Shown piece by piece: positions 1-64,000 of a stretch of DNA of 64,000 nucleotides; positions within the stretch are counted from its first letter, which is position 1, and every line of letters starts with the position of its first letter. Below the pieces are notes generated by a model that searched no databases, had not been told where the DNA came from, and saw nothing but the letters and a program-made list of their open reading frames with translations. Position numbers and translations under genes: made by a program. The stretch comes from Actinomycetospora termitidis (GTDB taxonomy: Bacteria; Actinomycetota; Actinomycetes; Mycobacteriales; Pseudonocardiaceae). Where the stretch lies: the NCBI RefSeq assembly GCF_030286555.1, contig NZ_JASVWF010000006.1, positions 372,001 to 436,000 of the forward strand, given 5' to 3'.

Positions 1-1
1 G

Positions 2-622
2 CTCGGCATGGACTACGTGGACCTCTACCAGATCCACCGGTTCGACCCCGAGACGCCGCTGGAGGAGACCCTCGAGGCGCTCCACGACGTCGTGAAGTCG
101 GGCAAGGCGCGCTACATCGGGGCGTCGTCGATGTTCGCCTGGCAGTTCGCGAAGGCGCTGCACCTGCAGGACGCGAACGGCTGGGCGCGCTTCGTGACGA
201 TGCAGAACCACTACAACCTGCTCTACCGCGAGGAGGAGCGGGAGATGAACCCGCTCTGCCTCGACGAGGGCGTCGGTTCGATCCCGTGGAGCCCGCTCGC
301 GCGCGGCAAGCTGACCCGCGACTGGGACGAGACGACGAACCGCGGCGAGACCGACGAGTTCGGCAAGACGCTCTACCGCGACTCCGACCGGCACATCGTC
401 GAGAAGGTCGCCGAGATCGCCGACAAGCGCGGGGTCAGCCGGGCCCAGGTGGCGCTGGCGTGGCTGCTGGCCCAGCCGGTCGTCGACTCGCCGATCATCG
501 GGGCGACGAAGCTGAAGCACCTGGAGGAGGCCGTCGCGGCGGTCGACCTGCAGCTCGACGACCACGAGCTCACCGAGCTGTCGGAGACCTACGAGCCGCG
601 GGGCATCGCCGGCCACCGTTAG
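2..622 (+). CDS. Aldo/keto reductase, 3' part (5' end outside window)
   Basis: The open frame enters from the window edge, so only about 206 C-terminal residues are visible. They carry the second half of an aldo/keto reductase barrel: a DYVDLYQIHRFD segment holding the conserved active-site His, SSMFAWQ, an SPLARG cofactor loop and a C-terminal IIGATK segment that normally contacts the NADPH adenosine phosphate. The usual catalytic Asp, Tyr and Lys would lie upstream and cannot be checked. The family reduces aldehydes and ketones with NADPH in the cytosol; the substrate cannot be told. The stop codon overlaps the stop of the convergent fabH-like gene by two bases, leaving no room for a terminator. 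Confidence 0.9.
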   Translation, partial: LGMDYVDLYQIHRFDPETPLEETLEALHDVVKSGKARYIGASSMFAWQFAKALHLQDANGWARFVTMQNHYNLLYREEEREMNPLCLDEGVGSIPWSPLARGKLTRDWDETTNRGETDEFGKTLYRDSDRHIVEKVAEIADKRGVSRAQVALAWLLAQPVVDSPIIGATKLKHLEEAVAAVDLQLDDHELTELSETYEPRGIAGHR

Positions 623-1608
623 AACCGGGGGAGCGTCACCACCTGGGAGGCGAACGTCAGGCCCGCCCCGAACCCGCACAGCAGTGCGAGGTCCCCGGGG
701 CGGGCCCGGCCCGACGTCAGGAGCTCGTGCATCGCGAGCGGCACCGAGGCCGCCGAGGTGTTCCCGGTGACCGCGACGTCGCGCGCCACCGCGACGTGCT
801 CGGGCAGCGCCAGCGCCTTGACCAGCCCGTCGGTGATCCGCGCGTTCGCCTGGTGCGGGACGAAGGCGTCGAGCTGCTCGGGCTTGCAGTCGGCCTTCTC
901 CAGGGCCTCGTACACCAGCGGGACCATGCGCGAGGTCGCCCAGCGGAACACCGCCGGGCCCTGCATGCGCAGCGCCGGGCGCTCGCCGGTCGACAGGGCC
1001 TCGAGCCAGGTCGGCGCCTGGACGATGAGGTCGGACTGCGCCCCGTCCGCACCCCAGGCCGCCGGGCCGATCCCCGGTTCCGCGGACGGGCCGACCACCA
1101 CCGCGCCCGCGCCGTCGCCGAACAGGAAGGCGGTCGACCGGTCGGTGGGGTCGATGATGTCGCTCATCCGCTCGACGCCGACCACGAGGACCGCCCCGTG
1201 CCCCGCGCGCACCAACGAGGCGGCCACCTCGAGCGCGTAGCAGAACCCGGCGCACGCGGCACCGAGGTCCATCGCGGCGCCGCGCACGGCACCCACCGAC
1301 GCCGCCACCCGGGTCGCCACCTGCGGCGACGCGGCGTCCGACGACATCGTCGCCACCAGGGTCACACCGATCTCGCCCGCGGCCACCCCGGCGGCGGTCA
1401 GCGCGTCGCGGGCCGCCGCGTCCGCCATCGCCACCATCGTCTCGTCCGCGTCGGCGAACCGGCGGGTCGCGATCCCGGAGCGGGCGAGGACCCAGTCCGC
1501 GTCGACCTCGAGGTGCTCGCAGACCTCCTCGTTGCTCACGACGCGGCGGGGCCGGTACGCGCCCACCCCGAGGACGGCGGCGGGATGGCCGGTGGTGATC
1601 GAACCCAA
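619..1608 (-). CDS. Beta-ketoacyl-ACP synthase III-like (FabH family)
   Basis: A 329-residue KAS III-type condensing enzyme. The full Cys-His-Asn triad is visible: Cys119 in AACAGF, His252 in VPHQAN and Asn283 in TGNTSAAS, with a normal glycine-rich C-terminus. The family condenses acyl-CoA with malonyl-ACP; stand-alone paralogues also make beta-keto esters or act in secondary lipid synthesis, and nothing here separates these. I chose the TTG at 1608 because GAGG lies six bases before it and the length then fits the family. A GTG at 1650 would add 14 residues but has no ribosome site. It lies about 100 bases after the end of the LLM gene on the same strand, so it may be the last gene of that operon or have its own promoter. 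Confidence 0.85.
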   Translation of the reverse strand: MGSITTGHPAAVLGVGAYRPRRVVSNEEVCEHLEVDADWVLARSGIATRRFADADETMVAMADAAARDALTAAGVAAGEIGVTLVATMSSDAASPQVATRVAASVGAVRGAAMDLGAACAGFCYALEVAASLVRAGHGAVLVVGVERMSDIIDPTDRSTAFLFGDGAGAVVVGPSAEPGIGPAAWGADGAQSDLIVQAPTWLEALSTGERPALRMQGPAVFRWATSRMVPLVYEALEKADCKPEQLDAFVPHQANARITDGLVKALALPEHVAVARDVAVTGNTSAASVPLAMHELLTSGRARPGDLALLCGFGAGLTFASQVVTLPRF

Positions 1609-1709
1609 GGGGTGCCTCGCGAGACGGTCGGGAGCGGTCGACCCCTCCACCGTCGCCCGTGGTCCCGGTTACTCGGAAGTCCTACTATCTGGTACGGGCA
1701 TGCAACCGG

Positions 1710-2591
1710 TCACAGCGACGCCAGCGCGGCGCCGACCTCCTCGATCGCCGCGGCGTGCCCGCCCTCCGCGCACAGCGGCGCGAAGAGGATCCGCTCCGCC
1801 CCGGCCTGCGCGTACTCGCCGAACCGCGCGACGACGTCCCGCGCCGTCCCGTGCGGCACGCACGCGTCCACGATCCGGTCCATGTCCTGCCCGTAGATGC
1901 GCTCCAGGGTCCCGACGGCGAGGGTGCGCGCCTCCGCGCGCGAGGGCGCCAGCGCCGACCACGCCAGCAACCCGCCGGTCACCGGGGGCCGCCCCTGCTC
2001 GGCCGCGACGTCGTTCGCGAGCCGCAGGCCGCGGGCGACCCGGTCCGGGCTGCACAGGTACGGCATCCAGACCTCGCCGGCACGCCCGGCCCGGCGCATC
2101 GCGGCCTCCGACCGGCCGCCGACCCAGATCGGCACGGAGCCGGTGGGCAGCGGGTCCAGCCTCGTCGGCTCACCGTCCACGTCGACCGTCTCCCCGGCCA
2201 GGTAGGCCCGCAGGGTGTCCAGCGCCGCGTCCGTGCGGCGGCCCCGCTCGCGGACCGGGACCCCGCTCGCCGCGAACTCGACCGGGTTCTCGCCGCCGAC
2301 GCCGATCCCGAGCTCGAACCGCCCGCCGGACACCCGGTCCAGCGTCGCGGCCATCTTCGCCGCGAGCACCGGGGGATAGAGCGGGAGCAGGGTCACCGCG
2401 GACACCAGCCGGACGCGGGTCGTGGCCGCGGCGGCCGCCGCGAGCGTGACGAACGCGTTGGACGTGGGGCTGCCGAACAGCACGTGCTCGCCGCACGCGA
2501 CCAGGTCGAACCCGAGCTCCTCCGCCCGGGCGGCCAGGGTCGGGATCCCGGCCGCGTCGGCGGTCTGCGGCAGCATCAGCCCGACCCTCAT
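1710..2591 (-). CDS. LLM-class (luciferase-like) F420/FMN-dependent oxidoreductase
   Basis: A 293-residue luciferase-like monooxygenase-fold protein. It starts [15 protein letters not shown] and carries the family blocks FDLVACGEH, RLVSAVTLLPLYPP, FELGIGVGGENP and PIWVGGRSEAAMRRAG. Actinomycete members of this type usually use F420. The ATG overlaps the stop of the upstream CitE-like gene (ATGA), so it is translationally coupled as the last gene of the acyl-CoA operon. The substrate is unknown. Its place suggests oxidation or reduction of an acyl-chain intermediate, but that is only inference from context. Confidence 0.88.
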   Translation of the reverse strand: MRVGLMLPQTADAAGIPTLAARAEELGFDLVACGEHVLFGSPTSNAFVTLAAAAAATTRVRLVSAVTLLPLYPPVLAAKMAATLDRVSGGRFELGIGVGGENPVEFAASGVPVRERGRRTDAALDTLRAYLAGETVDVDGEPTRLDPLPTGSVPIWVGGRSEAAMRRAGRAGEVWMPYLCSPDRVARGLRLANDVAAEQGRPPVTGGLLAWSALAPSRAEARTLAVGTLERIYGQDMDRIVDACVPHGTARDVVARFGEYAQAGAERILFAPLCAEGGHAAAIEEVGAALASL

Positions 2592-3397
2592 GCCTCCACC
2601 CCCGCCCGCTGCAGCGTGGCCGCCGCCATCCGCAGGTGCACGTCGTCGACCATCTCGCCATTGACCACGCCGACCCCGGCGCGGCCGGCCTCGACGACGT
2701 CGCGCGCGTGCGCCACCTCCTCCTCGGAGGGAGTGAACACCTCGTGGGCGAGCGTCACCTGCGTCGGGTGGATGCAGATCTTGCCGTCGTAGCCGAGGTC
2801 GCGGCCCTCGCCCGCGTCCCGGCGGAAGAACTCGCCGTCCCGCACGGCCACGACCGCCTGGTCCAGCGCCCCGACCCCCGCCAACCGCGCCGCGAGCAGC
2901 ACCTCGGAGCGGGCGAACAGCACCTCGCGGCTCGACGGCGTCCGCCGCCCGCCGACGGAGGCGATGTAGTCCTCGGCGCCGAAGTACGCCGCCGTCACCT
3001 CCGAGCCGTCGAGGAGGTCCCGCACCCGCGCCACCCCGCGCGCCGTCTCGATCCCGACGACGACGGGGCGTTCGTCGCCGACCCGGCGGCGCAGGTCGCG
3101 CAGCTGCGCCGGGTCCTCGTACTTCGGGAGCACCACCCCGGCCCGGCTCCCCGCGACCGCCTCGACGTCGTCGTCGTGCCACGGCGTCGCGGGCGGGTTG
3201 ACCCGGACCAGGACGAGCGACCCGCCGTCGGGAAGATCCCCGACCGCGTGCACCGCGGTACGCCGCGCCTCGTCCTTGTCCCCGGGCGCGACGGCGTCCT
3301 CGAGGTCGACCGCGATCGCGTCCGGCGACGACCGCGGCGCCTTCGCGACCATGTCCGGACGGTCGCCGGGCACGAACAGCAGCGAGCGCGGGATCAG
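2588..3397 (-). CDS. HpcH/HpaI/CitE-family CoA-ester lyase
   Basis: A 269-residue CitE-like beta/alpha-barrel protein: [13 protein letters not shown] at the N-terminus, [19 protein letters not shown], a metal-site YFGAEDY and [10 protein letters not shown]. These lyases cleave 3-hydroxyacyl-CoA esters such as citramalyl-CoA or 3-hydroxy-3-methylglutaryl-CoA. In mycobacteria a homologue sits beside a MaoC hydratase, an acyl-CoA dehydrogenase and carboxylase genes and acts in leucine and itaconate breakdown; the same gene company here makes that role plausible. No ATG, GTG or TTG is available near the expected N-terminus. The best start is a CTG at 3397, five bases after GGAGG and overlapping the MaoC stop; the exact start is therefore uncertain. 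Confidence 0.87.
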
Positions 3398-3846
3398 GTC
3401 GGCCTCCGGTGCATCAGGCCCGTCCGTCGCACGGTGCAGACGGTCTCGTCGCGCTGGTTGGACGCGCGGTGGGCGAAGACGACGATGCCCGCGTCGGGTC
3501 GCGAGCGCGACTCGCGGGCCTCGACGACCTCCGTCGACACCCGGACCGTGTCGCCGTGGAACACCGGCGCCGGGAACACGGCGTCGGTGAGGCCGAGCTG
3601 GGCGACGATCGTGCCCAGCGTCAGCTCCGGGACGCTCAGCCCGACGACGAGCGCGAGCGTGAACATGCTGTTCACCAGGGGCTTCCCGAACTCGGTCCGC
3701 GAGGCGTAGTCGTGGTCGAGGTGCAGTGGCGCCGGGTTCATCGTCATCGTCGTGAACAGGACGTTGTCGGTCTCGGTGACCGTCCGGCGGGTGGCGTGCT
3801 CGACGACGAGGCCCTCGGTCAGGTCCTCGAACCACAGGCCACTCAC
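3394..3846 (-). CDS. MaoC-family (R)-specific hydratase
   Basis: A 150-residue single hot-dog domain protein. It has the MaoC hallmark in the form [12 protein letters not shown] (about residues 33-44), followed by the overhang segment and [11 protein letters not shown]. The family adds water to enoyl-CoA. Together with the downstream CitE-like lyase this gives a hydratase-lyase pair as expected for itaconyl/mesaconyl- or methylglutaconyl-type CoA esters. GTG start overlapping the stop of the synthetase gene (GTGA). The residue that is commonly Asp before the Asn-Pro is not Asp here, which is typical of one branch of the family rather than proof of inactivity. Confidence 0.86.
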
Positions 3847-5756
3847 GTACGGACCGCCTCCCGGAGCACCTCGAGCGACGACGGGTCCTCCAGCGCGGAG
3901 GTGTCGCTGCGGGTCTCACCGTAGAGGAGCACCTCGCGCATCAGGCGCCGCATGATCTTGCCGGTGCGGGTCTTCGGCATCGCGCCGGTGACGATCACGC
4001 GGTCGGGCCGGGCGAGCCCGCCGATGGTGTCGCCGACGAGCCGCGTGACCTCCTCCCGCACGTCCGGGCCGTCCCCGGAGACGGTCACGAACGCGACCGG
4101 CACCGTGCCCTTGGTGTCGTCCGGGATCCCGACGACCGCCGCCTCGACCACGCGGGGGTGCGACCCGACGACGGCCTCGATCTCCATCGTCGAGAGCCGG
4201 TGCGCGGCGACGTTGATGACGTCGTCGGCGCGGCCCAGGACCCACAGGTGCCCGTCCGCGTCGACCACGGCCTCGTCGTTGGTCGCGTAGCAGCCGGGGA
4301 AGCGGGAGAAGTAGGTCGAGAGGTAGCGCTCGTGGTCGTCCCACACCGTCCGGGCGAGGGTGGGGAAGGGCCGCGTCATGACGAGGTTGCCCTTCGTGCC
4401 GTCGGGCACGGGCCGGCCCTCGTCGTCGACCACCCGGCACGCGTGGCCGGGCAGGGTGGTGCCGGCCGAGCCCGCCTTGAGGTCGTCGACGCCCGCCACC
4501 GGGTAGGTCCACGTCGAGCCGGTCTCGGTCTGCCCGTAGGCGTTGACCACGGGGACCCCGAGAGTGTCGGTGGTCCATGCGAACGTCTCGCCGTCGAGGG
4601 GCTCGCCCTGCACCGTGATCAGGGCGAGCCGGGGGAGGGGATGGTCGTGGGCCAGCGAGTCGCCGAACTTGCGCAGCATGCGCAGCACGGTCGGGGCACA
4701 CAGCACCTTCGTCACGGCGTGGCGCTCGCACACCTCGTAGAAACGCGCCGTCGACGGCGTGTCCAGCGCGCCCTCGTAGCACGCGATCGTGGCGCCGTTC
4801 GCGAGCCCGCCGATCACCGCCTGGATCGGGAAGGTCAGCCAGCCGACGTCCGCGGCCACCCAGTACACGTCGTCGTCGGTGATCGCGGTCTGCCAGTGCG
4901 CGTTCGCCCAGGTGCCCAGCAGGAAGCCGCCCACGGAGTGCACCACGCCCTTCGGCCGCGACTCCGTGCCGGAGGTGAAGATCAGGAAGGCCGGCTCGTT
5001 CGGGTCGAGCGCGGCGACCTCGCTGCCCTCCGGGTGGGCGTCGACCAGCGCGGCGTAGGAGGTCTCGCCGTCCTGCAGCGGCACCCCGTTCCCGGTGCGG
5101 TCCACCACCACGACGTGCTCGAGGGTCGGGGCGTCCGGCCGCGCCGCGCGCAGGGTGTCGAGCAGCGGCACCGGCTTGCCGCGCCGGTAGATCGCGTCCG
5201 CGACGACCACGACCTTCGCGCGCGCCGACGCCAGCCGCGAGGCCACGGCGTCCCGCCCGAAGCCGGAGAACAGCACGGTGTAGATCGCGCCGATGCGGTT
5301 GCAGGCGTGGATGGCCGTGAACGCCTCGACGAGGTTCGGCATGTAGATCGCGACGACGTCGCCCCGGCCCACCCCGAGCGCGGTGAGGCCCGCCCCGAGC
5401 CGGGAGACCTCGTCGGCGAGCTGGGCGTAGGTCAGCGTGCGGGAGTCGCCGGGCTCGCCCTCCCACACCACGGCAGGGCGGTCGGGCGCGGTCTCGGCCC
5501 ACCGGTCGACGCAGTTGTCCGCGACGTTGATCAGGCCGCCGTCGAAGTAGCGGAAGTCGCCGAGCTCGCCGGTGCGCACCGTGTCGTACGGCCGCAGCCA
5601 GCGGTGCTGCTCGGCGACCCACGCCCAGTAGTCGTCGGGATCGGCGTCGTGCAGGGCCCGGGCGTGGGCGATCTCGTCGGCGTACCGGGCCGACCGCTGC
5701 TCCGGGCGCAGCGGGATCAGCGGCGCGGAGATCAGGGCTCCGAGCGAGTCGTCCAT
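3843..5756 (-). CDS. Acyl-CoA synthetase of the acetyl/propionyl-CoA synthetase type
   Basis: A 637-residue AMP-forming ligase. It has the Acs-like N-terminal cap ([14 protein letters not shown]), the phosphate loop [11 protein letters not shown], the AYGQTETG motif, [13 protein letters not shown], and the catalytic lysine in TRTGKIMRR near the C-terminus. In acetyl-CoA synthetase a tryptophan just before QTETG restricts the pocket to acetate; here the residues are Ala-Tyr-Gly, so a larger or branched acid such as isovalerate is more likely (inference). A good GAGGAG ribosome site precedes the ATG. It lies 29 bases after the carboxyltransferase gene and overlaps the MaoC start, so it is a central operon member. 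It probably feeds acyl-CoA to the dehydrogenase. Confidence 0.9.
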
Positions 5757-5785
5757 GGCCGGCTCCTCCTCGAGACGGGGATGGG

Positions 5786-7357
5786 TCAGACGGGGCTGAC
5801 GAGGTGGTGACGACGGGGTGCGGTGCGGGTCCAGCCGTCGGCGTGGCGCAGCCGCACGGCGAGCTCCGCGCGGAGTTCCTCGGTGGCGACGACCGTGTCG
5901 ACGACCAGGTCCTCCGCCATGCGCAGCAGGTTCACCTCGGCGCGGTGCTCCTCGACGCGCGCCGCGACGAACTCGGCCCGCTCGGTCTCGTCGTCGATCG
6001 CGGCGATCTTGCGGGCGTAGACGGCGTTCACCGACGCCTCCGGGCCCATCGCGCCGATGAAGGCGCTCGGCAGGGCGATCGTCGCGCGTGGTTCGAAGCC
6101 CGGGGCGCACATCGCGTAGAACCCGGCGGCGTAGGCCTTGCGCAGCACCACGGAGAACTTCGGCACCTCGGCCGAGCTCATCGCGGCGATCAGCTTGGCG
6201 CCGTGGCGGATGATGCCCTGCCGCTCGACCTCGACGCCGACCATGAACCCCGGCACGTCCTGCAGGAACACCAGCGGGACGTTGAAGGCGTCGCACCAGG
6301 AGACGAAGTGGGCGGCCTTGTCGGCCGAGTCGACGTGGATCGCGCCGGAGCGCACGCACGGCTGGTTCGCGACCAGGCCCACCACCCGGCCCTCCAGCCG
6401 CGCCAGCCCGACCACGATCTCCGGCGCCCAGTCCGGCTGGATCTCGAAGAACGACCCGCCGTCGACGAGGCGGTCGATCACCGCGGTGACGTCGTAGCCG
6501 GTGACCGGGTCCTCCGGGATGACCCCCTCCCACCCCTGCTCCTCGGGCTCCCGGGCGGTCCCGACGGCGGGTCGGGCCGACCAGTCGCTCGGCAGGTAGG
6601 TGAACAGGAGGCGGGCCGCCGCGACGGCCTGCCAGTCCTCCTCGAACACGGCGTGGCCGCAGCCGGAGACCTCGGCGTGCATCCGCGCGCCGCCCATCTC
6701 CTCCTCGGTGGTCCGCTCGCCGGTGACCTTCTCGGCCACCCGGGGGCTCGCGAGGAACATCGACGCCCGGCCCTCGACCATGCCGACCCAGTCGGTGAAC
6801 GCCGGCATGTACGCGCCGCCGGCCGCGGACGGGCCGTGCAGGCAGCAGATCTGGGGGACGCGGCCGGACAGCGCGACCTGCAGCCGGAAGATCGCGCTCG
6901 CCCCGCGGCGGCCCGGGAAGAAGCCCATCTGCTCGGTGAGCCGGCCGCCGGCCGAGTCGACCAGGTAGAAGACCGGGAGCAGGTCCCGGTCGGCGCGCTC
7001 CAGGATGCGGATCTGCTTCTCGCAGGTCAGCTCGCCCCACGAGCCGGCCTTGACGCCGAAGTCGTGGGCGATCACCGCCACCGGGCGCCCCTCGACCGTG
7101 CCGACGCCGGTGATCACGCCGTCGGCCGGCAGCGCGCCCGCGAGCAGGCCGTCCTCGACGAGGGAGTCCGCGTCGAGCAGCACGGCGAGCCGCTCCCGGG
7201 CGGTGAGGGTGCCCGGGTACCGGCTCGTGTCCCCGCCGCCGCGGGCGCGGTCGGCCGCGGCCAGGACGTCACCCGCCGAGGGAGGCGCCGGTGCCCCAGG
7301 GGGGACGGGCACCGACACCTCCCACGCCGGGCGCCGCCCGTTGCTCGGGGCCGTCAC
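5786..7357 (-). CDS. Acyl-CoA carboxylase, carboxyltransferase (beta) subunit
   Basis: A 523-residue carboxyltransferase with both crotonase-like halves. The N-half contains [25 protein letters not shown] and [17 protein letters not shown]; the C-half contains [11 protein letters not shown] and [11 protein letters not shown]. Such subunits move CO2 from carboxybiotin to acyl-CoA (acetyl, propionyl, 3-methylcrotonyl or geranyl). The gene order (dehydrogenase, carboxylase, hydratase, lyase) favours a 3-methylcrotonyl-like branched substrate, but I cannot assign it from motifs. The partner subunit carrying biotin carboxylase and biotin carrier is absent from this operon and from the window. GTG start, overlapping the stop of the acyl-CoA dehydrogenase (GTGA). 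Confidence 0.92.
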
Positions 7358-8502
7358 GGGACGAGCCGCTTCGAGAGGATCTCCAGCTGGATCTCGTCCG
7401 TCCCGCCACCGATACGCAGGATGCGGACGTCGCGCTGGTGGCGCACCACGGGCGTCTCCTCCAGATAGCCCGCACCACCGAACAGCTGGAGCGCCTCGTC
7501 GACGACGTGATCGGCGACCTTGGCCGCGAAGTACTTGGCCGCCGCGACGGACCGGGCCGCCTCGGGGTGGGCGCGGTCGAGGCGGTCGGCGGCCTGGTAG
7601 GTCAGCGCCCGGGCGGCCTCGAGCTCGACCTCGGCGGCGGCGATGCGGTGGCGGATCGTCTGCAGGTTCGTCAGCGGGGCGCCCGCCACCTCGCGGCCCG
7701 TCACGTACTCGGTGACCATCGTGAGGGCCTCCGCGGCGTGGCCCAGCCCCATGGCGGCGAGCACGATGCGCTCGAGCTGGAACGCCTCCATGATCTGGTG
7801 GAAGCCGCGGTTCTCCGCGCCGAGCACGGCGTCGGCCGGCACCTCGACGCCGTCGAGCACCACCTCACGGGTGTCCGACGAGTGCCAGCCCAGCTTCTGC
7901 AGTGGCCGTCCCACCGAGAGGCCCGGGGTGTCGGCCGGGACGACGAACGTCGTGATGCCCCGGTGCCCGGCCTCGCCGGTGCGGGCCCCGACGACCAGCA
8001 CGTCCGCGATCCCCGCGTTCGTGATGTACATCTTCCGGCCGTCGATCCGCCAGCCGTCGTCGGTCCTCGTCGCCCGGGTCGTGATGCCGGCGACGTCCGA
8101 CCCCGCGCCGGGCTCGGTCACCGCGATCGAGGCGATGGCGGTGCCGGCGGCGATGCGCTCGACCCAATCCTGCCGTTGGGCCGGGGTGCCGTGGCGGACC
8201 AGGTGCGGGCCCGCCATGTACGCGCTGACCAGCGCCCCGACCGCGATGCCGCCGCAGGCGCGGGAGAGCTCCTCGGCGAGCACCGTCACGGCCGTGCACT
8301 CTCCGCCGTCGCCCGCGGAGCCGCCGAACTCGGCCGGGGTGAGCAGGCCGAGCAGCCCGGCGTCGCCCATCTCCTTCCAGAGCCGCTCCGGCGGGTGACC
8401 GGCGCGCTCGGACTCGTCGACGACGGGGCGGACCCGCTCATCGGTGAAGCGCCGGACCGCGGCCCGGAAGTCCTCGTGCGCCTCGTCGAGCTCGAACGCC
8501 AC
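7354..8502 (-). CDS. Acyl-CoA dehydrogenase
   Basis: A 382-residue FAD-dependent acyl-CoA dehydrogenase. Visible blocks are the FAD-binding segment [14 protein letters not shown], the second-domain KMYITNAG, the dimer/flavin segment [12 protein letters not shown], and the C-terminal [15 protein letters not shown]. It oxidises an acyl-CoA to the 2-enoyl-CoA and passes electrons to ETF. As first gene of an operon with a carboxylase, hydratase and lyase it resembles isovaleryl- or 2-methylbutyryl-CoA dehydrogenases. I chose the GTG at 8502 because CGGAG lies a few bases upstream. The longer start at 8553 would run the coding region through a clear operator palindrome and promoter. Confidence 0.9.
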
Positions 8503-8521
8503 GCCTGCTCCGTTCCTTCGA

Positions 8522-8566
8522 CCGACCGGTCGGGCGAAAGTAGGCTGGGTCACAGGCGCTCGTCAA
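8522..8566 (-). promoter_or_regulatory. Promoter and TetR-type operator of the acyl-CoA operon
   Basis: On the minus strand a TTGACG box (8561-8566), a 17-base spacer and a CTACTT box (8538-8543) form a convincing promoter for the acyl-CoA dehydrogenase operon. A perfect 12-bp palindrome, CCGACCGGTCGG (8522-8533), lies just downstream, around the expected transcription start. The divergent TetR gene begins at 8586. The layout is that of a local TetR repressor blocking the operon and probably itself; the binding is inferred. Confidence 0.65.
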
Positions 8567-8585
8567 TCACCTAGGGTCGACGGCC

Positions 8586-9182
8586 GTGACACCGCGAGCG
8601 AACGGCAGCCGGGCGGAGGAGCAGCGCCAGCGCATCCTCACCGCGGCCGTCGGGGTGTTCAGCCGCCGCGGCTACCGCGCCACCTCGATGAACGACGTCG
8701 CGGCCGGTGTCGGGCTCTCCAAGCCGACGCTCTACCACTACGTGGCCACCAAGCAGGACCTGCTCGTCCAGGTCTACGAGCGGGTCCTCGACGAGAGCCT
8801 CGCGTCCGCCCGTGCGATCGTCGCCGCGGCCGCGGACCCGCTCGAGGCGGTGCGCGGGCTGATCGTCGACCGGGTCGCGTACACCTGCGAGCACCGGGAC
8901 CTGCTGAAGATCTGCTTCGAGGAGGAGTCCGAGCTCCCGCCGGAGCTCGCCGAGCCGATCCTCGCGCGGCGGCGGGCCTACGAGGCGGTGGTGCTCGAGG
9001 CGGTCGAGGCGCAGGTCGCGGCATCCGGGGCGGATCTGGGGATGGCGACCAAGGTCTACGTCAACACCTGCCTGGGCGCGGCGAACTGGGTCTACAAGTG
9101 GTTCGACCGCACCGGTGCGCTCACGCCCCGGGAACTGGGGGAGCAGGTCGCCCGGGTGCAGCTGGCGATGCTGGCGGGCTGA
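8586..9182 (+). CDS. TetR/AcrR-family transcriptional regulator
   Basis: A 198-residue TetR regulator. The N-terminal helix-turn-helix spans about residues 30-62 (ATSMNDVAAGVGLSKPTLYH) and is followed by a helical ligand-binding domain. It is divergent from the acyl-CoA operon with an operator-like palindrome between them, so it most likely represses that operon and releases it on binding an acyl-CoA; this follows from position, not from any recognised ligand motif. GTG start. A TAGGGT sequence 14 bases upstream could be its -10 box. Confidence 0.9.
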   Translation: MTPRANGSRAEEQRQRILTAAVGVFSRRGYRATSMNDVAAGVGLSKPTLYHYVATKQDLLVQVYERVLDESLASARAIVAAAADPLEAVRGLIVDRVAYTCEHRDLLKICFEEESELPPELAEPILARRRAYEAVVLEAVEAQVAASGADLGMATKVYVNTCLGAANWVYKWFDRTGALTPRELGEQVARVQLAMLAG

Positions 9183-9207
9183 TCCGGTGCGGGCCCGCCC
9201 CGGCCGG

Positions 9208-9256
9208 CGACGATGGCGCGCTGCTCGCACCCGCCGCGTGCAGGTCGCCATCGTCG
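9208..9256 (+). terminator. Stem-loop after the TetR gene
   Basis: An 11-bp perfect inverted repeat (CGACGATGGCG at 9208-9218 and its complement at 9246-9256) encloses a 27-base loop, 25 bases after the TetR stop. No T-run follows, which is normal for actinomycete terminators. Confidence 0.5.
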
Positions 9257-9356
9257 GAAGGGGCCGAGCTCCGGCGGCTTTGTAGACGAGGACCGGACCT
9301 GACCGCCTTGCCTCCTAACATTGCTCTCACCAGCGGCGATGAAGGAGCCAGGTCCC

Positions 9357-9935
9357 ATGAGCGTCACCCCGGAGGTCCCCGTGAGCACCGACCCGAGCAC
9401 CCTGACCGGCGAGCGCCGCGACCTCGTCGAGACCCTCCAGATGCACCGTGCGCTGTTCCTGCAGACCCTCCAGGGGATCACCGAGGAGCAGGCGCGGACG
9501 CGGACCACGTTCTCCGTGCTCAACCTCGCAGGGCTGGTGAAGCACGTCGCGCGGACCGAGGCGGGGTGGCTGGCGTTCGCGAAGGAGGGCCCGGCCGCGA
9601 TGGCGATGGAGTGGCCCGAGGTCGACTGGGACGACCCGGTGATCCAGGCGCGCCTCGCGGAGGGCGACCTGCGCCACGACGAGTTCAACCTGCTCGGCGA
9701 CGAGACGCTGGAGTCGATGCGGGCGTACTACGCGAAGGTCGCCGATGAGACCGACGCCTACATCGCCGAGGCCGACCTCGACGTCTCGTGGCCGCTGCCG
9801 GAGGCACCCTGGTTCGCCCCGGGCGCGACCCGCTCGGTGCGCCGGGTCGCGATGCACATCGTCGCGGAGACCGCCCAGCACGCCGGCCACGCCGACTTCC
9901 TGCGCGAGGCGATCGACGGCGTGCACACGATGTGA
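9357..9935 (+). CDS. DinB/DUF664-family protein
   Basis: A 192-residue four-helix protein of the DinB/DUF664 group: LVETLQMHRALFLQTLQGI, LAGLVKHVARTEAGWL, and a C-terminal VAMHIVAETAQHAGHADFL with the spaced histidines (H in the second helix and HxxxH-like pattern in the last) that bind a metal in this family. Members are thiol-dependent transferases or unknown. I chose the ATG at 9357 because AAGGAG lies nine bases before it. It ends at a long hairpin shared with the convergent acetyltransferase gene. Confidence 0.85.
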   Translation: MSVTPEVPVSTDPSTLTGERRDLVETLQMHRALFLQTLQGITEEQARTRTTFSVLNLAGLVKHVARTEAGWLAFAKEGPAAMAMEWPEVDWDDPVIQARLAEGDLRHDEFNLLGDETLESMRAYYAKVADETDAYIAEADLDVSWPLPEAPWFAPGATRSVRRVAMHIVAETAQHAGHADFLREAIDGVHTM

Positions 9936-9951
9936 GTGCCCCACCCCGATC

Positions 9952-10007
9952 CCGTACGAGCGGGCCGTTCGTCACCTTCTATCGTGACGAACGGCCCGTT
10001 CGTACGG
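9952..10007. terminator. Long palindrome (family 1, copy 1), bidirectional terminator
   Basis: Two 24-base arms with one mismatch flank an 8-base loop (cttctatc, 9976-9983). Each arm contains ACGAACGGGCCGTTCGT, itself nearly palindromic. It lies exactly between the convergent DUF664 and GNAT genes, 16 bases from each stop. Related copies occur at 32871-32925 and 51579-51626. Confidence 0.8.
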
Positions 10008-10023
10008 TTCGGGCGAGCCGGAT

Positions 10024-10479
10024 CTACGACGGGGAGTGCGCTCCGCCCGCCTGCTCGGTGACGCGGACGCGGCGGCGGAGCTCGCCGGTGTCACGGGAGT
10101 CGAACCCCTGGGCGGACAGCCAGGCCTGCACGCCCTCGCGGTCGGGGTGGTTCTCCGGGACGACGTTGTAGACGTAGTTCAGCTGGCGGGCGGCGGCCTC
10201 GTCGGCGAGGCGGTTCATCGCCCACGACCCGACGCCGCGACCCCGGAACGCCGGGACCACCGCGACCAGCACCTCGGCGTCGCCCCACGTGTCGTCGAGG
10301 CGCCCGTAGGCCGCGACCGCGCCGTCGGCGTCGTCCACCCGCCACCAGGCGTCGCCCAGGGCGTCCCCGTCGGACGGCGAGCCCAGACCGTGCAGGCCCG
10401 GGCCGGCGGGGGAGAAGGCGTCGGCCTTGGCCGCGTCCCACACCGGGGTCGGCTCCGCCGTCCAGGTCCACTCGGTCAC
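10024..10479 (-). CDS. GNAT-family N-acetyltransferase
   Basis: A 151-residue GNAT protein. The acetyl-CoA-binding signature is VPAFRGRGVGSWAMNRL (the RxxGxG/A pattern), followed by the usual loss-of-identity strand and SAQGFDSRDTGEL near the end. The substrate is unknown. The chosen GTG (10479) reads VTEWTWTAEP; a GGAGGGAG stretch lies upstream, though about ten bases away. A longer start at 10521 is possible but would intrude toward the boxC promoter. Divergent from boxC, with no sign that the two are functionally linked. Confidence 0.82.
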   Translation of the reverse strand: MTEWTWTAEPTPVWDAAKADAFSPAGPGLHGLGSPSDGDALGDAWWRVDDADGAVAAYGRLDDTWGDAEVLVAVVPAFRGRGVGSWAMNRLADEAAARQLNYVYNVVPENHPDREGVQAWLSAQGFDSRDTGELRRRVRVTEQAGGAHSPS

Positions 10480-10531
10480 CGCTGACCACTCCCTCCGCGA
10501 CTGTCTACGGGTCTTCCCCACTTCGTCACAG

Positions 10532-10557
10532 TGTCGTAGAATGTGGCGCAGACGACA
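10532..10557 (+). promoter_or_regulatory. boxC promoter region with inverted repeat
   Basis: A TAGAAT box (10537-10542) is a good -10 element 30 bases before the boxC start. TGTCGT (10532-10537) and ACGACA (10552-10557) form an inverted repeat overlapping it with a 14-base spacer, a plausible operator for control of the benzoyl-CoA genes. No dedicated aromatic-pathway regulator lies next to it. Confidence 0.4.
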
Positions 10558-10571
10558 AGGGAGGCTCCACG

Positions 10572-12275
10572 GTGACGGTCCTCGAGGATCCGGTCAACGA
10601 GGTCGCGGCGCTCGAACGCGTGCCGCAGGTGGACTTCGACACCAGCCCGGACCGCTACCGGCACTGGCGCTTCACCGTCGACGGTGACACCGCGAGGGTC
10701 TACCTCGACGTCGACGAGGCCGGCGGCCTGGTCCCGGGGTACGAGCTGAAGCTGAACTCGTACGACCTCGGCGTCGACATCGAGCTGCACGACCTCACGC
10801 AGCGCCTGCGCTTCGAGTACCCGCAGGTCCGCAGCGTGGTGCTGACTAGCGGGAAGGACTCGAACTTCTGCGCCGGCGCGAACATCCGCATGCTGGCCGG
10901 GTCGAGCCACCCGTGGAAGGTGAACTTCTGCAAGTTCACCAACGAGACGCGCAACGGCATCGAGGACATGACCGCGGCGGGCCAGACGTGGATCGCCGCG
11001 CTCAACGGCACCGCGGCCGGCGGCGGCTACGAGATGGCCCTGGCGTGCGAGCGGATCCTGCTGGTCGACGACCGGTCCAGCGCCGTCAGCCTCCCCGAGG
11101 TCCCGCTGCTGGGCGTGCTCCCCGGCACCGGCGGGCTGACCCGCGTGATCGACAAGCGCCGCGTGCGCAAGGACCGCGCGGACGTCTTCGCGACGAAGTC
11201 CGAGGGCTTCGGCGGGCGCAAGGCGGTCGAGTGGAAGCTCGTGGACGAGGCCGTGCCGCGCCGCGAGTGGGACCGCGTCGTGGCCGAGCGCGCGGAGGAG
11301 CTCAAGGGCGACCGGCCGGCCGACGCGCAGGGCATCACGTGGACCCCGCTGCAGCGCTCCGTCACCGACGACGCGATCACCTACGACCACGTCCGCGTCA
11401 CGATCGACCGCGACGCCCGGACCGCCACGCTCGTCGTCGCCGTGCCCGAGATGACCGACGACCCCGCGCCGCTCCACGAGCAGGGCGCCGCCCACCCGCT
11501 GCTCGCGATCACCCGCGAGCTCGACGATGCGATCCTGCGGCTGCGCACCAACGAGCTCGAGATCGGCACGTGGCTCGTCCTCACGGAAGGCACGGTGGGC
11601 GCCGCGTTGTCGGCCGACCGGCTGATCGACGGCCACCAGGACGACTGGCTCGTCGCCGAGACCACCCGGTTCCTCCGGCGGACCCTCAAGCGCCTCGACG
11701 TCACCAGCCGCAGCCTGATCGCGCTGATCGAGCCGGGCAGCTGCTTCGCCGGGCCGTTCCTCGAGCTGGCGCTGGCCTGCGACCGGCAGTACATGCTCGA
11801 GGGCACCTTCGAGGAGGCCGAGGACGCGACGCTGCCCAGCGGCGCGGAGGCGACCGAGCCGGCCACGCTCGTCGTCACGAACGCGCAATTCGGGACGTTC
11901 CCGATGGGGAACGGCCTGTCCCGGCTGGAGTCCCGGTTCTACGGCGAGGACATCGACGTCCCGAAGGACGAGCCCCTCACCGGCGCCGACGCCGACGACG
12001 CGGGCCTCGTCACCGACGCGCCCGACGACATCGACTGGACCGACGAGATCCGCATCCTGCTCGAGGAGCGGGCCTCGCTCTCCCCGGACGCCCTGACCGG
12101 CATGGAGGCGAACCACCGGTTCGTCGGCCCCGAGACCATGGAGACCCGGATCTTCGGCCGCCTCACGGCGTGGCAGAACTGGATCTTCATTCGGCCCAAT
12201 GCGAGCGGCCCCGAGGGCGCGCTGCGCAAGTACGGCACCGGCCGCAAGGCCGACTTCGACCAGAAGCGGGTGTGA
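10572..12275 (+). CDS. boxC: Benzoyl-CoA-dihydrodiol lyase (2,3-epoxybenzoyl-CoA dihydrolase)
   Basis: A 567-residue double-crotonase protein, the normal size for BoxC. The first half contains LTSGKDSNFCAGANIRML and LNGTAAGGGYEMALACER; the second half contains IALIEPGSCFAGPFLELALACDRQ. BoxC opens the ring of 2,3-epoxy-2,3-dihydrobenzoyl-CoA hydrolytically, giving 3,4-dehydroadipyl-CoA semialdehyde and formate, in the cytosol. GTG start after GGGAGG. It is followed after three bases by boxB and then by benzoate-CoA ligase, which makes the assignment firm. Confidence 0.96.
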   Translation: MTVLEDPVNEVAALERVPQVDFDTSPDRYRHWRFTVDGDTARVYLDVDEAGGLVPGYELKLNSYDLGVDIELHDLTQRLRFEYPQVRSVVLTSGKDSNFCAGANIRMLAGSSHPWKVNFCKFTNETRNGIEDMTAAGQTWIAALNGTAAGGGYEMALACERILLVDDRSSAVSLPEVPLLGVLPGTGGLTRVIDKRRVRKDRADVFATKSEGFGGRKAVEWKLVDEAVPRREWDRVVAERAEELKGDRPADAQGITWTPLQRSVTDDAITYDHVRVTIDRDARTATLVVAVPEMTDDPAPLHEQGAAHPLLAITRELDDAILRLRTNELEIGTWLVLTEGTVGAALSADRLIDGHQDDWLVAETTRFLRRTLKRLDVTSRSLIALIEPGSCFAGPFLELALACDRQYMLEGTFEEAEDATLPSGAEATEPATLVVTNAQFGTFPMGNGLSRLESRFYGEDIDVPKDEPLTGADADDAGLVTDAPDDIDWTDEIRILLEERASLSPDALTGMEANHRFVGPETMETRIFGRLTAWQNWIFIRPNASGPEGALRKYGTGRKADFDQKRV

Positions 12276-12278
12276 GCA

Positions 12279-13706
12279 GTGACCTCAGCGCGACCGAAGA
12301 TCGACTTCGACGCCAAGATCCCGAACAACGTCGACCTCGCCGGCGACCGCAAGCTGCAGCGCGCCCTGGAGCGCTGGCAGCCGAACTTCCTGGACTGGTG
12401 GGGCGACATGGGCCCCGCCGTCGACACCAAGGACGTCTACCTGCGCACCGCGGTGGACGTCGGCCGGGACGGCTGGGCGCACTTCGACCACGTCCCGATG
12501 AACGAGTACCGCTGGGGCGTATTCCTCTCCGAGCACGACCCGGACCGCACGATCGCCTTCGGCGAGCACAAGGGCGAGCCGGTGTGGCAGGAGGTCCCCG
12601 GCGAGTACCGCGCGGACCTGCAGCGCCTCATCGTCATCCAGGGCGACACCGAGCCCGCGTCGGTGGAGCAGCAGCGTTTCCTCGGGGCGACCGCGCCGTC
12701 GCTCTACGACATGCGCAACCTCTTCCAGGTCAACGTGGAGGAGGGCCGTCACCTCTGGGCGATGGTCTACCTGCTGCACGCCTACTTCGGCCGCGCCGGC
12801 CGTGAGGAGGCCGACCAGCTGCTGGCGCGCAACTCCGGCTCGGACGACTCGCCGCGCATCCTCGGGGCCTTCAACGAGGAGACCCCGGACTGGCTGTCGT
12901 TCTACATGTTCACCTACTTCACCGACCGGGACGGCAAGTACCAGCTCGGCACGCTGAAGGAGTCGGGCTTCGACCCCCTGAGCCGGACCTGCGAGTTCAT
13001 GCTCAAGGAGGAGGCCCACCACATGTTCGTGGGCACCACCGGCATCGACCGCGTGGTCCGCCGCACCGCGGAGCTCATGCAGACCCACGACACCGAGGAG
13101 GTCGCCGGCGCCGGCGGCATCCCGCTGACGATGATCCAGAAGTACATCAACTTCCACTACACGGTGTCGCTGGACCTGTTCGGCAACGAGTCCTCGACCA
13201 ACGCCGCGAACTACTTCACCGCCGGCATCAAGGGCCGCTGGCAGGAGGAGCGTCGCGACGACGACCACCTGCTCGCCGACGACGCCGGCCACGTCGACGC
13301 GTTCCGCGACGGGCAGATCAGCCGCAACGAGGTCCCGGCGCTGCTCGCGCTCAACCAGGACCTGCGCCACGAGTACATCAACGACTGCAAGACCGGTCTC
13401 AAGCGCTGGAACCGCATCCTGCAGAAGGCCGGCATCGACGCCGAGCTGTACCTGCCGCACGTCGGCTTCAACCGCCAGGTCGGCGCCTTCGCGGGCGCGC
13501 ACATCACGCCGGACGGCAAGGTCGTCAGCGAGTCGACCTGGAACGCGCAGAAGGACCGCTGGCTGCCCACCGAGGTGGACAAGACCCACGTCCGCAGCCT
13601 GATGCACCCCGTCCTCGAGCCGGGGAAGATCGCGAGCTGGATCGCGCCGCCGTCGACCGGGATCAACGACAAGCCCGTCGACTTCGAGTACGTGCACTTC
13701 CACTAG
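12279..13706 (+). CDS. boxB: Benzoyl-CoA 2,3-epoxidase, oxygenase component
   Basis: A 475-residue diiron protein matching BoxB in length. Iron-ligand helices are visible as VEEGRHLWAM (Glu155, His158) and LKEEAHHMF near residue 240. BoxB uses O2 and electrons from the BoxA reductase to epoxidise benzoyl-CoA. The GTG start lies three bases after the boxC stop, so the two are co-translated. The BoxA reductase gene is not nearby; either it is elsewhere on the chromosome or another reductase serves. Confidence 0.96.
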   Translation: MTSARPKIDFDAKIPNNVDLAGDRKLQRALERWQPNFLDWWGDMGPAVDTKDVYLRTAVDVGRDGWAHFDHVPMNEYRWGVFLSEHDPDRTIAFGEHKGEPVWQEVPGEYRADLQRLIVIQGDTEPASVEQQRFLGATAPSLYDMRNLFQVNVEEGRHLWAMVYLLHAYFGRAGREEADQLLARNSGSDDSPRILGAFNEETPDWLSFYMFTYFTDRDGKYQLGTLKESGFDPLSRTCEFMLKEEAHHMFVGTTGIDRVVRRTAELMQTHDTEEVAGAGGIPLTMIQKYINFHYTVSLDLFGNESSTNAANYFTAGIKGRWQEERRDDDHLLADDAGHVDAFRDGQISRNEVPALLALNQDLRHEYINDCKTGLKRWNRILQKAGIDAELYLPHVGFNRQVGAFAGAHITPDGKVVSESTWNAQKDRWLPTEVDKTHVRSLMHPVLEPGKIASWIAPPSTGINDKPVDFEYVHFH

Positions 13707-13732
13707 ACCCGTCCGAGCGCCCAGGGGTTGAT

Positions 13733-15367
13733 GTGCTGTCCCACCACCAGCAGTTCAACGCGTCGCACTACCTGCTCGACCGGCACCTTCCCGACGGCGG
13801 GGGTCGGGTCGCGCTCCGGGCGCTGACGCCGTCCGGGGTCCGGCAGCTGACGTACGCCGAGGTCGAGACCGAGGTGCGCACGGTCGCCGCCGGGCTCCGC
13901 GGCCTCGGGGTGCGCCCCGAGCAGCGCGTGCTCATGTGCTGCTCGGACGGGGTGGAGCTGTTCTCCGCGATCCTCGCCGCGATGCGGATCGGGGCGGTCG
14001 CGGTGCCGGTGTCGACGATGCTGCGCGGGCCGGAACTCGCGAAGCTCGTCGTCGACTCACGGGCGCCCGTGCTGATCTGCTCGCCGGAGTTCGGCGCGGT
14101 GACGCGGGCCGCGGTGCTGTCCGCGGTGGAGGGGGGCGCCCCGGACCTGGCCGACGTCGTCGTCACCCCGGCGAACGTGCCGTGCGACGACCCGGACCCG
14201 CTGGGCGGCTACCCGGTACGCACCCGCGACTGGACCGACCTCGCGGCCACGGGCTTCGGGTTCGACGACGGGCTCTACGCCACCTGGGACGAGTCGCCCG
14301 CGCTGTGGCTCTACACCTCGGGCACCACGGGCACGCCCAAGGCCGCGATGCACCGGCACGCGGACATCCGCACGGTCTGCGAGACCTACGCCGCGCAGGT
14401 GCTGGGCATCCGCGCCGACGACGTGTGCTTCTCGGTCGCCAAGCTGTTCTTCGCCTACGGCATCGGCAACTCGATGTTCTTCCCGCTGTCGGTGGGCGCC
14501 TCGGCGGTCCTGAGCCCCGGCCGCCCGTCGCCGGCGGCGATCGCGGCCGTCGTCACCGAGCACCCGGTGACGCTGTTCTACGGCAGCCCGAGCGTCTACG
14601 GCCCGCTGCTCGCCTCGGACCTCCCCGACGACACCTTCCGCCGCGTGCGTCAGGGCGTCAGCGCGGGGGAGGCACTCCCGGCCCGCATGGTGATCGGGAT
14701 GCGCGACCGGTTCGGCGTCGAGGTCCTCGACGGCATCGGGTCCACCGAGGCCCTGCACATCTACCTGTCGAACAAGCCGGGCGAGGTGGCCCCGGGGACG
14801 TCCGGGGTGGCCGTGCCCGGGTACGAGGTGGAGATCCGCGCGGAGGACGGGTCCGTGGTCGCGGACGGCGAGAAGGGCACGCTCTACCTGCGCGCGGACT
14901 CGCTGTGCACCGGCTACTGGTGCCGCACCGACGTCAACCGCCGCGTGTTCGAGGGCGAGTGGATGCGCACCGGCGACACCTACGTCCGCAACCCCGACGG
15001 CACCTACCAGTGCCTCGGGCGCACCGACGACGTGCTCAAGGTCGGCGGCATCTGGGTCACGCCGATGGAGGTCGAGGAGCGGCTGGTGCTGCACCCGTCG
15101 GTCTCCGAGGTGGTCGTGGTCGGGGTTCCCGACGACGATGGGCTCGACCGGACGGTCGCGTGCGTCGTCCCGGTCGAGGGCGCGATCGTCGACCCTGAGG
15201 CGCTGATCGCCTGGTGCCGCGAGGGCCTGGCGTCGTTCAAGAAGCCGCGGCACGTGCTCGAGATCGAGGCGGTCCCGCGCACGGCCACCGGCAAGGTGCA
15301 GCGCTTCCTGGTCCGCGAACTCGCGGCAGCGCGCCTCGCGGAGGTCGCGGTCGCCAGCGGAGGGTGA
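13733..15367 (+). CDS. bclA: Benzoate-CoA ligase
   Basis: A 544-residue AMP-forming ligase of the benzoate-CoA ligase type: FNASHYLLDRHL at the N-terminus, SGTTGTPKAAMHRHADI as phosphate loop, DGIGSTEALHIYLSN as the adenine motif, and catalytic Lys in TATGKVQRF. It makes benzoyl-CoA from benzoate, ATP and CoA and so supplies the substrate of BoxB. The GTG start is preceded by AGGGG and lies 26 bases after boxB. A hairpin follows the gene. 2-Aminobenzoate or hydroxybenzoates cannot be excluded as substrates. Confidence 0.93.
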   Translation: MLSHHQQFNASHYLLDRHLPDGGGRVALRALTPSGVRQLTYAEVETEVRTVAAGLRGLGVRPEQRVLMCCSDGVELFSAILAAMRIGAVAVPVSTMLRGPELAKLVVDSRAPVLICSPEFGAVTRAAVLSAVEGGAPDLADVVVTPANVPCDDPDPLGGYPVRTRDWTDLAATGFGFDDGLYATWDESPALWLYTSGTTGTPKAAMHRHADIRTVCETYAAQVLGIRADDVCFSVAKLFFAYGIGNSMFFPLSVGASAVLSPGRPSPAAIAAVVTEHPVTLFYGSPSVYGPLLASDLPDDTFRRVRQGVSAGEALPARMVIGMRDRFGVEVLDGIGSTEALHIYLSNKPGEVAPGTSGVAVPGYEVEIRAEDGSVVADGEKGTLYLRADSLCTGYWCRTDVNRRVFEGEWMRTGDTYVRNPDGTYQCLGRTDDVLKVGGIWVTPMEVEERLVLHPSVSEVVVVGVPDDDGLDRTVACVVPVEGAIVDPEALIAWCREGLASFKKPRHVLEIEAVPRTATGKVQRFLVRELAAARLAEVAVASGG

Positions 15368-15420
15368 CCGACGGCTCGGCGTCATCGACGCGGCGTGACG
15401 CGAGACCCCCGCGCATGCCT

Positions 15421-15449
15421 GAGAACCGCTTCCGGCGGCAGCGGTTCTC
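15421..15449. terminator. Hairpin after the box genes (family 3, copy 1)
   Basis: Ten-base perfect arms (GAGAACCGCT / AGCGGTTCTC) with a 9-base loop, 54 bases after the benzoate-CoA ligase stop and 36 bases before the stop of the convergent small gene. The GAGAACCG...CGGTTCTC core recurs in the palindrome at 47973-48011. Confidence 0.65.
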
Positions 15450-15484
15450 GCGGTCGGTCGCGGGCCGGAGGTGACCGCCCGTGA

Positions 15485-15676
15485 CTACGCGGTCCCCGGC
15501 CACCAGAAGGCTGCGGCGAGGTCCAGCTCGACGAGATCGGGGTGCCGGAAGAACAGGGCCTCGTCGCGGTCGAGGCGCTTCGGCGCGCGCGACCCGGTGG
15601 GGCAGCTCGCCTTGTGCGGGACGGGCGAGAGCCGTCCGGGGCGGATGGCGTAGCAGAACGAGCAGGTACCGAACAC
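15485..15676 (-). CDS. Small Cys-containing protein, unrecognised
   Basis: A 63-residue frame with an almost ideal ribosome site: GGAGGT ends four to five bases before the GTG. It encodes FGTCSFCYAIRPGR followed by VPHKASCPTG, giving a CxxC pair, a His and a third Cys within the first 25 residues, a possible zinc or metal site. The rest is RLDRDEALFFRHPDLVELDL with a Trp-rich end. I do not recognise a family. The longer in-frame extension upstream is antisense to the next gene and is not credible. It is convergent with the box genes and shares their terminator region. Confidence 0.6.
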   Translation of the reverse strand: MFGTCSFCYAIRPGRLSPVPHKASCPTGSRAPKRLDRDEALFFRHPDLVELDLAAAFWWPGTA

Positions 15677-15920
15677 GGTCACCTCCGGCAATCGGGCCGC
15701 CGGTGGTGGACGACGACTGCTGGATGTCCCGGGCGCCGCAGTGCACCCGGCTGAGGGCCGAGTGTTCCCGGCCGCAACACGCGCCCACCGACTTCGTGAC
15801 GACGGGCACCGCGTGACGTGGGTCCTGTGATAGCGGACGGTTGCCAGCGGAGTCGATGACGACGGACACTTCACTCGTTCGCCACATGGCCGACTCCAGC
15901 CGACTCCAGCGGGTGATCGC

Positions 15921-18032
15921 ATGGCCGTCACGGCCCCCACAGCTCCGGCCCCGACGCCGACCGCCCGCGGTCGGGCCGTCGTCACGGTCGCCCGGAAGGT
16001 CCCGTTCACCGCGACGGTCGTCGTCCTGATGATCGTCGGCGGCCTCGCGACCGGCGCGTTCTGGAGCCCGCTCGACGGCCGCCCGCTCGGCGCGGACCTC
16101 GCCTTCGGCATCCCGTCGTTCGCGGACGGTAGGTGGTGGACGGTCGTCACCGGGGCCCTGGTCGCCGGGCACCCCCTGCTCTACGTGCTGACCCTCGGGC
16201 TGTTCGCCGTGGCGGTGGGCTGGGCCGAGGTGCGCTGCGGGACCGCGCGGACCGCGCTGGTGACGATCGGGTTCCACGTCGGCGCGGTGCTGATCACCGC
16301 CGGGCTGGTCCTCGCCGTGGCCGCCACCGACTGGCCGTGGGCGCAGGCGCTCGCGGCGGACGTCGACACCGGGTTCTCCGCGGGCATGATGGCCGCCCTC
16401 GCCGTGGCCTCGGCGACCCTGCCGGCCCCGTGGCGCCTGCGGCTGCGGATCGTGCTCGTCGCCTACGCCGTGGTCGGACTGCTGTTCCTCGGCGGGCTCG
16501 CCGACCTGGAGCACGCGTTCGCGGTCGCCCTCGCGCTGCCCCTGTCCCGGCGGCTCGCGGGCCCGCACGCCGTGCCGGTCCGCGGTGCGACCCTCGGTCG
16601 GCGCGAGTGGCGCCTCGTCGCGGCCGTCGCCCTCGGGGTGATCGCGTCGATCCGCGTGCTCACGCTGGTCGTCCCGGTGGTGGGCCCTCTGGGGAACACG
16701 GCGTCGGACTCGACGGTCCTCGAGACCGTGATCTCCGTGGTGATCTCGCTGCTCCTGGCCGACGGCCTGCGCCGGGGTCGCCGCCTCGCCTGGGTCGCCG
16801 GGCTCGTCCTGGGCGGGGTGTACCTCGCGCTCGGGCTGCTGGTCGTCGGCGTCGTCACCTACGCCCACGCGACGAACCAGATGGACCAGGTGGAGCTCGT
16901 CGGGCTCGCGGTGTTCGTGCCGAACGCCGTGCTGTGGTCCGCGTTGACGGTGTGGCTGGTCGCCGGGCGGCGCGCGTTCGCGGTGCCGTCCCGACGGCGG
17001 GTGCGGAAGGCCTCGTCGTCGGGAACGCCCGGGACGGCACGAGCCGCCCTGCACCGGTTCGGCGGGCCGACCATCTCGTGGATGACGACGTGGCCGGAGA
17101 ACCGCTACCTGCCCACCGGAGACGACGGGGTCGTCGCCTACCGCGTGCACGCCGGGGTGGCGGTCGCGCTGGGCGACCCGATCACCGACGACCTCCCGGC
17201 CGCCCTCGACGACTTCCGCGGGCTCGCCGAACGCTCCGGCTGGGTGCCCTGCCTCTTCTCGACGACGGCGGAGCTGGCGACCGTCGCGGAGGACCGCGGC
17301 TGGCGGGCGCTGCAGGTCGCGGAGGACACCGTCGTCGACCTCGAGGGGCTGGCCTTCACCGGCAAGCCGTGGCAGGCGGTGCGCTCGGCGTTCAACCGGG
17401 CGAAGAAGGACGGTATCTCCCACCGCCTGGTGCACCTCGACCAGGAGCCGCGGGCGGTCGTGGCGCAGGTGCGGTCGATCTCCGAGGAGTGGGTGGGGGA
17501 CAAGGGCCTGCCGGAGATGGGGTTCACCCTCGGCGGAGTCGAGGAGGCGCTGGACCCCGAGGTGCGGACCGGGCTCGCCGTGGACTCCGAGGGCACCGTG
17601 CACGGGGTGACGTCGTGGCTGCCGGTGTACGGGCCGGACGGGGTCGTCGTCGGGTGGACCCTCGACGTCATGCGCCGGCGCTCCGAGGGCTTCCGGGCGG
17701 TCGTCGAGTACCTGATCGCCTCGGCCTGCCTGGCGTTCCAGGCCGAGGGCGCGCGGTTCGTGTCGTTGTCCGGGGCACCGCTGGCGCGCTCCGAGCGGAC
17801 GGAGTCCGAACCCGTGCTCGACCGCGCCCTCGACCAGCTCGGGGCGATGCTCGAGCCGTACTACGGGTTCCGCTCGCTGCACCAGTTCAAGGCCAAGTTC
17901 CGGCCGCGGCACGAGCCGATGTTCCTGGTGTACCGCGACGAGGCGGACCTGCCGCGGGTCGGGATCGGCATCGGCCGCGCCTACCTGCCCGACGCCGGGT
18001 TCCGCGAGTTGGTCGCACTCGTCCGGGAGTGA
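15921..18032 (+). CDS. Rhomboid-like membrane domain fused to DUF2156 (lysylphosphatidylglycerol synthase-type) domain
   Basis: A 703-residue membrane protein. Residues about 30-210 form a six-helix rhomboid-like region with GFSAG (Ser153) and a later LEHAFA (His198), which look like the serine protease dyad. Two or three further helices lie at about 225-345. The C-terminal part (about 375-700) is the DUF2156 acyltransferase-like domain of MprF/LysX enzymes, with WPENRYLPTGDDGVVAYRV, GDPITD, FNRAKKDG and YYGFRSLHQFKAKF. Such domains transfer an aminoacyl group to phosphatidylglycerol or related lipids. The rhomboid-like part may serve as a flippase or anchor; protease activity is unproven. 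The gene stands alone, preceded by a tandem CCGACTCCAG repeat. Confidence 0.85.
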   Translation: MAVTAPTAPAPTPTARGRAVVTVARKVPFTATVVVLMIVGGLATGAFWSPLDGRPLGADLAFGIPSFADGRWWTVVTGALVAGHPLLYVLTLGLFAVAVGWAEVRCGTARTALVTIGFHVGAVLITAGLVLAVAATDWPWAQALAADVDTGFSAGMMAALAVASATLPAPWRLRLRIVLVAYAVVGLLFLGGLADLEHAFAVALALPLSRRLAGPHAVPVRGATLGRREWRLVAAVALGVIASIRVLTLVVPVVGPLGNTASDSTVLETVISVVISLLLADGLRRGRRLAWVAGLVLGGVYLALGLLVVGVVTYAHATNQMDQVELVGLAVFVPNAVLWSALTVWLVAGRRAFAVPSRRRVRKASSSGTPGTARAALHRFGGPTISWMTTWPENRYLPTGDDGVVAYRVHAGVAVALGDPITDDLPAALDDFRGLAERSGWVPCLFSTTAELATVAEDRGWRALQVAEDTVVDLEGLAFTGKPWQAVRSAFNRAKKDGISHRLVHLDQEPRAVVAQVRSISEEWVGDKGLPEMGFTLGGVEEALDPEVRTGLAVDSEGTVHGVTSWLPVYGPDGVVVGWTLDVMRRRSEGFRAVVEYLIASACLAFQAEGARFVSLSGAPLARSERTESEPVLDRALDQLGAMLEPYYGFRSLHQFKAKFRPRHEPMFLVYRDEADLPRVGIGIGRAYLPDAGFRELVALVRE

Positions 18033-18069
18033 GCGCATCGTTTTCCGTCACCGGCCGGTTGAGAGAGGT

Positions 18070-19308
18070 GTGACCCTCTCCGAGCCCCTCGAGCTGCCGT
18101 GCGGTGTGGTGCTGCCGAACCGGCTCGTCCGCGCGGCCATGACCGAGAGCATCGCCGACCGCCACGGTGACGCCTCGCCCCGGCACGAGCGGCTCTACGC
18201 GGCGGTCGCGGCCGGCGGGCCCGGGCTGGCGATCACCGGCAACGTCATGGTCGACCGGGCGCACCTGGAGCGGGCGCGCAACGTCGTCGTGGACCGCTGG
18301 ACCGACGAGGCCGCGCTGCGGCGGTGGGCGACGGCGGCCGCGGGGTCGTCCCTGGCGCCGACGATCGTGCAGCTCTCGCACCCCGGCCGGCAGACCACGC
18401 GCTACGTCAACCCGCACCCGGTGGCGCCGTCGGCCGGACCCGCCGTCGCGCTGGGCGGGGCGTACGCGAAGCCGCGCGCGCTGACCATCGTGGAGGTCGC
18501 GGACCTGCAGGAACGGTTCGTCGACGTGGCCCGGCGGGTGGTCGACGCCGGGTTCGCGGGCGTCCAGGTGCACGCGGCCCACGGCTACCTGTTGTCCTCC
18601 TTCCTCGACCCGGCCACCAACCGGCGCACGGACCCGTACGGCGGGTCACTCGCGAACCGGGCGCGGTTCCTGCTCGGCATCGTCACCGCGGCGCGCCGCG
18701 CACTGCCGGCGTCGGCGATCGTCGCGGTGAAGCTGGACGCGCGGGACGACGACGAGCTGGTCGAGCTCGGCGGGTGGCTCGAGGCCGCGGGCGCCGACCT
18801 GCTCGAGGTCTCCGGCGGGAACTACGAGCGGCCGGCGATGGTCGGGCTGGACGCCTCCGGGGCGGAGCTGACCGGTGAGCACGAGTCGCCGTTCTGGAAC
18901 TCCGCGGCGGCGCTGTCCGCGGCCGTCGACGTGCCCGTGGTGCTGACCGGCGGCTTCCGCAGCCGCGCCGAGGTGGACCGGGCGCTCGCGGCGGGGGTGT
19001 GCGCGGCGGTCGGGGTGGGGCGGCCGCTCGCGGTGCGCCCGGAGCTCGCGGGCCGCTTCGTGCGCGGGGAGGTCGACACCCTGGACCGGCCCGCGCCGCG
19101 CCTCGGCGGGCCCGCGGCGGTGCGGGCGCTGCTCGGGGCCGCCGTCGGCGCCGGGTGGCACCGGATCCAGCTCGCCCGCACGAGCCGGGGCCGCGGGCCG
19201 GCGCTGCGCCTCCCGGCCCTTGCCGCGGGCCTGGACTACAGCGTGGGCGACTGGGTACGCAGCCTCGTCGAGCGGCCGGCCCGACTGCGCCGGGCGCGGC
19301 GGGACTGA
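18070..19308 (+). CDS. Old yellow enzyme-family NADH:flavin oxidoreductase
   Basis: A 412-residue FMN barrel of the OYE family. Visible features are LPNRLVRAAMTE at the N-terminus, IVQLSHPGRQT, the active-site VHAAHGYLLSSFLDP, NRRTDPYGGSLANR and LTGGFRS for phosphate binding. It probably reduces activated alkenes or acts on aromatic or terpenoid compounds. The C-terminal tail past residue 350 is Ala/Arg-rich and slightly longer than usual. GTG start 37 bases after the DUF2156 fusion, so co-transcription is possible but not compelling. It ends ten bases before the stop of a convergent gene. Confidence 0.9.
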   Translation: MTLSEPLELPCGVVLPNRLVRAAMTESIADRHGDASPRHERLYAAVAAGGPGLAITGNVMVDRAHLERARNVVVDRWTDEAALRRWATAAAGSSLAPTIVQLSHPGRQTTRYVNPHPVAPSAGPAVALGGAYAKPRALTIVEVADLQERFVDVARRVVDAGFAGVQVHAAHGYLLSSFLDPATNRRTDPYGGSLANRARFLLGIVTAARRALPASAIVAVKLDARDDDELVELGGWLEAAGADLLEVSGGNYERPAMVGLDASGAELTGEHESPFWNSAAALSAAVDVPVVLTGGFRSRAEVDRALAAGVCAAVGVGRPLAVRPELAGRFVRGEVDTLDRPAPRLGGPAAVRALLGAAVGAGWHRIQLARTSRGRGPALRLPALAAGLDYSVGDWVRSLVERPARLRRARRD

Positions 19309-19318
19309 GCGAGGGGGC

Positions 19319-20353
19319 CTACGACAGGCCGAGCTGCCAGAGCGCCGACTCGGCCTGCGCCACGATCGCCTCGGGCCCGGTGACCTCGTCGGCGTCCGCG
19401 GCGTCGCCCATGTCGCCGGCCTGGTAGCGGGTCCACACGCCCGCGTGGATGCAGGCCGCCCGCCACCGGGCGAAGGCGATGTAGAAGTCGATGTCCGGCA
19501 GCTTCGAGCCCGACGCCTGCTCGTAGCGGGCGATGAGGTCCTCGCGGGTCGGGAAGCCGCCGAGCTGCGTGGGGTTCGGCAGGGCGGCGGGCACGGTGTC
19601 CCCGGGCTGGGACCAGGACACCAGGATGTGCCCGAGGTCGCAGTAGGGGTCGCCGATGGTGGCGAGCTCCCAGTCGAAGACCGCCGCCGCGGTCCCGTCG
19701 TCGAGATAGGAGATGTTGCCGCTGCGGAAGTCGCCGTGGGCGATCCGGTTCGCCGGCGGCTCGGGCACCCGCTCGGAGAGCGCCTGGTGGGCGCGGTCGA
19801 TCGCGGAGAGGTCCTCGACCGCCGAGGCGTGCGCCTGCCGATGCCAGCGCTTGAGCTGGCGCTCGACGAAGTTGCCGGGGCGGGCGAGGTCGTCCAGGCC
19901 GACCTCGGCCGGCTCCACCGCGTGCAGGGCCGCGAGCACGTCCATCGTGGACTCGCCGATGCGCTGCTTGACCGCGTCGTCGGGGATCCAGCCGGCGTCC
20001 TCGACGCTGTTCAGCACCCGGCCCGGCGCGAAGTCCATGACGTAGAAGTCCACACCGGCCACGTCGTGGTCGTCGCAGAACGCGACCGGCGGCGGGACCG
20101 GGACGTCGGTGGGGGCGAGCGCGGACAGGAAGCGCCACTCGCGACCCATGTCGTGCGCCGTCTCCAGCACGCCGCCGAGCGGGGGCCGGCGCAGCGCCCA
20201 GGTGGTCCCGGCGTCGTCGGAGACCCGGTAGGTCAGGTTCGACCGCCCGCCGGTGATCCGCCGGAACACCGGCTCCCCGGACACGTCCGGGACGTGGTCG
20301 AGGAACCAGGCCACGGCCTCGTCGGGAACGCCGGAATCTCCAGAACGGCTCAA
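19319..20353 (-). CDS. Phosphotransferase-family (ACAD10/11-like kinase) protein
   Basis: A 344-residue APH-fold kinase. It has FRRITGGRSNLTYRV as the ATP loop, the catalytic RIAHGDFRSGNISYL (HGDxxxxN) and VFDWELATIGDPYCDL with the magnesium-binding Asp. Relatives are fused to acyl-CoA dehydrogenases in ACAD10/11, where the kinase phosphorylates 4-hydroxyacyl-CoA, so a role in hydroxy-acid breakdown is possible. The TTG start overlaps the stop of the quinone reductase gene (TTGA in the reading direction), so the two are coupled. Confidence 0.87.
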   Translation of the reverse strand: MSRSGDSGVPDEAVAWFLDHVPDVSGEPVFRRITGGRSNLTYRVSDDAGTTWALRRPPLGGVLETAHDMGREWRFLSALAPTDVPVPPPVAFCDDHDVAGVDFYVMDFAPGRVLNSVEDAGWIPDDAVKQRIGESTMDVLAALHAVEPAEVGLDDLARPGNFVERQLKRWHRQAHASAVEDLSAIDRAHQALSERVPEPPANRIAHGDFRSGNISYLDDGTAAAVFDWELATIGDPYCDLGHILVSWSQPGDTVPAALPNPTQLGGFPTREDLIARYEQASGSKLPDIDFYIAFARWRAACIHAGVWTRYQAGDMGDAADADEVTGPEAIVAQAESALWQLGLS

Positions 20354-21339
20354 GGGGTCACCACGATCTTCCCGACCTGGGCGTTCGACTCCAGGTACTC
20401 GTGCGCCTCCACGATCGAGTCCAGCCCGGCGAACACCCGGTCGACCTGCGGGGCGAAGTCGCCGGAGCGCAGCCCGGCGCCCACGAACTCGCCCGCGCGG
20501 CGCAGTCGCTCCTCGTCGTGCGTCATCGCGAAGAGGGTATAGCTGCGCATCCAGAGATCCGGCAACGTCTCGGCGGGGAAGATCGTCGGCTGCCCGGAGA
20601 GCAGGCCGTGGATCGTGACGACGCCCCCGCGCGCGGTCGCGCGGCACAGGTCCGCCACGCCGGGGCCCGCGACGGCGTCGAAGACGTGCTCGACCCCGCG
20701 ACCGCCGGTGATCTCCAGGACCCGCTCGACGAGGTCCTGCTCGCCGGTTGCGACGACGTGCGCCGCCCCGGCGTCGAGCAGCTGGGCGGCCTTCGACGAC
20801 GAGCGGGAGGTCGCGATCGGGATCGCGCCGACCCGCCGGGCGACCGCCATCGCGGCGAGCCCCACGCTGGAGGTGGCGGCCGTGATCAGGACGTGGTCGC
20901 CGGCGCGCAGCCCGCCGGTCTCCACCAGCCCGCCGTACCCGACGAGGAACGGCATCCAGACCGCCGCGCCGTCGACCCAGCTCGTCGTCTCCGGCAGCGG
21001 GACGACCGACCGGGCCGGGACCAGGGCCTTCTCGGCGTACACCCCGTAGTCGTTCATCGAGAAGCCCGGCACCACGCTCACGCGATCGCCGACCGAGAAG
21101 CGGCCCGGTGCACCCACGGCCGACACCGTGCCGCTGCACTCGTAGCCCAACCCCGCGGGGAGCCTCGTCTGTTCGATGTAGGTCCCGCGCCGGAACATCG
21201 ACTCCGCCCGGTTGAGTCCGATCGCGGCGACGTCGACGACGAGCTCGTCGGGCGCCGGACGCGGGTCCTCGCGCTCGACCACCTCCAGCACCGACGGGTC
21301 GCCCAGCTCGGAGAACCGCACCGTCCTCGTCATGATCAC
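20350..21339 (-). CDS. Zinc-less alcohol dehydrogenase/NADPH:quinone reductase-type MDR protein
   Basis: A 329-residue medium-chain dehydrogenase/reductase. It has VDVAAIGLNRAESMFRRG, GLGYECSGTVSAVG, a nucleotide-binding ITAATSSVGLAAMAVA and a DAVAGPGV segment, and lacks the structural-zinc cysteines, which fits the quinone oxidoreductase branch. It reduces quinones or enones with NADPH. It is divergent from a TetR gene whose start is only about 80 bases away, so that regulator may control both sides. Confidence 0.88.
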   Translation of the reverse strand: MIMTRTVRFSELGDPSVLEVVEREDPRPAPDELVVDVAAIGLNRAESMFRRGTYIEQTRLPAGLGYECSGTVSAVGAPGRFSVGDRVSVVPGFSMNDYGVYAEKALVPARSVVPLPETTSWVDGAAVWMPFLVGYGGLVETGGLRAGDHVLITAATSSVGLAAMAVARRVGAIPIATSRSSSKAAQLLDAGAAHVVATGEQDLVERVLEITGGRGVEHVFDAVAGPGVADLCRATARGGVVTIHGLLSGQPTIFPAETLPDLWMRSYTLFAMTHDEERLRRAGEFVGAGLRSGDFAPQVDRVFAGLDSIVEAHEYLESNAQVGKIVVTP

Positions 21340-21417
21340 CGATGGTGCCCGCCGGGCGCGCCCCGCGCACCCTCTTCCCGGACGGGCCGCCCGGGTCTAC
21401 CGTGACCGTATGACCCG

Positions 21418-22113
21418 ATGCGAAAACTGGTCATCATGACCGAGGAGCGCGGACGCCGGGTCCTCGACGCCGCCGGCGAGCTCCTGCTCGCCCACGGCTA
21501 CCGCAAGGTGACGATCTCCGACGTCGCGGAGCGGGCCGCCGTCGGGAAGGGCACGGTCTACCTGCACTGGCCGAGCAAGGCCGAGCTGTTCGCGACGGTG
21601 CTGGTGCGCGAGGGGGTCGAGCTCGGGCGCGCGTTCGTGGCGTCGTTGCGGCGCGATCCCGGCGAGGTCCTGCTGCACCGGACCATGCGGTCGTCGTTCC
21701 TCATCGTGATGGCCCGCCCGCTCGCCCGGGCGCTCTACACCGCCGACACCGCGCTGCTCGGCAGCCTGATCACGGACACGAAGACGGGGACGGCCCTGAC
21801 CCGCGGCAACGCGGGCTACCACCCCCGCCACCTCGGCCTGATGCACCGCCACGGCCTGATCGCGGACGACCCGGCCACCGACCCGGAGCTGTCCTACCGC
21901 CTCACGGCCACGGCGTGGGGCTTCTTCGCCCTCGACGCGCTCGTCGAGGCCCCGCTCGACCTGACCGGACGCGCCGACGCCCTCGCCACCACGATGCGCC
22001 GCGCCTTCGAACCGGCCCGGCTGCCCGACCACGACGCGCTCGTGGTCGCGGCCGCCGAGATCGCCGACCTCTACGACGCCCAGCTCACCGAGCTGGGCGC
22101 CTCCCTGCCCTGA
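21418..22113 (+). CDS. TetR-family regulator
   Basis: A 231-residue TetR protein with HTH KVTISDVAERAAVGKGTVYL at about residues 35-55 and a long ligand domain. It sits 18 bases before the cytochrome P450 gene on the same strand and divergent from the quinone reductase, so it probably controls the P450 and perhaps the reductase/kinase pair. The ATG at 21418 is used; an internal ATG at 21436 is an alternative. Confidence 0.9.
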   Translation: MRKLVIMTEERGRRVLDAAGELLLAHGYRKVTISDVAERAAVGKGTVYLHWPSKAELFATVLVREGVELGRAFVASLRRDPGEVLLHRTMRSSFLIVMARPLARALYTADTALLGSLITDTKTGTALTRGNAGYHPRHLGLMHRHGLIADDPATDPELSYRLTATAWGFFALDALVEAPLDLTGRADALATTMRRAFEPARLPDHDALVVAAAEIADLYDAQLTELGASLP

Positions 22114-22131
22114 CGCCCTCGAGGAGGGGTC

Positions 22132-23328
22132 ATGACCACCACCGAGCTCGAACCCGCCGACACGGTTCCCCCCGACACCACCGACGAGCCCGCCCTGCTC
22201 GCCTGGCTCGCCGGGATGCGCACCGCCCACCCCGTCTGGCGCGACCGCTACGGCATGTACCACGTGTTCCGCCAGGCCGACGTCCTCGGCGTGCTGCGCG
22301 ACCCCGCCCGCTTCTCGTCGGAGACCTCCCGTCTGGCGCCCTCGGCCAAGCAGGTCTCGCGGGGGATGCTCACCCAGATCGACCCGCCCGAGCACCGGCG
22401 GCTGCGCTCGGTCGTCTCCACGGCGTTCACACCCAAGCGCGTGGCCGACCTGGAGCCGCGCATCCGCGAGATCACCCGGCGGCTCCTCGATGCCGTTCCC
22501 GACGCCGGATCGTTCGACCTGGTCGACTCCCTCGCCTTCCCGCTGCCCGTCACCGTGATCGCGGAGATGCTCGGCCTGCCGGACGACGACCACCCGCTCT
22601 TCCGGACGTGGGCCGACCGTCTCTTCTCCATGCAGGTCGACGACCCGTCGGACCCGTCGCTGGGCGAACGGGTCGCGGAGGCGATGGCCGACATCCGCAC
22701 CTACCTCACCGCGCGCGTGCAGGAACGCCGGGCGGCGCCGACCGACGACCTGATCTCCGCGCTCGTCGAGGCCGGGCTGGACGACGAGGAGGGGGCGAAC
22801 TTCTCGCTGCTCCTCCTGCTCGCCGGGCACATCACGACCACGGTGCTGCTCGGCAACGCCGTGCGGACCTTCGCCGAGCACCCCGGGGTGTGGGAGGGCC
22901 TGCGCGCGGACCCGTCGACGATCCCGGCGGCGATCGAGGAGGTCCTGCGGCTGCGGAGCCCGTTCGTCATGGCGGGTCGGGTGACCACGGAGCCCGTGGA
23001 GATCGCGGGCGTCACGATCCCGGCCGACCGCTTCGTCGTGACGTGGATGCTCTCGGCCAACCGCGACGAGCGGGCGTTCGCCGAGCCGGAGGCGTTCGTC
23101 CTGGACCGGGGGATCGGTGGTGGCGCGCAGACCGCGTTCGGACACGGCGTGCACTTCTGCCTGGGTGCCCCGCTCGCCCGACTGGAGGGTCGGGTCGCCC
23201 TGGAGGAGCTGACCGCCCGGTACTCCGCGCTGTCGCCGACGGAGGTCTCGATGGGGGCACTCGAGCCCTACCCGCGTGGGGTGCTCGGGGTGCGCCGCCT
23301 GCCGGTGAAGGGTGTGCGGAGCTACTGA
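22132..23328 (+). CDS. Cytochrome P450
   Basis: A 398-residue soluble class I P450. It has the I-helix LLLLAGHITTT, the K-helix ExxR in IEEVLRLRSP, and the haem-binding FGHGVHFCLGAPLAR. In the I-helix the residue before the conserved Thr pair is Ile instead of the usual Glu/Asp; some actinomycete macrolide-type P450s share this. It needs a ferredoxin and reductase, neither of which is next to it. GAGGAGGGG precedes the ATG. The substrate is unknown; co-location with TetR and a quinone reductase suggests xenobiotic or lipid oxidation. Confidence 0.93.
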   Translation: MTTTELEPADTVPPDTTDEPALLAWLAGMRTAHPVWRDRYGMYHVFRQADVLGVLRDPARFSSETSRLAPSAKQVSRGMLTQIDPPEHRRLRSVVSTAFTPKRVADLEPRIREITRRLLDAVPDAGSFDLVDSLAFPLPVTVIAEMLGLPDDDHPLFRTWADRLFSMQVDDPSDPSLGERVAEAMADIRTYLTARVQERRAAPTDDLISALVEAGLDDEEGANFSLLLLLAGHITTTVLLGNAVRTFAEHPGVWEGLRADPSTIPAAIEEVLRLRSPFVMAGRVTTEPVEIAGVTIPADRFVVTWMLSANRDERAFAEPEAFVLDRGIGGGAQTAFGHGVHFCLGAPLARLEGRVALEELTARYSALSPTEVSMGALEPYPRGVLGVRRLPVKGVRSY

Positions 23329-23376
23329 AGGTGACCGGGTGCCGAGCCTTTCTCACGGTGCGTCACACTGACGCGC

Positions 23377-23949
23377 GTGACGACCGGGACCGCACCGCGC
23401 GTGCTCCTCGCGATGGCCTGCCTCGTCGGGCTGCTCGGGGCGGTCGCGGTGCTGTCCGGGGCGGTTCCGGTCGGCCCGGCCGGGGCGGCGCCCCCGGTCG
23501 CGGTGGGCCCGGCCGTGTCACCCGCGGCGGCCCCCGACTCGCTGGCGACCGCGCCCACGGGGGAGCCCGCGACGGTGCTCGCGGTGGCCGACCCGGTGAC
23601 CGTCGACGTCCGGCTCGAGGGCGGCCGCACGCTGCGGGTTCGCGCTCTCGGGGTGCAGCCGCCGGAGCGGTGCTACGCCGACGAGGCGCTGCAGTTCGCC
23701 CGGACGACCCTGGCCGGGCGCGCGGTGATGCTCGTCGGCGACGGCCGTGCGGACCGGTTCTCCCGCGCCCTGGCGTGGGTGTCGATGCCGCAGGGCGACT
23801 ACGCCGTGGTGGCCGCCGAGGCCGGGGTGGTCACCACCTACGCGGCGGACGCGCCGCGTGAACGGATGCCCGCGGTGCGTGCCGCGGCGGCCCGGGCGGA
23901 GAAGGCGGGGCGCGGCCTCTGGGGCCCGCCGTGCACCTCCGGCCCGTGA
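23377..23949 (+). CDS. Secreted nuclease-like protein (SNase fold)
   Basis: A 190-residue protein with a long N-terminal hydrophobic signal segment (about residues 8-37, ending AGAAPP) and a proline/alanine linker. The C-terminal domain from about residue 62 resembles the staphylococcal-nuclease fold: VTVDVRLEGGRTLRVRALGV, then PPERCY with the conserved Glu, RFSRALAWVSM for the second Arg, and RAEKAGRGLWG, the usual family ending. One of the active-site acidic residues (the Asp in the IDTPE-like motif) is replaced, so activity is uncertain. GTG start. Confidence 0.72.
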   Translation: MTTGTAPRVLLAMACLVGLLGAVAVLSGAVPVGPAGAAPPVAVGPAVSPAAAPDSLATAPTGEPATVLAVADPVTVDVRLEGGRTLRVRALGVQPPERCYADEALQFARTTLAGRAVMLVGDGRADRFSRALAWVSMPQGDYAVVAAEAGVVTTYAADAPRERMPAVRAAAARAEKAGRGLWGPPCTSGP

Positions 23950-23982
23950 GGTCGCGGGCTGGCGCGTAACCGGTCGCGCATC

Positions 23983-24041
23983 CGCGAGAGGTACATCAGG
24001 CACGTCGGGGCGCCGGCGGGGGTGCCTCACGTGCCTCTCGT
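23983..24041. terminator. Imperfect hairpin (family 2, copy 1)
   Basis: Arms CGAGAGGTACATCAGGCAC and its imperfect complement enclose an 18-base GC-rich loop, 35 bases after the nuclease stop. The arm closely matches the tandem copies at 36576-36635 and 36659-36716. The rest of the 255-base gap up to the transporter gene shows no credible gene. Confidence 0.6.
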
Positions 24042-24204
24042 GGGTGGGTCGCGGGCGGCGCGGGCGCGAGGTCGACGTGGCGCAGGATCCGCGGCTCGGG
24101 TCCCTGCGTGGTGTGGTTCTCGCAGGTGTCGTGGTCACATGGCGGGGGTACCTGCCGACCCGGCGGGCGTGACCTCGGGCCGCCGACCCGGGTGAGGAGG
24201 TCCC

Positions 24205-25080
24205 GTGTCGCTGCTGGCCGGGATCCTCCTGGCGGTGGCCGCAGCCGCGGGCAACGCGATCGGCTCGGTGCTGCAGCGCTCGGCCTCCCGCCACCACGAC
24301 CCGTCCCTGCGCTGGTGGGAGGGCCTGCTCGCGCTCCTGCGCCGGCCGGCGTGGCTCGCGGGCATCCTGGCGCACGTCGTGGGGTTCGCCTTCCAGGCGG
24401 TCGCCCTCGCGACGGCGCCGATCACCGTCGTGCAACCGGTCCTGGTCGTCGAGCTGCCGTTCACCCTCGTGCTGGGCGCCCTGCTGATCAGCGCGCCGCT
24501 CGGTCGGCGCGCGTGGATCGCGGTGGCGACGATGGCCGTGGGCGTCGCGCTCTTCCTCGCCTGCCTCGTCCCCGAGGGTGGCGACCCGCGGACCACGCCT
24601 CCGGCCGCCTGGGCGGTGGGCACGGCCGTCGTCCTGCTCGTGCTCGGGGTGTTGCTCGTCCTCGGGCGTGCCGGACGCGGGCGGCGCCGCGCACTCTGGT
24701 TCGGCGTCGCCACCGGGGTGACCTACGGCTACAACGCCGCGCTCATGGCCGGACTCGGACCGGCCTACGCCGGCGGAGTCGGCGAGGTCCTCGTGACGTG
24801 GCAGTTCTACGGCGTCCTCGTCGGAGGCACGGTGTCGTTCCTTTTCCTCCAGCAGGCACTCCAGGCCGGCGACCTGCTCTGGGCCCAGCCCGGGATCACC
24901 CTCGCCAATCCGTTCGTCGCCGTCATCTGGGGGCTCGCGGTCTTCGGCGAGCGCATCGCGCTCGACCTCCGGGCCCTCGGCCTCCTCGGCGGCGTGGTGG
25001 CGATCGTGGTGGGCACGGTCGTGCTCAGCCGCGTCGAGGAGGAGGTCGAGGAGGAGGTCGACGACCGCGAGCCCGGCTGA
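24205..25080 (+). CDS. DMT-superfamily (EamA-like) transporter
   Basis: A 291-residue membrane protein with about nine or ten hydrophobic helices. It starts with SLLAGILLAVAAAAGNAIGS, has APITVVQPVLVVELPFTLVL in the first repeat and AQPGITLANPFVAVIWGLAVFGE in the second, as in drug/metabolite transporters related to the actinomycete DMT group. It ends in an acidic tail, VEEEVEEEVDDREPG. GAGGAGG lies five bases before the GTG. The cargo is unknown. Confidence 0.85.
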   Translation: MSLLAGILLAVAAAAGNAIGSVLQRSASRHHDPSLRWWEGLLALLRRPAWLAGILAHVVGFAFQAVALATAPITVVQPVLVVELPFTLVLGALLISAPLGRRAWIAVATMAVGVALFLACLVPEGGDPRTTPPAAWAVGTAVVLLVLGVLLVLGRAGRGRRRALWFGVATGVTYGYNAALMAGLGPAYAGGVGEVLVTWQFYGVLVGGTVSFLFLQQALQAGDLLWAQPGITLANPFVAVIWGLAVFGERIALDLRALGLLGGVVAIVVGTVVLSRVEEEVEEEVDDREPG

Positions 25081-25088
25081 CCGGTCAG
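25077..25088. repeat. CTGACCGGTCAG palindrome, copy 1
   Basis: A 12-bp perfect palindrome that contains the stop codons of both convergent genes (DMT transporter and DUF6247). The identical 12-mer, within a longer shared GGCTGACCGGTCAG context, recurs at 25472-25483. Confidence 0.5.
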
Positions 25089-25399
25089 ACCCCGGCCCGG
25101 TGGCGCGTCAGCTCGAACGGTTCGTCCTCCGGGGTCGCCTCTCCGGTGACGATCTCGGCCCACTGCCGGACCCCGCTCCGGAACCCGACCGGGTCTCTCC
25201 ACACCATGACGACGACCCGGTAGTGCTCGATGAGGTCGAGCAGGGCGGTCAGGTCGAGGGAGGTACGCGCATCCTCGAGTGCCGACTCGTACTCGGCGAC
25301 GAAGCGGCTGCGCTCCGGCTCGGGAAGGCGGTCGCGCACCTGAGCCGGGGATGCCCCGCGCTGCAGTGGCCCGTCGTCCGGGACCGGGTCGGCCGTCAT
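25085..25399 (-). CDS. DUF6247-family protein
   Basis: A 104-residue protein that reads GASPAQVRDRLPEPERSRF, then EYESALEDARTSLDLTAL and LIEHYRVVVMVWRDPVGF, which I recognise as the actinomycete DUF6247 pattern. The function is unknown; members often lie near toxin-antitoxin-like genes, but no toxin is visible next to this one. It ends five bases from the DMT transporter stop. It starts at the ATG at 25399 within a gap of 80 bases to the next gene on the same strand. Confidence 0.8.
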   Translation of the reverse strand: MTADPVPDDGPLQRGASPAQVRDRLPEPERSRFVAEYESALEDARTSLDLTALLDLIEHYRVVVMVWRDPVGFRSGVRQWAEIVTGEATPEDEPFELTRHRAGV

Positions 25400-25471
25400 G
25401 GCTGCAGAGTAGCGAGGACTCCCGACGGCCAGGTGCCGATCAGCGCAGCACTGGGGCCGGTTCGGCACCGG

Positions 25472-25483
25472 CTGACCGGTCAG
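25472..25483. repeat. CTGACCGGTCAG palindrome, copy 2
   Basis: An identical copy of the 12-mer at 25077-25088. It overlaps the stop codon of the alpha/beta hydrolase gene. The two copies bracket the DUF6247 gene and are 395 bases apart. Confidence 0.5.
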
Positions 25484-26460
25484 GTCCCGACGGCGTCCCG
25501 GAGCGCGGTGACCATGCGGCCCCGGAAGGCCCGCATGCTCGCCGCGTCCGGGACGTTCGCATCGGCGCCGTGGTACATCCCGGGCTCGACGTGCAGCTCG
25601 ACCGGGACCCCGGAAGCACGCAGGCGGCCGGCGTAGGAGACGTCCTCGTCGTGGAACAGGTCCTGGTCGCCGACCCCGATCCACGTGGGCGGGAGCCCCG
25701 CGAGGTCCCGACGGCGGGCCGGGGCGGCCCCGTCGGGCACGCCGGGGGCGCCCGCGGGGCCACCGACGTAGGCCGTCCACGCCCGCTTATTCATCCGCGC
25801 GTCCCACACGAAGCGTCCCCGACCGCCGGGGACCGGGGCGAGCGCGGTCCGGTCGTCGAGCATCGGGTACTCGAGCAGCGCGAACGCGACCGGCCGGCCC
25901 TCGTCGTGGGCCCGGTGCACCGTCGCCGCCGCGAGCCCGCCGCCGGCGCTCGCCCCGCCGACCACGATCCGGTCCGGGTCGACGCCGAGCTCGGCCGCGT
26001 GGTCCTGCAGCCAGCACAGCGCCGCGAAGCAGTCGTCGAGGTCGGCCGGGAACGGGTCCTCCGGGGCGAGCCGGTAGTCCACGCTCACGACCGGCACGCC
26101 GGCCTCGCGGACGAAGCGGCTGCACAGGTCGTGGTCCATGCCCGGGTGCCCGAGGAGGTGCCCACCGCCGTGGATCCACAGCAGCGCCCCGGTCGGCCCG
26201 GACCGCGACTCGTCGTCGTAGACCAGGACCGGGACGTCGCCGGGCACCGTCCGCTCGGTGACCGTGACCCCGGGCAGGAGCTCAGTGTCCCGCCGCATCC
26301 GCTCGCGCAGGGTCGGGAGGACACCGAGCGGCACCCACCCGAACGAGATCGCCAGGCGCGGCGAGCGCAGCTCCGGGGCGACGCGGCCGAGGGCACGCAC
26401 CATCCCGAGCAGCCACGTGCCGACCACGAGGGCGAGCACCGCCGCCAGGAGCTTCTTCAC
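25480..26460 (-). CDS. Alpha/beta hydrolase, hormone-sensitive lipase-type esterase
   Basis: A 326-residue esterase. It carries the oxyanion IHGGGHLLG, VSVDYRLAPEDPFPA, the nucleophile GGASAGGG, a DQDLFHDEDV acid region and a final MYHGAD with the catalytic His. The first 20 residues (KKLLAAVLALVVGTWLL) form a signal or anchor helix, so it is probably exported or membrane-tethered. It hydrolyses short acyl esters. The GTG start overlaps the FAD-oxidase stop (GTGA), so the pair forms one operon. Confidence 0.9.
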   Translation of the reverse strand: MKKLLAAVLALVVGTWLLGMVRALGRVAPELRSPRLAISFGWVPLGVLPTLRERMRRDTELLPGVTVTERTVPGDVPVLVYDDESRSGPTGALLWIHGGGHLLGHPGMDHDLCSRFVREAGVPVVSVDYRLAPEDPFPADLDDCFAALCWLQDHAAELGVDPDRIVVGGASAGGGLAAATVHRAHDEGRPVAFALLEYPMLDDRTALAPVPGGRGRFVWDARMNKRAWTAYVGGPAGAPGVPDGAAPARRRDLAGLPPTWIGVGDQDLFHDEDVSYAGRLRASGVPVELHVEPGMYHGADANVPDAASMRAFRGRMVTALRDAVGT

Positions 26461-27842
26461 AGGACCTTGCCCGGGTTGAGGATGCCGTGGGGGTCGAGGG
26501 CGGCCTTGACGGCGCGTTGCATGGCGAGGTTCTCCGGGGTCTGCTCGGCGGTGAGCCCGTCGCGTTTGAGCAGGCCGACGCCGTGTTCGCCGGTGACGGT
26601 GCCGCCGAGGTCCAGCGCGTCGGCGATGATCTGGTGGAAGGCCTGCTGGGCGCGTTCGCGGGCGGGTTCGTCGCCGACCGGGGTGATCAGCAGCGGGTGC
26701 AGGTTCCCGTCGCCGGCATGGGCGATGTTCGCGATGGTGGTCCGGTGCCGCTCGCCGGTGGCCTGGATGCGGGCGAGCATCTCGGGGACGGCGGCGCGGG
26801 GCACGCAGACGTCCTCGGTGAGCACCGGGCCGAGCCGTTCCAGGGCGGGGTAGGCCAGCCGCCGCGCGGCGAAGAGCGCGTCGGCCTCCTCGGCGTCGGC
26901 GGCGCGCGCGGAGAACGTGGCGCCGGCGGCGTCGAAGTGCCGGATCATCTCCTCGGCCTCCGCCTGCCCCGCAGCGCCGGGGGCGTCGGAGCGCCCGAGC
27001 AGGATGACGTCGGCCTCGGCGGAGATACCGAGGTTCTTCCAGGCGTCGACGGCTTCCAGGCAGGTCTTGTCGACCAGTTCCAGCGCGCTCGGTGTCAGCC
27101 CGGCGGCGGTGATCGCGGCGACCGCACGCCCGGCGGCGACGACGTCGGCGAAGTAGCCGGCGACGGTGTGCTCGGGGGCGCGGGCGGGTCGGAGTTTGAC
27201 GGTGACCTCGGTGATCAGACCGAGGGTGCCCTCGGAGCCGACCATCAGCCCGGCCAGGTCGAGCCCGGCGACGCCCTTGGCGGTGCGCCGCCCGAGCCGG
27301 ACCAGCTCGCCGAGCCCGTTCACGACCTGCACGCCGAGGACGTAGTCGCGGGTGACGCCGTACTTCACGCAGCACATGCCGCCGGCGTTGGTGGCGACGT
27401 TGCCGCCGATCGTCGACCACGGGGAGCTGGCCGGGTCGGGCGGGTACCACAGGCCCTGCTTCGCGCACTGGGCGCGCAGGTGGTCGTTGACGATCCCCGG
27501 CTCGACGACGGCGAGCCGCTCGGCCGGGTCGATCTCGTGGATCCGGGTCATCTGCTCGACCGACACCACGACACTCCCGGCGGTCGCGTTCGCCCCGCCC
27601 GAGAGCCCGGTGCCCGCCCCGCGCGGCACCACCGGCACCCGGTGTTCCAGGCACGCCCGCACCACGGCCTGGCACTGCGCGGCGTCGAGCGGGCGCACCA
27701 CCGCGGCCGGGAGTTCCCACGGCGCCCACTCGGCGTCGTCGTGGGCGTATGAGGCCAGCACGTCCGGGTCGTCGACCACACGATCCGCCGGCAACGCCGC
27801 CCGCAGCGCAGCGACGACGGGAGCCGGAGCAACGGTGGTCAT
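26457..27842 (-). CDS. FAD-linked oxidase (GlcD/D-lactate dehydrogenase type)
   Basis: A 461-residue flavoprotein. The FAD-binding PCMH domain contains VPVVPRGAGTGLSGGA, STIGGNVATNAGGMCCVKYG and GLMVGSEGTLGLI; the C-terminal cap contains IAHAGDGNLHP and TGEHGVGLLKRD with the histidines of the 2-hydroxyacid site. It oxidises a 2-hydroxy acid such as glycolate or D-lactate. The ATG at 27842 follows GGAGG by four bases; a longer start would add a Gly-rich stretch without support. First gene of a two-gene operon with the lipase. Confidence 0.92.
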   Translation of the reverse strand: MTTVAPAPVVAALRAALPADRVVDDPDVLASYAHDDAEWAPWELPAAVVRPLDAAQCQAVVRACLEHRVPVVPRGAGTGLSGGANATAGSVVVSVEQMTRIHEIDPAERLAVVEPGIVNDHLRAQCAKQGLWYPPDPASSPWSTIGGNVATNAGGMCCVKYGVTRDYVLGVQVVNGLGELVRLGRRTAKGVAGLDLAGLMVGSEGTLGLITEVTVKLRPARAPEHTVAGYFADVVAAGRAVAAITAAGLTPSALELVDKTCLEAVDAWKNLGISAEADVILLGRSDAPGAAGQAEAEEMIRHFDAAGATFSARAADAEEADALFAARRLAYPALERLGPVLTEDVCVPRAAVPEMLARIQATGERHRTTIANIAHAGDGNLHPLLITPVGDEPARERAQQAFHQIIADALDLGGTVTGEHGVGLLKRDGLTAEQTPENLAMQRAVKAALDPHGILNPGKVL

Positions 27843-27906
27843 GGCGCCTCCGCGGTCGGGTGGAGCGGTCGCCCCACGGTAACCGCCGCCACCGACACTC
27901 ATCGTC

Positions 27907-28830
27907 CTACGACGTCAGCGGCACCTCGCTCGCCACGCGACGGACGTCCACGCGGTCGAGCGCCCCGAGCGCCCGCGTCAGCGCCTCCGCCGACGACGGC
28001 AACAGCGGCATCCGCACGTCCGGGGTCGGAATCCGGCCGGTCGCGTGCAGCAACGCCTTCGTGACGACGGGGTTCGGCTCGGCGAACAGGGCGGTCACCA
28101 GCGGCAGGAGCGCCGCGGCGTGCTCCCGTACGGCCTCGGTCCGACCGGCCGACGCCGCCGTCACCAGCGCCGCGAACCGCTCCGTCGCCACGTGCGCCGA
28201 GGCCGTGATCGCGCCCCGCCCGCCGAGCAGCACGGTCGGCGCGATGAACGCGTCGTCGCCGGCGAGGACGGCGAAGCCCGGGGGAGCGGACGCGAGGACC
28301 TCCAGGGTGTCGACGTCGAGCGCTCCCACGGCCTGCTTGAGCCCGACGATCCGCGGGTGTGCGGCCAGGTCCAGCAGCGCGGCCGCCCCGAGCCCGCGGC
28401 CGGTGCGCACCGGGACGTTGTAGACGACGACGGGCACGGGCGAGCGGTCCGCGACGGCCGTGAGGTGCGCGACGACGGCGGCCCCGGTCGGCCGCACGTA
28501 GTACGGCACCACCGTGAGCGCCGCGGTCACGCCCGGCACGTCGGCCAGCGCCTCGTGACGCGCCAACGTGGTGCGGGTGTCGTTCGTGCCCGCGGCCACG
28601 ATCAGCCCGGCGCCCCGCTCGGCCGCGACCTCCGCGCAGACGTCGACGACCGCGTGGCGCTCCTCGGCACCGAGCGACGTCGGCTCCGCGGTGGTGCCCA
28701 GTGCGACCAGCCCGTGGGCCCCGTCGTCCAGGACGGAGGAGGCCAGCCGGCGCAGCGCGACGAGGTCCACCTCGTCGCGGGCGGTGAACGGCGTGACCAG
28801 GGGGACCCAGAGCCCGGCGAGATCGACCAT
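27907..28830 (-). CDS. Dihydrodipicolinate synthase/N-acetylneuraminate lyase-family protein
   Basis: A 307-residue DapA-like barrel. The Schiff-base Lys lies in IVGLKQAVG, the catalytic Tyr in YNVPVRTG, and the front loop is LGTTAEPTSL, where the usual GTTGE becomes GTTAE. The family condenses or cleaves pyruvate adducts. Key Tyr and Lys are present, so aldolase chemistry is expected, but it need not be lysine synthesis: no lysine gene is nearby and the loop differs. It is divergent from the SOD-like lipoprotein gene and stands alone. Confidence 0.86.
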   Translation of the reverse strand: MVDLAGLWVPLVTPFTARDEVDLVALRRLASSVLDDGAHGLVALGTTAEPTSLGAEERHAVVDVCAEVAAERGAGLIVAAGTNDTRTTLARHEALADVPGVTAALTVVPYYVRPTGAAVVAHLTAVADRSPVPVVVYNVPVRTGRGLGAAALLDLAAHPRIVGLKQAVGALDVDTLEVLASAPPGFAVLAGDDAFIAPTVLLGGRGAITASAHVATERFAALVTAASAGRTEAVREHAAALLPLVTALFAEPNPVVTKALLHATGRIPTPDVRMPLLPSSAEALTRALGALDRVDVRRVASEVPLTS

Positions 28831-28936
28831 GCCCGCCGATGCTGGCCCGCCGGCCCGCCCGGCAGAAGCGACGATCGCGCGGGGGTCTGTGAAGCACGGC
28901 TGCACGCTCGCGGGGGCGATCTGCGACGATCCTCCC

Positions 28937-29503
28937 GTGATCCGCCGAATCGCCCCGTTCCTTGCGCTGATCGCCGCGGCCCTGGTGGTCGCCGGCTGTT
29001 CGAGCTCGGAGGTCCGCCGGGCCAGCGGCGGAGCACTGACCGCGCCGGGCGGGGCGGCGTCGACCGCCCTGACGTACAACGCCGCGGCCCCCGCGGGTGC
29101 GAACGTCACGGTGGAGACGGTGCGGGCGGAGGACAGCACCGCGGCCACGCTGACCGCCCAGGGCCTGCTGCCGGACCGCGGGTACGCCGCGCACCTGCAC
29201 ACGAGGCCGTGCGGGCCGACCGGCAACGACGCCGGCCCGCATTTCCAGAACCGCGTCGACCCGGCCGCGACCCCGGAGAAGCCGTCGTCCGACCCGGCGT
29301 ACGCCAACCCGCAGAACGAGTTCTGGCTCGACCTGCGCACGGACGCGTCGGGCGCGGGCACGGCCACCACCACCGTCCCGTTCGCGCTGACCGACCGCGC
29401 CCCCGCGTCGCTGATCGTGCACGAGAAGGAGATGACGGCGATCGCGCCGGGCCAGGCGGGCACCGCCGGCGGCCGCCTCGCCTGCGTCACGCTCACCCCG
29501 TAG
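28937..29503 (+). CDS. Superoxide-dismutase-like (Cu/Zn fold) lipoprotein
   Basis: A 188-residue exported lipoprotein. The signal ends in the lipobox LVVAGC, so Cys20 or nearby is lipidated. The body resembles the Cu/Zn superoxide dismutase fold: GYAAHLHTRPCGPTGNDAG followed by PHFQN gives the His-x-His and later His of a metal site, and DRAPASLIVHEKEM holds another His. Some metal ligands cannot be confirmed, so it may be a non-catalytic relative. The GTG has no clear ribosome site. It ends 24 bases before the 2Fe-2S protein gene. Confidence 0.72.
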   Translation: MIRRIAPFLALIAAALVVAGCSSSEVRRASGGALTAPGGAASTALTYNAAAPAGANVTVETVRAEDSTAATLTAQGLLPDRGYAAHLHTRPCGPTGNDAGPHFQNRVDPAATPEKPSSDPAYANPQNEFWLDLRTDASGAGTATTTVPFALTDRAPASLIVHEKEMTAIAPGQAGTAGGRLACVTLTP

Positions 29504-29527
29504 CGGAGATCGTTATCGTGGGGCGCG

Positions 29528-29905
29528 ATGAAGCGCCCCGCGTCCGGCCCCACCGTCACCCTCTGCCGGGGCTGCTGCTGCGGCACCACCCGCAAGCACC
29601 CGGGCGTCGACCACGCCGGTCAGGTCGACCGGCTCCGCGAGGGCACGGCCGGCGCGGGCCGGGTGACGCTCTCCGACTGCCTGGACGCGTGCGCGCACTC
29701 GACGGTCGCGGTGGTCTCGCCGTCGCGCGAGGGCCGCGCCGCCGGTGGCCGTCCGGTGTGGCTGCTCGGCGTCCTGGACCGCGACACCGAGGACGAGATC
29801 GTGGCGTGGGTGCAGGCCGGCGGCCCGGGTATCGCCGACCCGCCGGGGATGCTCGACCTGCGGGTGTTCACCCCGGCCCGGCGCATCCGCGCGCAGGTCG
29901 ACTGA
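29528..29905 (+). CDS. (2Fe-2S) ferredoxin-domain protein
   Basis: A 125-residue thioredoxin-like 2Fe-2S protein. Its N-terminal LCRGCCCGTTRKH has closely spaced cysteines and LSDCLDACAHSTVAVV supplies the CxxxC pair, the pattern of stand-alone (2Fe-2S) ferredoxins often annotated in actinomycetes. It probably carries electrons; no redox partner lies beside it. It is followed after 17 bases by the polyol dehydrogenase gene. Confidence 0.8.
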   Translation: MKRPASGPTVTLCRGCCCGTTRKHPGVDHAGQVDRLREGTAGAGRVTLSDCLDACAHSTVAVVSPSREGRAAGGRPVWLLGVLDRDTEDEIVAWVQAGGPGIADPPGMLDLRVFTPARRIRAQVD

Positions 29906-29922
29906 GGCGCACACTGGGCGCC

Positions 29923-30951
29923 ATGCAGCGCGTCGCGGTACTCACCGAGCCGGACCACGTCGTCCTCGAGACCCGCGAGGTGCCCGAGCCGGGCGCGGGG
30001 CAGGTCCAGGTGCAGGTCCGGGCGGTGAGCGTCTGCGGGTCCGACGTGCACTACTACGACCACGGGCGCATCGGCGGCTTCGTCATGCACGCCCCGCTGG
30101 TGCTCGGGCACGAGACGTCGGGCGTGGTCAGCGCAGTGGGGTCGGGGGTCGGGTCACCCGCCGTCGGGACCCGCGTGGCGATCGAGCCACAGGTCGAGTG
30201 CGGGCGCTGCGCGCAGTGCCGCCAGGGCCGCTACCACCTGTGCCCGGACATCGCGTTCTTCGCGACGCCGCCGGTGGACGGGTCGTTCGCCGAGTACGTC
30301 GTGGTGCCCGCGCACCGGGCCCACCCGGTGCCGGACACGGTCTCCGACGAGGCCGCCGCCCTGATCGAGCCGCTGTCGGTGGCGCTGCACGCGGCGGCGA
30401 AGGCCGACATCGGGCCGGGCACGCGGGTGCTGGTCAGCGGCGCCGGGCCGGTGGGGCTGCTGTGCCTGCAGGTGGCGCTGGCCCGCGGCGCGGCGGCGGT
30501 CGCCGTGACCGACGTGATGGCGCTGCGCCGGGAGGCCGCGACCGACTACGGGGCCACCGCGACGATCGACGGCAACGACCACGAGACCGGGCTCGCGGCG
30601 CTCGGCGCGGCGATCGGGCAGGCCGACGTGGTGCTGGAGTGCACCGGCGTGCAGCCGGCGATCGACCTCGCGGTGGCGGCGACCGCGCCGGCGGCGACCG
30701 TCGTGCTCGTCGGCACCGGGTCGAGCATCACGCTGCCGCTGGACGTCGTGCAGGCCCGCGAGCTGACGGTGAAGGGGACCTTCCGGTACGCCCACGTGTA
30801 CCCGGCGGCGATCGAGCTCGCGGCCTCCGGGCGCATCCGCCTCGACGACATGGTCACCTCGCACCACCCGCTGGAGGACGCCGTGGGTGCCCTGCTCGCG
30901 GCCCGCCGGGACCCGCTGGCGCTCAAGGCCGTCGTGCACCCGTCGTCGTAG
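29923..30951 (+). CDS. Zinc-dependent L-iditol/sorbitol-type dehydrogenase
   Basis: A 342-residue zinc MDR enzyme. Catalytic-zinc ligands are in SVCGSDVHYYDHG and VLGHETSG; the structural-zinc cysteines are in VECGRCAQCRQGRYHLC; the NAD-binding turn is VSGAGPVGLL. The SDVHYY pattern is characteristic of sorbitol/xylitol dehydrogenases, so it likely oxidises polyols to ketoses. The following gene is convergent (MFS, minus strand) with a short hairpin between. Confidence 0.92.
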   Translation: MQRVAVLTEPDHVVLETREVPEPGAGQVQVQVRAVSVCGSDVHYYDHGRIGGFVMHAPLVLGHETSGVVSAVGSGVGSPAVGTRVAIEPQVECGRCAQCRQGRYHLCPDIAFFATPPVDGSFAEYVVVPAHRAHPVPDTVSDEAAALIEPLSVALHAAAKADIGPGTRVLVSGAGPVGLLCLQVALARGAAAVAVTDVMALRREAATDYGATATIDGNDHETGLAALGAAIGQADVVLECTGVQPAIDLAVAATAPAATVVLVGTGSSITLPLDVVQARELTVKGTFRYAHVYPAAIELAASGRIRLDDMVTSHHPLEDAVGALLAARRDPLALKAVVHPSS

Positions 30952-30963
30952 GCACCTCCCTGT

Positions 30964-30986
30964 GTCAGCAGTGCGGCCATGCTGAC
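30964..30986. terminator. Short hairpin between convergent genes
   Basis: GTCAGCA (30964-30970) and TGCTGAC (30980-30986) form a 7-bp stem with a 9-base loop between the polyol dehydrogenase and the MFS gene stops. Confidence 0.5.
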
Positions 30987-30994
30987 GCTGGACG

Positions 30995-32197
30995 TCACAA
31001 TCGGCGCAGGTATGAGGCCCGCTGCGACCGCGCCACCACGACCAGGCACCCCGCGGCGACGACGGCCAGCACCACGAACAGCACCGCGTACGGCACCACG
31101 GCGGACGCGACCGCCAGCACGGCCGGCACGAGGAACCCGACGTAGGCCAGCGCGTAGAACACCGCGGTCAGCCCGGCCAGGTGGCGGCGCGGCGCGATCC
31201 GGCCGACCTCCGCGAGCCCGCTGACCAGCGCGAACCCGTATCCGACGCCGAGCACGGCCGCCGTCACGAGCGCGAGGACGACGCCCGGCGCGGCCGCCGT
31301 CACCGCCGCGAGCACCATCCCGACGGCGGCGCAGGCCTGACCGAGCATCCCGCCGCGGGCGTCGGTGATGCCCTGCCGCTTCGCGACCGACTGCGCGGCG
31401 ACCCCGGCCACGAGCGTCACCGCGGTCATCAACGCCGCGAACGCGATCGCGTGCCCCGGCACGGCCCGCGCGACCAGCGACGGCAGCACCGCGTACGCCA
31501 CGCCCGCGCACGTGAACACCCACGGCGCGACCGGCGCCACGACCGTCCAGAACTCGCGGTGCCCGCGCACCGGGATGCGCAGGTCGTCGCGCAGCCGCCG
31601 GGTGGGGGCCGCGTCGCGGTCCAGGGTCTCCGCGGTGCGCAGGGCGAGCAGGCCCAGGGGGACGCCGACGACGACGTGCACCGCGTACGAGAGCACCTCC
31701 GGGTACGGCGCCCACTGCGCGAGCACGCCGGCCGCGGCCGGGCCGAGCAGGAACCCCGTCGTCAGGGACATCGCCGCCCGGGAGGCGCCGGACCCACCGG
31801 AGAGCTCCTGGATCCACGTGGAGCCGACGGCCATCGCCACACCCAGCGCGAGCCCGGCGAGCACCCGGCCCGCGAACAGCACCGGCACGGCCTCCCCACC
31901 GAGCCCGAGGACGAGGCTGCCCGCGATCGCGAGCGGCGGCGCGGCGAGCATCGGCGGCTTGCGCCCGAGGCGGTCCGACAGCGGCCCGCCGACCAGCATC
32001 CCGGGCACGATCCCGAGGACGTAGGCACCCAGGAGGACGTCCACGGTCGCCGTCGAGAACCCGCCCAGCTCCCGGTACATGACCATGAGCGGGGTGAACT
32101 GGTTGCCGCCCCAGGCGACGGTGAACAGGGCGAGCCCGACCGGGAACCAGCCCGCCCGCGTCCCGACGACCGGGCGCCGGGTCAGGGTGGCCGTCAT
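30995..32197 (-). CDS. MFS transporter
   Basis: A 400-residue major facilitator with twelve predicted hydrophobic helices. The loop 2-3 signature GPLSDRLGRKPPML and the corresponding AVGSTWIQELSGG region are visible. Its ATG overlaps the stop of the GntR gene (ATGA), so the regulator is co-transcribed with the transporter it probably controls. The substrate is unknown; FCD-type GntR partners usually sense organic acids. Confidence 0.9.
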   Translation of the reverse strand: MTATLTRRPVVGTRAGWFPVGLALFTVAWGGNQFTPLMVMYRELGGFSTATVDVLLGAYVLGIVPGMLVGGPLSDRLGRKPPMLAAPPLAIAGSLVLGLGGEAVPVLFAGRVLAGLALGVAMAVGSTWIQELSGGSGASRAAMSLTTGFLLGPAAAGVLAQWAPYPEVLSYAVHVVVGVPLGLLALRTAETLDRDAAPTRRLRDDLRIPVRGHREFWTVVAPVAPWVFTCAGVAYAVLPSLVARAVPGHAIAFAALMTAVTLVAGVAAQSVAKRQGITDARGGMLGQACAAVGMVLAAVTAAAPGVVLALVTAAVLGVGYGFALVSGLAEVGRIAPRRHLAGLTAVFYALAYVGFLVPAVLAVASAVVPYAVLFVVLAVVAAGCLVVVARSQRASYLRRL

Positions 32198-32853
32198 CGG
32201 CCGCGCCCCGTCCGGTGCGTGTGGTCCAGGTGCTCGACGAGGGCGGTGCGGAAGCCGTCGACGTCGCGGGCGGCGACGAGGTCGCGCAGCGCGCGGTGCT
32301 CGGCGAGCACGTTCTCGGCGGTCGCATGCCGACCGCGGATCGACTCGGCGGTCATGCGCTGCTGGCGCTCGCGCAGGGTGCGGTAGAAGCCGATGAGCAG
32401 CGAGTTCCGGCCGGCGTCGGCGACGAGGCGGTGGAACTCGGCGTCGGCGGCGGCGAAGCCGGGGAGGTCGCCGTCGTCGTGCGCCCCCTGCTGCACGACG
32501 ATCGCGTCGTCCAGGGCGGTGACGAGGGCGGCGAGCTCGTCGGGGCGGTCGACGACGGCGGCCACCGCATGGGACTCGAGCACGGCCCGCGCGTCGAGCA
32601 CCTCGTCGATCTCCCGCGGCGCGACCGGCACCACCAGCGCCCCGCGCTTGGGGAACAGCCGCAGCCAGCCCTCGACCTCGAGCCGCAGGAACGCCTCGCG
32701 CACCGGGGTGCGGGAGACGGTCAGCGCCGCGGCGACCTCGCCCTCGTTGACCATCCGGCCGCCCTCGAGCTCGCCGGTGAGCACGCGGTCCTTCACGTGC
32801 CGGTAGACGACGTCCGCCGCGGACACCTCTGGGGCACCACTGGTGAGCGACAT
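32194..32853 (-). CDS. GntR-family regulator, FCD type
   Basis: A 219-residue GntR regulator. The winged HTH is at about residues 15-75 with GGRMVNEGEVAAALTVSRTP, and the C-terminal FCD domain carries the metal-binding pattern DAEFHRLVADAG and EHRALRDL. It likely represses the MFS gene in response to a carboxylate. A TAACTT box (32860-32865, minus strand) lies only six bases before the ATG, so the transcript is probably leaderless. TTGTATCTATG across the start may be its own operator. Confidence 0.9.
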   Translation of the reverse strand: MSLTSGAPEVSAADVVYRHVKDRVLTGELEGGRMVNEGEVAAALTVSRTPVREAFLRLEVEGWLRLFPKRGALVVPVAPREIDEVLDARAVLESHAVAAVVDRPDELAALVTALDDAIVVQQGAHDDGDLPGFAAADAEFHRLVADAGRNSLLIGFYRTLRERQQRMTAESIRGRHATAENVLAEHRALRDLVAARDVDGFRTALVEHLDHTHRTGRGR

Positions 32854-32870
32854 AGATACAAGTTAGCACG

Positions 32871-32925
32871 CCGAGCGAACGGCCCGCTCGCAGCTTCTAT
32901 CCGCGCGAGAGTGCCGTTCGATCGG
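32871..32925. terminator. Imperfect palindrome (family 1, copy 2)
   Basis: Arms CCGAGCGAACGGC (32871-32883) and GCCGTTCGATCGG (32913-32925) with further pairing inside; the loop holds cttctatc, identical to the loop of copy 1 at 9976-9983. It lies 30 bases beyond the stop of the GlcG/HbpS-type gene on the minus strand. Confidence 0.65.
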
Positions 32926-32954
32926 AAGGGGGGTGGGCCGATCGGCCGAGCCGG

Positions 32955-33389
32955 TTACGCCCCGGTGCGCGCCACCAGCCCGGCCGCCTCGATGCCCGCC
33001 ACGACGGCCTCCTCGTCCGCGGTGGAGGCGTCGCCCGACGCGCCCGCGGCCCCGATGACCTCGCCGTCGGCGTCGGTGATGAACACGCCGCCGGGGACCG
33101 AGAACACCTTGCCGCCGGCGAGGGCGGCGACGGAGGTGAAGAACTCCGGGGAGTCGGCGGCGCGCTGGGCGATCGCGCGGCTGTCCATCATCAGCCCGAT
33201 CACGCCGTGGGCCTTGGCGATCGCCACGTCCGGCCGCAGGAAGCCCGACCCGTCGGCCCGGCCCAGCGCCACGAGGTGCCCGCCGGTGTCGAGGACGGCC
33301 ACGGTCAGGGGCTTGTAGCCGGCGGATTCGCCGTGCCGCAGGGCCTCGGCCACGATCGTCGACGCTTGGGAGTAGGTCAGGGCAGTCAT
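32955..33389 (-). CDS. GlcG/HbpS-family (haem-binding-like) protein
   Basis: A 144-residue single-domain protein of the GlcG/HbpS family: ALRHGESAGYKPLTVAVLDT, GHLVALGRADGSGFLRPDVA and VPGGVFITDADGEVIGA. HbpS of Streptomyces binds haem and, as reported, cobalamin; other members are part of diol-use operons. No signal peptide is visible here. It is divergent from the SpoIIE/B12/STAS operon, with about 60 bases between the starts. That neighbourhood makes a tetrapyrrole or cobalamin link attractive, but this is inference. Confidence 0.85.
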   Translation of the reverse strand: MTALTYSQASTIVAEALRHGESAGYKPLTVAVLDTGGHLVALGRADGSGFLRPDVAIAKAHGVIGLMMDSRAIAQRAADSPEFFTSVAALAGGKVFSVPGGVFITDADGEVIGAAGASGDASTADEEAVVAGIEAAGLVARTGA

Positions 33390-33450
33390 GGCCGTCCCAT
33401 TCCCCGCAGGGGCGCCGCTCATGTTGACCGCGGCAGATAGCCTCGGACAC

Positions 33451-35178
33451 GTGGACTCGACGATGCCGGCGGGGGCCCCCTCGCCGACACCGCCGAGGGG
33501 GATGCGCAGCCTGCACTCGCGGGTGCTGGCCGGGCTCTCCGAGGCGGTGGTGGTCACCGGTCCCGCCCGCCCGGGTGGGGCCTACACGATCGTGCACGCC
33601 GCGAACACCGCCGCCGAGCGCCTGCTGCCGGGGATCACCGCCGGCCTCGCCGTCGAGCGCGTCCCCCACGACGCGTTCCGGTCGGCCGTCGCCCAGCAGC
33701 TCCCGGGCTTCGAGGCCGAGGTGGCCGGTCGGGTGCTCGTCGCCCGCGCCGAGCGTCTCGACGACGACGTCCCGCCCGGCGCGGACCTCCTCACCTGCTG
33801 GTACCTGCGCGACGTCACCGACGAGCGCCGCGGGTCGGCCTCGCTGCAGCGCGCCCAGGCCCGGGCCGGGTTCCTCGCCGAGTCCGGGCGCGCCCTGCAC
33901 GGCGTGCTGAACCTGGAGCGGACGCTGCGGACCGCGGCCTCGCTCGCCGCCGGCTTCCTCGCCCCCACCGTGCTGGTGCTCCTCGCCGACGGGTCGGACG
34001 CCGTCCGGTGGGCCCGCGCCGACGCCGGCCGGCCCCGGCCGCACGCCGGCGAGATGACCCGCGTCGAGCTGCGCGCCGCCCCCCGCCTGCACGAGGCCCT
34101 CGTCGAGGAGGCGCCGGTCGACCCGTGGGTGAGCCTCGAGCTCGCCGAGCTGCCGGTGTGGAACGAGCGCCCGACCGGGCGGATCGTCGTCGTGCCGGTG
34201 CCCGGCACCGTCGTCCGGGGCGTGCTGGTGCTGGTCGAGCCGGCCGACGACGAGGACGTCGTCCCGCTCGCCGAGGAGTACGCGACCCGCGTCGGCACGG
34301 CCCTGTCCGCCGCGGCCCTGTTCCGGGAGCAGGCCCACCTCGGCCACGTGCTGCAGGCGAGCCTGGAGCCGCCGCCGCTGCCGGACGACACGCGCGGCGC
34401 GGTCGTCGTCGGGAGCGCCTACCGGCCGGCCCGCGAGAGCCTGCGGGTCGGCGGCGACTTCTACGAGGTCCTGCCGCGCACCGCGGTAGGACGCACGCCG
34501 TTCCTGCTCGGCGACGTGTGCGGCAAGGGGATCGAGGCCGCGGTCCTCTCCGGGCGGGTGCGGCAGTCGCTGCACGCGCTGCGGCTCGTCGAGCAGGACC
34601 CGACGACGCTGCTCGGCCTGCTCAACGCCGCGCTGCTCGACGCCGCCGACCTCGACGCCGCGGTGACGATGCCGCGCTTCGCCACCATGGTCCTGGGCGA
34701 TGCCGAACCCCTTCCCGACGGCGGGTTGCGGCTGCGGCTGGCGACGGGCGGCCACCCGCCGCCCTTCGTGGTGCGCGCGGACGGCACGGTCGAGGAGGTC
34801 GACGTCGTCGGCTCCCTGGTCGGCGCCCTGCGCGACGCCGAGTTCAGCGGCACCGAGGTGCTGCTCGCGCCCGGTGAGACCTGCCTGATCTACAGCGACG
34901 GCGTCACCGAGGCCCGCGGCGGCCCCGGCGGGCGCGACTTCTACGGCGAGGAGCGCCTCGCGGCGGCGCTCTCCGGCTGCGCGGGCGCCCCGGCCCAGGT
35001 GGTGTGCGAGCGCGTCGTGCAGCTCCTCTCGGACTGGCTGGCCGGGCGGGACCACGACGACGTGGCCCTGCTCGCGCTCCAGGCCCCGCCGCGGCCGCGC
35101 CCCGACCGGTCGCGCCCCGACCGACCGTCCCCCCGGCCCCGTCCCCGGCCGGGTCACCCGCCCCGGGAGGCCTCGTGA
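33451..35178 (+). CDS. PP2C (SpoIIE-type) phosphatase with PAS- and GAF-like sensor region
   Basis: A roughly 575-residue partner-switch phosphatase. The N-terminal 120 residues look PAS-like, ending WYLRDVTDERR; a GAF-like region follows at about 140-300. The C-terminal SpoIIE domain has RVGGDFYEVL, LGDVCGKGIEAAVLSG, LATGGHPPPFVV, YSDGVTEARGG and HDDVALL, i.e. the metal-binding acidic residues are kept. It should dephosphorylate a STAS anti-anti-sigma factor, most simply the one encoded two genes downstream. The GTG at 33451 is preceded by GATAGC about ten bases away, suggesting a leaderless start; an upstream ATG at 33421 is possible. The tail is Pro/Arg-rich and overlaps the next start. 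Confidence 0.9.
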   Translation: MDSTMPAGAPSPTPPRGMRSLHSRVLAGLSEAVVVTGPARPGGAYTIVHAANTAAERLLPGITAGLAVERVPHDAFRSAVAQQLPGFEAEVAGRVLVARAERLDDDVPPGADLLTCWYLRDVTDERRGSASLQRAQARAGFLAESGRALHGVLNLERTLRTAASLAAGFLAPTVLVLLADGSDAVRWARADAGRPRPHAGEMTRVELRAAPRLHEALVEEAPVDPWVSLELAELPVWNERPTGRIVVVPVPGTVVRGVLVLVEPADDEDVVPLAEEYATRVGTALSAAALFREQAHLGHVLQASLEPPPLPDDTRGAVVVGSAYRPARESLRVGGDFYEVLPRTAVGRTPFLLGDVCGKGIEAAVLSGRVRQSLHALRLVEQDPTTLLGLLNAALLDAADLDAAVTMPRFATMVLGDAEPLPDGGLRLRLATGGHPPPFVVRADGTVEEVDVVGSLVGALRDAEFSGTEVLLAPGETCLIYSDGVTEARGGPGGRDFYGEERLAAALSGCAGAPAQVVCERVVQLLSDWLAGRDHDDVALLALQAPPRPRPDRSRPDRPSPRPRPRPGHPPREAS

Positions 35179-36221
35179 CCGCTCCCCACCACGCCGGCCC
35201 GCGCACCGATCTCGCGGCCCTGCGGGAGGACTTCCTCGACCGCCTGGCCGCCTCCGACGAGGAGGGCGCGATCACCCTCGCGCTCGAGGCCCTGGACGGC
35301 GGGCTCGACGTCGAGACCGTGCTGCTCGACGTCGTCGCCGAGGCGCAGCGCGAGGTGGGGGAGCGGTGGGCGGCCGGGACGTGGACCGTCGTGCAGGAGC
35401 ACGTCGCCACCCACATCTCCGAGCGCGTGGTCGCCGCGGTCGCGCGCCACCGCCCCGCCGACCCGCCGTCGGGCATCGGGCGCATCGCGGTCGCCTGCCT
35501 CGACGGCGAGTGGCACGCCCTGCCCGCGCGGCTGCTCGCCGAGGTCCTCGGCCGTCACGGCTGGGAGGTCACCTTCCTCGGGTCGAGCGTCCCGGCCGCC
35601 CAGCTGGCGGTGCACCTGCACGAGACCGGGCCCGACGTCGTCGCGATCTCCAGTTCGCTTCCGTCGCGGCTGCCCGCCGCGCGACGCATGGTGGAGGCGT
35701 GCCGGGCGTCGGGCACCCCGATCCTCGCCGGGGGCGCCGCGTTCGGCCCCGAGGGCGAGTGGGCGGGCGCGGTCGGCGCCGACGGGTGGGCCCCGGACGC
35801 GCGGGCGGCCGCCGCGCTGCTGGCCGGCTCCTTCGGTGCCGAGGACGACGGCCGGGTCGACGACACCTCCCGCGAGGAGCAGGCGCTGCTGCACACCCGT
35901 CGGGCCGAGCTGGTCGCCGGACTCGGACGCCGGCTGCGCGCCGACCACGGGCACGACCCCCTGACCGACGAGCAGCTCGCCGACGACCTCGGCCACCTCG
36001 TCGACTTCCTCGCCGCCGCCGTCTACGTCGACGACCCCGGTCTCCTCGCCCGGTTCCTGCGCTGGGTGGGCACGGTCGCGGTCCCCGGCGGCCTCGCCCC
36101 CGCGGAGATCCGGCCCGCGATCGACGACCTCGCGGACCGCCTCGGCGACTCGCCGCGCACCGTCGCGCTGCTCCGCTCCGATCCGGTGCAGGAGGCGTGC
36201 TCGGGGGAGGGCGCCGCGTGA
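35175..36221 (+). CDS. Cobalamin-binding sensor protein with CarH-type Wx9EH motif
   Basis: A 348-residue protein. Residues about 10-90 form the helical cap that precedes B12 domains and contain Trp65, nine residues, then Glu75-His76: the Wx9EH signature of CarH/AerR-type photoreceptors. The Rossmann-like B12 domain follows (about 103-215), with GEWHALP giving Glu112-x-His114 at the place of the lower cobalt ligand, then FLGSSVP, SSSLPSR and ILAGGAAFG. CarH has His right after the Trp (upper ligand in the light state, as I recall); here it is Ala66. A further helical region fills 220-348. No DNA-binding domain is present. GTG start overlaps the phosphatase stop, and its own stop overlaps the STAS start, so all three are co-translated. 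Confidence 0.86.
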   Translation: MTAPHHAGPRTDLAALREDFLDRLAASDEEGAITLALEALDGGLDVETVLLDVVAEAQREVGERWAAGTWTVVQEHVATHISERVVAAVARHRPADPPSGIGRIAVACLDGEWHALPARLLAEVLGRHGWEVTFLGSSVPAAQLAVHLHETGPDVVAISSSLPSRLPAARRMVEACRASGTPILAGGAAFGPEGEWAGAVGADGWAPDARAAAALLAGSFGAEDDGRVDDTSREEQALLHTRRAELVAGLGRRLRADHGHDPLTDEQLADDLGHLVDFLAAAVYVDDPGLLARFLRWVGTVAVPGGLAPAEIRPAIDDLADRLGDSPRTVALLRSDPVQEACSGEGAA

Positions 36222-36559
36222 TCGCGGAGGCACCGGAGTTCGGCGTGCGGATCGAGAAGGAGCAGGGTCCCGACGGCGGGTCGCGGGTCGTCGTCGTGGT
36301 CTCCGGCGACGTCGACTACACGCACGTCGGCGAGCTCGAGTCCGCCGTCGACCACGAGATCGACCGCGCCACGGGTCCCCTGGACCTGGTCGTCGACCTC
36401 GCGGCCGTGCCGTACTGCGACTCCTGCGGCATGCGGGTGCTGCTCGGCGCCTCGCAGCGCGTCGACGGTGGCGGCGGGACGTTCGTGCTGCGGGGGGTGC
36501 ACGGCCAGCCGTCGCGAGCCCTCCGCCTCACGGGCCTGGACCGGGTGCTCGGGGCGTAG
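36218..36559 (+). CDS. STAS-domain anti-anti-sigma factor
   Basis: A 113-residue single STAS domain, RsbV/SpoIIAA type: VVVVSGDVDYTHVGELESAV, LDLVVDLAAVPYCDSCGMRV and FVLRGVHGQPSRALRLTGL. Ser69 in CDSCG is the expected phosphorylation site. Dephosphorylated protein would bind an anti-sigma kinase and free a sigma factor; neither kinase nor sigma gene is in the window. GTG start overlapping the B12 gene stop (GTGA), which ties it to the phosphatase and B12 sensor. Confidence 0.92.
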   Translation: MIAEAPEFGVRIEKEQGPDGGSRVVVVVSGDVDYTHVGELESAVDHEIDRATGPLDLVVDLAAVPYCDSCGMRVLLGASQRVDGGGGTFVLRGVHGQPSRALRLTGLDRVLGA

Positions 36560-36575
36560 GCCCGCCCTGCGGTCC

Positions 36576-36716
36576 CGCGAGAGGTACAGGAGGCACCTTC
36601 GCGGGCGACTCGACGTGCCTCATGTACTTCTCGCGCTCGGAGTAGCGGGTGCGGCATCCGCGAGAGGTACAGGAGGCACCTTCGCGGGCGGTCCGACGTG
36701 CCTCATGTACTTCTCG
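36576..36716. repeat. Tandem pair of long hairpins (family 2, copies 2 and 3)
   Basis: Two near-identical units, 36576-36635 and 36659-36716, 83 bases apart. Each has a left arm CGCGAGAGGTACAGGAGGCAC-like sequence and a right arm GTGCCTCATGTACTTCTCG around a loop beginning cttcgcgggcg. They fill most of the 235-base gap between the STAS gene and the crotonase gene and probably terminate the partner-switch operon. No gene is visible in the gap. Confidence 0.75.
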
Positions 36717-36794
36717 GCGACGTGTCGGGCCGTAGGCGCCCGGTGGGGCGGTCCGGGTTGAGCGCGACCTGCGCCGGGTGATCTAGTCGCCGCC

Positions 36795-37610
36795 ATGACG
36801 TCGTTGCCCGAGAACCTCGAGACCGTCGCCGTCGACCGGCCCGTCGAGCACGTCGCCCGGATCTCCCTGGTGGCCCGCGCGATGGCACCGGCGTTCTTCG
36901 ACGAGATCGCCGCGGTGACGGCGGCCCTCGACGCCGACCCCGGGACCCGCGCCATCGTGATCACCGGCGCCGACGGCCGGTTCTCCTACGGTCTGGACCT
37001 CATGGCGGCGGCCGGGTCCCTCGGCGGGGTCCTCGGTGACCCGAGCGCCGCGAACCGCGAGGCCTTCCTGCGCCACCTGCGGGGTCTGCAGGGCTCGATC
37101 ACCGCGGTCGCGGACTGCCGCACGCCGATCGTCGCGGCGGTCCAGGGCTGGTGCGTCAGCGGCGGGGTGGACCTGATCACCGCAGCCGACGTCCGCCTGG
37201 CCAGCACCGACGCGCTCTTCTCCGTCCGCGAGGTGCGCATGGCGATGGTGGCCGACCTCGGGTCGCTGCAGCGCCTCGTCGGGATCGTCGGCGACGGGCA
37301 CCTGCGCGAGCTGGCCCTGACCGGCGACGACGTCCCCGCCGCCGAGGCGCAGCGCATCGGCCTGGTCAACCGCGTGTACGAGACCCACGACGAGCTGGCC
37401 GGGGCCGCCGTCGAGCTGGCGAGCCGGATGGCCGCGAACTCCCCGCTGGTCACGCGGGGGATCAAGGACGTCCTCGACGCCGAGCGGGGCCCGCGCGTCG
37501 AGGCGGGCCTGCGCTACGTCGCGGCGTGGAACGCGGCGTTCCTGCCGAGCGCGGACCTGCAGGAGGCGTTCACCGCGTTCGCCGAGAAGCGGAAGCCGCA
37601 GTTCGAGTGA
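36795..37610 (+). CDS. Enoyl-CoA hydratase/isomerase, dienoyl-CoA isomerase-like
   Basis: A 271-residue crotonase-fold protein. Its oxyanion segments are DGRFSYGLDLMAA and GWCVSGGVDLITAADVR. The active-site stretch SVREVRMAMVADLGSLQRL has the Glu and Asp pattern of delta3,5-delta2,4-dienoyl-CoA isomerases, which differ from ordinary hydratases by this Asp. The stop overlaps the GTG start of the cyclase-family gene, so the two form an operon. Confidence 0.88.
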   Translation: MTSLPENLETVAVDRPVEHVARISLVARAMAPAFFDEIAAVTAALDADPGTRAIVITGADGRFSYGLDLMAAAGSLGGVLGDPSAANREAFLRHLRGLQGSITAVADCRTPIVAAVQGWCVSGGVDLITAADVRLASTDALFSVREVRMAMVADLGSLQRLVGIVGDGHLRELALTGDDVPAAEAQRIGLVNRVYETHDELAGAAVELASRMAANSPLVTRGIKDVLDAERGPRVEAGLRYVAAWNAAFLPSADLQEAFTAFAEKRKPQFE

Positions 37611-38539
37611 GCACGACGGACGAGGTCCTCGGCTGGTTCGACACGCTGTCGAACTGGGGCCGCTGGGGCGACGACGACGAGCGCGGCACCCTGAACCTCG
37701 TCACCGACGAGGTCCGCCTCGCGGCCGCGCGGGCGGTCCGGGGCGGCCGCAGCGTGTCGTGCGGCTGGGAGGTGGCCGGGGACGACCTGGAGCGGTCGAC
37801 GACGACGTGCCCGTGCGCCGCCGACATGCCGGGCGCCGAGCAGATGCCGGACCGCTTCCACCGCGACCGGCACTGGGGCTTCTCCTCCGAGCGCCTCGGC
37901 CTGGCCTATCACGGCAACTCCATCACGCACCTCGACGCGCCCTGCCACCTGTTCTGGGACGGCCGGATGTACAACGGCCGCTCGCACGAGCTGGTCGACC
38001 CGACGTCGGGCTCGGCCTGGGCGGCCGTGACGGCGGCCGCGGACGGCATCGTCACGCGCGGGGTCCTGCTCGACGTCGCGCGGGTCCGCGACGTGCCGTG
38101 GCTGGAACCCGGCGAGGGCGTGCGCCCGGAGGACCTCGAGGAGGCCGAGCGGCGCCAGGGGGTGCAGGTGCGGCCCGGCGACGCGGTCCTGCTACGGACC
38201 GGGTTCGGCCGGGCCTGGCACGAGACCGGCGCGTCGATCGGGTTCGAGCAGGCCGGGTGGCACGCCTCGTGCCTGCCCTGGCTGCACGAGCGGGGCGTCG
38301 CCCTGATCGGCGCCGACACCCCGCAGGACGTCCAGCCCTCCGGGGTCGACGGCGTCCTCATGCCGGTGCACGCCGTCGGCCTCGTCGCGATGGGCCTGTG
38401 GCTGCTCGACAACTGCGACCTCGAGGCGTGCGCGGCGACGGCGGCCGAGCTCGACCGGTGGGAGTTCCAGCTCGCCGTGGCACCGGTCCGCCTGGCGCGG
38501 ACCTCCGGCAGCCCGGTCAACCCGATCGCCACGTTCTGA
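37607..38539 (+). CDS. Cyclase-family (kynurenine formamidase-like) hydrolase
   Basis: A 310-residue protein of the Cyclase family: WGRWGDDDERGTLNLVTDE at the N-terminus, metal motif YHGNSITHLDAPCHLFWDG (HxxSxxHxDxPxH pattern), VLLRTGFGRAW, and a final HAVGLVAMG with LARTSGSPVNPIA. These metal hydrolases act on amides, lactones or cyclic carbonyl compounds. GTG start coupled to the crotonase gene, which suggests ring hydrolysis next to beta-oxidation. A second, more divergent paralogue is at 48943. Confidence 0.88.
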   Translation: MSTTDEVLGWFDTLSNWGRWGDDDERGTLNLVTDEVRLAAARAVRGGRSVSCGWEVAGDDLERSTTTCPCAADMPGAEQMPDRFHRDRHWGFSSERLGLAYHGNSITHLDAPCHLFWDGRMYNGRSHELVDPTSGSAWAAVTAAADGIVTRGVLLDVARVRDVPWLEPGEGVRPEDLEEAERRQGVQVRPGDAVLLRTGFGRAWHETGASIGFEQAGWHASCLPWLHERGVALIGADTPQDVQPSGVDGVLMPVHAVGLVAMGLWLLDNCDLEACAATAAELDRWEFQLAVAPVRLARTSGSPVNPIATF

Positions 38540-38542
38540 CCC

Positions 38543-39754
38543 TCAGGCCGGCGACACCACCGCGAGCGCGCGCCGCCGACCGACGAGCCGCTCCAGCTCG
38601 ACCTCCACGCCCCGGTCCGACCGCCGCTCCAGCCACCGCCGGCCCGCCGCGAACCGCGCCACCACCCACGAGTCCAGCACCCCGCGGACCACCTGCGGCA
38701 CCACGGTCCACGGCACGACGACGGGCTGGCCCAGGTCGCGCAGCCCCTCCCGGCCGAGGAAGAGCCGCAGGTGCCCGAGGACCCGGCGTCGTTCCCACCA
38801 GCCGCGCAGCCCGCCGCCGACCTTCGTGCGCTGCCCCTCGACGAGCGCCGTCGTCAGCGCCACCCCGGACGGCGTCGGCCCACCCTGCGCCAGCAGCAGG
38901 TGGTGGTCGAACGCGTGCTGGGCGCGTTCGGTGGTGAACAGCCAGTCCTCGTCGACGCCCATCAGGAAACCGACGTAGCGCCACAGGTGCATGACGGCGT
39001 CGGACTCGGCGCGCGTGATCCGCCACCCGAGGACCCGTGCCCCGAGCAGCGCCGTCGCGCTGAACAGGGCGAGCGTCCCGGCGAGGTCGCTGCGGTTGAT
39101 CGGCAGGCCGAGCCGGGCGGGGTCCCAGTCCGCGGAGCGCTCGAACCGGTCGTTCACCACCGCGTGCATCGCCCGCACGTGGGCGGTGAGCCGGAACCCT
39201 TCGCCGTCCCGGGCCATCCCGCCGGGCGCACTCACCGCCCGCCCCCACACCAGGGTCTCGCCGAGGCGGCGCATCGCGCCCGCGCCGGTCAACCCGCCGG
39301 TCTCGACGAGCAGGTCGGCCGGGCCCTCGTAGCGGTAGCCGCCGATCAGCGCGAGCGCGAGCAGCACGTCGTCGCGCGTCCGACCCAGCCGCCGGTACAC
39401 CGCGGCCCCGCGTTCGAGCAGGTCGCGGTCGAGCCACACCGGCTCGCGCTCGAGCTCGGCGACGAACCGGCGCAGCGCCGCCGGGTCCTCGTCGGCCGGG
39501 CCGGAGGACAGCGCCCGCTCCAGCGTCGTCATCGTCACCCGGGACGGAGAGCCCGGCCGCATCGCCGCCGCCAACTCTGCCCCCACCTCGTCGCGCAGCA
39601 GCATCCGCCGCCCGATCTCGTCGACCAGGCCCTCGTCGACCTCCCGCACCCGCCCGAGCAGGGCGAGCGGCCGGGCGATGCGGGCGTTGCGCTCCGGAGC
39701 GCCGCGGAACCGCGCGGGGTGCGTGACGGGGACGGTCTCGGCGGTCATGGCCAT
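38543..39754 (-). CDS. MpaB-family oxygenase-like protein (DUF2236)
   Basis: A 403-residue protein of the MpaB/latex-clearing-protein group (DUF2236). It is mostly helical, with ALIGGYRYEGPADLL, VNDRFERSADWDPARLGLP, WRITRAESDAVMHLWRYVG and FDHHLLLAQ. Characterised relatives bind haem b and cleave polyisoprene, but most DUF2236 proteins have no known role. Three in-frame starts (39763 GTG, 39754 ATG, 39748 ATG) cannot be told apart by ribosome sites. The stop lies three bases from the cyclase stop. The 330-base region upstream holds a striking 60-bp palindrome. Confidence 0.8.
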   Translation of the reverse strand: MAMTAETVPVTHPARFRGAPERNARIARPLALLGRVREVDEGLVDEIGRRMLLRDEVGAELAAAMRPGSPSRVTMTTLERALSSGPADEDPAALRRFVAELEREPVWLDRDLLERGAAVYRRLGRTRDDVLLALALIGGYRYEGPADLLVETGGLTGAGAMRRLGETLVWGRAVSAPGGMARDGEGFRLTAHVRAMHAVVNDRFERSADWDPARLGLPINRSDLAGTLALFSATALLGARVLGWRITRAESDAVMHLWRYVGFLMGVDEDWLFTTERAQHAFDHHLLLAQGGPTPSGVALTTALVEGQRTKVGGGLRGWWERRRVLGHLRLFLGREGLRDLGQPVVVPWTVVPQVVRGVLDSWVVARFAAGRRWLERRSDRGVEVELERLVGRRRALAVVSPA

Positions 39755-39855
39755 GACGCTCACACGCCCACGTCGTCGGCTTCAACTCGCATTTCCGACG
39801 GCGGTCGTGGCTGGTCGGGCGGCCGGGCCGCGTCAGGTGCTCGCGTCCTGCTCAC

Positions 39856-39915
39856 CGCTAGGCAGATGATCATGTCGAGCGCGACGTCGCGCTCGACATG
39901 ATCATCTGCCTAGCG
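39856..39915. repeat. Perfect 60-bp palindrome in a divergent intergenic region
   Basis: Two 30-base arms with no mismatch and no loop; the left arm starts CGCTAGGCAGATGATCATGT and the centre is CGCGACGTCGCG. It lies about 100 bases before the MpaB-like start and 170 bases before the cell-wall protein start, both pointing away from it. No gene ends here, so a terminator role is unlikely. The remaining sequence of the 330-base gap (39755-40084) shows no credible gene; it must hold both promoters, which I could not place. Confidence 0.9.
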
Positions 39916-40084
39916 CGCCGGGACGGTGTCCCCCGACGGGGGGACACCGATGTCGTGCGCAGGACCGGCTCCCCGGGGGACGGTGTCGACCCTCCGCGGG
40001 AGACAGGATTTCTCCTGTCAGCCACGGAGAACGCCCCGACCGGACGCTCCCCGCACCACCTCCCTCACCTCACGGGAGCACGTC

Positions 40085-40777
40085 ATGCGTCTCACCCGGA
40101 TCGCCGCCGCCACCCTGATCGCCGGCTCGCTCACCTTCGCCGGGACCGGCATCGCCCTCGCCGACACCACCACCCCGGTCACCGCCTCCAGCAGCAGCGT
40201 GGCCGCCGCGGAGCTCGGCGTCCTCACCCTCGGCGCCAGCTCGGTGAAGCCCGGTCAGAGCGTCTCCTTCTCCGGCACCTTCGCCGAGCCGGCCGCGTCG
40301 ACCGCCACGGGGCCGATCACGGTCACCTCGCCGGCCTTCGCCGGGGCCGCCACGATGGACCGCACGAACCCGGAGGCGTTCTCCGGCTCCGCGACGGTCG
40401 CGAGCGGCGCCACGGCCGGCACCTACACCGTCACCGCGTCGTCCTCGGCCGGCACCGTGAGCACGAAGCTCACCGTGGTCGGCTCCGGCCCGGCCCCGAC
40501 GCCCGCCCACCACGGCGGGACCGGGACCGGCACGCACTCCTCGGGCACCGGCTCGTCGTCGGGGGAGTCCACGGGCACCACCGACAGCACCAGCCCCGAC
40601 CTGCTGACGACGGGATCGGACGCCCTGCCCTGGGCGCTCGGCGGGCTCGGTGCGATCGCCCTGGTCGGCGGCGGCGCCTATGCCATCGGCCGCGGCCGTC
40701 GCGCCGACCGCCAGGTCGAGCAGGAGGCCCGGCAGCAGTACCGCGAGCCGCGCACCGAGGTGATGTACCGCCGGTGA
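40085..40777 (+). CDS. Secreted cell-wall-type protein with sortase-like sorting signal
   Basis: A 230-residue exported protein. The N-terminal signal peptide reads AAATLIAGSLTFAGTGIALA with cleavage near ADT. A beta-rich domain (about 45-140: VTVTASSS-type strands, SVKPGQSVSFSGTF) is followed by a Gly/Ser/Thr linker, LLTTG, a hydrophobic segment WALGGLGAIALVGGGAYAI, and a basic tail RGRR. LLTTG before a membrane segment resembles LPxTG/LAxTG sortase signals, but the tail after the basic residues is about 25 residues longer than usual. GGGAG lies six bases before the ATG. Function unknown. Confidence 0.78.
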   Translation: MRLTRIAAATLIAGSLTFAGTGIALADTTTPVTASSSSVAAAELGVLTLGASSVKPGQSVSFSGTFAEPAASTATGPITVTSPAFAGAATMDRTNPEAFSGSATVASGATAGTYTVTASSSAGTVSTKLTVVGSGPAPTPAHHGGTGTGTHSSGTGSSSGESTGTTDSTSPDLLTTGSDALPWALGGLGAIALVGGGAYAIGRGRRADRQVEQEARQQYREPRTEVMYRR

Positions 40778-40786
40778 CGGAGCGGC

Positions 40787-41929
40787 TCAGCCGGGGACGT
40801 GGACCACGGTCCGCGTCCCCGGCGTCGTCGTGTGCAGCACGAACGTCCCGCCGGCCCCCTCCACCCGCGCCCGGGTCGAGGCCAGCCCGATGTGCCCGTC
40901 GGCCAGGCGGGCGGAGAGCACCGCCGGGTCGACGCCCACCCCGTCGTCTCGCACCTCCAGCCACCGGCCGCCCGGGTCGTCGCCCAGCGTCACGGACACC
41001 GTGGACGCCCGCGCGTGCTTCGCGACGTTCGTCAGGAGCTCCCGGGCCACGCCGAACAGCAGCGGGTCGTGCGGACCCGTCGTCAGGGGCCCGCCCTCGA
41101 CGGTGACGGCGAATTTGCCCTGCGCCGCCGCCCGCTCGGCCACGCGCCGCACCGCGACCACCAGCCCGGCCTCGTCGAGCACGTAGGGGTGCAGCGCGAA
41201 GACCACCTCGCGCAGCTCGCGGATCCCGGCCCGCAGCGCGTCGTCGGCCGCCTCGGCACCGTCCAGCTCGTCGAGCTCCTGGCCGGCGACGAGCAGCGTC
41301 TGCAGGGCGTGGTCGTGCAGCTCCTCGGCGAGCCGCCGGCGTTCCCGGGCCTCGGCGTCGAGGACCTGGGAGGTCAGCGCGTCGGCGTCGAGGAGCAGGG
41401 CCCGGATGCGGTCCGCGCGGCGGGCGAGGACGACGGAGAGGAGGAACGTCGCGATCGCGACCAGCGCGAGCACCGCCGCCTCGCCCGCGAGCGTCGTGGC
41501 GGCGACGGGGGAGCGGAGCACGGTCGCCGTCACGAGGAACGACACGATCGTCGCCACCCCGACCAGCGCGGACAGCTCCGGGCGGTACCGGAACGCCGCG
41601 AGCACGGGGATCACGACGTAGGCCAGGGTCGGCAGCGTCCCGCCGCCCCCGGCGAGCAGCGCGAGGACCGTCACCGCGACCAGGTCGGCCGCCGTCGCCA
41701 CCAGCCCCGTCCGCGGGCTCACCGGCCGCCGCGTCACCCGCGCCAGCCAGGCGGCGGCGAACCCGGCGTAGACCGCGAGCGTCGTCCAGAACGCCGGGCC
41801 CTCCACCCGCGCCGGGTCGAGCGCCGCGGTCACCGCGACCAGCGCGATCAGCCCGAACCGCAGCAGGCTCGTCGTCCGGGACGCCTCGGCGGCGTAGGCC
41901 GCGAGCGCCCGGTCGGCGGGGGTGCTCAC
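40787..41929 (-). CDS. Sensor histidine kinase, NarL-partner type (HisKA_3)
   Basis: A 380-residue kinase with about five hydrophobic helices in the first 170 residues and no large extracellular domain. The dimerisation helix has ERRRLAEELHDHALQTLL with His205 as phosphorylation site. The ATPase domain shows ELLTNVAKHARAS, VRDDGVGVDP and GHIGLASTRARV. It probably senses a membrane or intracellular signal. GTG start overlapping the response-regulator stop, so the two form a standard pair. The stop lies nine bases from the convergent cell-wall gene. Confidence 0.93.
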   Translation of the reverse strand: MSTPADRALAAYAAEASRTTSLLRFGLIALVAVTAALDPARVEGPAFWTTLAVYAGFAAAWLARVTRRPVSPRTGLVATAADLVAVTVLALLAGGGGTLPTLAYVVIPVLAAFRYRPELSALVGVATIVSFLVTATVLRSPVAATTLAGEAAVLALVAIATFLLSVVLARRADRIRALLLDADALTSQVLDAEARERRRLAEELHDHALQTLLVAGQELDELDGAEAADDALRAGIRELREVVFALHPYVLDEAGLVVAVRRVAERAAAQGKFAVTVEGGPLTTGPHDPLLFGVARELLTNVAKHARASTVSVTLGDDPGGRWLEVRDDGVGVDPAVLSARLADGHIGLASTRARVEGAGGTFVLHTTTPGTRTVVHVPG

Positions 41930-42573
41930 TCGAGCAGTCCCCGCCGCATCGCCTCCGCGACGGCCGCCGCCCGCTCGGTGACCTCGAGCTTCTCGTACAT
42001 CCGCTGCACGTGGGTCTTCACCGTGCTCGGCGCGACGTAGAGCTGCTTCGCGATCGCGGGCGTCGAGAGCCCGGTCGCCATCAGCCGCAGGATCTCGGTC
42101 TCGCGCTCGGAGAGCTGCGGGCCGCGGTCGGCGCGCCGGTGCCGGATCTCCCCGGCCAGCCCCGCGGCGAGCTCGGCGGGCAGCACCGTGCCGCCCTCGG
42201 CCGCCGTCCGGACCGCCTCCACCAGTTCCCGACGGCGGGTCTCCTTGGGCAGGTAGCCCGCGGCGCCCTCCTCGAGGGCGCCGTAGACGATCGTCGGATC
42301 GGTGAACGCGGAGAGGATGACAATCCGCGTGGGGACGCCGTCGCGGGCGGCCCGCCGGACGATCTCGGTGCCGTCCGCGCCCGGCATCCGGTGATCGACG
42401 AGCGCGACCTCCGGACGGTGCTCGACGATCGCCGCCAGCGCCGCGTCGCCGGTCTCGGCCTCGGCGACGACGTCGATCCACCCGCTGCCGTTGAGCGCCC
42501 GGACGACGCCGTCGCGGTACATCTCGTGGTCGTCGGCCACGACCACGGTGATCTTCTCGCGGGAGTCACGCAC
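41926..42573 (-). CDS. NarL/LuxR-family response regulator
   Basis: A 215-residue regulator. The receiver domain has DDHEMYRDG, the phosphoacceptor Asp60 in VALVDHRMPG, and the conserved Lys in YLPKE. The C-terminal LuxR HTH reads LSERETEILRLMATGLSTPA with STVKTHVQRMYEKL. It is the partner of the kinase encoded just downstream. GTG start, overlapping the stop of the alpha/beta hydrolase gene by eight bases, so all three may be one transcript. Targets are unknown. Confidence 0.94.
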   Translation of the reverse strand: MRDSREKITVVVADDHEMYRDGVVRALNGSGWIDVVAEAETGDAALAAIVEHRPEVALVDHRMPGADGTEIVRRAARDGVPTRIVILSAFTDPTIVYGALEEGAAGYLPKETRRRELVEAVRTAAEGGTVLPAELAAGLAGEIRHRRADRGPQLSERETEILRLMATGLSTPAIAKQLYVAPSTVKTHVQRMYEKLEVTERAAAVAEAMRRGLLE

Positions 42574-43612
42574 TCGCCCAGAACTCCGTCGCCAACGCCA
42601 GCCAACGCTCCGCCGCGTCGACGTGCGGGCCGTGCCCGGACCCCTCGAACATCTCCATCCGTGCCGTCCCGCCCGCCGCGGCGTAGCGCTCGAGCACGGT
42701 CCGGATCTGAGCCACCATCGGCTGCGGCGGGAACGTGTCCGCCCCCGGCCAGCCCGGCACGACCCCGGCCTGCCCGAGGGTGCCGAGCTCCAGCATCGAT
42801 CCGTCGGCGACGACGACGTCGGCCGTGCCGTGCGTCCAGAGCACCGGCGGCTTCGGGTCGAGGTCGGGCAGCCAGGACCAGTCGCAGTACTTCGGCGACA
42901 GCGCGTTGAGCAGGCCCCGCGTGCCGGGCGCGGCGCCGGGCCAGTGCTCGGAGGTGGTCGCGTCGCCGGGGTAGCCGTCCTCGCTGATCGTCGAGAGCAG
43001 GATCTCGTCGACCAGGAGGTCCTCCCGGTCCCGCGGGAGCCGGAAGTCCGGCGCCCAGTAGGTGTTCGCCATGACGTTGCGGGGGCTGAGCGCGTCGTCG
43101 CCGGAGCGGTCGCCCTCGCGCAGCTTCGCGACGAACTGCGGGTTCGCGACGCCGGCTCCCGAGCCGGCGAAGTCCTCCCAGCACGGTCGGCCGTCGGGGA
43201 ACGTGCCGCCGTAGCCGTAGGGCGAGACCGGGTCGAGGAACGTCAACGACGCGACCGGCCGCGCCCGCGCGACCAGCGCGATCGCCGCGCCCGCCGTCGA
43301 CCACCCCACCAGGTGCGGCCGCTCGATCCCGAGCGCGTCCAGGTAGGAGCCGAGGTCGTCGGCCCAGTCGCCCAGCCCGCGGGTGGCGTCGATCGGCGCG
43401 GGCTCCGTGCGCCCGAACCCGCGCATGTCCGGCGCGAGGAACCGCCACCGGTCGCTCGCCGGGCTCATCAGGTGCTCGAAGAAGCGGCCGGTGGACAGGT
43501 TGCCGTGCACCAGCACCACCGGCTCGCCGTCGGCGGGCCCGGAGGTGAGGTGGTGCATGCGGATGCGGGCCTCGACGGTGCCGGCCTCGACGCCGGGGAG
43601 CAGCTCACTCAT
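42566..43612 (-). CDS. Alpha/beta hydrolase
   Basis: A 348-residue alpha/beta hydrolase. VVLVHGNLSTGRFFEHL is the oxyanion region; the nucleophile is Ser105 in LVGWSTAG; THGTADVVV supplies the acid and GSGHGPHVD the His. A long cap region (about 140-250) with SPYGYGGTFPDG is present. It looks like a C-C bond hydrolase or esterase; the substrate is unknown. It overlaps the response-regulator start and ends in the same operon, but there is no evident functional tie. Confidence 0.88.
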   Translation of the reverse strand: MSELLPGVEAGTVEARIRMHHLTSGPADGEPVVLVHGNLSTGRFFEHLMSPASDRWRFLAPDMRGFGRTEPAPIDATRGLGDWADDLGSYLDALGIERPHLVGWSTAGAAIALVARARPVASLTFLDPVSPYGYGGTFPDGRPCWEDFAGSGAGVANPQFVAKLREGDRSGDDALSPRNVMANTYWAPDFRLPRDREDLLVDEILLSTISEDGYPGDATTSEHWPGAAPGTRGLLNALSPKYCDWSWLPDLDPKPPVLWTHGTADVVVADGSMLELGTLGQAGVVPGWPGADTFPPQPMVAQIRTVLERYAAAGGTARMEMFEGSGHGPHVDAAERWLALATEFWASA

Positions 43613-43654
43613 GGTGAGCGGAACGCTAGTGCGGTGCGGCCGCCCGGGGAATCC

Positions 43655-44080
43655 TCACACCGCGGGCCCGCGTGTCACCCGGCGCGGCCGCAGCACGATC
43701 CGGCGCAGGTCCTCGGCGGCCCAGATCGCCTTCGACTCGGCGCGCTTGCCCTCGTCCTCCCAGTAGCGGTCGGTGAGCCGGTCGGCCAGCTCGCGCCCGC
43801 CGTCGTCGTGCACGGTTGCGTCCGCCTCGACCGACACCCACGCCTCGGGCTCTCCGGGCGGGGTCGCGACGACGAACGTCGCCTGCGGGTCCTCGGCGAG
43901 ACGGCGGACCTTGAGCGAGCCCGCGAGCGAGAACAGCTGCAGGTCGCCGTCGGGCGTGGCCTCGAACCACACGGGGCGCGGCGCCGGCAGCCGGGCGCCT
44001 GCGGGCGACACGGTGATCAGGCCGTAGAGGCGGCGGTCGAACAGGGCACGGTCGGCGTCGGTGAAGGTGGTCGGAGCCAT
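43655..44080 (-). CDS. Pyridoxamine 5'-phosphate oxidase-like, F420-type split-barrel protein
   Basis: A 141-residue split beta-barrel protein of the PPOX/F420 group: YGLITVSPAGARLPAPRPVW, LQLFSLAGSLKVRRLAEDPQ, FVVATPPGEPEAWVSVEADA. Such small proteins bind F420 or FMN and reduce various substrates. It is divergent from the AraC-type gene that starts 83 bases away. Confidence 0.84.
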   Translation of the reverse strand: MAPTTFTDADRALFDRRLYGLITVSPAGARLPAPRPVWFEATPDGDLQLFSLAGSLKVRRLAEDPQATFVVATPPGEPEAWVSVEADATVHDDGGRELADRLTDRYWEDEGKRAESKAIWAAEDLRRIVLRPRRVTRGPAV

Positions 44081-44149
44081 GCCCCCGAGCGTGCGCCGAA
44101 CCGGACACCGCGCCCATCGGCGGAACTCCAGGACACCTTCGCGAGCGTC

Positions 44150-44155
44150 TACGCT
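44150..44155 (+). promoter_or_regulatory. -10 box of a leaderless AraC-type gene
   Basis: TACGCT lies seven bases before the GTG start at 44163, the spacing of a leaderless actinomycete promoter. No ribosome site is present upstream of the GTG, which supports both the promoter and the start. Confidence 0.5.
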
Positions 44156-44162
44156 CGATCCC

Positions 44163-44939
44163 GTGGACGCCGTCGGGACGCTGCTCGGGACGGTCCGCGT
44201 CGAGGACCCGGTGCTGCGCGTGGAGCGGCTCGGCCCCGGACCGGCGTCGTTGTCGACCGGGCACCGCTGGGTGCTGATCACCCTCGCCGCTGGGCAGCTG
44301 AGCGTGGCCGGCGCCGTCCTCGGGCCGGGCGATGCCCTGCTCACGCGCGGGCGGGGCCTGCTGGCCGGGACGGTCGGCGACGACGGCACGACGGCGCTCG
44401 TGGCCGAGTTCACCCTGCACGGCGAGCGGCTCGTGCGCCTGCCCGAGGCGGTCGTGTGCCCGGCCGACTCCGAGATGTGCCGGCTGCTCATCGAACGGCT
44501 CGCCGAGCAGCTCGACGCCGCGCCCGCCCAGGACGTCGTGTCGGCCCGGCTGCTCGACTGGATCGTCACCGAGACCGTGCGCGACGCCCTCGTCGCCCAG
44601 GAATCCGACGGCGCGGTGTCCGACCCGGTCGTCGCCGCGGCGCTCGCGGCCGTGCACGGCGAGCCGGCCGGGGCGTGGACGGTGGACCGCCTCGCCCGCT
44701 CGACCGGCGTGAGCCGGGCCCTGTTCGCCCGGCGGTTCCGCGACGTCGTCGGCACCTCGCCGCTGTCCTACGTGCGGTCCTACCGGCTCGACCTCGCCGA
44801 GCGCGCGCTGCTCACCGAGCCCGACGCCACCGTCGCCGCCATCGCGCGCCGCGTCGGCTACGCCAACCCGTTCAGCTTCTCGACGGCGTTCCGGCGGCAC
44901 CGCGGCCTCGCGCCGAGCGAGGTGCGGGAGCGGGCCTGA
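44163..44939 (+). CDS. AraC-family regulator
   Basis: A 258-residue regulator with an N-terminal cupin-like sensor region and a C-terminal double HTH at about residues 160-258: WTVDRLARSTGVSRALFARR and ATVAAIARRVGYANPFSFST. The ending (FRRHRGLAPSEVR) is typical. It is divergent from the F420-type gene and convergent with aidB, whose stop begins two bases after its own. It may control the flavoprotein; the ligand is unknown. Confidence 0.9.
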   Translation: MDAVGTLLGTVRVEDPVLRVERLGPGPASLSTGHRWVLITLAAGQLSVAGAVLGPGDALLTRGRGLLAGTVGDDGTTALVAEFTLHGERLVRLPEAVVCPADSEMCRLLIERLAEQLDAAPAQDVVSARLLDWIVTETVRDALVAQESDGAVSDPVVAAALAAVHGEPAGAWTVDRLARSTGVSRALFARRFRDVVGTSPLSYVRSYRLDLAERALLTEPDATVAAIARRVGYANPFSFSTAFRRHRGLAPSEVRERA

Positions 44940-44940
44940 G

Positions 44941-46557
44941 TCAGCCCAGCGGCACCCGGGCCAGGATCCCGTCGACGTCCACCCCGCGCGGGAGCGTGCC
45001 GAAGGCCGCGCCGTGCTCGCCCGCGACCCGACTCCCCACGAAGGCATCGGCCACCGCCGGCGGGGCGTGCCGGACCAGGAGCGAACCCTGCAGGACGATC
45101 GCCATCCGCTCCGCGAGCCAGCGCGCGCGGTCCTCGGAGACGTCGCGCAAGTCGTCCTGGACCGCCTTCCACGCGGCGTCGAGCCGGTGGTCGGCGCCCG
45201 CCGCGGCCTCGACCTCGGCGCGGTAGGCCTCGACGGCGGCCGGCTCGCGCCCGAGCACCCGCAGCAGGTCGAGCGCGTTGACGTTGCCCGAGCCCTCCCA
45301 GATCGAGTTCAGCGGCGACTCGCGGAACAGCCGCGGCATGCCCGACTCCTCGACGAACCCGTTGCCGCCCAGGCACTCCAGCGCCTCGCCGACCAGCGCG
45401 GTCTGGCGCTTGCAGATCCAGTACTTGCCGAGCGTGACGCCGATCCGCCGGAACGCGGCCTCGTGCTCGTCGGTCGCCGATCGGTCCTGCGCGCCCGCCA
45501 GCCGCAGCGCCAGAGTCACCGCGGCCTCCGACTCCAGCGTCAGGTCCGCGAGCACCGCCCGCATCAGCGGTTTCTCGACGAGCGTCGAGCCGAACGCCGA
45601 CCGGTGCTGCGTGTGCCAGACCGCGCGCCGCACGGCGTCGCGCATCCCGGCGGCCGAGCCCAGCGCGTTGTCCAGCCGGGTGCACGCGACCATCTCGATG
45701 ATCGTCCGCACGCCGCGGCCCTCGTCGCCGACCCGGAACCCGATCGTGCCGTCGAACTCCGGCTCCGACGAGGCGTTCGAGCGGTTGCCGAGCTTGTCCT
45801 TCAGCCGCTGGATCGCGAACGGGTTGCGGGCACCGTCGGGCAGGATCCGGGGGACGAGGAAGCACGTCACGCCCGCTGCCGTCTGGGCGAGCACGAGGAA
45901 CACGTCGCACATCGGTGCCGACGTGAACCACTTGTGGCCGGTGAGGGAGTACGTGCCGTCGGCGTTCGGGGTCGCCGTCGTGGTGTTGGTGCGGACGTCC
46001 GAGCCGCCCTGCTTCTCCGTCATCCCCATGCCCGCCAGCAGCCCCGTCTTCGACGACGGGTCGGTGAGGCCGGGCTGGTAGCTCCGGGACATGAGACCGG
46101 GGCCGTACTGCGCGAACAGCTCCGGGGCGTGCTTCAGGGCCGGGACCACCGCGTGCGTCATCGAGACCGGGCAGCCGTGGCCGGCCTCGGCCTGCGACCA
46201 CACCAGGAACCCCGCCGCCCGCGCCACGTGCTGACCCGGACGCCCCTCCCAGACCGCTCCGGCGAAGCCGCGGGAGACGGCCTCGCCGAGCAGCGCGTGG
46301 TAGCCCGGGTCGTAGTCGACCTCGTCGACGCGGTGCCCGAACCGGTCGTGCGTGCGCAGCCGCGGCTCGTTGCGGTGCGCGGCGTCCGCCCAGTCCCGGA
46401 CCTCCGCGCTCCCGGCGCGCCGTCCCGTCTGGTGCAGCTCGTCGAGCGCCCATCCCGCGCCCTCGCGGCCGACCGCCTCGAGCAGGGGCGGGTCGGCCGC
46501 GAGGTCGACGTCGACGAGGTCGGGAGCCTGGTTCGTGACGACGTGCGTGGGGGCCAT
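44941..46557 (-). CDS. aidB: AidB-like acyl-CoA dehydrogenase
   Basis: A 538-residue acyl-CoA dehydrogenase of the AidB branch. The long N-terminus, VSMTHAVVPAL, GMGMTEKQGGSDVRTNTTTA, LTGHKWFTSAP, FLVPR and YWICKRQTALVGEALECLGG are characteristic, as is SIWEGSGNVNALDLLR. AidB is an FAD protein of the alkylation response in enterobacteria; actinomycete members are often annotated this way without proof of DNA protection. It has its own start after a short gap to the next gene upstream and no alkylation gene nearby. Confidence 0.9.
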   Translation of the reverse strand: MAPTHVVTNQAPDLVDVDLAADPPLLEAVGREGAGWALDELHQTGRRAGSAEVRDWADAAHRNEPRLRTHDRFGHRVDEVDYDPGYHALLGEAVSRGFAGAVWEGRPGQHVARAAGFLVWSQAEAGHGCPVSMTHAVVPALKHAPELFAQYGPGLMSRSYQPGLTDPSSKTGLLAGMGMTEKQGGSDVRTNTTTATPNADGTYSLTGHKWFTSAPMCDVFLVLAQTAAGVTCFLVPRILPDGARNPFAIQRLKDKLGNRSNASSEPEFDGTIGFRVGDEGRGVRTIIEMVACTRLDNALGSAAGMRDAVRRAVWHTQHRSAFGSTLVEKPLMRAVLADLTLESEAAVTLALRLAGAQDRSATDEHEAAFRRIGVTLGKYWICKRQTALVGEALECLGGNGFVEESGMPRLFRESPLNSIWEGSGNVNALDLLRVLGREPAAVEAYRAEVEAAAGADHRLDAAWKAVQDDLRDVSEDRARWLAERMAIVLQGSLLVRHAPPAVADAFVGSRVAGEHGAAFGTLPRGVDVDGILARVPLG

Positions 46558-46597
46558 CGCCCGATTCCACCACGCCGGGTTACCTGTGGGTAGGCCC

Positions 46598-47242
46598 TCA
46601 GGTGAGCAGGGCGAAGACCCCGGCCGCGACGGCGAGGAACACCAGCGAGGCGACGGTGCCGAGGACGTCCGTCCAGGGCTGCGGCGCGTCCCGGGTCGGC
46701 TCGAGCCACCGACCCAGCGCCCGCGTGACGACGGGCATGACCGCCCACGTCAGCAGGCCCACCGACAGCACGTTGCCCACGAGCAGGCTCGCCCACAGCG
46801 GGGCCGCCGGCCACAGCGCCGAGAGCCCCAGCGTCAGCAGCACGACCGTCGGGTAGAGCCCCACGAGCACCGACAGCGCCGTCTTCCACGACGGCGTGAC
46901 CGGACCGGCCGCACCCGTCGTCGGGAACCAGCTCCCGAACGACGCGGGGACCCGCTGGAGCCGGAAGTCCCGGAAGTGCTCGCTCTCCCGGATCAGCTGC
47001 TCGCGTTCCGCGGAGGCGAGCCAGGTCTCCAGGGCGTCCTCGGAGGCGAACCGGGTCACCGCGACCCAGTCGTCCTGCACCCCCGCGACCGGCGGGTGCA
47101 GCTCCGTGCCGCGGTGACCGGGCGCCCGGCGTTCCGCGTCGGCCATCCGGTGCTGCCAGGCGAGGAAGTCCGCCTCGTCGTGAGGCGGGACGTGGTGGGC
47201 GACGACGACGGTGACGAGGTCCGTCGCCGGCTCGACGCTCAT
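46598..47242 (-). CDS. Antibiotic-biosynthesis-monooxygenase-domain membrane protein
   Basis: A 214-residue protein. Residues about 8-100 form an ABM-like dimeric alpha-beta barrel (TVVVAHHVPPHDEADFLAWQ, DDWVAVTRFASEDALETWL). The C-terminal part has three hydrophobic helices (ALSVLVGLYPTVVLLTLGLS, SLLVGNVLSVGLLTWAVM and ASLVFLAVAAGVFALL). This ABM-plus-membrane layout recurs in actinomycetes, with no known function. The ATG overlaps the deaminase stop (ATGA), so the two are coupled. Confidence 0.85.
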   Translation of the reverse strand: MSVEPATDLVTVVVAHHVPPHDEADFLAWQHRMADAERRAPGHRGTELHPPVAGVQDDWVAVTRFASEDALETWLASAEREQLIRESEHFRDFRLQRVPASFGSWFPTTGAAGPVTPSWKTALSVLVGLYPTVVLLTLGLSALWPAAPLWASLLVGNVLSVGLLTWAVMPVVTRALGRWLEPTRDAPQPWTDVLGTVASLVFLAVAAGVFALLT

Positions 47243-47808
47243 CAGTAGGGGTGGCGGTCGGGGGTGGCCAGGTACTCCTCGTACACCGCCGCGCCGAGGT
47301 CCGGGCGGAGCTGCTCGATCTTGATGCGCCGCTCGCTGAGGGGCCGGCCGAAGTCCTCGTACTGGAACTGGTCGTCGAAGCCGACGCCGCGGGTGGCCTC
47401 GAGGTCGTTGGCGAAGTAGACGGCGTCGCAGCGCGCCCAGTAGATGGCGCCCATGCACATCGGGCAGGGGATCCCGCTGGTGTAGACCTCGGTGCCCATG
47501 AACATCCGGGCGCGGGCCTCGACGACGTCGGGGGAGCCCTCGGGGCGGGGGACGAGGGCGAGGTGGTGGTCGGCGCGCTGGTCGGGGGCGATGCTCGGCG
47601 CGTACGGGTTCAGCACCGCCGCGGCCTTGCGGAGCATCTCGACCTCGGCGTGCGCGGTGACGTCGCCGGTGAGCAGCACGCGGTTCTGTCCGCGCGCGAC
47701 GATCTCGCCGTCCTTCGCGAGCACGGCGCCGAACGGCCCGCCCCAGCCCCTGCTCACGGACTCCGCCGCCAGCCGGCAGGCCTCCGCCATCAACTCGTCG
47801 TGGGTCAT
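47242..47808 (-). CDS. Nucleoside deaminase (guanine/cytidine deaminase family)
   Basis: A 188-residue zinc deaminase. Zinc ligand and proton shuttle lie in TAHAEVEML (His53, Glu55) and the cysteines in GIPCPMCMGAIYW (Cys115, Cys118). The spacing between the motifs is about 60 residues, longer than in typical guanine deaminases, because of a segment near residues 68-103 (APDQRADHHLALVPRPEG). It deaminates a nucleobase or similar ring; the substrate is not clear. Coupled to the ABM membrane protein. Confidence 0.9.
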   Translation of the reverse strand: MTHDELMAEACRLAAESVSRGWGGPFGAVLAKDGEIVARGQNRVLLTGDVTAHAEVEMLRKAAAVLNPYAPSIAPDQRADHHLALVPRPEGSPDVVEARARMFMGTEVYTSGIPCPMCMGAIYWARCDAVYFANDLEATRGVGFDDQFQYEDFGRPLSERRIKIEQLRPDLGAAVYEEYLATPDRHPY

Positions 47809-47972
47809 GCCTGGCCTCTCGCCGTGGGTCGCGCGGGGTTGCGGACGCGGCGGAACGTTAGGCCGAATGCGCTGGTGCGAATAGCTCGTTCGGAGCAACG
47901 GATGATCTCGGGTAGGACTCGGGACCCAGCGTGCTCGACCGGGCACGGTGCGTCATCCCGGGTCGTGGACCG

Positions 47973-48011
47973 TGCGCGAGAAGCGATTCCGTGGGAATCG
48001 GTTCTCGCACA
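47973..48011. repeat. Near-perfect palindrome (family 3, copy 2)
   Basis: Eighteen-base arms with two mismatches around GTG; the core GAGAAgCGATTCC / GGAATCGgTTCTC resembles the hairpin after the box genes at 15421-15449. It lies in the 329-base gap (47809-48137) between the divergent deaminase and cyclo-ligase-like genes. A second short repeat, GCACGGT...ACCGTGC, is just left of it. No gene is visible in the gap. Confidence 0.6.
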
Positions 48012-48137
48012 GGGTGCGGGGGTGCCGGACCCGCCCGCCCCGCTCTCTCCGCCCGCCCCGTCCGCGAGGGCGACACCACGCAGGTCTGCGGCCGGCAGAA
48101 CCTGCGCCACGTCGCACTCGCGACGACCATCGACCCC

Positions 48138-48905
48138 ATGGCGACGTCCCACGACCACGACGCCGGGGGAGACCCGGAGACCCTTGCCGCGAAGCAGGAG
48201 CTGCGCGAGCACGTGTGGGCGCGGCTGACCGACGAGAAGCAGGCCCGCTTCCCGGGCGCGCGGAACCGCATCCCGAACTTCGTGGGCGCCGAGAAGGCGG
48301 CCGACCGGCTGCGCGACACCGACGTCTGGCGCAGCGCCCGGACGATCAAGTGCAATCCGGACTCCGCGCAGTGGCCGGTGCGGCAGCGCGCGCTGGAGGA
48401 CGGCAAGACGGTGTACATGGCGGTCCCGCGCCTGGCCGACCCCAACCCCTTCTTCCTCCTGGACCCCGACGACCTGGGCGGCCGCACCCCGCGCCAGGCC
48501 TCGTCGATCAAGGGGGCGACGGCGGCCGGGCGGACCGTGGCCGTCGAGGACCTGGAACCGGTCGACCTCGTCGTCGCCGGCTGCGTGGCGGTCACCGCGG
48601 GCGGCGCGCGGCTCGGGAAGGGCGGCGGGTTCTCCGACCTGGAATTCGCGGTCGCGTTCGCGGCGGGGCTCGTCACGACGACCACACCCGTCGTCACGAC
48701 CGTGCACGAGCTGCAGGTCGTCGACGCGATCCCGACCGTCGACCACGACGTCACGCTCGACCTGGTCGTCACCCCGGAACGTGTCCACGAGAGCCGTCAC
48801 GAACCCCGTCACGAACCCGCGATCGTCTGGGCGGAGCTGACCGACGAGAAGATCGATTCGATCCCGCTGCTCGCTTCCCGGAGCCGCATGCGCATGGCAC
48901 GGTGA
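48138..48905 (+). CDS. 5-formyltetrahydrofolate cyclo-ligase-like (MTHFS/MTHFSD) protein
   Basis: A 255-residue protein of the 5-FTHF cyclo-ligase superfamily, MTHFSD-like branch: ELREHVWARLTDEKQARFPG, VYMAVPRL, a VDLVVAGCVAVTAGGARLG segment and the characteristic GKGGGFSDLEFAVAFAAGLV. The ATP-binding Lys cluster of true cyclo-ligases is not evident, so enzymatic activity is uncertain. ATG start at 48138. It is followed after 37 bases by the cyclase gene on the same strand. Confidence 0.82.
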   Translation: MATSHDHDAGGDPETLAAKQELREHVWARLTDEKQARFPGARNRIPNFVGAEKAADRLRDTDVWRSARTIKCNPDSAQWPVRQRALEDGKTVYMAVPRLADPNPFFLLDPDDLGGRTPRQASSIKGATAAGRTVAVEDLEPVDLVVAGCVAVTAGGARLGKGGGFSDLEFAVAFAAGLVTTTTPVVTTVHELQVVDAIPTVDHDVTLDLVVTPERVHESRHEPRHEPAIVWAELTDEKIDSIPLLASRSRMRMAR

Positions 48906-48942
48906 GAGCCGGGTCACCCACTCGATGACGAGGAGACAGACC

Positions 48943-49905
48943 ATGGCCGACGCGCCCTCGATGGCGGAGCTGCTCGGGGACAACCCGCCGAAGAACTGGG
49001 GCAAGTGGGGCGACGACGACGAGGTCGGCTCGCTGAACTACCTCGATGCCGCGCAGGTGTTGCGCGGGGTCGGGAGCGTGAAGTCCGGACAGGTGTTCAC
49101 GCTGCAGTGCCCGATGGGCCTCCCGCACGGCGACCCGGTCTTCCCGGGCCGCGAGGGCATCAAGCGCGAGATGGTCTGGGACCAGGAGCTCTTCGACTCC
49201 GGGAACGGCCCGTCCTTCCCCGGCGGCCTCCGCGCGACCGACGACAAGGCCGAGATCTTCCTGCAGGGCTCGTCGCAGTACGACGCGCTCGGCCACGCCT
49301 GGTATGACGACACGCTGTGGAACGGCCGCTCGGCCGACACCACGAACGGCGGCGGGATGAGCTGGGCGTCGGTCATGCCGATCGCGCAGCGGGGCATCGC
49401 GGGACGCGGCGTGTTGATCGACATGGCCCGCCACCGTGGCAAGGACTGGCTGGACAAGGGCGAGACCTTCACGCACGACGACCTCCAGGAGGCCGCGGCG
49501 AAGCAGGGCACCTCGATCGAGGACCGCGACATCCTGCTCGTGCGCACCGGCTTCCTGAAGTACTTCTACGCGGTCTCCGCCGACGAGTTCTACGCCGACT
49601 TCGTCGAGCCGGGCCTGACCTACTCCCGCGAGCTCGTGGAGTGGTTCCAGACCAAGGAGATCCCGAACCTCGTCACGGACACGATCGCGAACGAGGTCAC
49701 GGCGAACCCGGAGACCGGCGTCCTGCTGCCGCTGCACGCCTCCCTGCTGCGCAACCTCGGCATCAGCCTCGCGGAGATCATCTGGCTGGACGACCTCGCC
49801 GACGCCTGTGCCGCCGACGGCCGGTGGGACTTCCTCTACACCGCCGCGCCCCTGAAGATCCACGAGGCGACGGGCTCGCCGGTGAATCCGGTGGTGATCC
49901 GGTGA
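48943..49905 (+). CDS. Cyclase-family hydrolase, second copy
   Basis: A 320-residue Cyclase-family protein: NWGKWGDDDEVGSLNYLD at the N-terminus and LQGSSQYDALGHAWYDDTL in place of the HxxTHxDxPxH motif, so the first metal His is replaced (SSQYDALGH). It keeps ILLVRTGFLKYF and a C-terminal HEATGSPVNPVVI. Altered metal site aside, length and fold match. A good GAGGAG precedes the ATG. The stop overlaps the GTG start of the acyl-CoA synthetase, giving a two-gene operon. Confidence 0.87.
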   Translation: MADAPSMAELLGDNPPKNWGKWGDDDEVGSLNYLDAAQVLRGVGSVKSGQVFTLQCPMGLPHGDPVFPGREGIKREMVWDQELFDSGNGPSFPGGLRATDDKAEIFLQGSSQYDALGHAWYDDTLWNGRSADTTNGGGMSWASVMPIAQRGIAGRGVLIDMARHRGKDWLDKGETFTHDDLQEAAAKQGTSIEDRDILLVRTGFLKYFYAVSADEFYADFVEPGLTYSRELVEWFQTKEIPNLVTDTIANEVTANPETGVLLPLHASLLRNLGISLAEIIWLDDLADACAADGRWDFLYTAAPLKIHEATGSPVNPVVIR

Positions 49906-51572
49906 GCGACTCCGTCTACGAGTCGAAGCCGTGGCTCGCGCGCTACCGCGACGACTACAACCACGGCGCCGTCACGATCGAGTTCGCGAGCGCGCTGGAC
50001 ATGTTCCGCGCGGCGCTCGAGCGGGATCCCGACTGCGAGATCGTCCGCTACTTCGACGGCACGCTGACGATGCGCGAGCTGGACGAGTTGTCGGATGCGT
50101 TCGCCGTCGCGCTCGTCGACCGCGGCTTCGCGCAGGGCGACCGGCTGGCCACGTACCTGCAGAACATCCCGCAGGTGCTCGTCGTGGTCGTCGGGACCTG
50201 GAAGGCCGGCGGCATCGTCGTCAGCGTCAACCCGATGTCGCGGCAGCGCGAACTCACGACGATCCTCACCGACTGCGAGGCGACCGCGATCGTCTCGCAG
50301 GAAGACCTGTGGTCGATCGCGAGCGAGGTCGTGCCGAACACCAGCGTGCGGATCGCGTTCTCGACCTCCCCGCTGGAGTTCCAGACCCGGCACGACGAGC
50401 GCCTGTTCAAGGGCATAGAGCGGACCGACTGCGCGGGCGCGGAGGACCTGACGACGGTCCTCGAGCAGTTCCGCGGGCAGAAGCCGGAGCCGGTGACGCT
50501 GACCGGCGACGACGTGGCGTTCCTCGGCTACACCTCCGGGACGACCGGTCCGCCCAAGGGCGCGATGAACACCCACGCGAACATCGTGTTCAACGCGCAG
50601 ACCTACCGGGACTGGATCCAGCTCGGGCGCGAGGACTCGGTGTTCGGGGTGGCGCCGCTGTTCCACATCACCGGGGTGGTCGGGCACCTGGCGATCGCGC
50701 TGCTGCTGCCGTGCCCGCTGGTGCTGGCGTACCGGTTCGAGCCCTCGGTGGTGGTCGAGGCGATCCGGGAGCACCGGCCGACGTTCTCGATCGGCTCGAT
50801 CACCGTCTTCATCGCGATGATGAACGCGCCGGGCGCGGACAAGGATGCGCTGTCGTCGCTGGTCAAGGTCTACAGCGGCGGCGCCCCGATCCCGCCGTCG
50901 ACCGTGAAGGCGTTCCAGGACCAGTTCGGCCACTACATCCACAACTTCTACGGGCTCACCGAGACGAACTCGCCGTCGCACGGGGTCCCGCTCGGGGCGA
51001 CCGCGCCGGTCGACGAGGCGTCCGGGGCGCTCTCGGTGGGCGTGCCCATCTTCGACACCGTGGTGCGGATCGTTCGTGACGACGGGTCCGAGGCCGACGT
51101 CGGCGAGGTCGGGGAGATCACGACCAAGGGTCCGCAGGTGGTGCCGGCGTACTGGGGCAAGCCCGAGGAGACCGAGAAGGCGCTGCGCGGGCCGGGCGGG
51201 ATCGTCGAGCTGAAGACCGGCGACGTCGGCTACATGGACGCCGAGGGCTGGTTCTACGTCGTCGACCGCAAGAAGGACCAGATTAACGCCGGCGGCTACA
51301 AGGTCTGGCCGCGGGAGGTCGAGGACGTCCTCTACGAGCACCCGGCGGTCCGCGAGGCGGCCGTCGTCGGGGTCCCGGACGAGTACCGGGGCGAGACGGT
51401 GAAGGCGTTCGTCTCGCTGCGGCCGGGGCAGACGGTGGAGCCCGACGAGCTCATCGCGTTCTGCAAGGAACGGATGTCGGCCTACAAGTACCCGCGCCAG
51501 ATCGAGCTGCGCGACGAGCTGCCGAAGACGGTCACCGGGAAGCTGCTGCGGCGGGAGCTGCGGGGCACCTGA
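49902..51572 (+). CDS. Acyl-CoA synthetase (AMP-forming)
   Basis: A 556-residue AMP-forming ligase. The phosphate loop is YTSGTTGPPKGAMNTH; NFYGLTETNSPSHG is the adenine motif; GDVGYMDAEGWFYVVDRKKD and LPKTVTGKLLRRELRG with catalytic Lys follow. It activates a medium or branched carboxylic acid; its partner cyclase suggests an acid released by ring hydrolysis. GTG start coupled to the cyclase gene. A palindrome follows the stop. Confidence 0.93.
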   Translation: MSDSVYESKPWLARYRDDYNHGAVTIEFASALDMFRAALERDPDCEIVRYFDGTLTMRELDELSDAFAVALVDRGFAQGDRLATYLQNIPQVLVVVVGTWKAGGIVVSVNPMSRQRELTTILTDCEATAIVSQEDLWSIASEVVPNTSVRIAFSTSPLEFQTRHDERLFKGIERTDCAGAEDLTTVLEQFRGQKPEPVTLTGDDVAFLGYTSGTTGPPKGAMNTHANIVFNAQTYRDWIQLGREDSVFGVAPLFHITGVVGHLAIALLLPCPLVLAYRFEPSVVVEAIREHRPTFSIGSITVFIAMMNAPGADKDALSSLVKVYSGGAPIPPSTVKAFQDQFGHYIHNFYGLTETNSPSHGVPLGATAPVDEASGALSVGVPIFDTVVRIVRDDGSEADVGEVGEITTKGPQVVPAYWGKPEETEKALRGPGGIVELKTGDVGYMDAEGWFYVVDRKKDQINAGGYKVWPREVEDVLYEHPAVREAAVVGVPDEYRGETVKAFVSLRPGQTVEPDELIAFCKERMSAYKYPRQIELRDELPKTVTGKLLRRELRGT

Positions 51573-51578
51573 TCCGGA

Positions 51579-51626
51579 ACGAACGGGCCGTTCGTCACGG
51601 TAGAGCGTGACGAACGGCCCGTTCGT
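51579..51626. terminator. Perfect palindrome (family 1, copy 3), bidirectional terminator
   Basis: Two perfect 21-base arms (left arm starts ACGAACGGGCCGTTCGTCAC) with loop gtagag, between the convergent acyl-CoA synthetase and HdeD genes. Same arm sequence as at 9952-10007. Confidence 0.82.
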
Positions 51627-51643
51627 ACGTTTCCGGCGGAGGC

Positions 51644-52186
51644 TCAGCGCGACGCGCGGCGCAGGCTCAGCGCGAGCCCGATCTCCGAGGCGCCGCGCAG
51701 GAGGAACCCGAACCCGGCGAGCAGGGCGATCGTCCCGACCGCGGCTCCCGGCGAGAACAGCAGGATCAGCGCGGCGAGCAGCGCCAGCACGCCCATGCCG
51801 ATGTTCCACCCGCGGTGCTCCTTCGAGCGGGCGGCGACGAACAGGTCGTTGATCCCGGCGAAGAGGAACCACAGCAGCAGGCCGACGACCATGATCGTCA
51901 CGCCGGTGCCGGGGAAGAAGATGACGAGGATGCCGGCGAGGGCCGTGATGATCCCGAAGATCACGACCCACCACCGCCCGGGGGCGCCGTGCTGGACGCG
52001 GAGGGCCACCGTCGCCTCGATGATCCCGGAGATCAGCAGGCCGATCCCGAGGAAGATCGCCAGGACGAGGACGGTCGCGATCGGGAAGACGAGGGCGATG
52101 AGGCCGACGACGACGCCGAGGATGCCGTCGGCGAGGACCCATCCCCAGCGCTTGGCGACGTGGGAGACATCGATCGAGGAGGTCAC
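51644..52186 (-). CDS. HdeD-family membrane protein
   Basis: A 180-residue protein with six hydrophobic helices in three pairs, e.g. WGWVLADGILGVVVGLIALV and GIITALAGILVIFFPGTGV, the repeating HdeD/DUF308 layout. HdeD of enterobacteria is an acid-stress membrane protein; actinomycete members have no assigned role. The GTG at 52186 (TSSIDVSHV) is chosen; GAGG stands very close to it, and a longer start at 52237 is possible. Divergent from the DUF305 lipoprotein gene. Confidence 0.87.
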   Translation of the reverse strand: MTSSIDVSHVAKRWGWVLADGILGVVVGLIALVFPIATVLVLAIFLGIGLLISGIIEATVALRVQHGAPGRWWVVIFGIITALAGILVIFFPGTGVTIMVVGLLLWFLFAGINDLFVAARSKEHRGWNIGMGVLALLAALILLFSPGAAVGTIALLAGFGFLLRGASEIGLALSLRRASR

Positions 52187-52261
52187 GCCTCGTTGGGTAC
52201 ACCCTGGGCGGTTCGCGCACCAGCACGGCGCGCTCACACGTGATCAGGGAGGCTGGCCCGC

Positions 52262-52759
52262 GTGCTCCGGTTGCTCGTCCTCGTGTTCCTGACGGCGGGA
52301 TGCGCGGCGGCTCCCGCGCCCGCACCCGCCGTCGGCCCGGACCCGGACGTCGAGTTCGCCGCGATGATGATCCCGCACCACCAGCAGGCACTGGAGCTCT
52401 CCGCGTTGGTGGCCGGGCGCACCACGGATCCGACCGTCACCGACCTGGCGTTCCGCATCGACCGCGACCAGGTCGAGGAGGTCGGTCAGCTCCAGGGCTT
52501 CCTCAACCTCCGCGGCGGACCGCCCCCGATGCCGATGCACGCGATGGCGGGCATGGCGGACGCCCCGACGCTCGAGGCGCTCCGGGCCTCGTCGGGACCG
52601 GCGTTCGACCGACTCTGGCTCCGCACGATGATCGCCCACCACGAGGGTGCGCTCACGATGGCGCGGGACTACCCCGGCGGTGCGCTGACCGAGTTCGCGC
52701 GGACGTTGACGCTCACCCAGCAGGCCGAGATCGACCGGATGCGAGGTGCGCTGGGCTGA
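52262..52759 (+). CDS. DUF305 lipoprotein
   Basis: A 165-residue lipoprotein. A short signal ends in the lipobox FLTAGC. Two DUF305 repeats follow, FAAMMIPHHQQALELSALV and MIAHHEGALTMARDY, the paired His motifs seen in copper-related DUF305 proteins, with a Met-rich PPPMPMHAMAGMA stretch between. A role in copper handling at the cell surface is plausible, not shown. GGGAGG lies nine bases before the GTG. Confidence 0.88.
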   Translation: MLRLLVLVFLTAGCAAAPAPAPAVGPDPDVEFAAMMIPHHQQALELSALVAGRTTDPTVTDLAFRIDRDQVEEVGQLQGFLNLRGGPPPMPMHAMAGMADAPTLEALRASSGPAFDRLWLRTMIAHHEGALTMARDYPGGALTEFARTLTLTQQAEIDRMRGALG

Positions 52760-52766
52760 CGGGCGG

Positions 52767-53660
52767 CTACCGGTAGCGCTCCTCCAGCTCCCGGATCTCG
52801 GAGATCCCCACGATCTCGGTGAACGCGTCCAGGCCCGGGACGTCGAGCTGCTCCAGCGCGCCCGTGGGCGAGCCCTCCTTCGCCAGGTGCGTGAGCATCT
52901 CCCGCACCCCCGAGGCCGCCGCGAGCAGCGTCGAGACCGGGTAGAGCACGAGGGCGAAGCCGAGCTCGGTCAGGCGCGACAGCGGCGGGATCGGGGTGCG
53001 CCCGCCCTCGGCGCCGTTGAAGACGAGCTTGTACCCGGACAGCTCGGAGGCGACCTTCTCCAGGTCGTCGCCGGAGGTCGGGGCCTCGACGAACAGCACG
53101 TCCGCGCCGGCCTCGGCGAAGGCCCGCGCCCGGTCGATGGCGGCGTCGACCCCGGACACCTGGCCGACGTCGGTGCGCGCGATCAGGACGAGGTCCGGGT
53201 CGGTGCGGGCGTCGACGGCGGCCCGGATCTTGGCGGTCATCTCCTCGAGCGGCACGACCTGCTTGCCCGCCAGGTGCCCGCACTTCTTCGGCATCACCTG
53301 GTCCTCGAGGTGCAGCCCGGCGACCCCCGCCTGCTCGTACTCGCGCACGGTGCGGATGACGTTGATCGGGTTGCCGTAGCCGGTGTCGGCGTCCGCGATC
53401 AGCGGCACGTCGACCACCGACGTCATCCGCCGCGCGTTGTCGACCATCTCCGCCTGGCCCAGCAACCCGACGTCGGGACGGCCCAGGAGCGAGGCCGTCG
53501 TCCCGAAGCCGGTCATGTAGACGACGTCGAAGCCGGCCTGTTCGACGAGCCGCGCGGTCAGGGCGTCGTAGGCCCCGGGCGCGACGACGGGGCGCCCGGA
53601 GTCGAGCAGGGACCGCAGCCGGGCCCGACGTCCGGTGGGGTGACTGAGCAGGTCGGCCAT
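52767..53660 (-). CDS. Isocitrate lyase/PEP mutase-superfamily protein
   Basis: A 297-residue barrel. Metal-binding Asp pair in IADADTGYG, catalytic Cys127 in MPKKCGH, and LHLEDQ before it. This matches 2-methylisocitrate/2,3-dimethylmalate lyases and oxaloacetate decarboxylases of the superfamily. It is divergent from the GntR gene, with two GntR-type palindromes between, so it is the probable target of that regulator. The substrate cannot be fixed from sequence. Confidence 0.9.
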   Translation of the reverse strand: MADLLSHPTGRRARLRSLLDSGRPVVAPGAYDALTARLVEQAGFDVVYMTGFGTTASLLGRPDVGLLGQAEMVDNARRMTSVVDVPLIADADTGYGNPINVIRTVREYEQAGVAGLHLEDQVMPKKCGHLAGKQVVPLEEMTAKIRAAVDARTDPDLVLIARTDVGQVSGVDAAIDRARAFAEAGADVLFVEAPTSGDDLEKVASELSGYKLVFNGAEGGRTPIPPLSRLTELGFALVLYPVSTLLAAASGVREMLTHLAKEGSPTGALEQLDVPGLDAFTEIVGISEIRELEERYR

Positions 53661-53676
53661 GACCCGGTCCTTCCTC

Positions 53677-53741
53677 GTTGTGTACAAACCGCGCCGGAGA
53701 ACTGGTCAACCGGCGAGGAGCACCCTACGTTGCGTACAACG
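53677..53741. promoter_or_regulatory. Two GntR-type operator palindromes
   Basis: GTTGTGTACAAAC (53677-53689) and CGTTGCGTACAACG (53728-53741) share a TTG-N(1)-GTACAA core, as expected for GntR/FadR-type binding sites. They lie between the divergent lyase and GntR genes, one near each start, so the regulator probably represses both directions. Confidence 0.65.
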
Positions 53742-53756
53742 CTCCGGGAGGTCGCG

Positions 53757-54395
53757 ATGGTGACGACGACGGGTCGCGCGCACGTCGCGCTCCGCGAGTC
53801 GATCCTGCGCGGCGACCTCGCGCCCGGGGCGCACCTCGGCGAGGTCGAGCTGGCCGAGCGGCTCGGCGTCTCGCGCACACCCGTCCGCGAGGCCCTGTCC
53901 CGCCTCGCCGCCGAGGGGCTCGTGGAGGTGCTGCCGCACCGCGGGGCCAGGGTCTCGAGCTTCTCGCCGGACGACCTCGACGGCATCTTCGACGTCCGGC
54001 TCGCCCTGGAGCCGCGGGCGACCGCCCGGGCGGCCCTCCGGGCCACGGCGGAGGACCTGGACGCCCTCGACGACCTCGCCCGCCGGATGCTCGAGATCGG
54101 CGCGCCCGGCCCCGACCAGGACCTCGACGCGATCGTGCCGCTCAACCGCGACTTCCACGCGCGGCTCCTGGCGGTGGCCGACGCCCCGGCGCTGTCGGCC
54201 GCGCTGGCGAACGTGGTGCACACGCCCATCGTCCTGCGCACCTTCCACGCCTACGACCCGGCGTCGCTCGCCCGCAGCCTGGCCCACCACGGCGAGATGG
54301 TCGCCGCGCTGCGGGCGGGCGACGCGGACTGGGCGAGCGCCGTCATGCGCAGCCACATCGGGAACGCACGAGCCGTGATGGTGAGGAACCGATGA
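53757..54395 (+). CDS. GntR-family regulator (FCD type)
   Basis: A 212-residue regulator with winged HTH ELAERLGVSRTPVREALSRL and an FCD domain holding LNRDFHARLLAVADAPAL and AHHGEMVAALRAGDA, the likely metal and ligand site. GGGAGG lies five bases before the ATG. It sits next to the lyase operators and is coupled to the isochorismatase gene by an ATGA overlap. Confidence 0.92.
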   Translation: MVTTTGRAHVALRESILRGDLAPGAHLGEVELAERLGVSRTPVREALSRLAAEGLVEVLPHRGARVSSFSPDDLDGIFDVRLALEPRATARAALRATAEDLDALDDLARRMLEIGAPGPDQDLDAIVPLNRDFHARLLAVADAPALSAALANVVHTPIVLRTFHAYDPASLARSLAHHGEMVAALRAGDADWASAVMRSHIGNARAVMVRNR

Positions 54396-55042
54396 CCAGT
54401 CCACACGGATCGAACTTCGCCGGCCGCGTGGGGTGGGGGAGCAGTCCCGCCGTCGTCGTGGTCGACCTGGTCCGCGCCTACACCGAGCCCGGTGGCCCCT
54501 TCTTCCTCGGCGGCCACGAGGACCGGGTGCTCGCGGCGACGGCGGAGCTGCTCGCGAGCGCCCGGGCGGCTGCGGTCCCGGTGATCTGGACCGTCGTCCG
54601 CTACGCCCCCGACCTCTCCGACGGCGGGTTCTTCACCGCCAAGGTCCCGGCCCTGGCCTGCTTCGCCGAGGGTGCCGACGGCGGGTGGGGCGAGCTCGCG
54701 CTCGCGCCCGCGGCCGACGACGCCCTGCTGGTCAAGCAGCACGCCTCGGCCTTCGCCGGCACCTCGCTGGCCGGGACCCTGCGCGCCCGCGGGGTCGACA
54801 CCGTCGTCGTCGCCGGGGTCTCGACCTCGGGCTGCGTGCGCGCCACCGCCACCGACGCGCTGGCGGAGGGCTTCCGCCCCGTCGTCGTGACCGAGGCCTG
54901 CGGGGACCGCAGCGACGCGCTCCACGAGAACAACCTCGCCGACCTGGACGCGAAGTACGCCGACGTCGTCGGACTCGCCGCAGCGCAGGAACACCTCGGA
55001 GGTCAGACGCGGCGCACACGCCGGCCGCCGTCTGATCGGTGA
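54392..55042 (+). CDS. Isochorismatase-family cysteine hydrolase
   Basis: A 216-residue cysteine hydrolase. The triad is present: Asp25 in VVVVDLVRAY, Lys115 in LLVKQHASAF and Cys148 in STSGCVRA. The pattern resembles N-carbamoylsarcosine amidase-type members. It probably cleaves an amide or ester supplied to the lyase pathway. ATG overlaps the GntR stop. Confidence 0.9.
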   Translation: MTSPHGSNFAGRVGWGSSPAVVVVDLVRAYTEPGGPFFLGGHEDRVLAATAELLASARAAAVPVIWTVVRYAPDLSDGGFFTAKVPALACFAEGADGGWGELALAPAADDALLVKQHASAFAGTSLAGTLRARGVDTVVVAGVSTSGCVRATATDALAEGFRPVVVTEACGDRSDALHENNLADLDAKYADVVGLAAAQEHLGGQTRRTRRPPSDR

Positions 55043-55052
55043 GGATGGCCGC

Positions 55053-55571
55053 GTGAGCGTCCTGTCCGCCCCCCAGATCCCGATGCTCTTCGTCGAGCTG
55101 GATGCCGTGCGGCGCACCGAGGAGGACCTGGGGCGGCCGTACCGGGGCCCACTCGACGTCGAGGTCCACCTCGACGCCGTCGAGCGGCTGCGGCTGTGGA
55201 AGGCCGGGGGCGGTCGGGTCGTGGGGTTCGCGCACCTGCCCGAGGTGGCGCGCGGGGAGCTCGCCGAGGACATGGCGGTCCGCCTGCTCTGGACGATCCA
55301 CGAGCGCTCGGGCAACCCGTTCGACACGCTGGTCCACTGCCCGCACGACCCGGACGCGGCCACCCCCGACCTCTCGCGGTGCTGGTGCCGCCCCCCGATG
55401 CCCGGGTTGCTGATCGCCGGGCAGGAGCAGGTCGCGCTGCGCCAGCGGGAGCGCTACCCGGTGTGGATGGCGCTCGTGGTGGCCGCGGGCGACGCAGTGC
55501 GGGAGTGCGCCGAGGGCCTGGGGCTCGACGTCGTGGACGCTGCCGCGTGGCGGTGGGGCGCCACCGGGTGA
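55053..55571 (+). CDS. Degenerate GmhB-like HAD protein
   Basis: A 172-residue protein related to heptose-bisphosphate phosphatase GmhB. The zinc loop is kept as CPHDP...CWCRPPMPGLL and the helical VVAAGDAVRECAEGLG resembles motif IV. The first motif, normally DxD, reads FVELDAV so the nucleophile Asp appears to be Glu15, and motif II TNQ is replaced by AHL before PEVARG. It may be a non-catalytic relative. GTG start, 10 bases after the isochorismatase stop. Confidence 0.7.
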   Translation: MSVLSAPQIPMLFVELDAVRRTEEDLGRPYRGPLDVEVHLDAVERLRLWKAGGGRVVGFAHLPEVARGELAEDMAVRLLWTIHERSGNPFDTLVHCPHDPDAATPDLSRCWCRPPMPGLLIAGQEQVALRQRERYPVWMALVVAAGDAVRECAEGLGLDVVDAAAWRWGATG

Positions 55572-55697
55572 TGTTCTGCGGATCACCGTCCGAAACGCGC
55601 TGACCTGGGCGGATGAGGCGGAACGTCCCGTGGCCGGGAGGTGTCGCGCAGGTGTATGCCTGAGCTACGCAACGTTCTCGGCTCCGAGGTGAGAGAC

Positions 55698-56060
55698 ATG
55701 TCCGATCGTCCGATGTCCGAGCGCAAGCACGTCGTGCCGGCGCCGCCGGCGCACTGCTGGGAGGTCCGGGGCTGGCAGCCGCCGACCCCGCCGTCGGACG
55801 ACGACGCCGGTTGGCACACGATCGCCTTCTGCCCGACCCACGACGACGCCGCCGTCATCGCGCACGCCCTGGTCGCCACGGCCGCGCGGGAGCCGAGGAC
55901 CCCGGGGTCGTTCGAGTACGCCGAGGTGTGGGGCCCGTCGGAGGAGGAGGGTGGGCGGTCGCACACCTGCGAGCGCTACCCGGAGCCGGACGTCCACGAG
56001 CGGCGCGCGATGTGGTTGCGCGCAGCTTCCTCGCTGTACACGGACGGTCTGACGGTGTGA
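55698..56060 (+). CDS. Small hypothetical protein
   Basis: A 120-residue protein that I do not recognise. It is rich in Trp, Glu and His (WHTIAFCPTHDDAAVIAHAL, EYAEVWGPSEEEGG) with no signal or membrane segment. The ATG at 55698 follows GAGGTGAG by seven bases. Independent of its neighbours; no clear promoter. Confidence 0.65.
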   Translation: MSDRPMSERKHVVPAPPAHCWEVRGWQPPTPPSDDDAGWHTIAFCPTHDDAAVIAHALVATAAREPRTPGSFEYAEVWGPSEEEGGRSHTCERYPEPDVHERRAMWLRAASSLYTDGLTV

Positions 56061-56114
56061 CGGAGATCCGGCCCCGTCGCCCCGGGGGCGGACACGGTCG
56101 TGTCAGGATGAGGC

Positions 56115-56702
56115 ATGGGCCAGGCCACCCGTGAGGGATTCTTCGACGCCGCCCTCCGCCTGCTCGCCGCGGGCCACGACGACGGCGTGGCCTCGTCCGA
56201 GCAGCGTCGGGCCCGGCTGAAGCTGGCCCCGCTGTGCCGGGCGGTCGGCGTGACGACGGGCTCGTTCTACCACCACTTCGAGGGCTGGGACGGGTTCGTC
56301 GAGGCGCTGCTCGAGCACTGGGAGACCACCGAGACGGCGCGGCTCGTGGAGGCGGCCGGCCGGGAGGCGGACGCCCTCGAGCGGCTCTCCCTGCTCACCC
56401 ACCTCGCCCTGACGTTCCCGCACGAGGCCGAGGCGGCGATCCGCGCGTGGGCGCACGTCGACCCCCGGGTCGCCGTGGTCCAGCGGCGGGTCGACCACGC
56501 CCGCTGGGTCGCGGTCGCGGAGTGCGCCGAGGAGGTGCTGCCCGGGGAGGGCGGCGAGGTGGCCTCGGTGGCCCTCGACACGCTGATCGGCTTCCAGTGC
56601 CGGCTGCGCCCGCTCGACGTCGACGACCTCCGCACCCGCTTCGCCCGGGTCCTGCGGCTCAGCGGCCTGCCGACCCCGGACGGGCTGCTGCCGCGCCGCT
56701 AG
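56115..56702 (+). CDS. TetR-family regulator
   Basis: A 195-residue TetR protein. The HTH is LKLAPLCRAVGVTTGSFYHH at about residues 35-55, followed by the ligand domain. It lies 11 bases before atuA on the same strand, so it is probably co-transcribed with and regulates the AtuA/CoA-transferase genes. Confidence 0.88.
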   Translation: MGQATREGFFDAALRLLAAGHDDGVASSEQRRARLKLAPLCRAVGVTTGSFYHHFEGWDGFVEALLEHWETTETARLVEAAGREADALERLSLLTHLALTFPHEAEAAIRAWAHVDPRVAVVQRRVDHARWVAVAECAEEVLPGEGGEVASVALDTLIGFQCRLRPLDVDDLRTRFARVLRLSGLPTPDGLLPRR

Positions 56703-56713
56703 GGTGATCGTCC

Positions 56714-58468
56714 ATGGCGGCCGTTCGCATTGCTAACTGTGCCGGGTGGTTGTGGGACCGGTTCTCCGGTCTGCGGGACGCACTGGCGGGTCCCGTCGAC
56801 GTCGTCACCGGCGACTACCTCGCCGAGCCGACGCTGCGCCAGCTCGCGCTCGAGCGGACCAAGGACCCGTCGCTCGGCTATGCGCGCAGCTTCCTCGCGC
56901 AGTTCACCGACGCGGTGGACCTGCTCGTCGAGCGCGGGGCGAAGCTGGTCGTCGACGCCGGCGGGCTGAACCCGGCGGGTCTGGCCGAGCAGTGCCGCCA
57001 GGTGCTCGCCGAGCGCGGGCACACGCTGGTCGTCGCCCACGTCGAGGGCGACGACGTGCACGGCCGGCTGGCGGAGTTCGGGCCGCTGCCCCATCTCGAC
57101 GACGGTCGCACCCTCGCCGACTGGGGTCACGACCCGGGCACCGCCAACGCCTACCTCGGCGGCTGGGGCATCACCGCCGCGCTCGCGGCCGGCGCCGACG
57201 TCGTGATCACCGGCCGTGTCACCGACGCCTCCCTGACGACGGGCGTCGCCGCCTGGTGGCACGGCTGGGGCCTCGAGGACTGGGACGCACTCGCCGGGGC
57301 GGTCGCCGCCGCCCACGTCATCGAGTGCGGGCCGCAAGCCACGGGCGGCAACTTCTCGGGCTTCACCTCCGTGCCGCGGGTCGACGACCTCGGCTACCCG
57401 ATCGCCGAGATCGCCGCCGACGGCACGGCCGTGATCACGAAGCACGACGACGCGGGCGGCATGGTCACCACCGACACCGTCACCGCGCAGCTGCTCTACG
57501 AGATCCAGGGGCCGGTCTACCTCAACCCGGACGTCACGGTCGACCTGGCCGACGTCGTCGTCACGCAGGAGGGGCCGGATCGCGTCCTGCTGGACGGCGT
57601 CCGCGGCACCCCGCCGAGCCCGACGACGAAGCTCGCGATCACCGCGCCCGGCGGGTTCGAGTCGAGCGTCTCCTTCTACGCGACCGGGCTCGACCTCGAG
57701 GCCAAGGCTGCCCTGCTGCGCACCCACGTCGACCGGATCACTGCCGGGCTCGACCTCACGCTGCTGCGCGTCGACCGGATCGGGACCCCGGTCGAGGACC
57801 CGCGCGACCAGTGGGAGGCCGCGCAGCAGATCCTCGTGACCGCGCAGTCGCAGGACCGGCGCCAGGTCGGCGCCGAGCGCTTCATCGCGCCCCTGACCGG
57901 CCTGTTCCTGCCCGGCTACCCGGGGCTCTACGTCAACCCGCTGCGCGTCGCAAATCCCGTCGTCGAGTACTTCCCGACGCTCGTGCCGACCGAGGCGCTG
58001 CACCACGAGGTCGTCCTCGCGGACGGGTCGCGAGTGCCGGTGAAGGACACGCCGGTGCGGGCGGAGTTCCGCGGGCAGCCGCCGTCCGTGCCGGCCGCCG
58101 GCGGATCCTCTCCCGACAGAGCAACGAGCACGCCGATAGGGAGGCGTGCCCCGCTCGGGCTCGTCGCGCACGGCCGGTGCGGAGACAAGGGCGGCAACTC
58201 CAACGTGGGGTTCTGGCCGCGACGGGCGTCCGACGCGGCGTGGGAGTGGCTGCGGGCCGCGATCACGACGGACTGGGTCGCCGAGGTGTACCCCGGCGTC
58301 GAGATCGAGCGGCACGAGTTCCCGGGCCTACGGGCGGTGCACCTGGTGATCCACGGGATCCTCGGGAAGGGAGCCTCCTCGAACGGGCGCCCGGACATCG
58401 CGGGCAAGGCCGTCGCGGAGTTCCTCCGTGCCCGGCACGTCGACGTGCCCGAGGTGCTGCTGCCGTGA
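56714..58468 (+). CDS. atuA: Acyclic terpene utilisation protein AtuA-like
   Basis: A 584-residue protein of the AtuA (DUF1446) family: NCAGWLWDRFSGLRDAL, VDAGGLNPAGLAEQC, NAYLGGWGITAAL, GRVTDASLTTG and ECGPQATGGNFSGF in the N-terminal 450 residues, and a C-terminal AtuA-like domain with LGLVAHGRCGDKGGNSNVGF. AtuA is required for citronellol/geraniol use in Pseudomonas; its reaction is unresolved. The other atu genes (carboxylase, dehydrogenases) are absent here. Followed by a CoA transferase. Confidence 0.9.
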   Translation: MAAVRIANCAGWLWDRFSGLRDALAGPVDVVTGDYLAEPTLRQLALERTKDPSLGYARSFLAQFTDAVDLLVERGAKLVVDAGGLNPAGLAEQCRQVLAERGHTLVVAHVEGDDVHGRLAEFGPLPHLDDGRTLADWGHDPGTANAYLGGWGITAALAAGADVVITGRVTDASLTTGVAAWWHGWGLEDWDALAGAVAAAHVIECGPQATGGNFSGFTSVPRVDDLGYPIAEIAADGTAVITKHDDAGGMVTTDTVTAQLLYEIQGPVYLNPDVTVDLADVVVTQEGPDRVLLDGVRGTPPSPTTKLAITAPGGFESSVSFYATGLDLEAKAALLRTHVDRITAGLDLTLLRVDRIGTPVEDPRDQWEAAQQILVTAQSQDRRQVGAERFIAPLTGLFLPGYPGLYVNPLRVANPVVEYFPTLVPTEALHHEVVLADGSRVPVKDTPVRAEFRGQPPSVPAAGGSSPDRATSTPIGRRAPLGLVAHGRCGDKGGNSNVGFWPRRASDAAWEWLRAAITTDWVAEVYPGVEIERHEFPGLRAVHLVIHGILGKGASSNGRPDIAGKAVAEFLRARHVDVPEVLLP

Positions 58469-58512
58469 GGGGAAGATTCGAGCGCTCTTGTGGTGTGAGG
58501 GTTCCCCTCACG
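58464..58512 (+). promoter_or_regulatory. Intercistronic stem-loop between atuA and CoA transferase
   Basis: CGTGAGGGGAA (58464-58474) and its perfect complement (58502-58512) form an 11-bp stem with a 27-base loop. The left arm includes the atuA stop codon and the right arm ends 17 bases before the CoA-transferase GTG. It could attenuate, stabilise the message, or be a weak terminator. Confidence 0.5.
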
Positions 58513-58529
58513 CGGGGCGGGGGCGGGGC

Positions 58530-60014
58530 GTGAGCGGGCTGACCGGACGGTTGGAGCACGCGTGGGCGCACCCGGTCGCGGCGGACGAGCCGTTCGACCT
58601 GACCGGCGAGCTCGAGGCGGTGCTCGGCGGGGTCGGGCTGTCCGCCGTCGACGCCGGCGGGGCGGTCACGATGACGGGTGCGGACCCGGTCGTGCCCTCC
58701 CCGATGCGCATCGGCGGGGCGGCGACGATCGGACTGCTGGCGAAGTCGGTGGCCGCGGCCGCAGTGCACCGGTGGCGCGGCGGACCGGGGCAGGACCTGC
58801 ACGTCGACCTGCGCCGCGCGCCGCACCGGCTCTGCCCGTTCTACGACCGGCGATGGGAGCGGCTGGGACGCTACCCGGTCACCTCCACGCTGGAGACCGG
58901 CAACGCGATGGCGTTCTCGTTCTTCCGGTGCGCCGACGACCGCTGGGTGATGCCGCAGAACATGTACGCGGGGCTGCGCACACGGGCCCAGGAGCTGCTC
59001 GGGGTGCCGCTGACGAAGGAGCGGGTCGCGGCCGCGATCGGGGAGTGGACGGCGCCGGAGCTCGAGGCGGCCGCCGCGGAGGCGGGCGTCGTCATGCCGA
59101 TGCTGCGCACGCTGCCGGAGATGCTCGCCTCGGAGCAGTACCCGCACCTCGCCGACCTGCCGCTGATCGAGGTCACCAAGATGGCGGACTCGGATCCGCA
59201 GCCCCTGCCGGCCGTCGGGAAGGGGCCCTTCGACGGGCTGCGGGCACTCGGCATGGGGCACGTCATCGCGGGCGCCGGGTTCGGGCGCTCGTTCGCCCTG
59301 CATGGTGCGGACGTGCTCAACCTCTGGCGGCCCGGCGAGGGTGAGCACGAGTCGACGTACGCCTCCGCCAACGTCGGAATGCGCTCGACGTGGCTGGACC
59401 CGCGGGCGGACCGTGCCGAGCTGTCGCGCCTGCTCTCCGGCGCCGACGTCTTCTTCCACAACCGGCGCCAGCAGTTCCTGTCCGAGATCGGGCTGACGCC
59501 GGCCGAGGCCTGCGCGGAACGGCCGGGGCTCGTCTACGTCAGCGTCTCGCTGCACGGGCTCGCCGGGCCCTGGGCGGGACGGCCGGGCTTCGACCAGTCG
59601 GCCGGCTCGGTGACCGGGATGATGCTGCTCGAGGGCTCAACCGACCGACCGCGGCTGCCGCCGATCATGGTGGTGAACGACTACATCGTGCCGTGGCTGG
59701 CCCAGGCCGGGGTGGCGTCGGCGCTCCGTCGCCGGGCGACCGAGGGCGGCTCGTACCACGTGCACGTGTCGCTGACCCGGGTCGCGCTGTGGATCCTGTC
59801 GCTGGGGATCTTCGACAAACAGTGGGCGCACTCGATGGCCGGTTCGGCGGGCGAGCACGAGTACCTCGACCCGCAGACCTTCACCGCCGCGACGCCGCTG
59901 GGCGACTACCAGGGCGTCACCGACCAGGTGGACATGTCGGTGACGCCCGGGCACTACGACCCCGTGCTCGACGCCCGGGGGTCCTCCGGCCCGGTCTGGC
60001 GTCAGAGCTCGTAG
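58530..60014 (+). CDS. Family III CoA transferase, permuted domain order
   Basis: A 494-residue CaiB/BaiF-type CoA transferase with an unusual order. Residues about 55-110 (IGLLAKSVAAAAVHRWRGG) match the helix that normally follows the core, and 130-215 (CADDRWVMPQNMYAG, GVVMPMLRTLPEMLASEQY) match the small domain. The Rossmann core with GLRALGMGHVIAGAGFG and LHGADVLNLWRP comes only after residue 225, then LVYVSVSLHG, the Asp-bearing GRPGFDQSAG and a second helix. So the protein looks like a permuted or half-deleted double CaiB. GTG start; CoA moves between acids, here possibly terpenoid acids given AtuA. Confidence 0.82.
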   Translation: MSGLTGRLEHAWAHPVAADEPFDLTGELEAVLGGVGLSAVDAGGAVTMTGADPVVPSPMRIGGAATIGLLAKSVAAAAVHRWRGGPGQDLHVDLRRAPHRLCPFYDRRWERLGRYPVTSTLETGNAMAFSFFRCADDRWVMPQNMYAGLRTRAQELLGVPLTKERVAAAIGEWTAPELEAAAAEAGVVMPMLRTLPEMLASEQYPHLADLPLIEVTKMADSDPQPLPAVGKGPFDGLRALGMGHVIAGAGFGRSFALHGADVLNLWRPGEGEHESTYASANVGMRSTWLDPRADRAELSRLLSGADVFFHNRRQQFLSEIGLTPAEACAERPGLVYVSVSLHGLAGPWAGRPGFDQSAGSVTGMMLLEGSTDRPRLPPIMVVNDYIVPWLAQAGVASALRRRATEGGSYHVHVSLTRVALWILSLGIFDKQWAHSMAGSAGEHEYLDPQTFTAATPLGDYQGVTDQVDMSVTPGHYDPVLDARGSSGPVWRQSS

Positions 60015-60457
60015 AGCATCTCCAGGAACTCCGGGTTGTTCAGCGCGCCGTGGCGGGCCTCGCGGACGGCGGCGATCGCATCGTCCGCGGTGTAGCCGTC
60101 CCGGATCAGCGCCGCCGCCGAGAGCAGGCCGGACCGGTTCATCCCGGCGGCGCAGTGGATCAGCACCCGCTTGCCGGACGCCCGCATCGACCGCACGAGG
60201 TCGGCCAGCGCGATCAACGTCTCGCGGTCGGGCTTCGGGCCGTCGTCGATGAGCCAGTGGACGTAGAACTCGACGTCCTCGAGCGGGGGCTCCTCGCCGG
60301 AGAGGTCGAACACGGCGTCCCACGGCTCGCCGGGGCTGGGGTGCCCGGACTGCCAGAGGCCGGGCACGACCTCGTCCGCCGGCCACGGGGGCGCCTCGTC
60401 GACCAGGTCGTCACGGAGATGGGCGGGGACGTAGCCCTCGAGGGGATCGGAACTCAC
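60002..60457 (-). CDS. Dual-specificity/protein-tyrosine phosphatase-like protein
   Basis: A 151-residue protein with the phosphatase signature HCAAGMNRSG (Cys102, Arg108) and a preceding FDLSGEEPP segment with the general-acid Asp region. The size and RDGYTADDAI ending fit small DSP-like phosphatases. The GTG at 60457 is chosen; a longer upstream ATG is possible. It overlaps the CoA-transferase end by 13 bases on the opposite strand. Confidence 0.85.
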   Translation of the reverse strand: MSSDPLEGYVPAHLRDDLVDEAPPWPADEVVPGLWQSGHPSPGEPWDAVFDLSGEEPPLEDVEFYVHWLIDDGPKPDRETLIALADLVRSMRASGKRVLIHCAAGMNRSGLLSAAALIRDGYTADDAIAAVREARHGALNNPEFLEMLYEL

Positions 60458-60516
60458 CCGATCTCTGTACCCGCCCTGATCCGAGTTCTCGCGGCGCATT
60501 TCCGGGCGTGCGGCCT

Positions 60517-60582
60517 CGTGATCAACGAGCACTCCGGGTCGTCGGGCGGTCCGGGGAGCGCCGAGAGTGCTCGGTGATCACG
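60517..60582. terminator. Long hairpin after MFS gene/ABC remnant
   Basis: Eighteen-base arms with one mismatch (CGTGATCAACGAGCACTC and GAGTGCTCGGTGATCACG) around a 30-base loop, downstream of the minus-strand MFS gene. It shares only TGATCA with the palindrome at 39856. Confidence 0.65.
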
Positions 60583-60692
60583 GACGAGGGGCGTGACGGC
60601 CGCAGCAGGTCCCGGGCGGTGGCGAGCCGTTGGCGTTGCCCGCCGGAGAGGGTCGCGCCGTCCTCGCCGACGAGGGTGTCGAAGCCGATCAT
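60522..60692 (-). pseudogene. Remnant of an ABC transporter ATPase
   Basis: Just after the MFS stop, the minus strand encodes GFDTLVGEDGATLSGGQRQR followed by LATARDLLRP, i.e. the ABC signature motif and flanks of an exporter-type ATPase. No Walker A, Walker B or membrane part remains, and the frame ends after about 56 codons inside the hairpin. It is best read as a decayed fragment; the ATG overlapping the MFS stop is probably chance. Confidence 0.7.
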
Positions 60693-61903
60693 GCGATGCC
60701 CGTGACCGGGCGACGACGGCGGGCGTGCACGACGTTGATCGCGACCGCCACCACCCCGAGCGCGACGATCACCGCGCCGTAGACCTCCGCGGCGGTCGCG
60801 AGGCCCACCAGGCCGCTGCCGATCCCGGCGACGACGGCCGGCACGGAGAAGGCGGTGTAGGAGATGACGTAGGCGACGGCGAACAGCTCGCCGCGCTCGT
60901 CGGGGCCCGCGATCTCGGCGAAGACGCCGAAGCAGGCGAGCGCGGCGGCGCCGAAGCCGACGCCGGCGACGACCGTGCCCAGTCCCGCCACGACGACCGA
61001 GCCCAGGGCCATCCCGAGCAGCGTCACCGCGGTCCCGACCGCGAGCAGTCCGGCCGCCGGCGCGACGAGCGAGCGCACCGCCCGGTCCCGCAGCAGGTAG
61101 GAGGTGACCGCCCCCGTGCCGCACAGCAGGGTCACGACGAGGCCGCCGACCAGCCGGGACTGCACCCCGAGCAGCGTCGACGCGATCGACGGGCCGAGCG
61201 ACATGTACAGCCCGCCGAGCGCCCAGCTCGTGACGAGCACCGGGGTGATCGCGAGGACCTCGGCGCGCAGGCGCGGCGCGACCCCGACCCGCGGGACCAG
61301 TGACGACCAGACCCCGGACCGCCGCGTCGACGTCTCGGGCAGGACCGCCACGATGACCGCCGACACGACGAGCAGGGCCAGCAGGACGATCCACACCAGA
61401 CGCGTGGGGGCGGGCGCCAGCTGGATCAGCGCGCCGGCGCCGACCGCGCCGGCCGCTAGGCCGGCGAGGGTCCCGACCCCGGTGATCATCCCGGCGCGGT
61501 GCGGGGCCTCGGGCGGTGCGAGGTCCACCATCGTGGCGCCGAGGGTGGTGATCGCGGCCCCCGTCGCGATGCCCTGCAGGACGCGCGCGACGAGCAGCGC
61601 CGCCACGTCACCCGCCGTCAGGAAGACGACGAAGGAGACGGCCTCGAGGGCGATCGCGCCGGCGAGGACCGGACGGCGGCCGACGTGGTCGGAGAGTGCG
61701 CCGACGACGAGCAGCGCGCCGAGCAGGCCGAGCACGTAGACGGCGAAGACGACCGTCAGCGTCGCGGCGGAGAACCCGAAGAGCTGCTGGTAGAGCGGGT
61801 ACAGCGGGCTCGGCACGCTGGAGGCGGCCGGGAACAGCACGACGATGCCGCCGACGGCCGCGAAGAGCCGAGCGCGGGTTCGCACAGATCGCTGCGTTTG
61901 CAC
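60689..61903 (-). CDS. MFS transporter
   Basis: A 404-residue major facilitator with twelve hydrophobic helices; loop 2-3 reads GALSDHVGRRPVLAG and the fourth helix LLVARVLQGIATGAA. It probably exports a drug-like compound. GTG start, divergent from the TetR gene 53 bases away, with repeated GATCGCTGCGTT sites. Stop is followed at once by the ABC remnant. Confidence 0.9.
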   Translation of the reverse strand: MQTQRSVRTRARLFAAVGGIVVLFPAASSVPSPLYPLYQQLFGFSAATLTVVFAVYVLGLLGALLVVGALSDHVGRRPVLAGAIALEAVSFVVFLTAGDVAALLVARVLQGIATGAAITTLGATMVDLAPPEAPHRAGMITGVGTLAGLAAGAVGAGALIQLAPAPTRLVWIVLLALLVVSAVIVAVLPETSTRRSGVWSSLVPRVGVAPRLRAEVLAITPVLVTSWALGGLYMSLGPSIASTLLGVQSRLVGGLVVTLLCGTGAVTSYLLRDRAVRSLVAPAAGLLAVGTAVTLLGMALGSVVVAGLGTVVAGVGFGAAALACFGVFAEIAGPDERGELFAVAYVISYTAFSVPAVVAGIGSGLVGLATAAEVYGAVIVALGVVAVAINVVHARRRRPVTGIA

Positions 61904-61944
61904 GACGACGACGCTAGCACGGCTTCAGCAACGATCGCTGCGTT
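61887..61944. promoter_or_regulatory. Direct repeats in the MFS/TetR divergent promoter
   Basis: GATCGCTGCGTT occurs at 61887-61898 (within the MFS start) and 61933-61944, 46 bases apart. The second lies in GCAACGATCGCTGC, which is partly palindromic, directly before a TAGGAT box of the TetR gene. They are likely binding sites of the adjacent TetR regulator. Confidence 0.5.
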
Positions 61945-61956
61945 AGGATGGGGATC

Positions 61957-62541
61957 GTGAGTGAGACGAGCGGGTCCCGGCCGGGCGGCCGGTCGGCGCG
62001 GGTCCGGGCGGCGGTACACCACGCGGTGGAGGACCTGGTCGCCGAGGGCGTGCGGACCGAGGACCTGACGATCCCCGTGGTGGCCGCGCGCGCCGGGGTG
62101 CACGCGACGACGGTGTACCGGCGCTGGGGCTCGGTGGCCGAGCTGCTCGCGGCGGTCGCGGAGCACCGCTTCACCGGGGACGTCGTGGTGCCCGACACCG
62201 GCGGGCTCGGCGGCGACCTGGAGCGCTGGGCCGGTGACGTGGCCCGCGACCTCGCCGATCCCGACAGCCTCGCCCTCATGCGCGCCTCCATCGGCGCCGG
62301 CGAGACCGCCTCGTGTGCCTGCACGGCCGATCGGCGGGCCCAGATCACGGCGATCCTCGACCGGGAGCGGGCCCGCGGGGGAGCGGTCCCGGAGGTCGAC
62401 GCCGTGGTGGACGGGCTGCTGTCGCCGCTCTACTACGAGGCCCTCTTCGTGCCGGCGCACGAACGAGGGCCCGCACCCGGCAGCCGGGTACGGGCCCTCG
62501 TCGGGAACCTGTTGGGTCAGACGGCCTCGCTCACGCCGTAG
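61957..62541 (+). CDS. TetR-family regulator
   Basis: A 194-residue TetR protein. HTH TIPVVAARAGVHATTVYRRW at about residues 36-55. The GTG at 61957 stands six to seven bases after a TAGGAT box, a leaderless arrangement; an ATG at 61948 has no ribosome site. It probably represses the divergent MFS gene. Its last 25 bases overlap the 3' end of the convergent alkB gene, and a strong hairpin lies within its coding end. Confidence 0.9.
   Translation: MSETSGSRPGGRSARVRAAVHHAVEDLVAEGVRTEDLTIPVVAARAGVHATTVYRRWGSVAELLAAVAEHRFTGDVVVPDTGGLGGDLERWAGDVARDLADPDSLALMRASIGAGETASCACTADRRAQITAILDRERARGGAVPEVDAVVDGLLSPLYYEALFVPAHERGPAPGSRVRALVGNLLGQTASLTP
62463..62501. terminator. Hairpin within the 3' coding end of the TetR gene
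   Basis: Nineteen-base arms with one mismatch (ACGAGGGCCCGCACCCGGC / its complement) around a single A, 15 bases before the alkB stop on the other strand. Placed to end alkB transcription, but inside the TetR reading frame. Confidence 0.6.
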
Positions 62542-63692
62542 CGGGCGCGCTTGCGGGGGAGGACGTTGGCCTGCGTGAGGTCGCCGTCGTAGTGGGCGAT
62601 GACCTTCGGGTCCATGATCGCCCGCCACAGCGGCGGGATGACCGCGACGACGATCATCGTGCCGTAGCCGCTGGGCAGCTGCGGGGACTCGTCGAAGTGG
62701 CGCAGCGTCTGGTAGCGCCGGACCGGGTTCGCGTGGTGGTCCGAGTGCCGCTGCAGCTGGTAGAGCAGCAGGTTCGAGACGGTGTGGTCGGCGTTCCAGG
62801 AGTGCCGCGGGTCGACCCGCTCGTAGCGCCCGTCGTCCCGCTTCCCGCGCTTGAGGCCGTAGTGCTCGAGGTAGTTCACGACCTCCAGCAGGCTGAACCC
62901 GACGACCGCCTGCACGACGAGCCACGGCAGCACCGCCCAGCCGAACACCGCGACCAGGGCGCCGAACAGGACGACGGTCATGGCCCAGGCGATCAGGATG
63001 TCGTTGCGCCAGGTCCAGTGGCTCTTCTGGTGGCGGGCGAAGCGCTTCTTCTCCAGCTCCCACGAGCTGGTGAGCGAGCCCCAGACGCTGCGCGGCAGGA
63101 AGCTGAGCCAGAAGCTCTCGCCGAGCCGCGAGCTCGCCGGGTCCTCCGGGGTCGCGACCCGCACGTGGTGCCCGCGGTTGTGCTCGACGTAGAAGTGGCC
63201 GTACGCGGAGGTCGCCAGCGCGATCTTGGAGAGCCAGCGCTCGTTCTCCTCGCGTTTGTGCCCGAGCTCGTGCGCGGTGTTGATCGCGATGCCGGAGACG
63301 ACGCCCATCGTGAGCGCGAGGCCGATGTTGCTGACGACGCCCAGGTCCTGCGTGGCCCAGACCCAGCAGCTGAACACGAGGCTGACGTACTGCACCGGCA
63401 GGAACAGGTAGGTGATCCAGCGGTAGTACTTGTCGGCCTCGAGGCGGGCGCGCTCGGAGTCCGGCGGGTTGTCGTTGGTGCGGCCGATGAGCAGGTCCAT
63501 CGCCGGCAGGACGACGAACAGGATGATCGGGCCGAGCCACCAGAACAGGCTCAGGCCGGTCAGGTGCACCAGGCCGTACGCCGCGATCGGCAGGGCCGGC
63601 ATGACGGTGCCGAGCGGCCAGAGGTAGCGGCGCTTGTCGCGCCACGGCTCCTGGTCCTCCAGTCGATCCTCGCGTGCCTGTTCGACGGTCAT
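62517..63692 (-). CDS. alkB: Alkane 1-monooxygenase
   Basis: A 391-residue membrane diiron hydroxylase. All histidine boxes are visible: HELGHKREE, EHNRGHHVRVATPED, NYLEHYGLKR and LQRHSDHHANP. Six hydrophobic helices surround them. It oxidises n-alkanes to 1-alkanols at the membrane with rubredoxin; the usual rubredoxin genes are not next to it. GGAGG lies seven bases before the ATG. It ends 25 bases inside the convergent TetR gene. Confidence 0.94.
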   Translation of the reverse strand: MTVEQAREDRLEDQEPWRDKRRYLWPLGTVMPALPIAAYGLVHLTGLSLFWWLGPIILFVVLPAMDLLIGRTNDNPPDSERARLEADKYYRWITYLFLPVQYVSLVFSCWVWATQDLGVVSNIGLALTMGVVSGIAINTAHELGHKREENERWLSKIALATSAYGHFYVEHNRGHHVRVATPEDPASSRLGESFWLSFLPRSVWGSLTSSWELEKKRFARHQKSHWTWRNDILIAWAMTVVLFGALVAVFGWAVLPWLVVQAVVGFSLLEVVNYLEHYGLKRGKRDDGRYERVDPRHSWNADHTVSNLLLYQLQRHSDHHANPVRRYQTLRHFDESPQLPSGYGTMIVVAVIPPLWRAIMDPKVIAHYDGDLTQANVLPRKRARYGVSEAV

Positions 63693-63730
63693 CGTCGGCC
63701 TCCTCGCGTTCCCCGGACGCCGTTAACTGT

Positions 63731-63788
63731 GACAGCGCGTCGCAATAGAAACAAGACCGAGTTTTTGTCTCAGTTCGGACAGTGCGTC
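63731..63788. promoter_or_regulatory. Upstream region of alkB with direct repeats
   Basis: GACAGCGCGTC (63731-63741) and GACAGTGCGTC (63778-63788) are direct repeats 47 bases apart around an AT-rich stretch (aatagaaacaag). They may be regulator sites for alkB; the second overlaps the NIPSNAP stop. No convincing -35/-10 pair was found. Confidence 0.35.
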
Positions 63789-63999
63789 ACGTCGGCAGGA
63801 GAGGCCGCATGAAGGTGCGCTCGTGGCGCAGGACGCAGCCGGACTCGTCGCGGATGCGGTCGGCCGCGACGAACTCCGGGTCGACGTCGAACCCCTGCCG
63901 GTAGATCTCGTACTCGGCGAGGCTCGGGAAGCTGAACAGTGCGAGGGCCTCGTCGCTCGCGCCCTCGCCGGGCAGGAAGTAGCCGTGATGGGTGCCGCC
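63787..63999 (-). CDS. NIPSNAP-family protein, 3' part (5' end outside window)
   Basis: Only the last 70 residues are visible: GTHHGYFLPGEGASDEALAL, FSFPSLAEYEIYRQGFDVDP and RDESGCVLRHERTFMRPLLP. This is the end of a NIPSNAP-type ferredoxin-like fold. Function unknown. It lies upstream of alkB on the same strand, with about 94 bases between them. Confidence 0.8.
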   Translation of the reverse strand, partial: GGTHHGYFLPGEGASDEALALFSFPSLAEYEIYRQGFDVDPEFVAADRIRDESGCVLRHERTFMRPLLPT

Positions 64000-64000
64000 G

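Follow-up and report, generated by a model that had tools for sequence, protein, structure and literature searches.

The window, by which is meant the whole 64,000-nt stretch of Actinomycetospora termitidis DNA that was analysed (GCF_030286555.1, contig NZ_JASVWF010000006.1, positions 372,001 to 436,000, forward strand), contains three consecutive plus-strand genes encoding, in 5' to 3' order, a SpoIIE-type PP2C phosphatase, a B12-binding sensor of the predicted photocobilin type, and a STAS protein (Table 1). The original prediction of an overlapping three-gene operon was borne out, both junctions being 4-base stop/start overlaps, and the start codon with an identical overlap between the phosphatase and photocobilin genes recurs in seven of nine Actinomycetospora loci. 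The GTG start of the phosphatase at 33451 is supported by an ATG at the exact place in three aligned relatives of the genus, within a conserved stretch; the open frame extends back to 33388. Relatives were drawn from the best 80 of 543 loci by score (the named loci), 19 further hand-picked loci, the best 30 loci of 200 family genomes, and a phylum sample of 296 genomes. The divergent HbpS-like gene was found in all nine Actinomycetospora loci versus none of the 71 other named loci, making it a conserved neighbour within the genus, with any functional tie to the operon unproven. A SigB/F/H-type promoter upstream of the operon was rejected across the 80 loci, no clear enrichment being seen at any of three pattern stringencies (strict, 0 against 0.2 expected; looser, 1 against 0.3; loosest, 6 against 3.1).

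Table 1. Features of the photocobilin operon and its divergent neighbour (window coordinates).
Feature	Position	Strand	Basis or remark
HbpS-like (PF03928) gene, divergent neighbour	32955..33390	-	Pfam 7e-25
SpoIIE-type PP2C phosphatase	33451..35178	+	Pfam SpoIIE 1.1e-41
PAS-like N-terminal region of phosphatase	about 33505-33813	+	secondary structure of model
GAF-like region of phosphatase	about 33913-34317	+	secondary structure of model
PP2C domain of phosphatase	about 34405-35082	+	
GTGA stop/start overlap, PP2C-photocobilin	35175..35178	+	PP2C TGA 35176-35178, sensor GTG 35175-35177; 4 bases
Photocobilin (predicted)	35175..36221	+	phmmer to SasPcob; AlphaFold2/Foldseek
B12-binding helical bundle of photocobilin	35220-35438	+	
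Trp65 codon	35367..35369	+	equivalent of SasPcob Trp61; next codon, Ala66, replaces CarH His132
Rossmann B12-binding domain of photocobilin	35478-35813	+	
Photoglobin-type (globin-like) bilin domain of photocobilin	about 35862-36203	+	residues about 230-343
GTGA stop/start overlap, photocobilin-STAS	36218..36221	+	sensor TGA 36219-36221, STAS GTG 36218-36220; 4 bases
STAS anti-anti-sigma-type protein	36218..36559	+	Pfam STAS 4e-15; TIGR00377 above cut-off
Ser69 codon, phosphoacceptor-type	36422-36424	+	Asp68-Ser69 in STAS protein

The phosphatase is of the SpoIIE/RsbU type and displays GGD, GDVCGKG, SDG, and HDD motifs, which we take to be those of the metal site. Its predicted structure (pLDDT 87.9) was matched by Foldseek to SiaA (the best match), Rv1364c RsbU-RsbW, and SpoIIE PP2C domains; the PAS-like and GAF-like labels are our own reading of the modelled secondary structure, the family matches naming neither. 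The STAS protein, with TM1442, RsfB, and SpoIIAA as solved relatives, retains the intact serine site claimed for it and is by sequence a STAS antagonist of the phosphorylatable-serine type, with the D-S phosphoacceptor serine conserved in 105 of the 106 STAS proteins encoded downstream.

The central protein had been put forward as a stand-alone, CarH-type cobalamin sensor. The B12 module with its Wx9EH and ExH motifs was indeed present, whereas the protein is not stand-alone, a globin-like bilin domain having been overlooked; judged from its sequence and modelled fold, it is a photocobilin-type B12 and bilin light sensor. In addition to Pfam matches to B12-binding (2.9e-18) and B12-binding_2 (8.1e-14), phmmer aligned residues 13-330 with SasPcob (8j2x/8j2w) at an E-value of 1.5e-80, and the AlphaFold2 model (pLDDT 92), in which the B12-binding and globin-like (photoglobin) domains share a single chain, returned 8j2w as the first-ranked Foldseek match (E 3.1e-25, TM 0.83/0.87). 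Within the cobalamin pocket, W65, E75-H76, and H114 align with SasPcob Trp61 (which stacks on the adenosyl ribose), Glu71-His72, and His108, while D271 and W297 match Asp270 and Trp296 of the bilin site. All the residues originally listed (Trp65, Ala66, Glu75-His76, Glu112, His114) were present; apart from Ala66, each is invariant across the 80 named relatives, and Asp271 and Trp297 are each conserved in 79. The GxxW, EH, GxxH, and GxxxP motifs, given as light-signature residues in PMC11796333, each occur in at least 78 of the 80. Membership of the CarH group was rejected: no MerR-type Pfam match was found in the sensor, in agreement with the predicted lack of a DNA-binding domain; the NCBIfam CarH model scored 42.7 bits, below its cut-off of 400; and Ala66 replaces His132, the residue serving the bis-His light state of CarH. 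Position 66 is occupied by Ala in 77 named relatives, Gln in two, Glu in one, and His in none. The earlier guess that this substitution alters the light chemistry fits, by analogy, SasPcob, in which Gln follows the adenosyl Trp and the light state is water/hydroxide-ligated. A PHROGs scan of the sensor, the sole check for phage origin, gave no match.

A search of the neighbourhood across actinomycetes, as proposed at the outset, revealed that the gene set recurs in many relatives and is not confined to this genome. A SpoIIE gene immediately precedes the photocobilin gene, in the same orientation, in 30 of the 30 best family loci (single-sequence search), 80 of the 80 named loci, 13 of the 19 further loci, and 7 of 7 strong matches of the phylum sample; the corresponding figures for a STAS gene directly downstream are 27 of 30 (25 by single-sequence search), 69 of 80, 10 of 19, and 7 of 7, the best-scoring series favouring close relatives. 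Given that the whole 6.56-Mb genome encodes only six SpoIIE domains and that the same neighbour is found in all 80 named loci, the gene set is not attributable to chance. Around more distant photocobilins, the three-gene context is mostly absent: only one of 11 lower-scoring phylum loci (L208) has SpoIIE directly upstream, and in another (L213) the next open frame on the downstream side encodes it. Six of the 19 further loci have neither neighbour, including a fairly close relative of the same family (L159). No fusion of photocobilin to phosphatase or STAS was present among the loci scanned. Two SpoIIE-HATPase-STAS fusions without photocobilin were observed near the operon (L126, L150).

These counts bear on the proposal, which we regard as unlikely, that the main target of photocobilin is the STAS protein, in place of the phosphatase, and that photocobilin might, for example, retain it or hand it to a phosphatase or kinase as a scaffold in the manner of RsbR, a STAS-type stress protein. 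The STAS gene overlaps the photocobilin gene here and follows it directly in most named loci, and the globin domain of RsbR is treated as a photoglobin homologue in PMC10151467; nevertheless, 11 of the 80 named loci have no STAS gene directly downstream, while the phosphatase is missing from none.

With respect to downstream components, a HATPase_c_2 kinase gene was found nearby on the same strand in 14 of the 80 named loci and 3 of 13 further loci, and on the opposite strand in 8 and none, respectively. Ten of these kinases, nine encoded on the same strand and one on the opposite strand, were scanned, and each scored above the Pfam cut-off; against the NCBIfam anti-sigma models, the in-cis kinases gave matches only below cut-offs, and that of L110 gave none. 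A SigB/F/G sigma factor gene was found nearby on the same strand in two named and two of the 13 further loci (L122, L145, L152, and L161), all four passing the NCBIfam cut-off, with a chance estimate of about 0.2 of 93 loci (based on 87 genes scoring above the cut-off in roughly 128 Mb); on the opposite strand, the counts were two of 80 and none of 13. Of these four loci, L152 and L161 come from one genus and belong to a second subfamily without the bilin-site Asp. In A. termitidis itself, the operon is flanked by neither a kinase nor a sigma gene. The suggested genome-wide search for a matching kinase gave 37 HATPase_c_2 matches, none beside the operon, and two candidate kinase-sigma groups on contig C4: a STAS-HATPase-sigma group at 55.1-56.8 kb with a weak kinase piece (27.2 bits, missed by the custom model, no NCBIfam match), and a HATPase-sigma group at 36.0-37.2 kb. 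An output other than a sigma factor, with the three genes cooperating and the STAS protein controlling a different target as SiaC does, appears improbable. It would agree with the lack of an adjacent kinase or sigma gene here, with the lack of same-strand ones nearby in most named relatives, and with the SiaA PP2C domain being the best structural match of the phosphatase; the four same-strand sigma loci and the kinases in 14 of 80 argue against it.

Heme oxygenase is encoded in the genome and was found in 43 of 54 genomes with strong photocobilins, compared with 60 of 127 genomes in which the photocobilin match was not full or was absent; it was present in 8 of 19 genomes with weaker photocobilins, and PF01126 is missing from 11 of the 54, one of them (G098) in the same genus. 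That the sensor tracks how much adenosylcobalamin is present, or the status of heme/bilin, its AdoCbl-bound versus apo form setting the phosphatase with light merely incidental, is quite unlikely: AbDPcob activity differs between the apo and AdoCbl-dark forms (PMC10979010) and the HbpS-like gene is constant within the genus, yet the light-signature and bilin-site residues are nearly invariant in the named relatives.

The operon is read, with moderate confidence, as the light-input module of a partner switch in which photocobilin sets the PP2C phosphatase and thereby the STAS/kinase/sigma balance. The cobalamin-gated and possibly light-gated partner switch first proposed finds support in the conserved gene order and in the presence, close to the operon of some relatives, of genes for a kinase or sigma factor, its CarH-type sensor being the part that did not survive. 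In the dark, a photocobilin dimer would hold adenosylcobalamin, with His114 as lower ligand and Trp65 and Glu75-His76 in the adenosyl pocket, and the globin domain would probably hold biliverdin. Green light through B12, or red light through biliverdin, would break the Co-C bond; red light may count too because of the second, bilin-type domain. Adenosine would then leave, the Glu75-His76 helix shift, and the dimer open, as SasPcob passes from dimer in the dark to monomer in the light. The action of photocobilin on its most constant neighbour, the PAS-GAF-PP2C phosphatase, would thereby be altered, and with it the rate of phosphate removal from Ser69 of the STAS protein, which in its unphosphorylated form would bind an RsbW-type kinase encoded elsewhere in the genome and free a SigB/F-type sigma factor. 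We infer the photocobilin-PP2C contact, the kinase, and the sigma target. By analogy with AbDPcob, light may raise phosphatase activity, although AdoCbl-only SasPcob showed a light effect opposite to that of the holo form.

More broadly, the evidence seems evenly poised on whether this represents a widespread actinobacterial module, in which a B12 and biliverdin receptor reads green to red light, sets a PP2C in trans, and drives a SigB/F-type sigma factor, making a general-stress switch controlled by light across the entire visible range, in which the second subfamily retains the operon together with its B12 light site after losing the key bilin-binding Asp. According to PMC10979010, photocobilins carry adenosylcobalamin and biliverdin and are sensitive to both green and red light; the same paper already predicted SpoIIE and STAS partners for SasPcob from STRING and called the function of stand-alone photocobilins less clear. 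A literature search joining SpoIIE with B12 or photoglobin returned that paper only, and one joining cobalamin, photoreceptor, partner-switching, and sigma factor returned nothing among the papers searched; Schneider et al. 2022 on photoglobin may already describe the operon. The present analysis adds the counts of phosphatase and STAS linkage, the serine conservation, and the kinase or sigma genes that some relatives carry nearby. The conserved PP2C linkage, together with SigB/F sigma genes nearby in a few relatives, points to a concrete, testable output for stand-alone photocobilins; if true, B12/bilin light sensing would become a further input to the stress sigma factors of bacteria, and a green/red-controlled phosphatase could serve optogenetics.

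Among known systems, chromophore binding, the green/red response, and action in trans on a partner enzyme have been published for SasPcob or AbDPcob. SasPcob of Saccharothrix syringae (PDB 8j2w, 8j2x) shares the domain order of the present sensor (48-49% identity in Foldseek alignments), the Trp, Glu-His, axial His, and bilin-site Asp and Trp, and, following the adenosyl Trp, a residue other than His; it differs in its bilin salt-bridge His137, which is replaced by Gln143 here. AbDPcob (PDB 8j2y), a photocobilin-diguanylate cyclase fusion, resembles the sensor in its photocobilin part (E 3.6e-35), but its output enzyme is fused, whereas the likely output here is a separate PP2C, and it has His at the position of the bilin-site Asp. 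CarH/LitR (PDB 5c8d, 3whp) have in common with it the B12-binding bundle and Rossmann domain, Wx9EH, and ExH, while the present protein has no DNA-binding domain or His132 equivalent and an added globin domain. Lastly, the RsbU/SpoIIE-RsbV-RsbW-SigB/F switches offer the same SpoIIE phosphatase and D-S STAS protein, with kinase and sigma genes nearby in some relatives; unlike these and the YtvA system, in which a LOV-STAS protein brings light into a STAS system, light here would enter through a B12/bilin protein of its own that is linked to the phosphatase.

The protein encoded by the middle gene of the operon is most closely related, among proteins of solved structure, to SasPcob, the photocobilin of Saccharothrix syringae (PDB 8j2x and 8j2w; phmmer E-value 1.5e-80 over residues 13-330). 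Its AlphaFold2 model (pLDDT 92, built on a 38-sequence alignment) likewise retrieved 8j2w as the first Foldseek match (E 3.1e-25, TM 0.83/0.87, 49% identity). The C-terminal third, which received no Pfam assignment, is by this structural match the globin-like, bilin-type domain. In the phmmer alignment, SasPcob Trp61, Glu71-His72 and His108 (numbering of PMC10979010) correspond to Trp65, Glu75-His76 and His114 here, the bilin-site Asp270 and Trp296 to Asp271 and Trp297, and the position of His137 is taken by Gln143. Among the best 80 of 543 confirmed relatives (the named loci), Trp65, Glu75, His76, Glu112 and His114 were each conserved in 80/80 and Asp271 and Trp297 each in 79/80, while position 143 was His in 67, Gln in 11, and Arg and Ser in one each. 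Position 66, the counterpart of His132 of CarH, was Ala in 77 of these 80, Gln in two and Glu in one; with no His there, the absence of this residue is a feature of the clade. The H132A variant of the Thermus protein was also among the Foldseek matches of the model. The light state of SasPcob is described in PMC10979010 as monomeric and water/hydroxide-ligated, without bis-His rearrangement.

A heme oxygenase is encoded in the same genome (E 8.4e-47). In the 200-genome family search, and counted without correction for kinship, this enzyme was present in 43/54 genomes with a strong photocobilin match (>210 bits), 8/19 with a weaker one and 60/127 with none. Nineteen further loci were hand-picked from the weaker matches of this search, 13 of them operon-linked, and 11 of these 13 (L147-L150, L152-L155, L157, L161 and L162) form a second photocobilin group, 32-35% identical to the query. 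Trp65, Glu75, His76, Glu112, His114 and Trp297 are retained in this group and the Asp271 position is Val, Cys or Ala in 11/11, which suggests that this branch relies on B12 and dispenses with biliverdin, or that it has another way of binding bilin; the remaining two linked loci, L156 and L160, keep the Asp. The photocobilin of L159, 39% identical to the query, carries Ser at the bilin-site Asp with no adjoining SpoIIE or STAS gene, and is a possible orphan with a different output.

The three-gene neighbourhood, for which the original prediction suggested a search across actinomycetes, was recovered in many related genomes. Using single-sequence searches, the phosphatase was found beside the sensor in 30/30 and a same-strand STAS gene in 25/30 of the best 30 loci among the 200 family genomes. 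Iterated models, whose training drew partly on the named loci, placed a same-strand SpoIIE gene immediately upstream in 30/30 of these, 80/80 named and 13/19 further loci, and STAS directly downstream in 27/30, 69/80 and 10/19, respectively, the three sets overlapping in some genomes; six of the 19, L159 included, had neither neighbour. The D-S phosphoacceptor was present in 105/106 downstream STAS proteins. Across a phylum sample, 17/296 genomes (own included) matched the sensor at E 1e-30. Of 20 non-own matches, 18 were examined: both neighbours accompanied 7/7 strong ones (>400 bits), and among the 11 weaker ones SpoIIE was directly upstream in L208 only and the next open frame downstream in L213. 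The latter, from a distant actinobacterium, reverses the operon's order, and its sensor match spans the B12 domains only. As a control, the four other genes of the own genome that match the B12-binding family had no SpoIIE or STAS gene within 1.5 kb.

Within this 6.56 Mb genome (30 contigs), GTGA overlaps join the three genes, and the GTG start of the phosphatase is supported by an aligned ATG in three relatives. The phosphatase is predicted from its structure model to be PAS-GAF-PP2C. The nine closest named relatives are all Actinomycetospora (64-85% identity). An HbpS-like gene (PF03928) divergent to the operon occurs at 9/9 Actinomycetospora loci and 0/71 other named loci; that it helps to provide heme or bilin would be a guess. 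The spacer that follows the STAS gene holds two repeats. A 26-base piece of them recurs with 3 mismatches at three further genome sites, so they may belong to an interspersed hairpin repeat family. At 14/14 Micromonospora loci among L078-L141, a divergent STAS gene stands upstream of the phosphatase, with two such genes in six.

Coordinates of the operon and associated features (window positions unless a locus is named)
Feature	Location	Positions	Strand	Remark
HbpS-like gene	window	32955-33390	-	PF03928
SpoIIE-type PP2C phosphatase	window	33451-35178	+	GTG start
B12-binding photocobilin	window	35175-36221	+	
STAS protein	window	36218-36559	+	
Folded region	window	36555-36800		better than 200/200 shuffles, z -3.5
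Repeat pair	window	36575-36716		59 bases each, 95% alike, spaced 83 bases
Photocobilin	L159	4001-5122	-	
B12 sensor, overlapping SpoIIE frame	L213	5042-7299		
SpoIIE-HATPase-STAS fusion	L126	3346-5238		near photocobilin operon
SpoIIE-HATPase-STAS fusion	L150	6536-9238		near photocobilin operon

The original prediction also suggested looking for an anti-sigma kinase elsewhere in the genome. Contig C4 carries two candidate groups, a HATPase-sigma pair and a STAS-HATPase-sigma group with a weak kinase match. Five SigB/F/G genes exceeded the cut-off in this genome. Near the operon (up to 3.3 kb upstream and 2.5 kb downstream of it), HATPase_c_2-type kinases were encoded on the same strand at 14/80 named (best 80 of 543) and 3/13 linked further loci, and on the opposite strand at 8/80 and 0/13. 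All ten kinases scanned passed the Pfam cut-off, nine of them same-strand, including the L126 fusion, and the tenth, that of L114, on the opposite strand. Of five from this set compared with NCBIfam anti-sigma models, four gave matches, all below cut-offs. The L126 and L150 fusions resemble Rv1364c in make-up. In a region reaching 4.5 kb upstream and 3 kb downstream, a SigB/F/G gene was encoded on the same strand at 4/93 loci (L122, L145, L152 and L161, all passing the NCBIfam cut-off) and on the opposite strand at 2/93, against an estimated chance expectation of about 0.2 (87 over-cut-off genes, 16 genomes, about 128 Mb). Since L152 and L161 share one genus and the second subfamily, three sigma events are a safer count than four; both have the order sigma, STAS, kinase, phosphatase, photocobilin, STAS.

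The operon is a real, conserved and probably light-driven input module. As the phosphatase is present at 80/80 named loci and the downstream STAS gene absent at 11, the phosphatase is likelier than STAS to be the direct partner of the photocobilin. According to PMC10979010, a photocobilin in its light-adapted state can activate a separate partner enzyme. With adenosylcobalamin only, SasPcob showed a light effect on the test enzyme opposite to that of the holo form, so light might act in either direction in this operon. The likely partners were already predicted in print, SpoIIE and STAS being the authors' own STRING-based prediction for SasPcob (same paper); the present analysis adds the near-constant gene order within the SasPcob-like clade, the conserved STAS phosphoacceptor and the kinase and sigma genes close by in some relatives.
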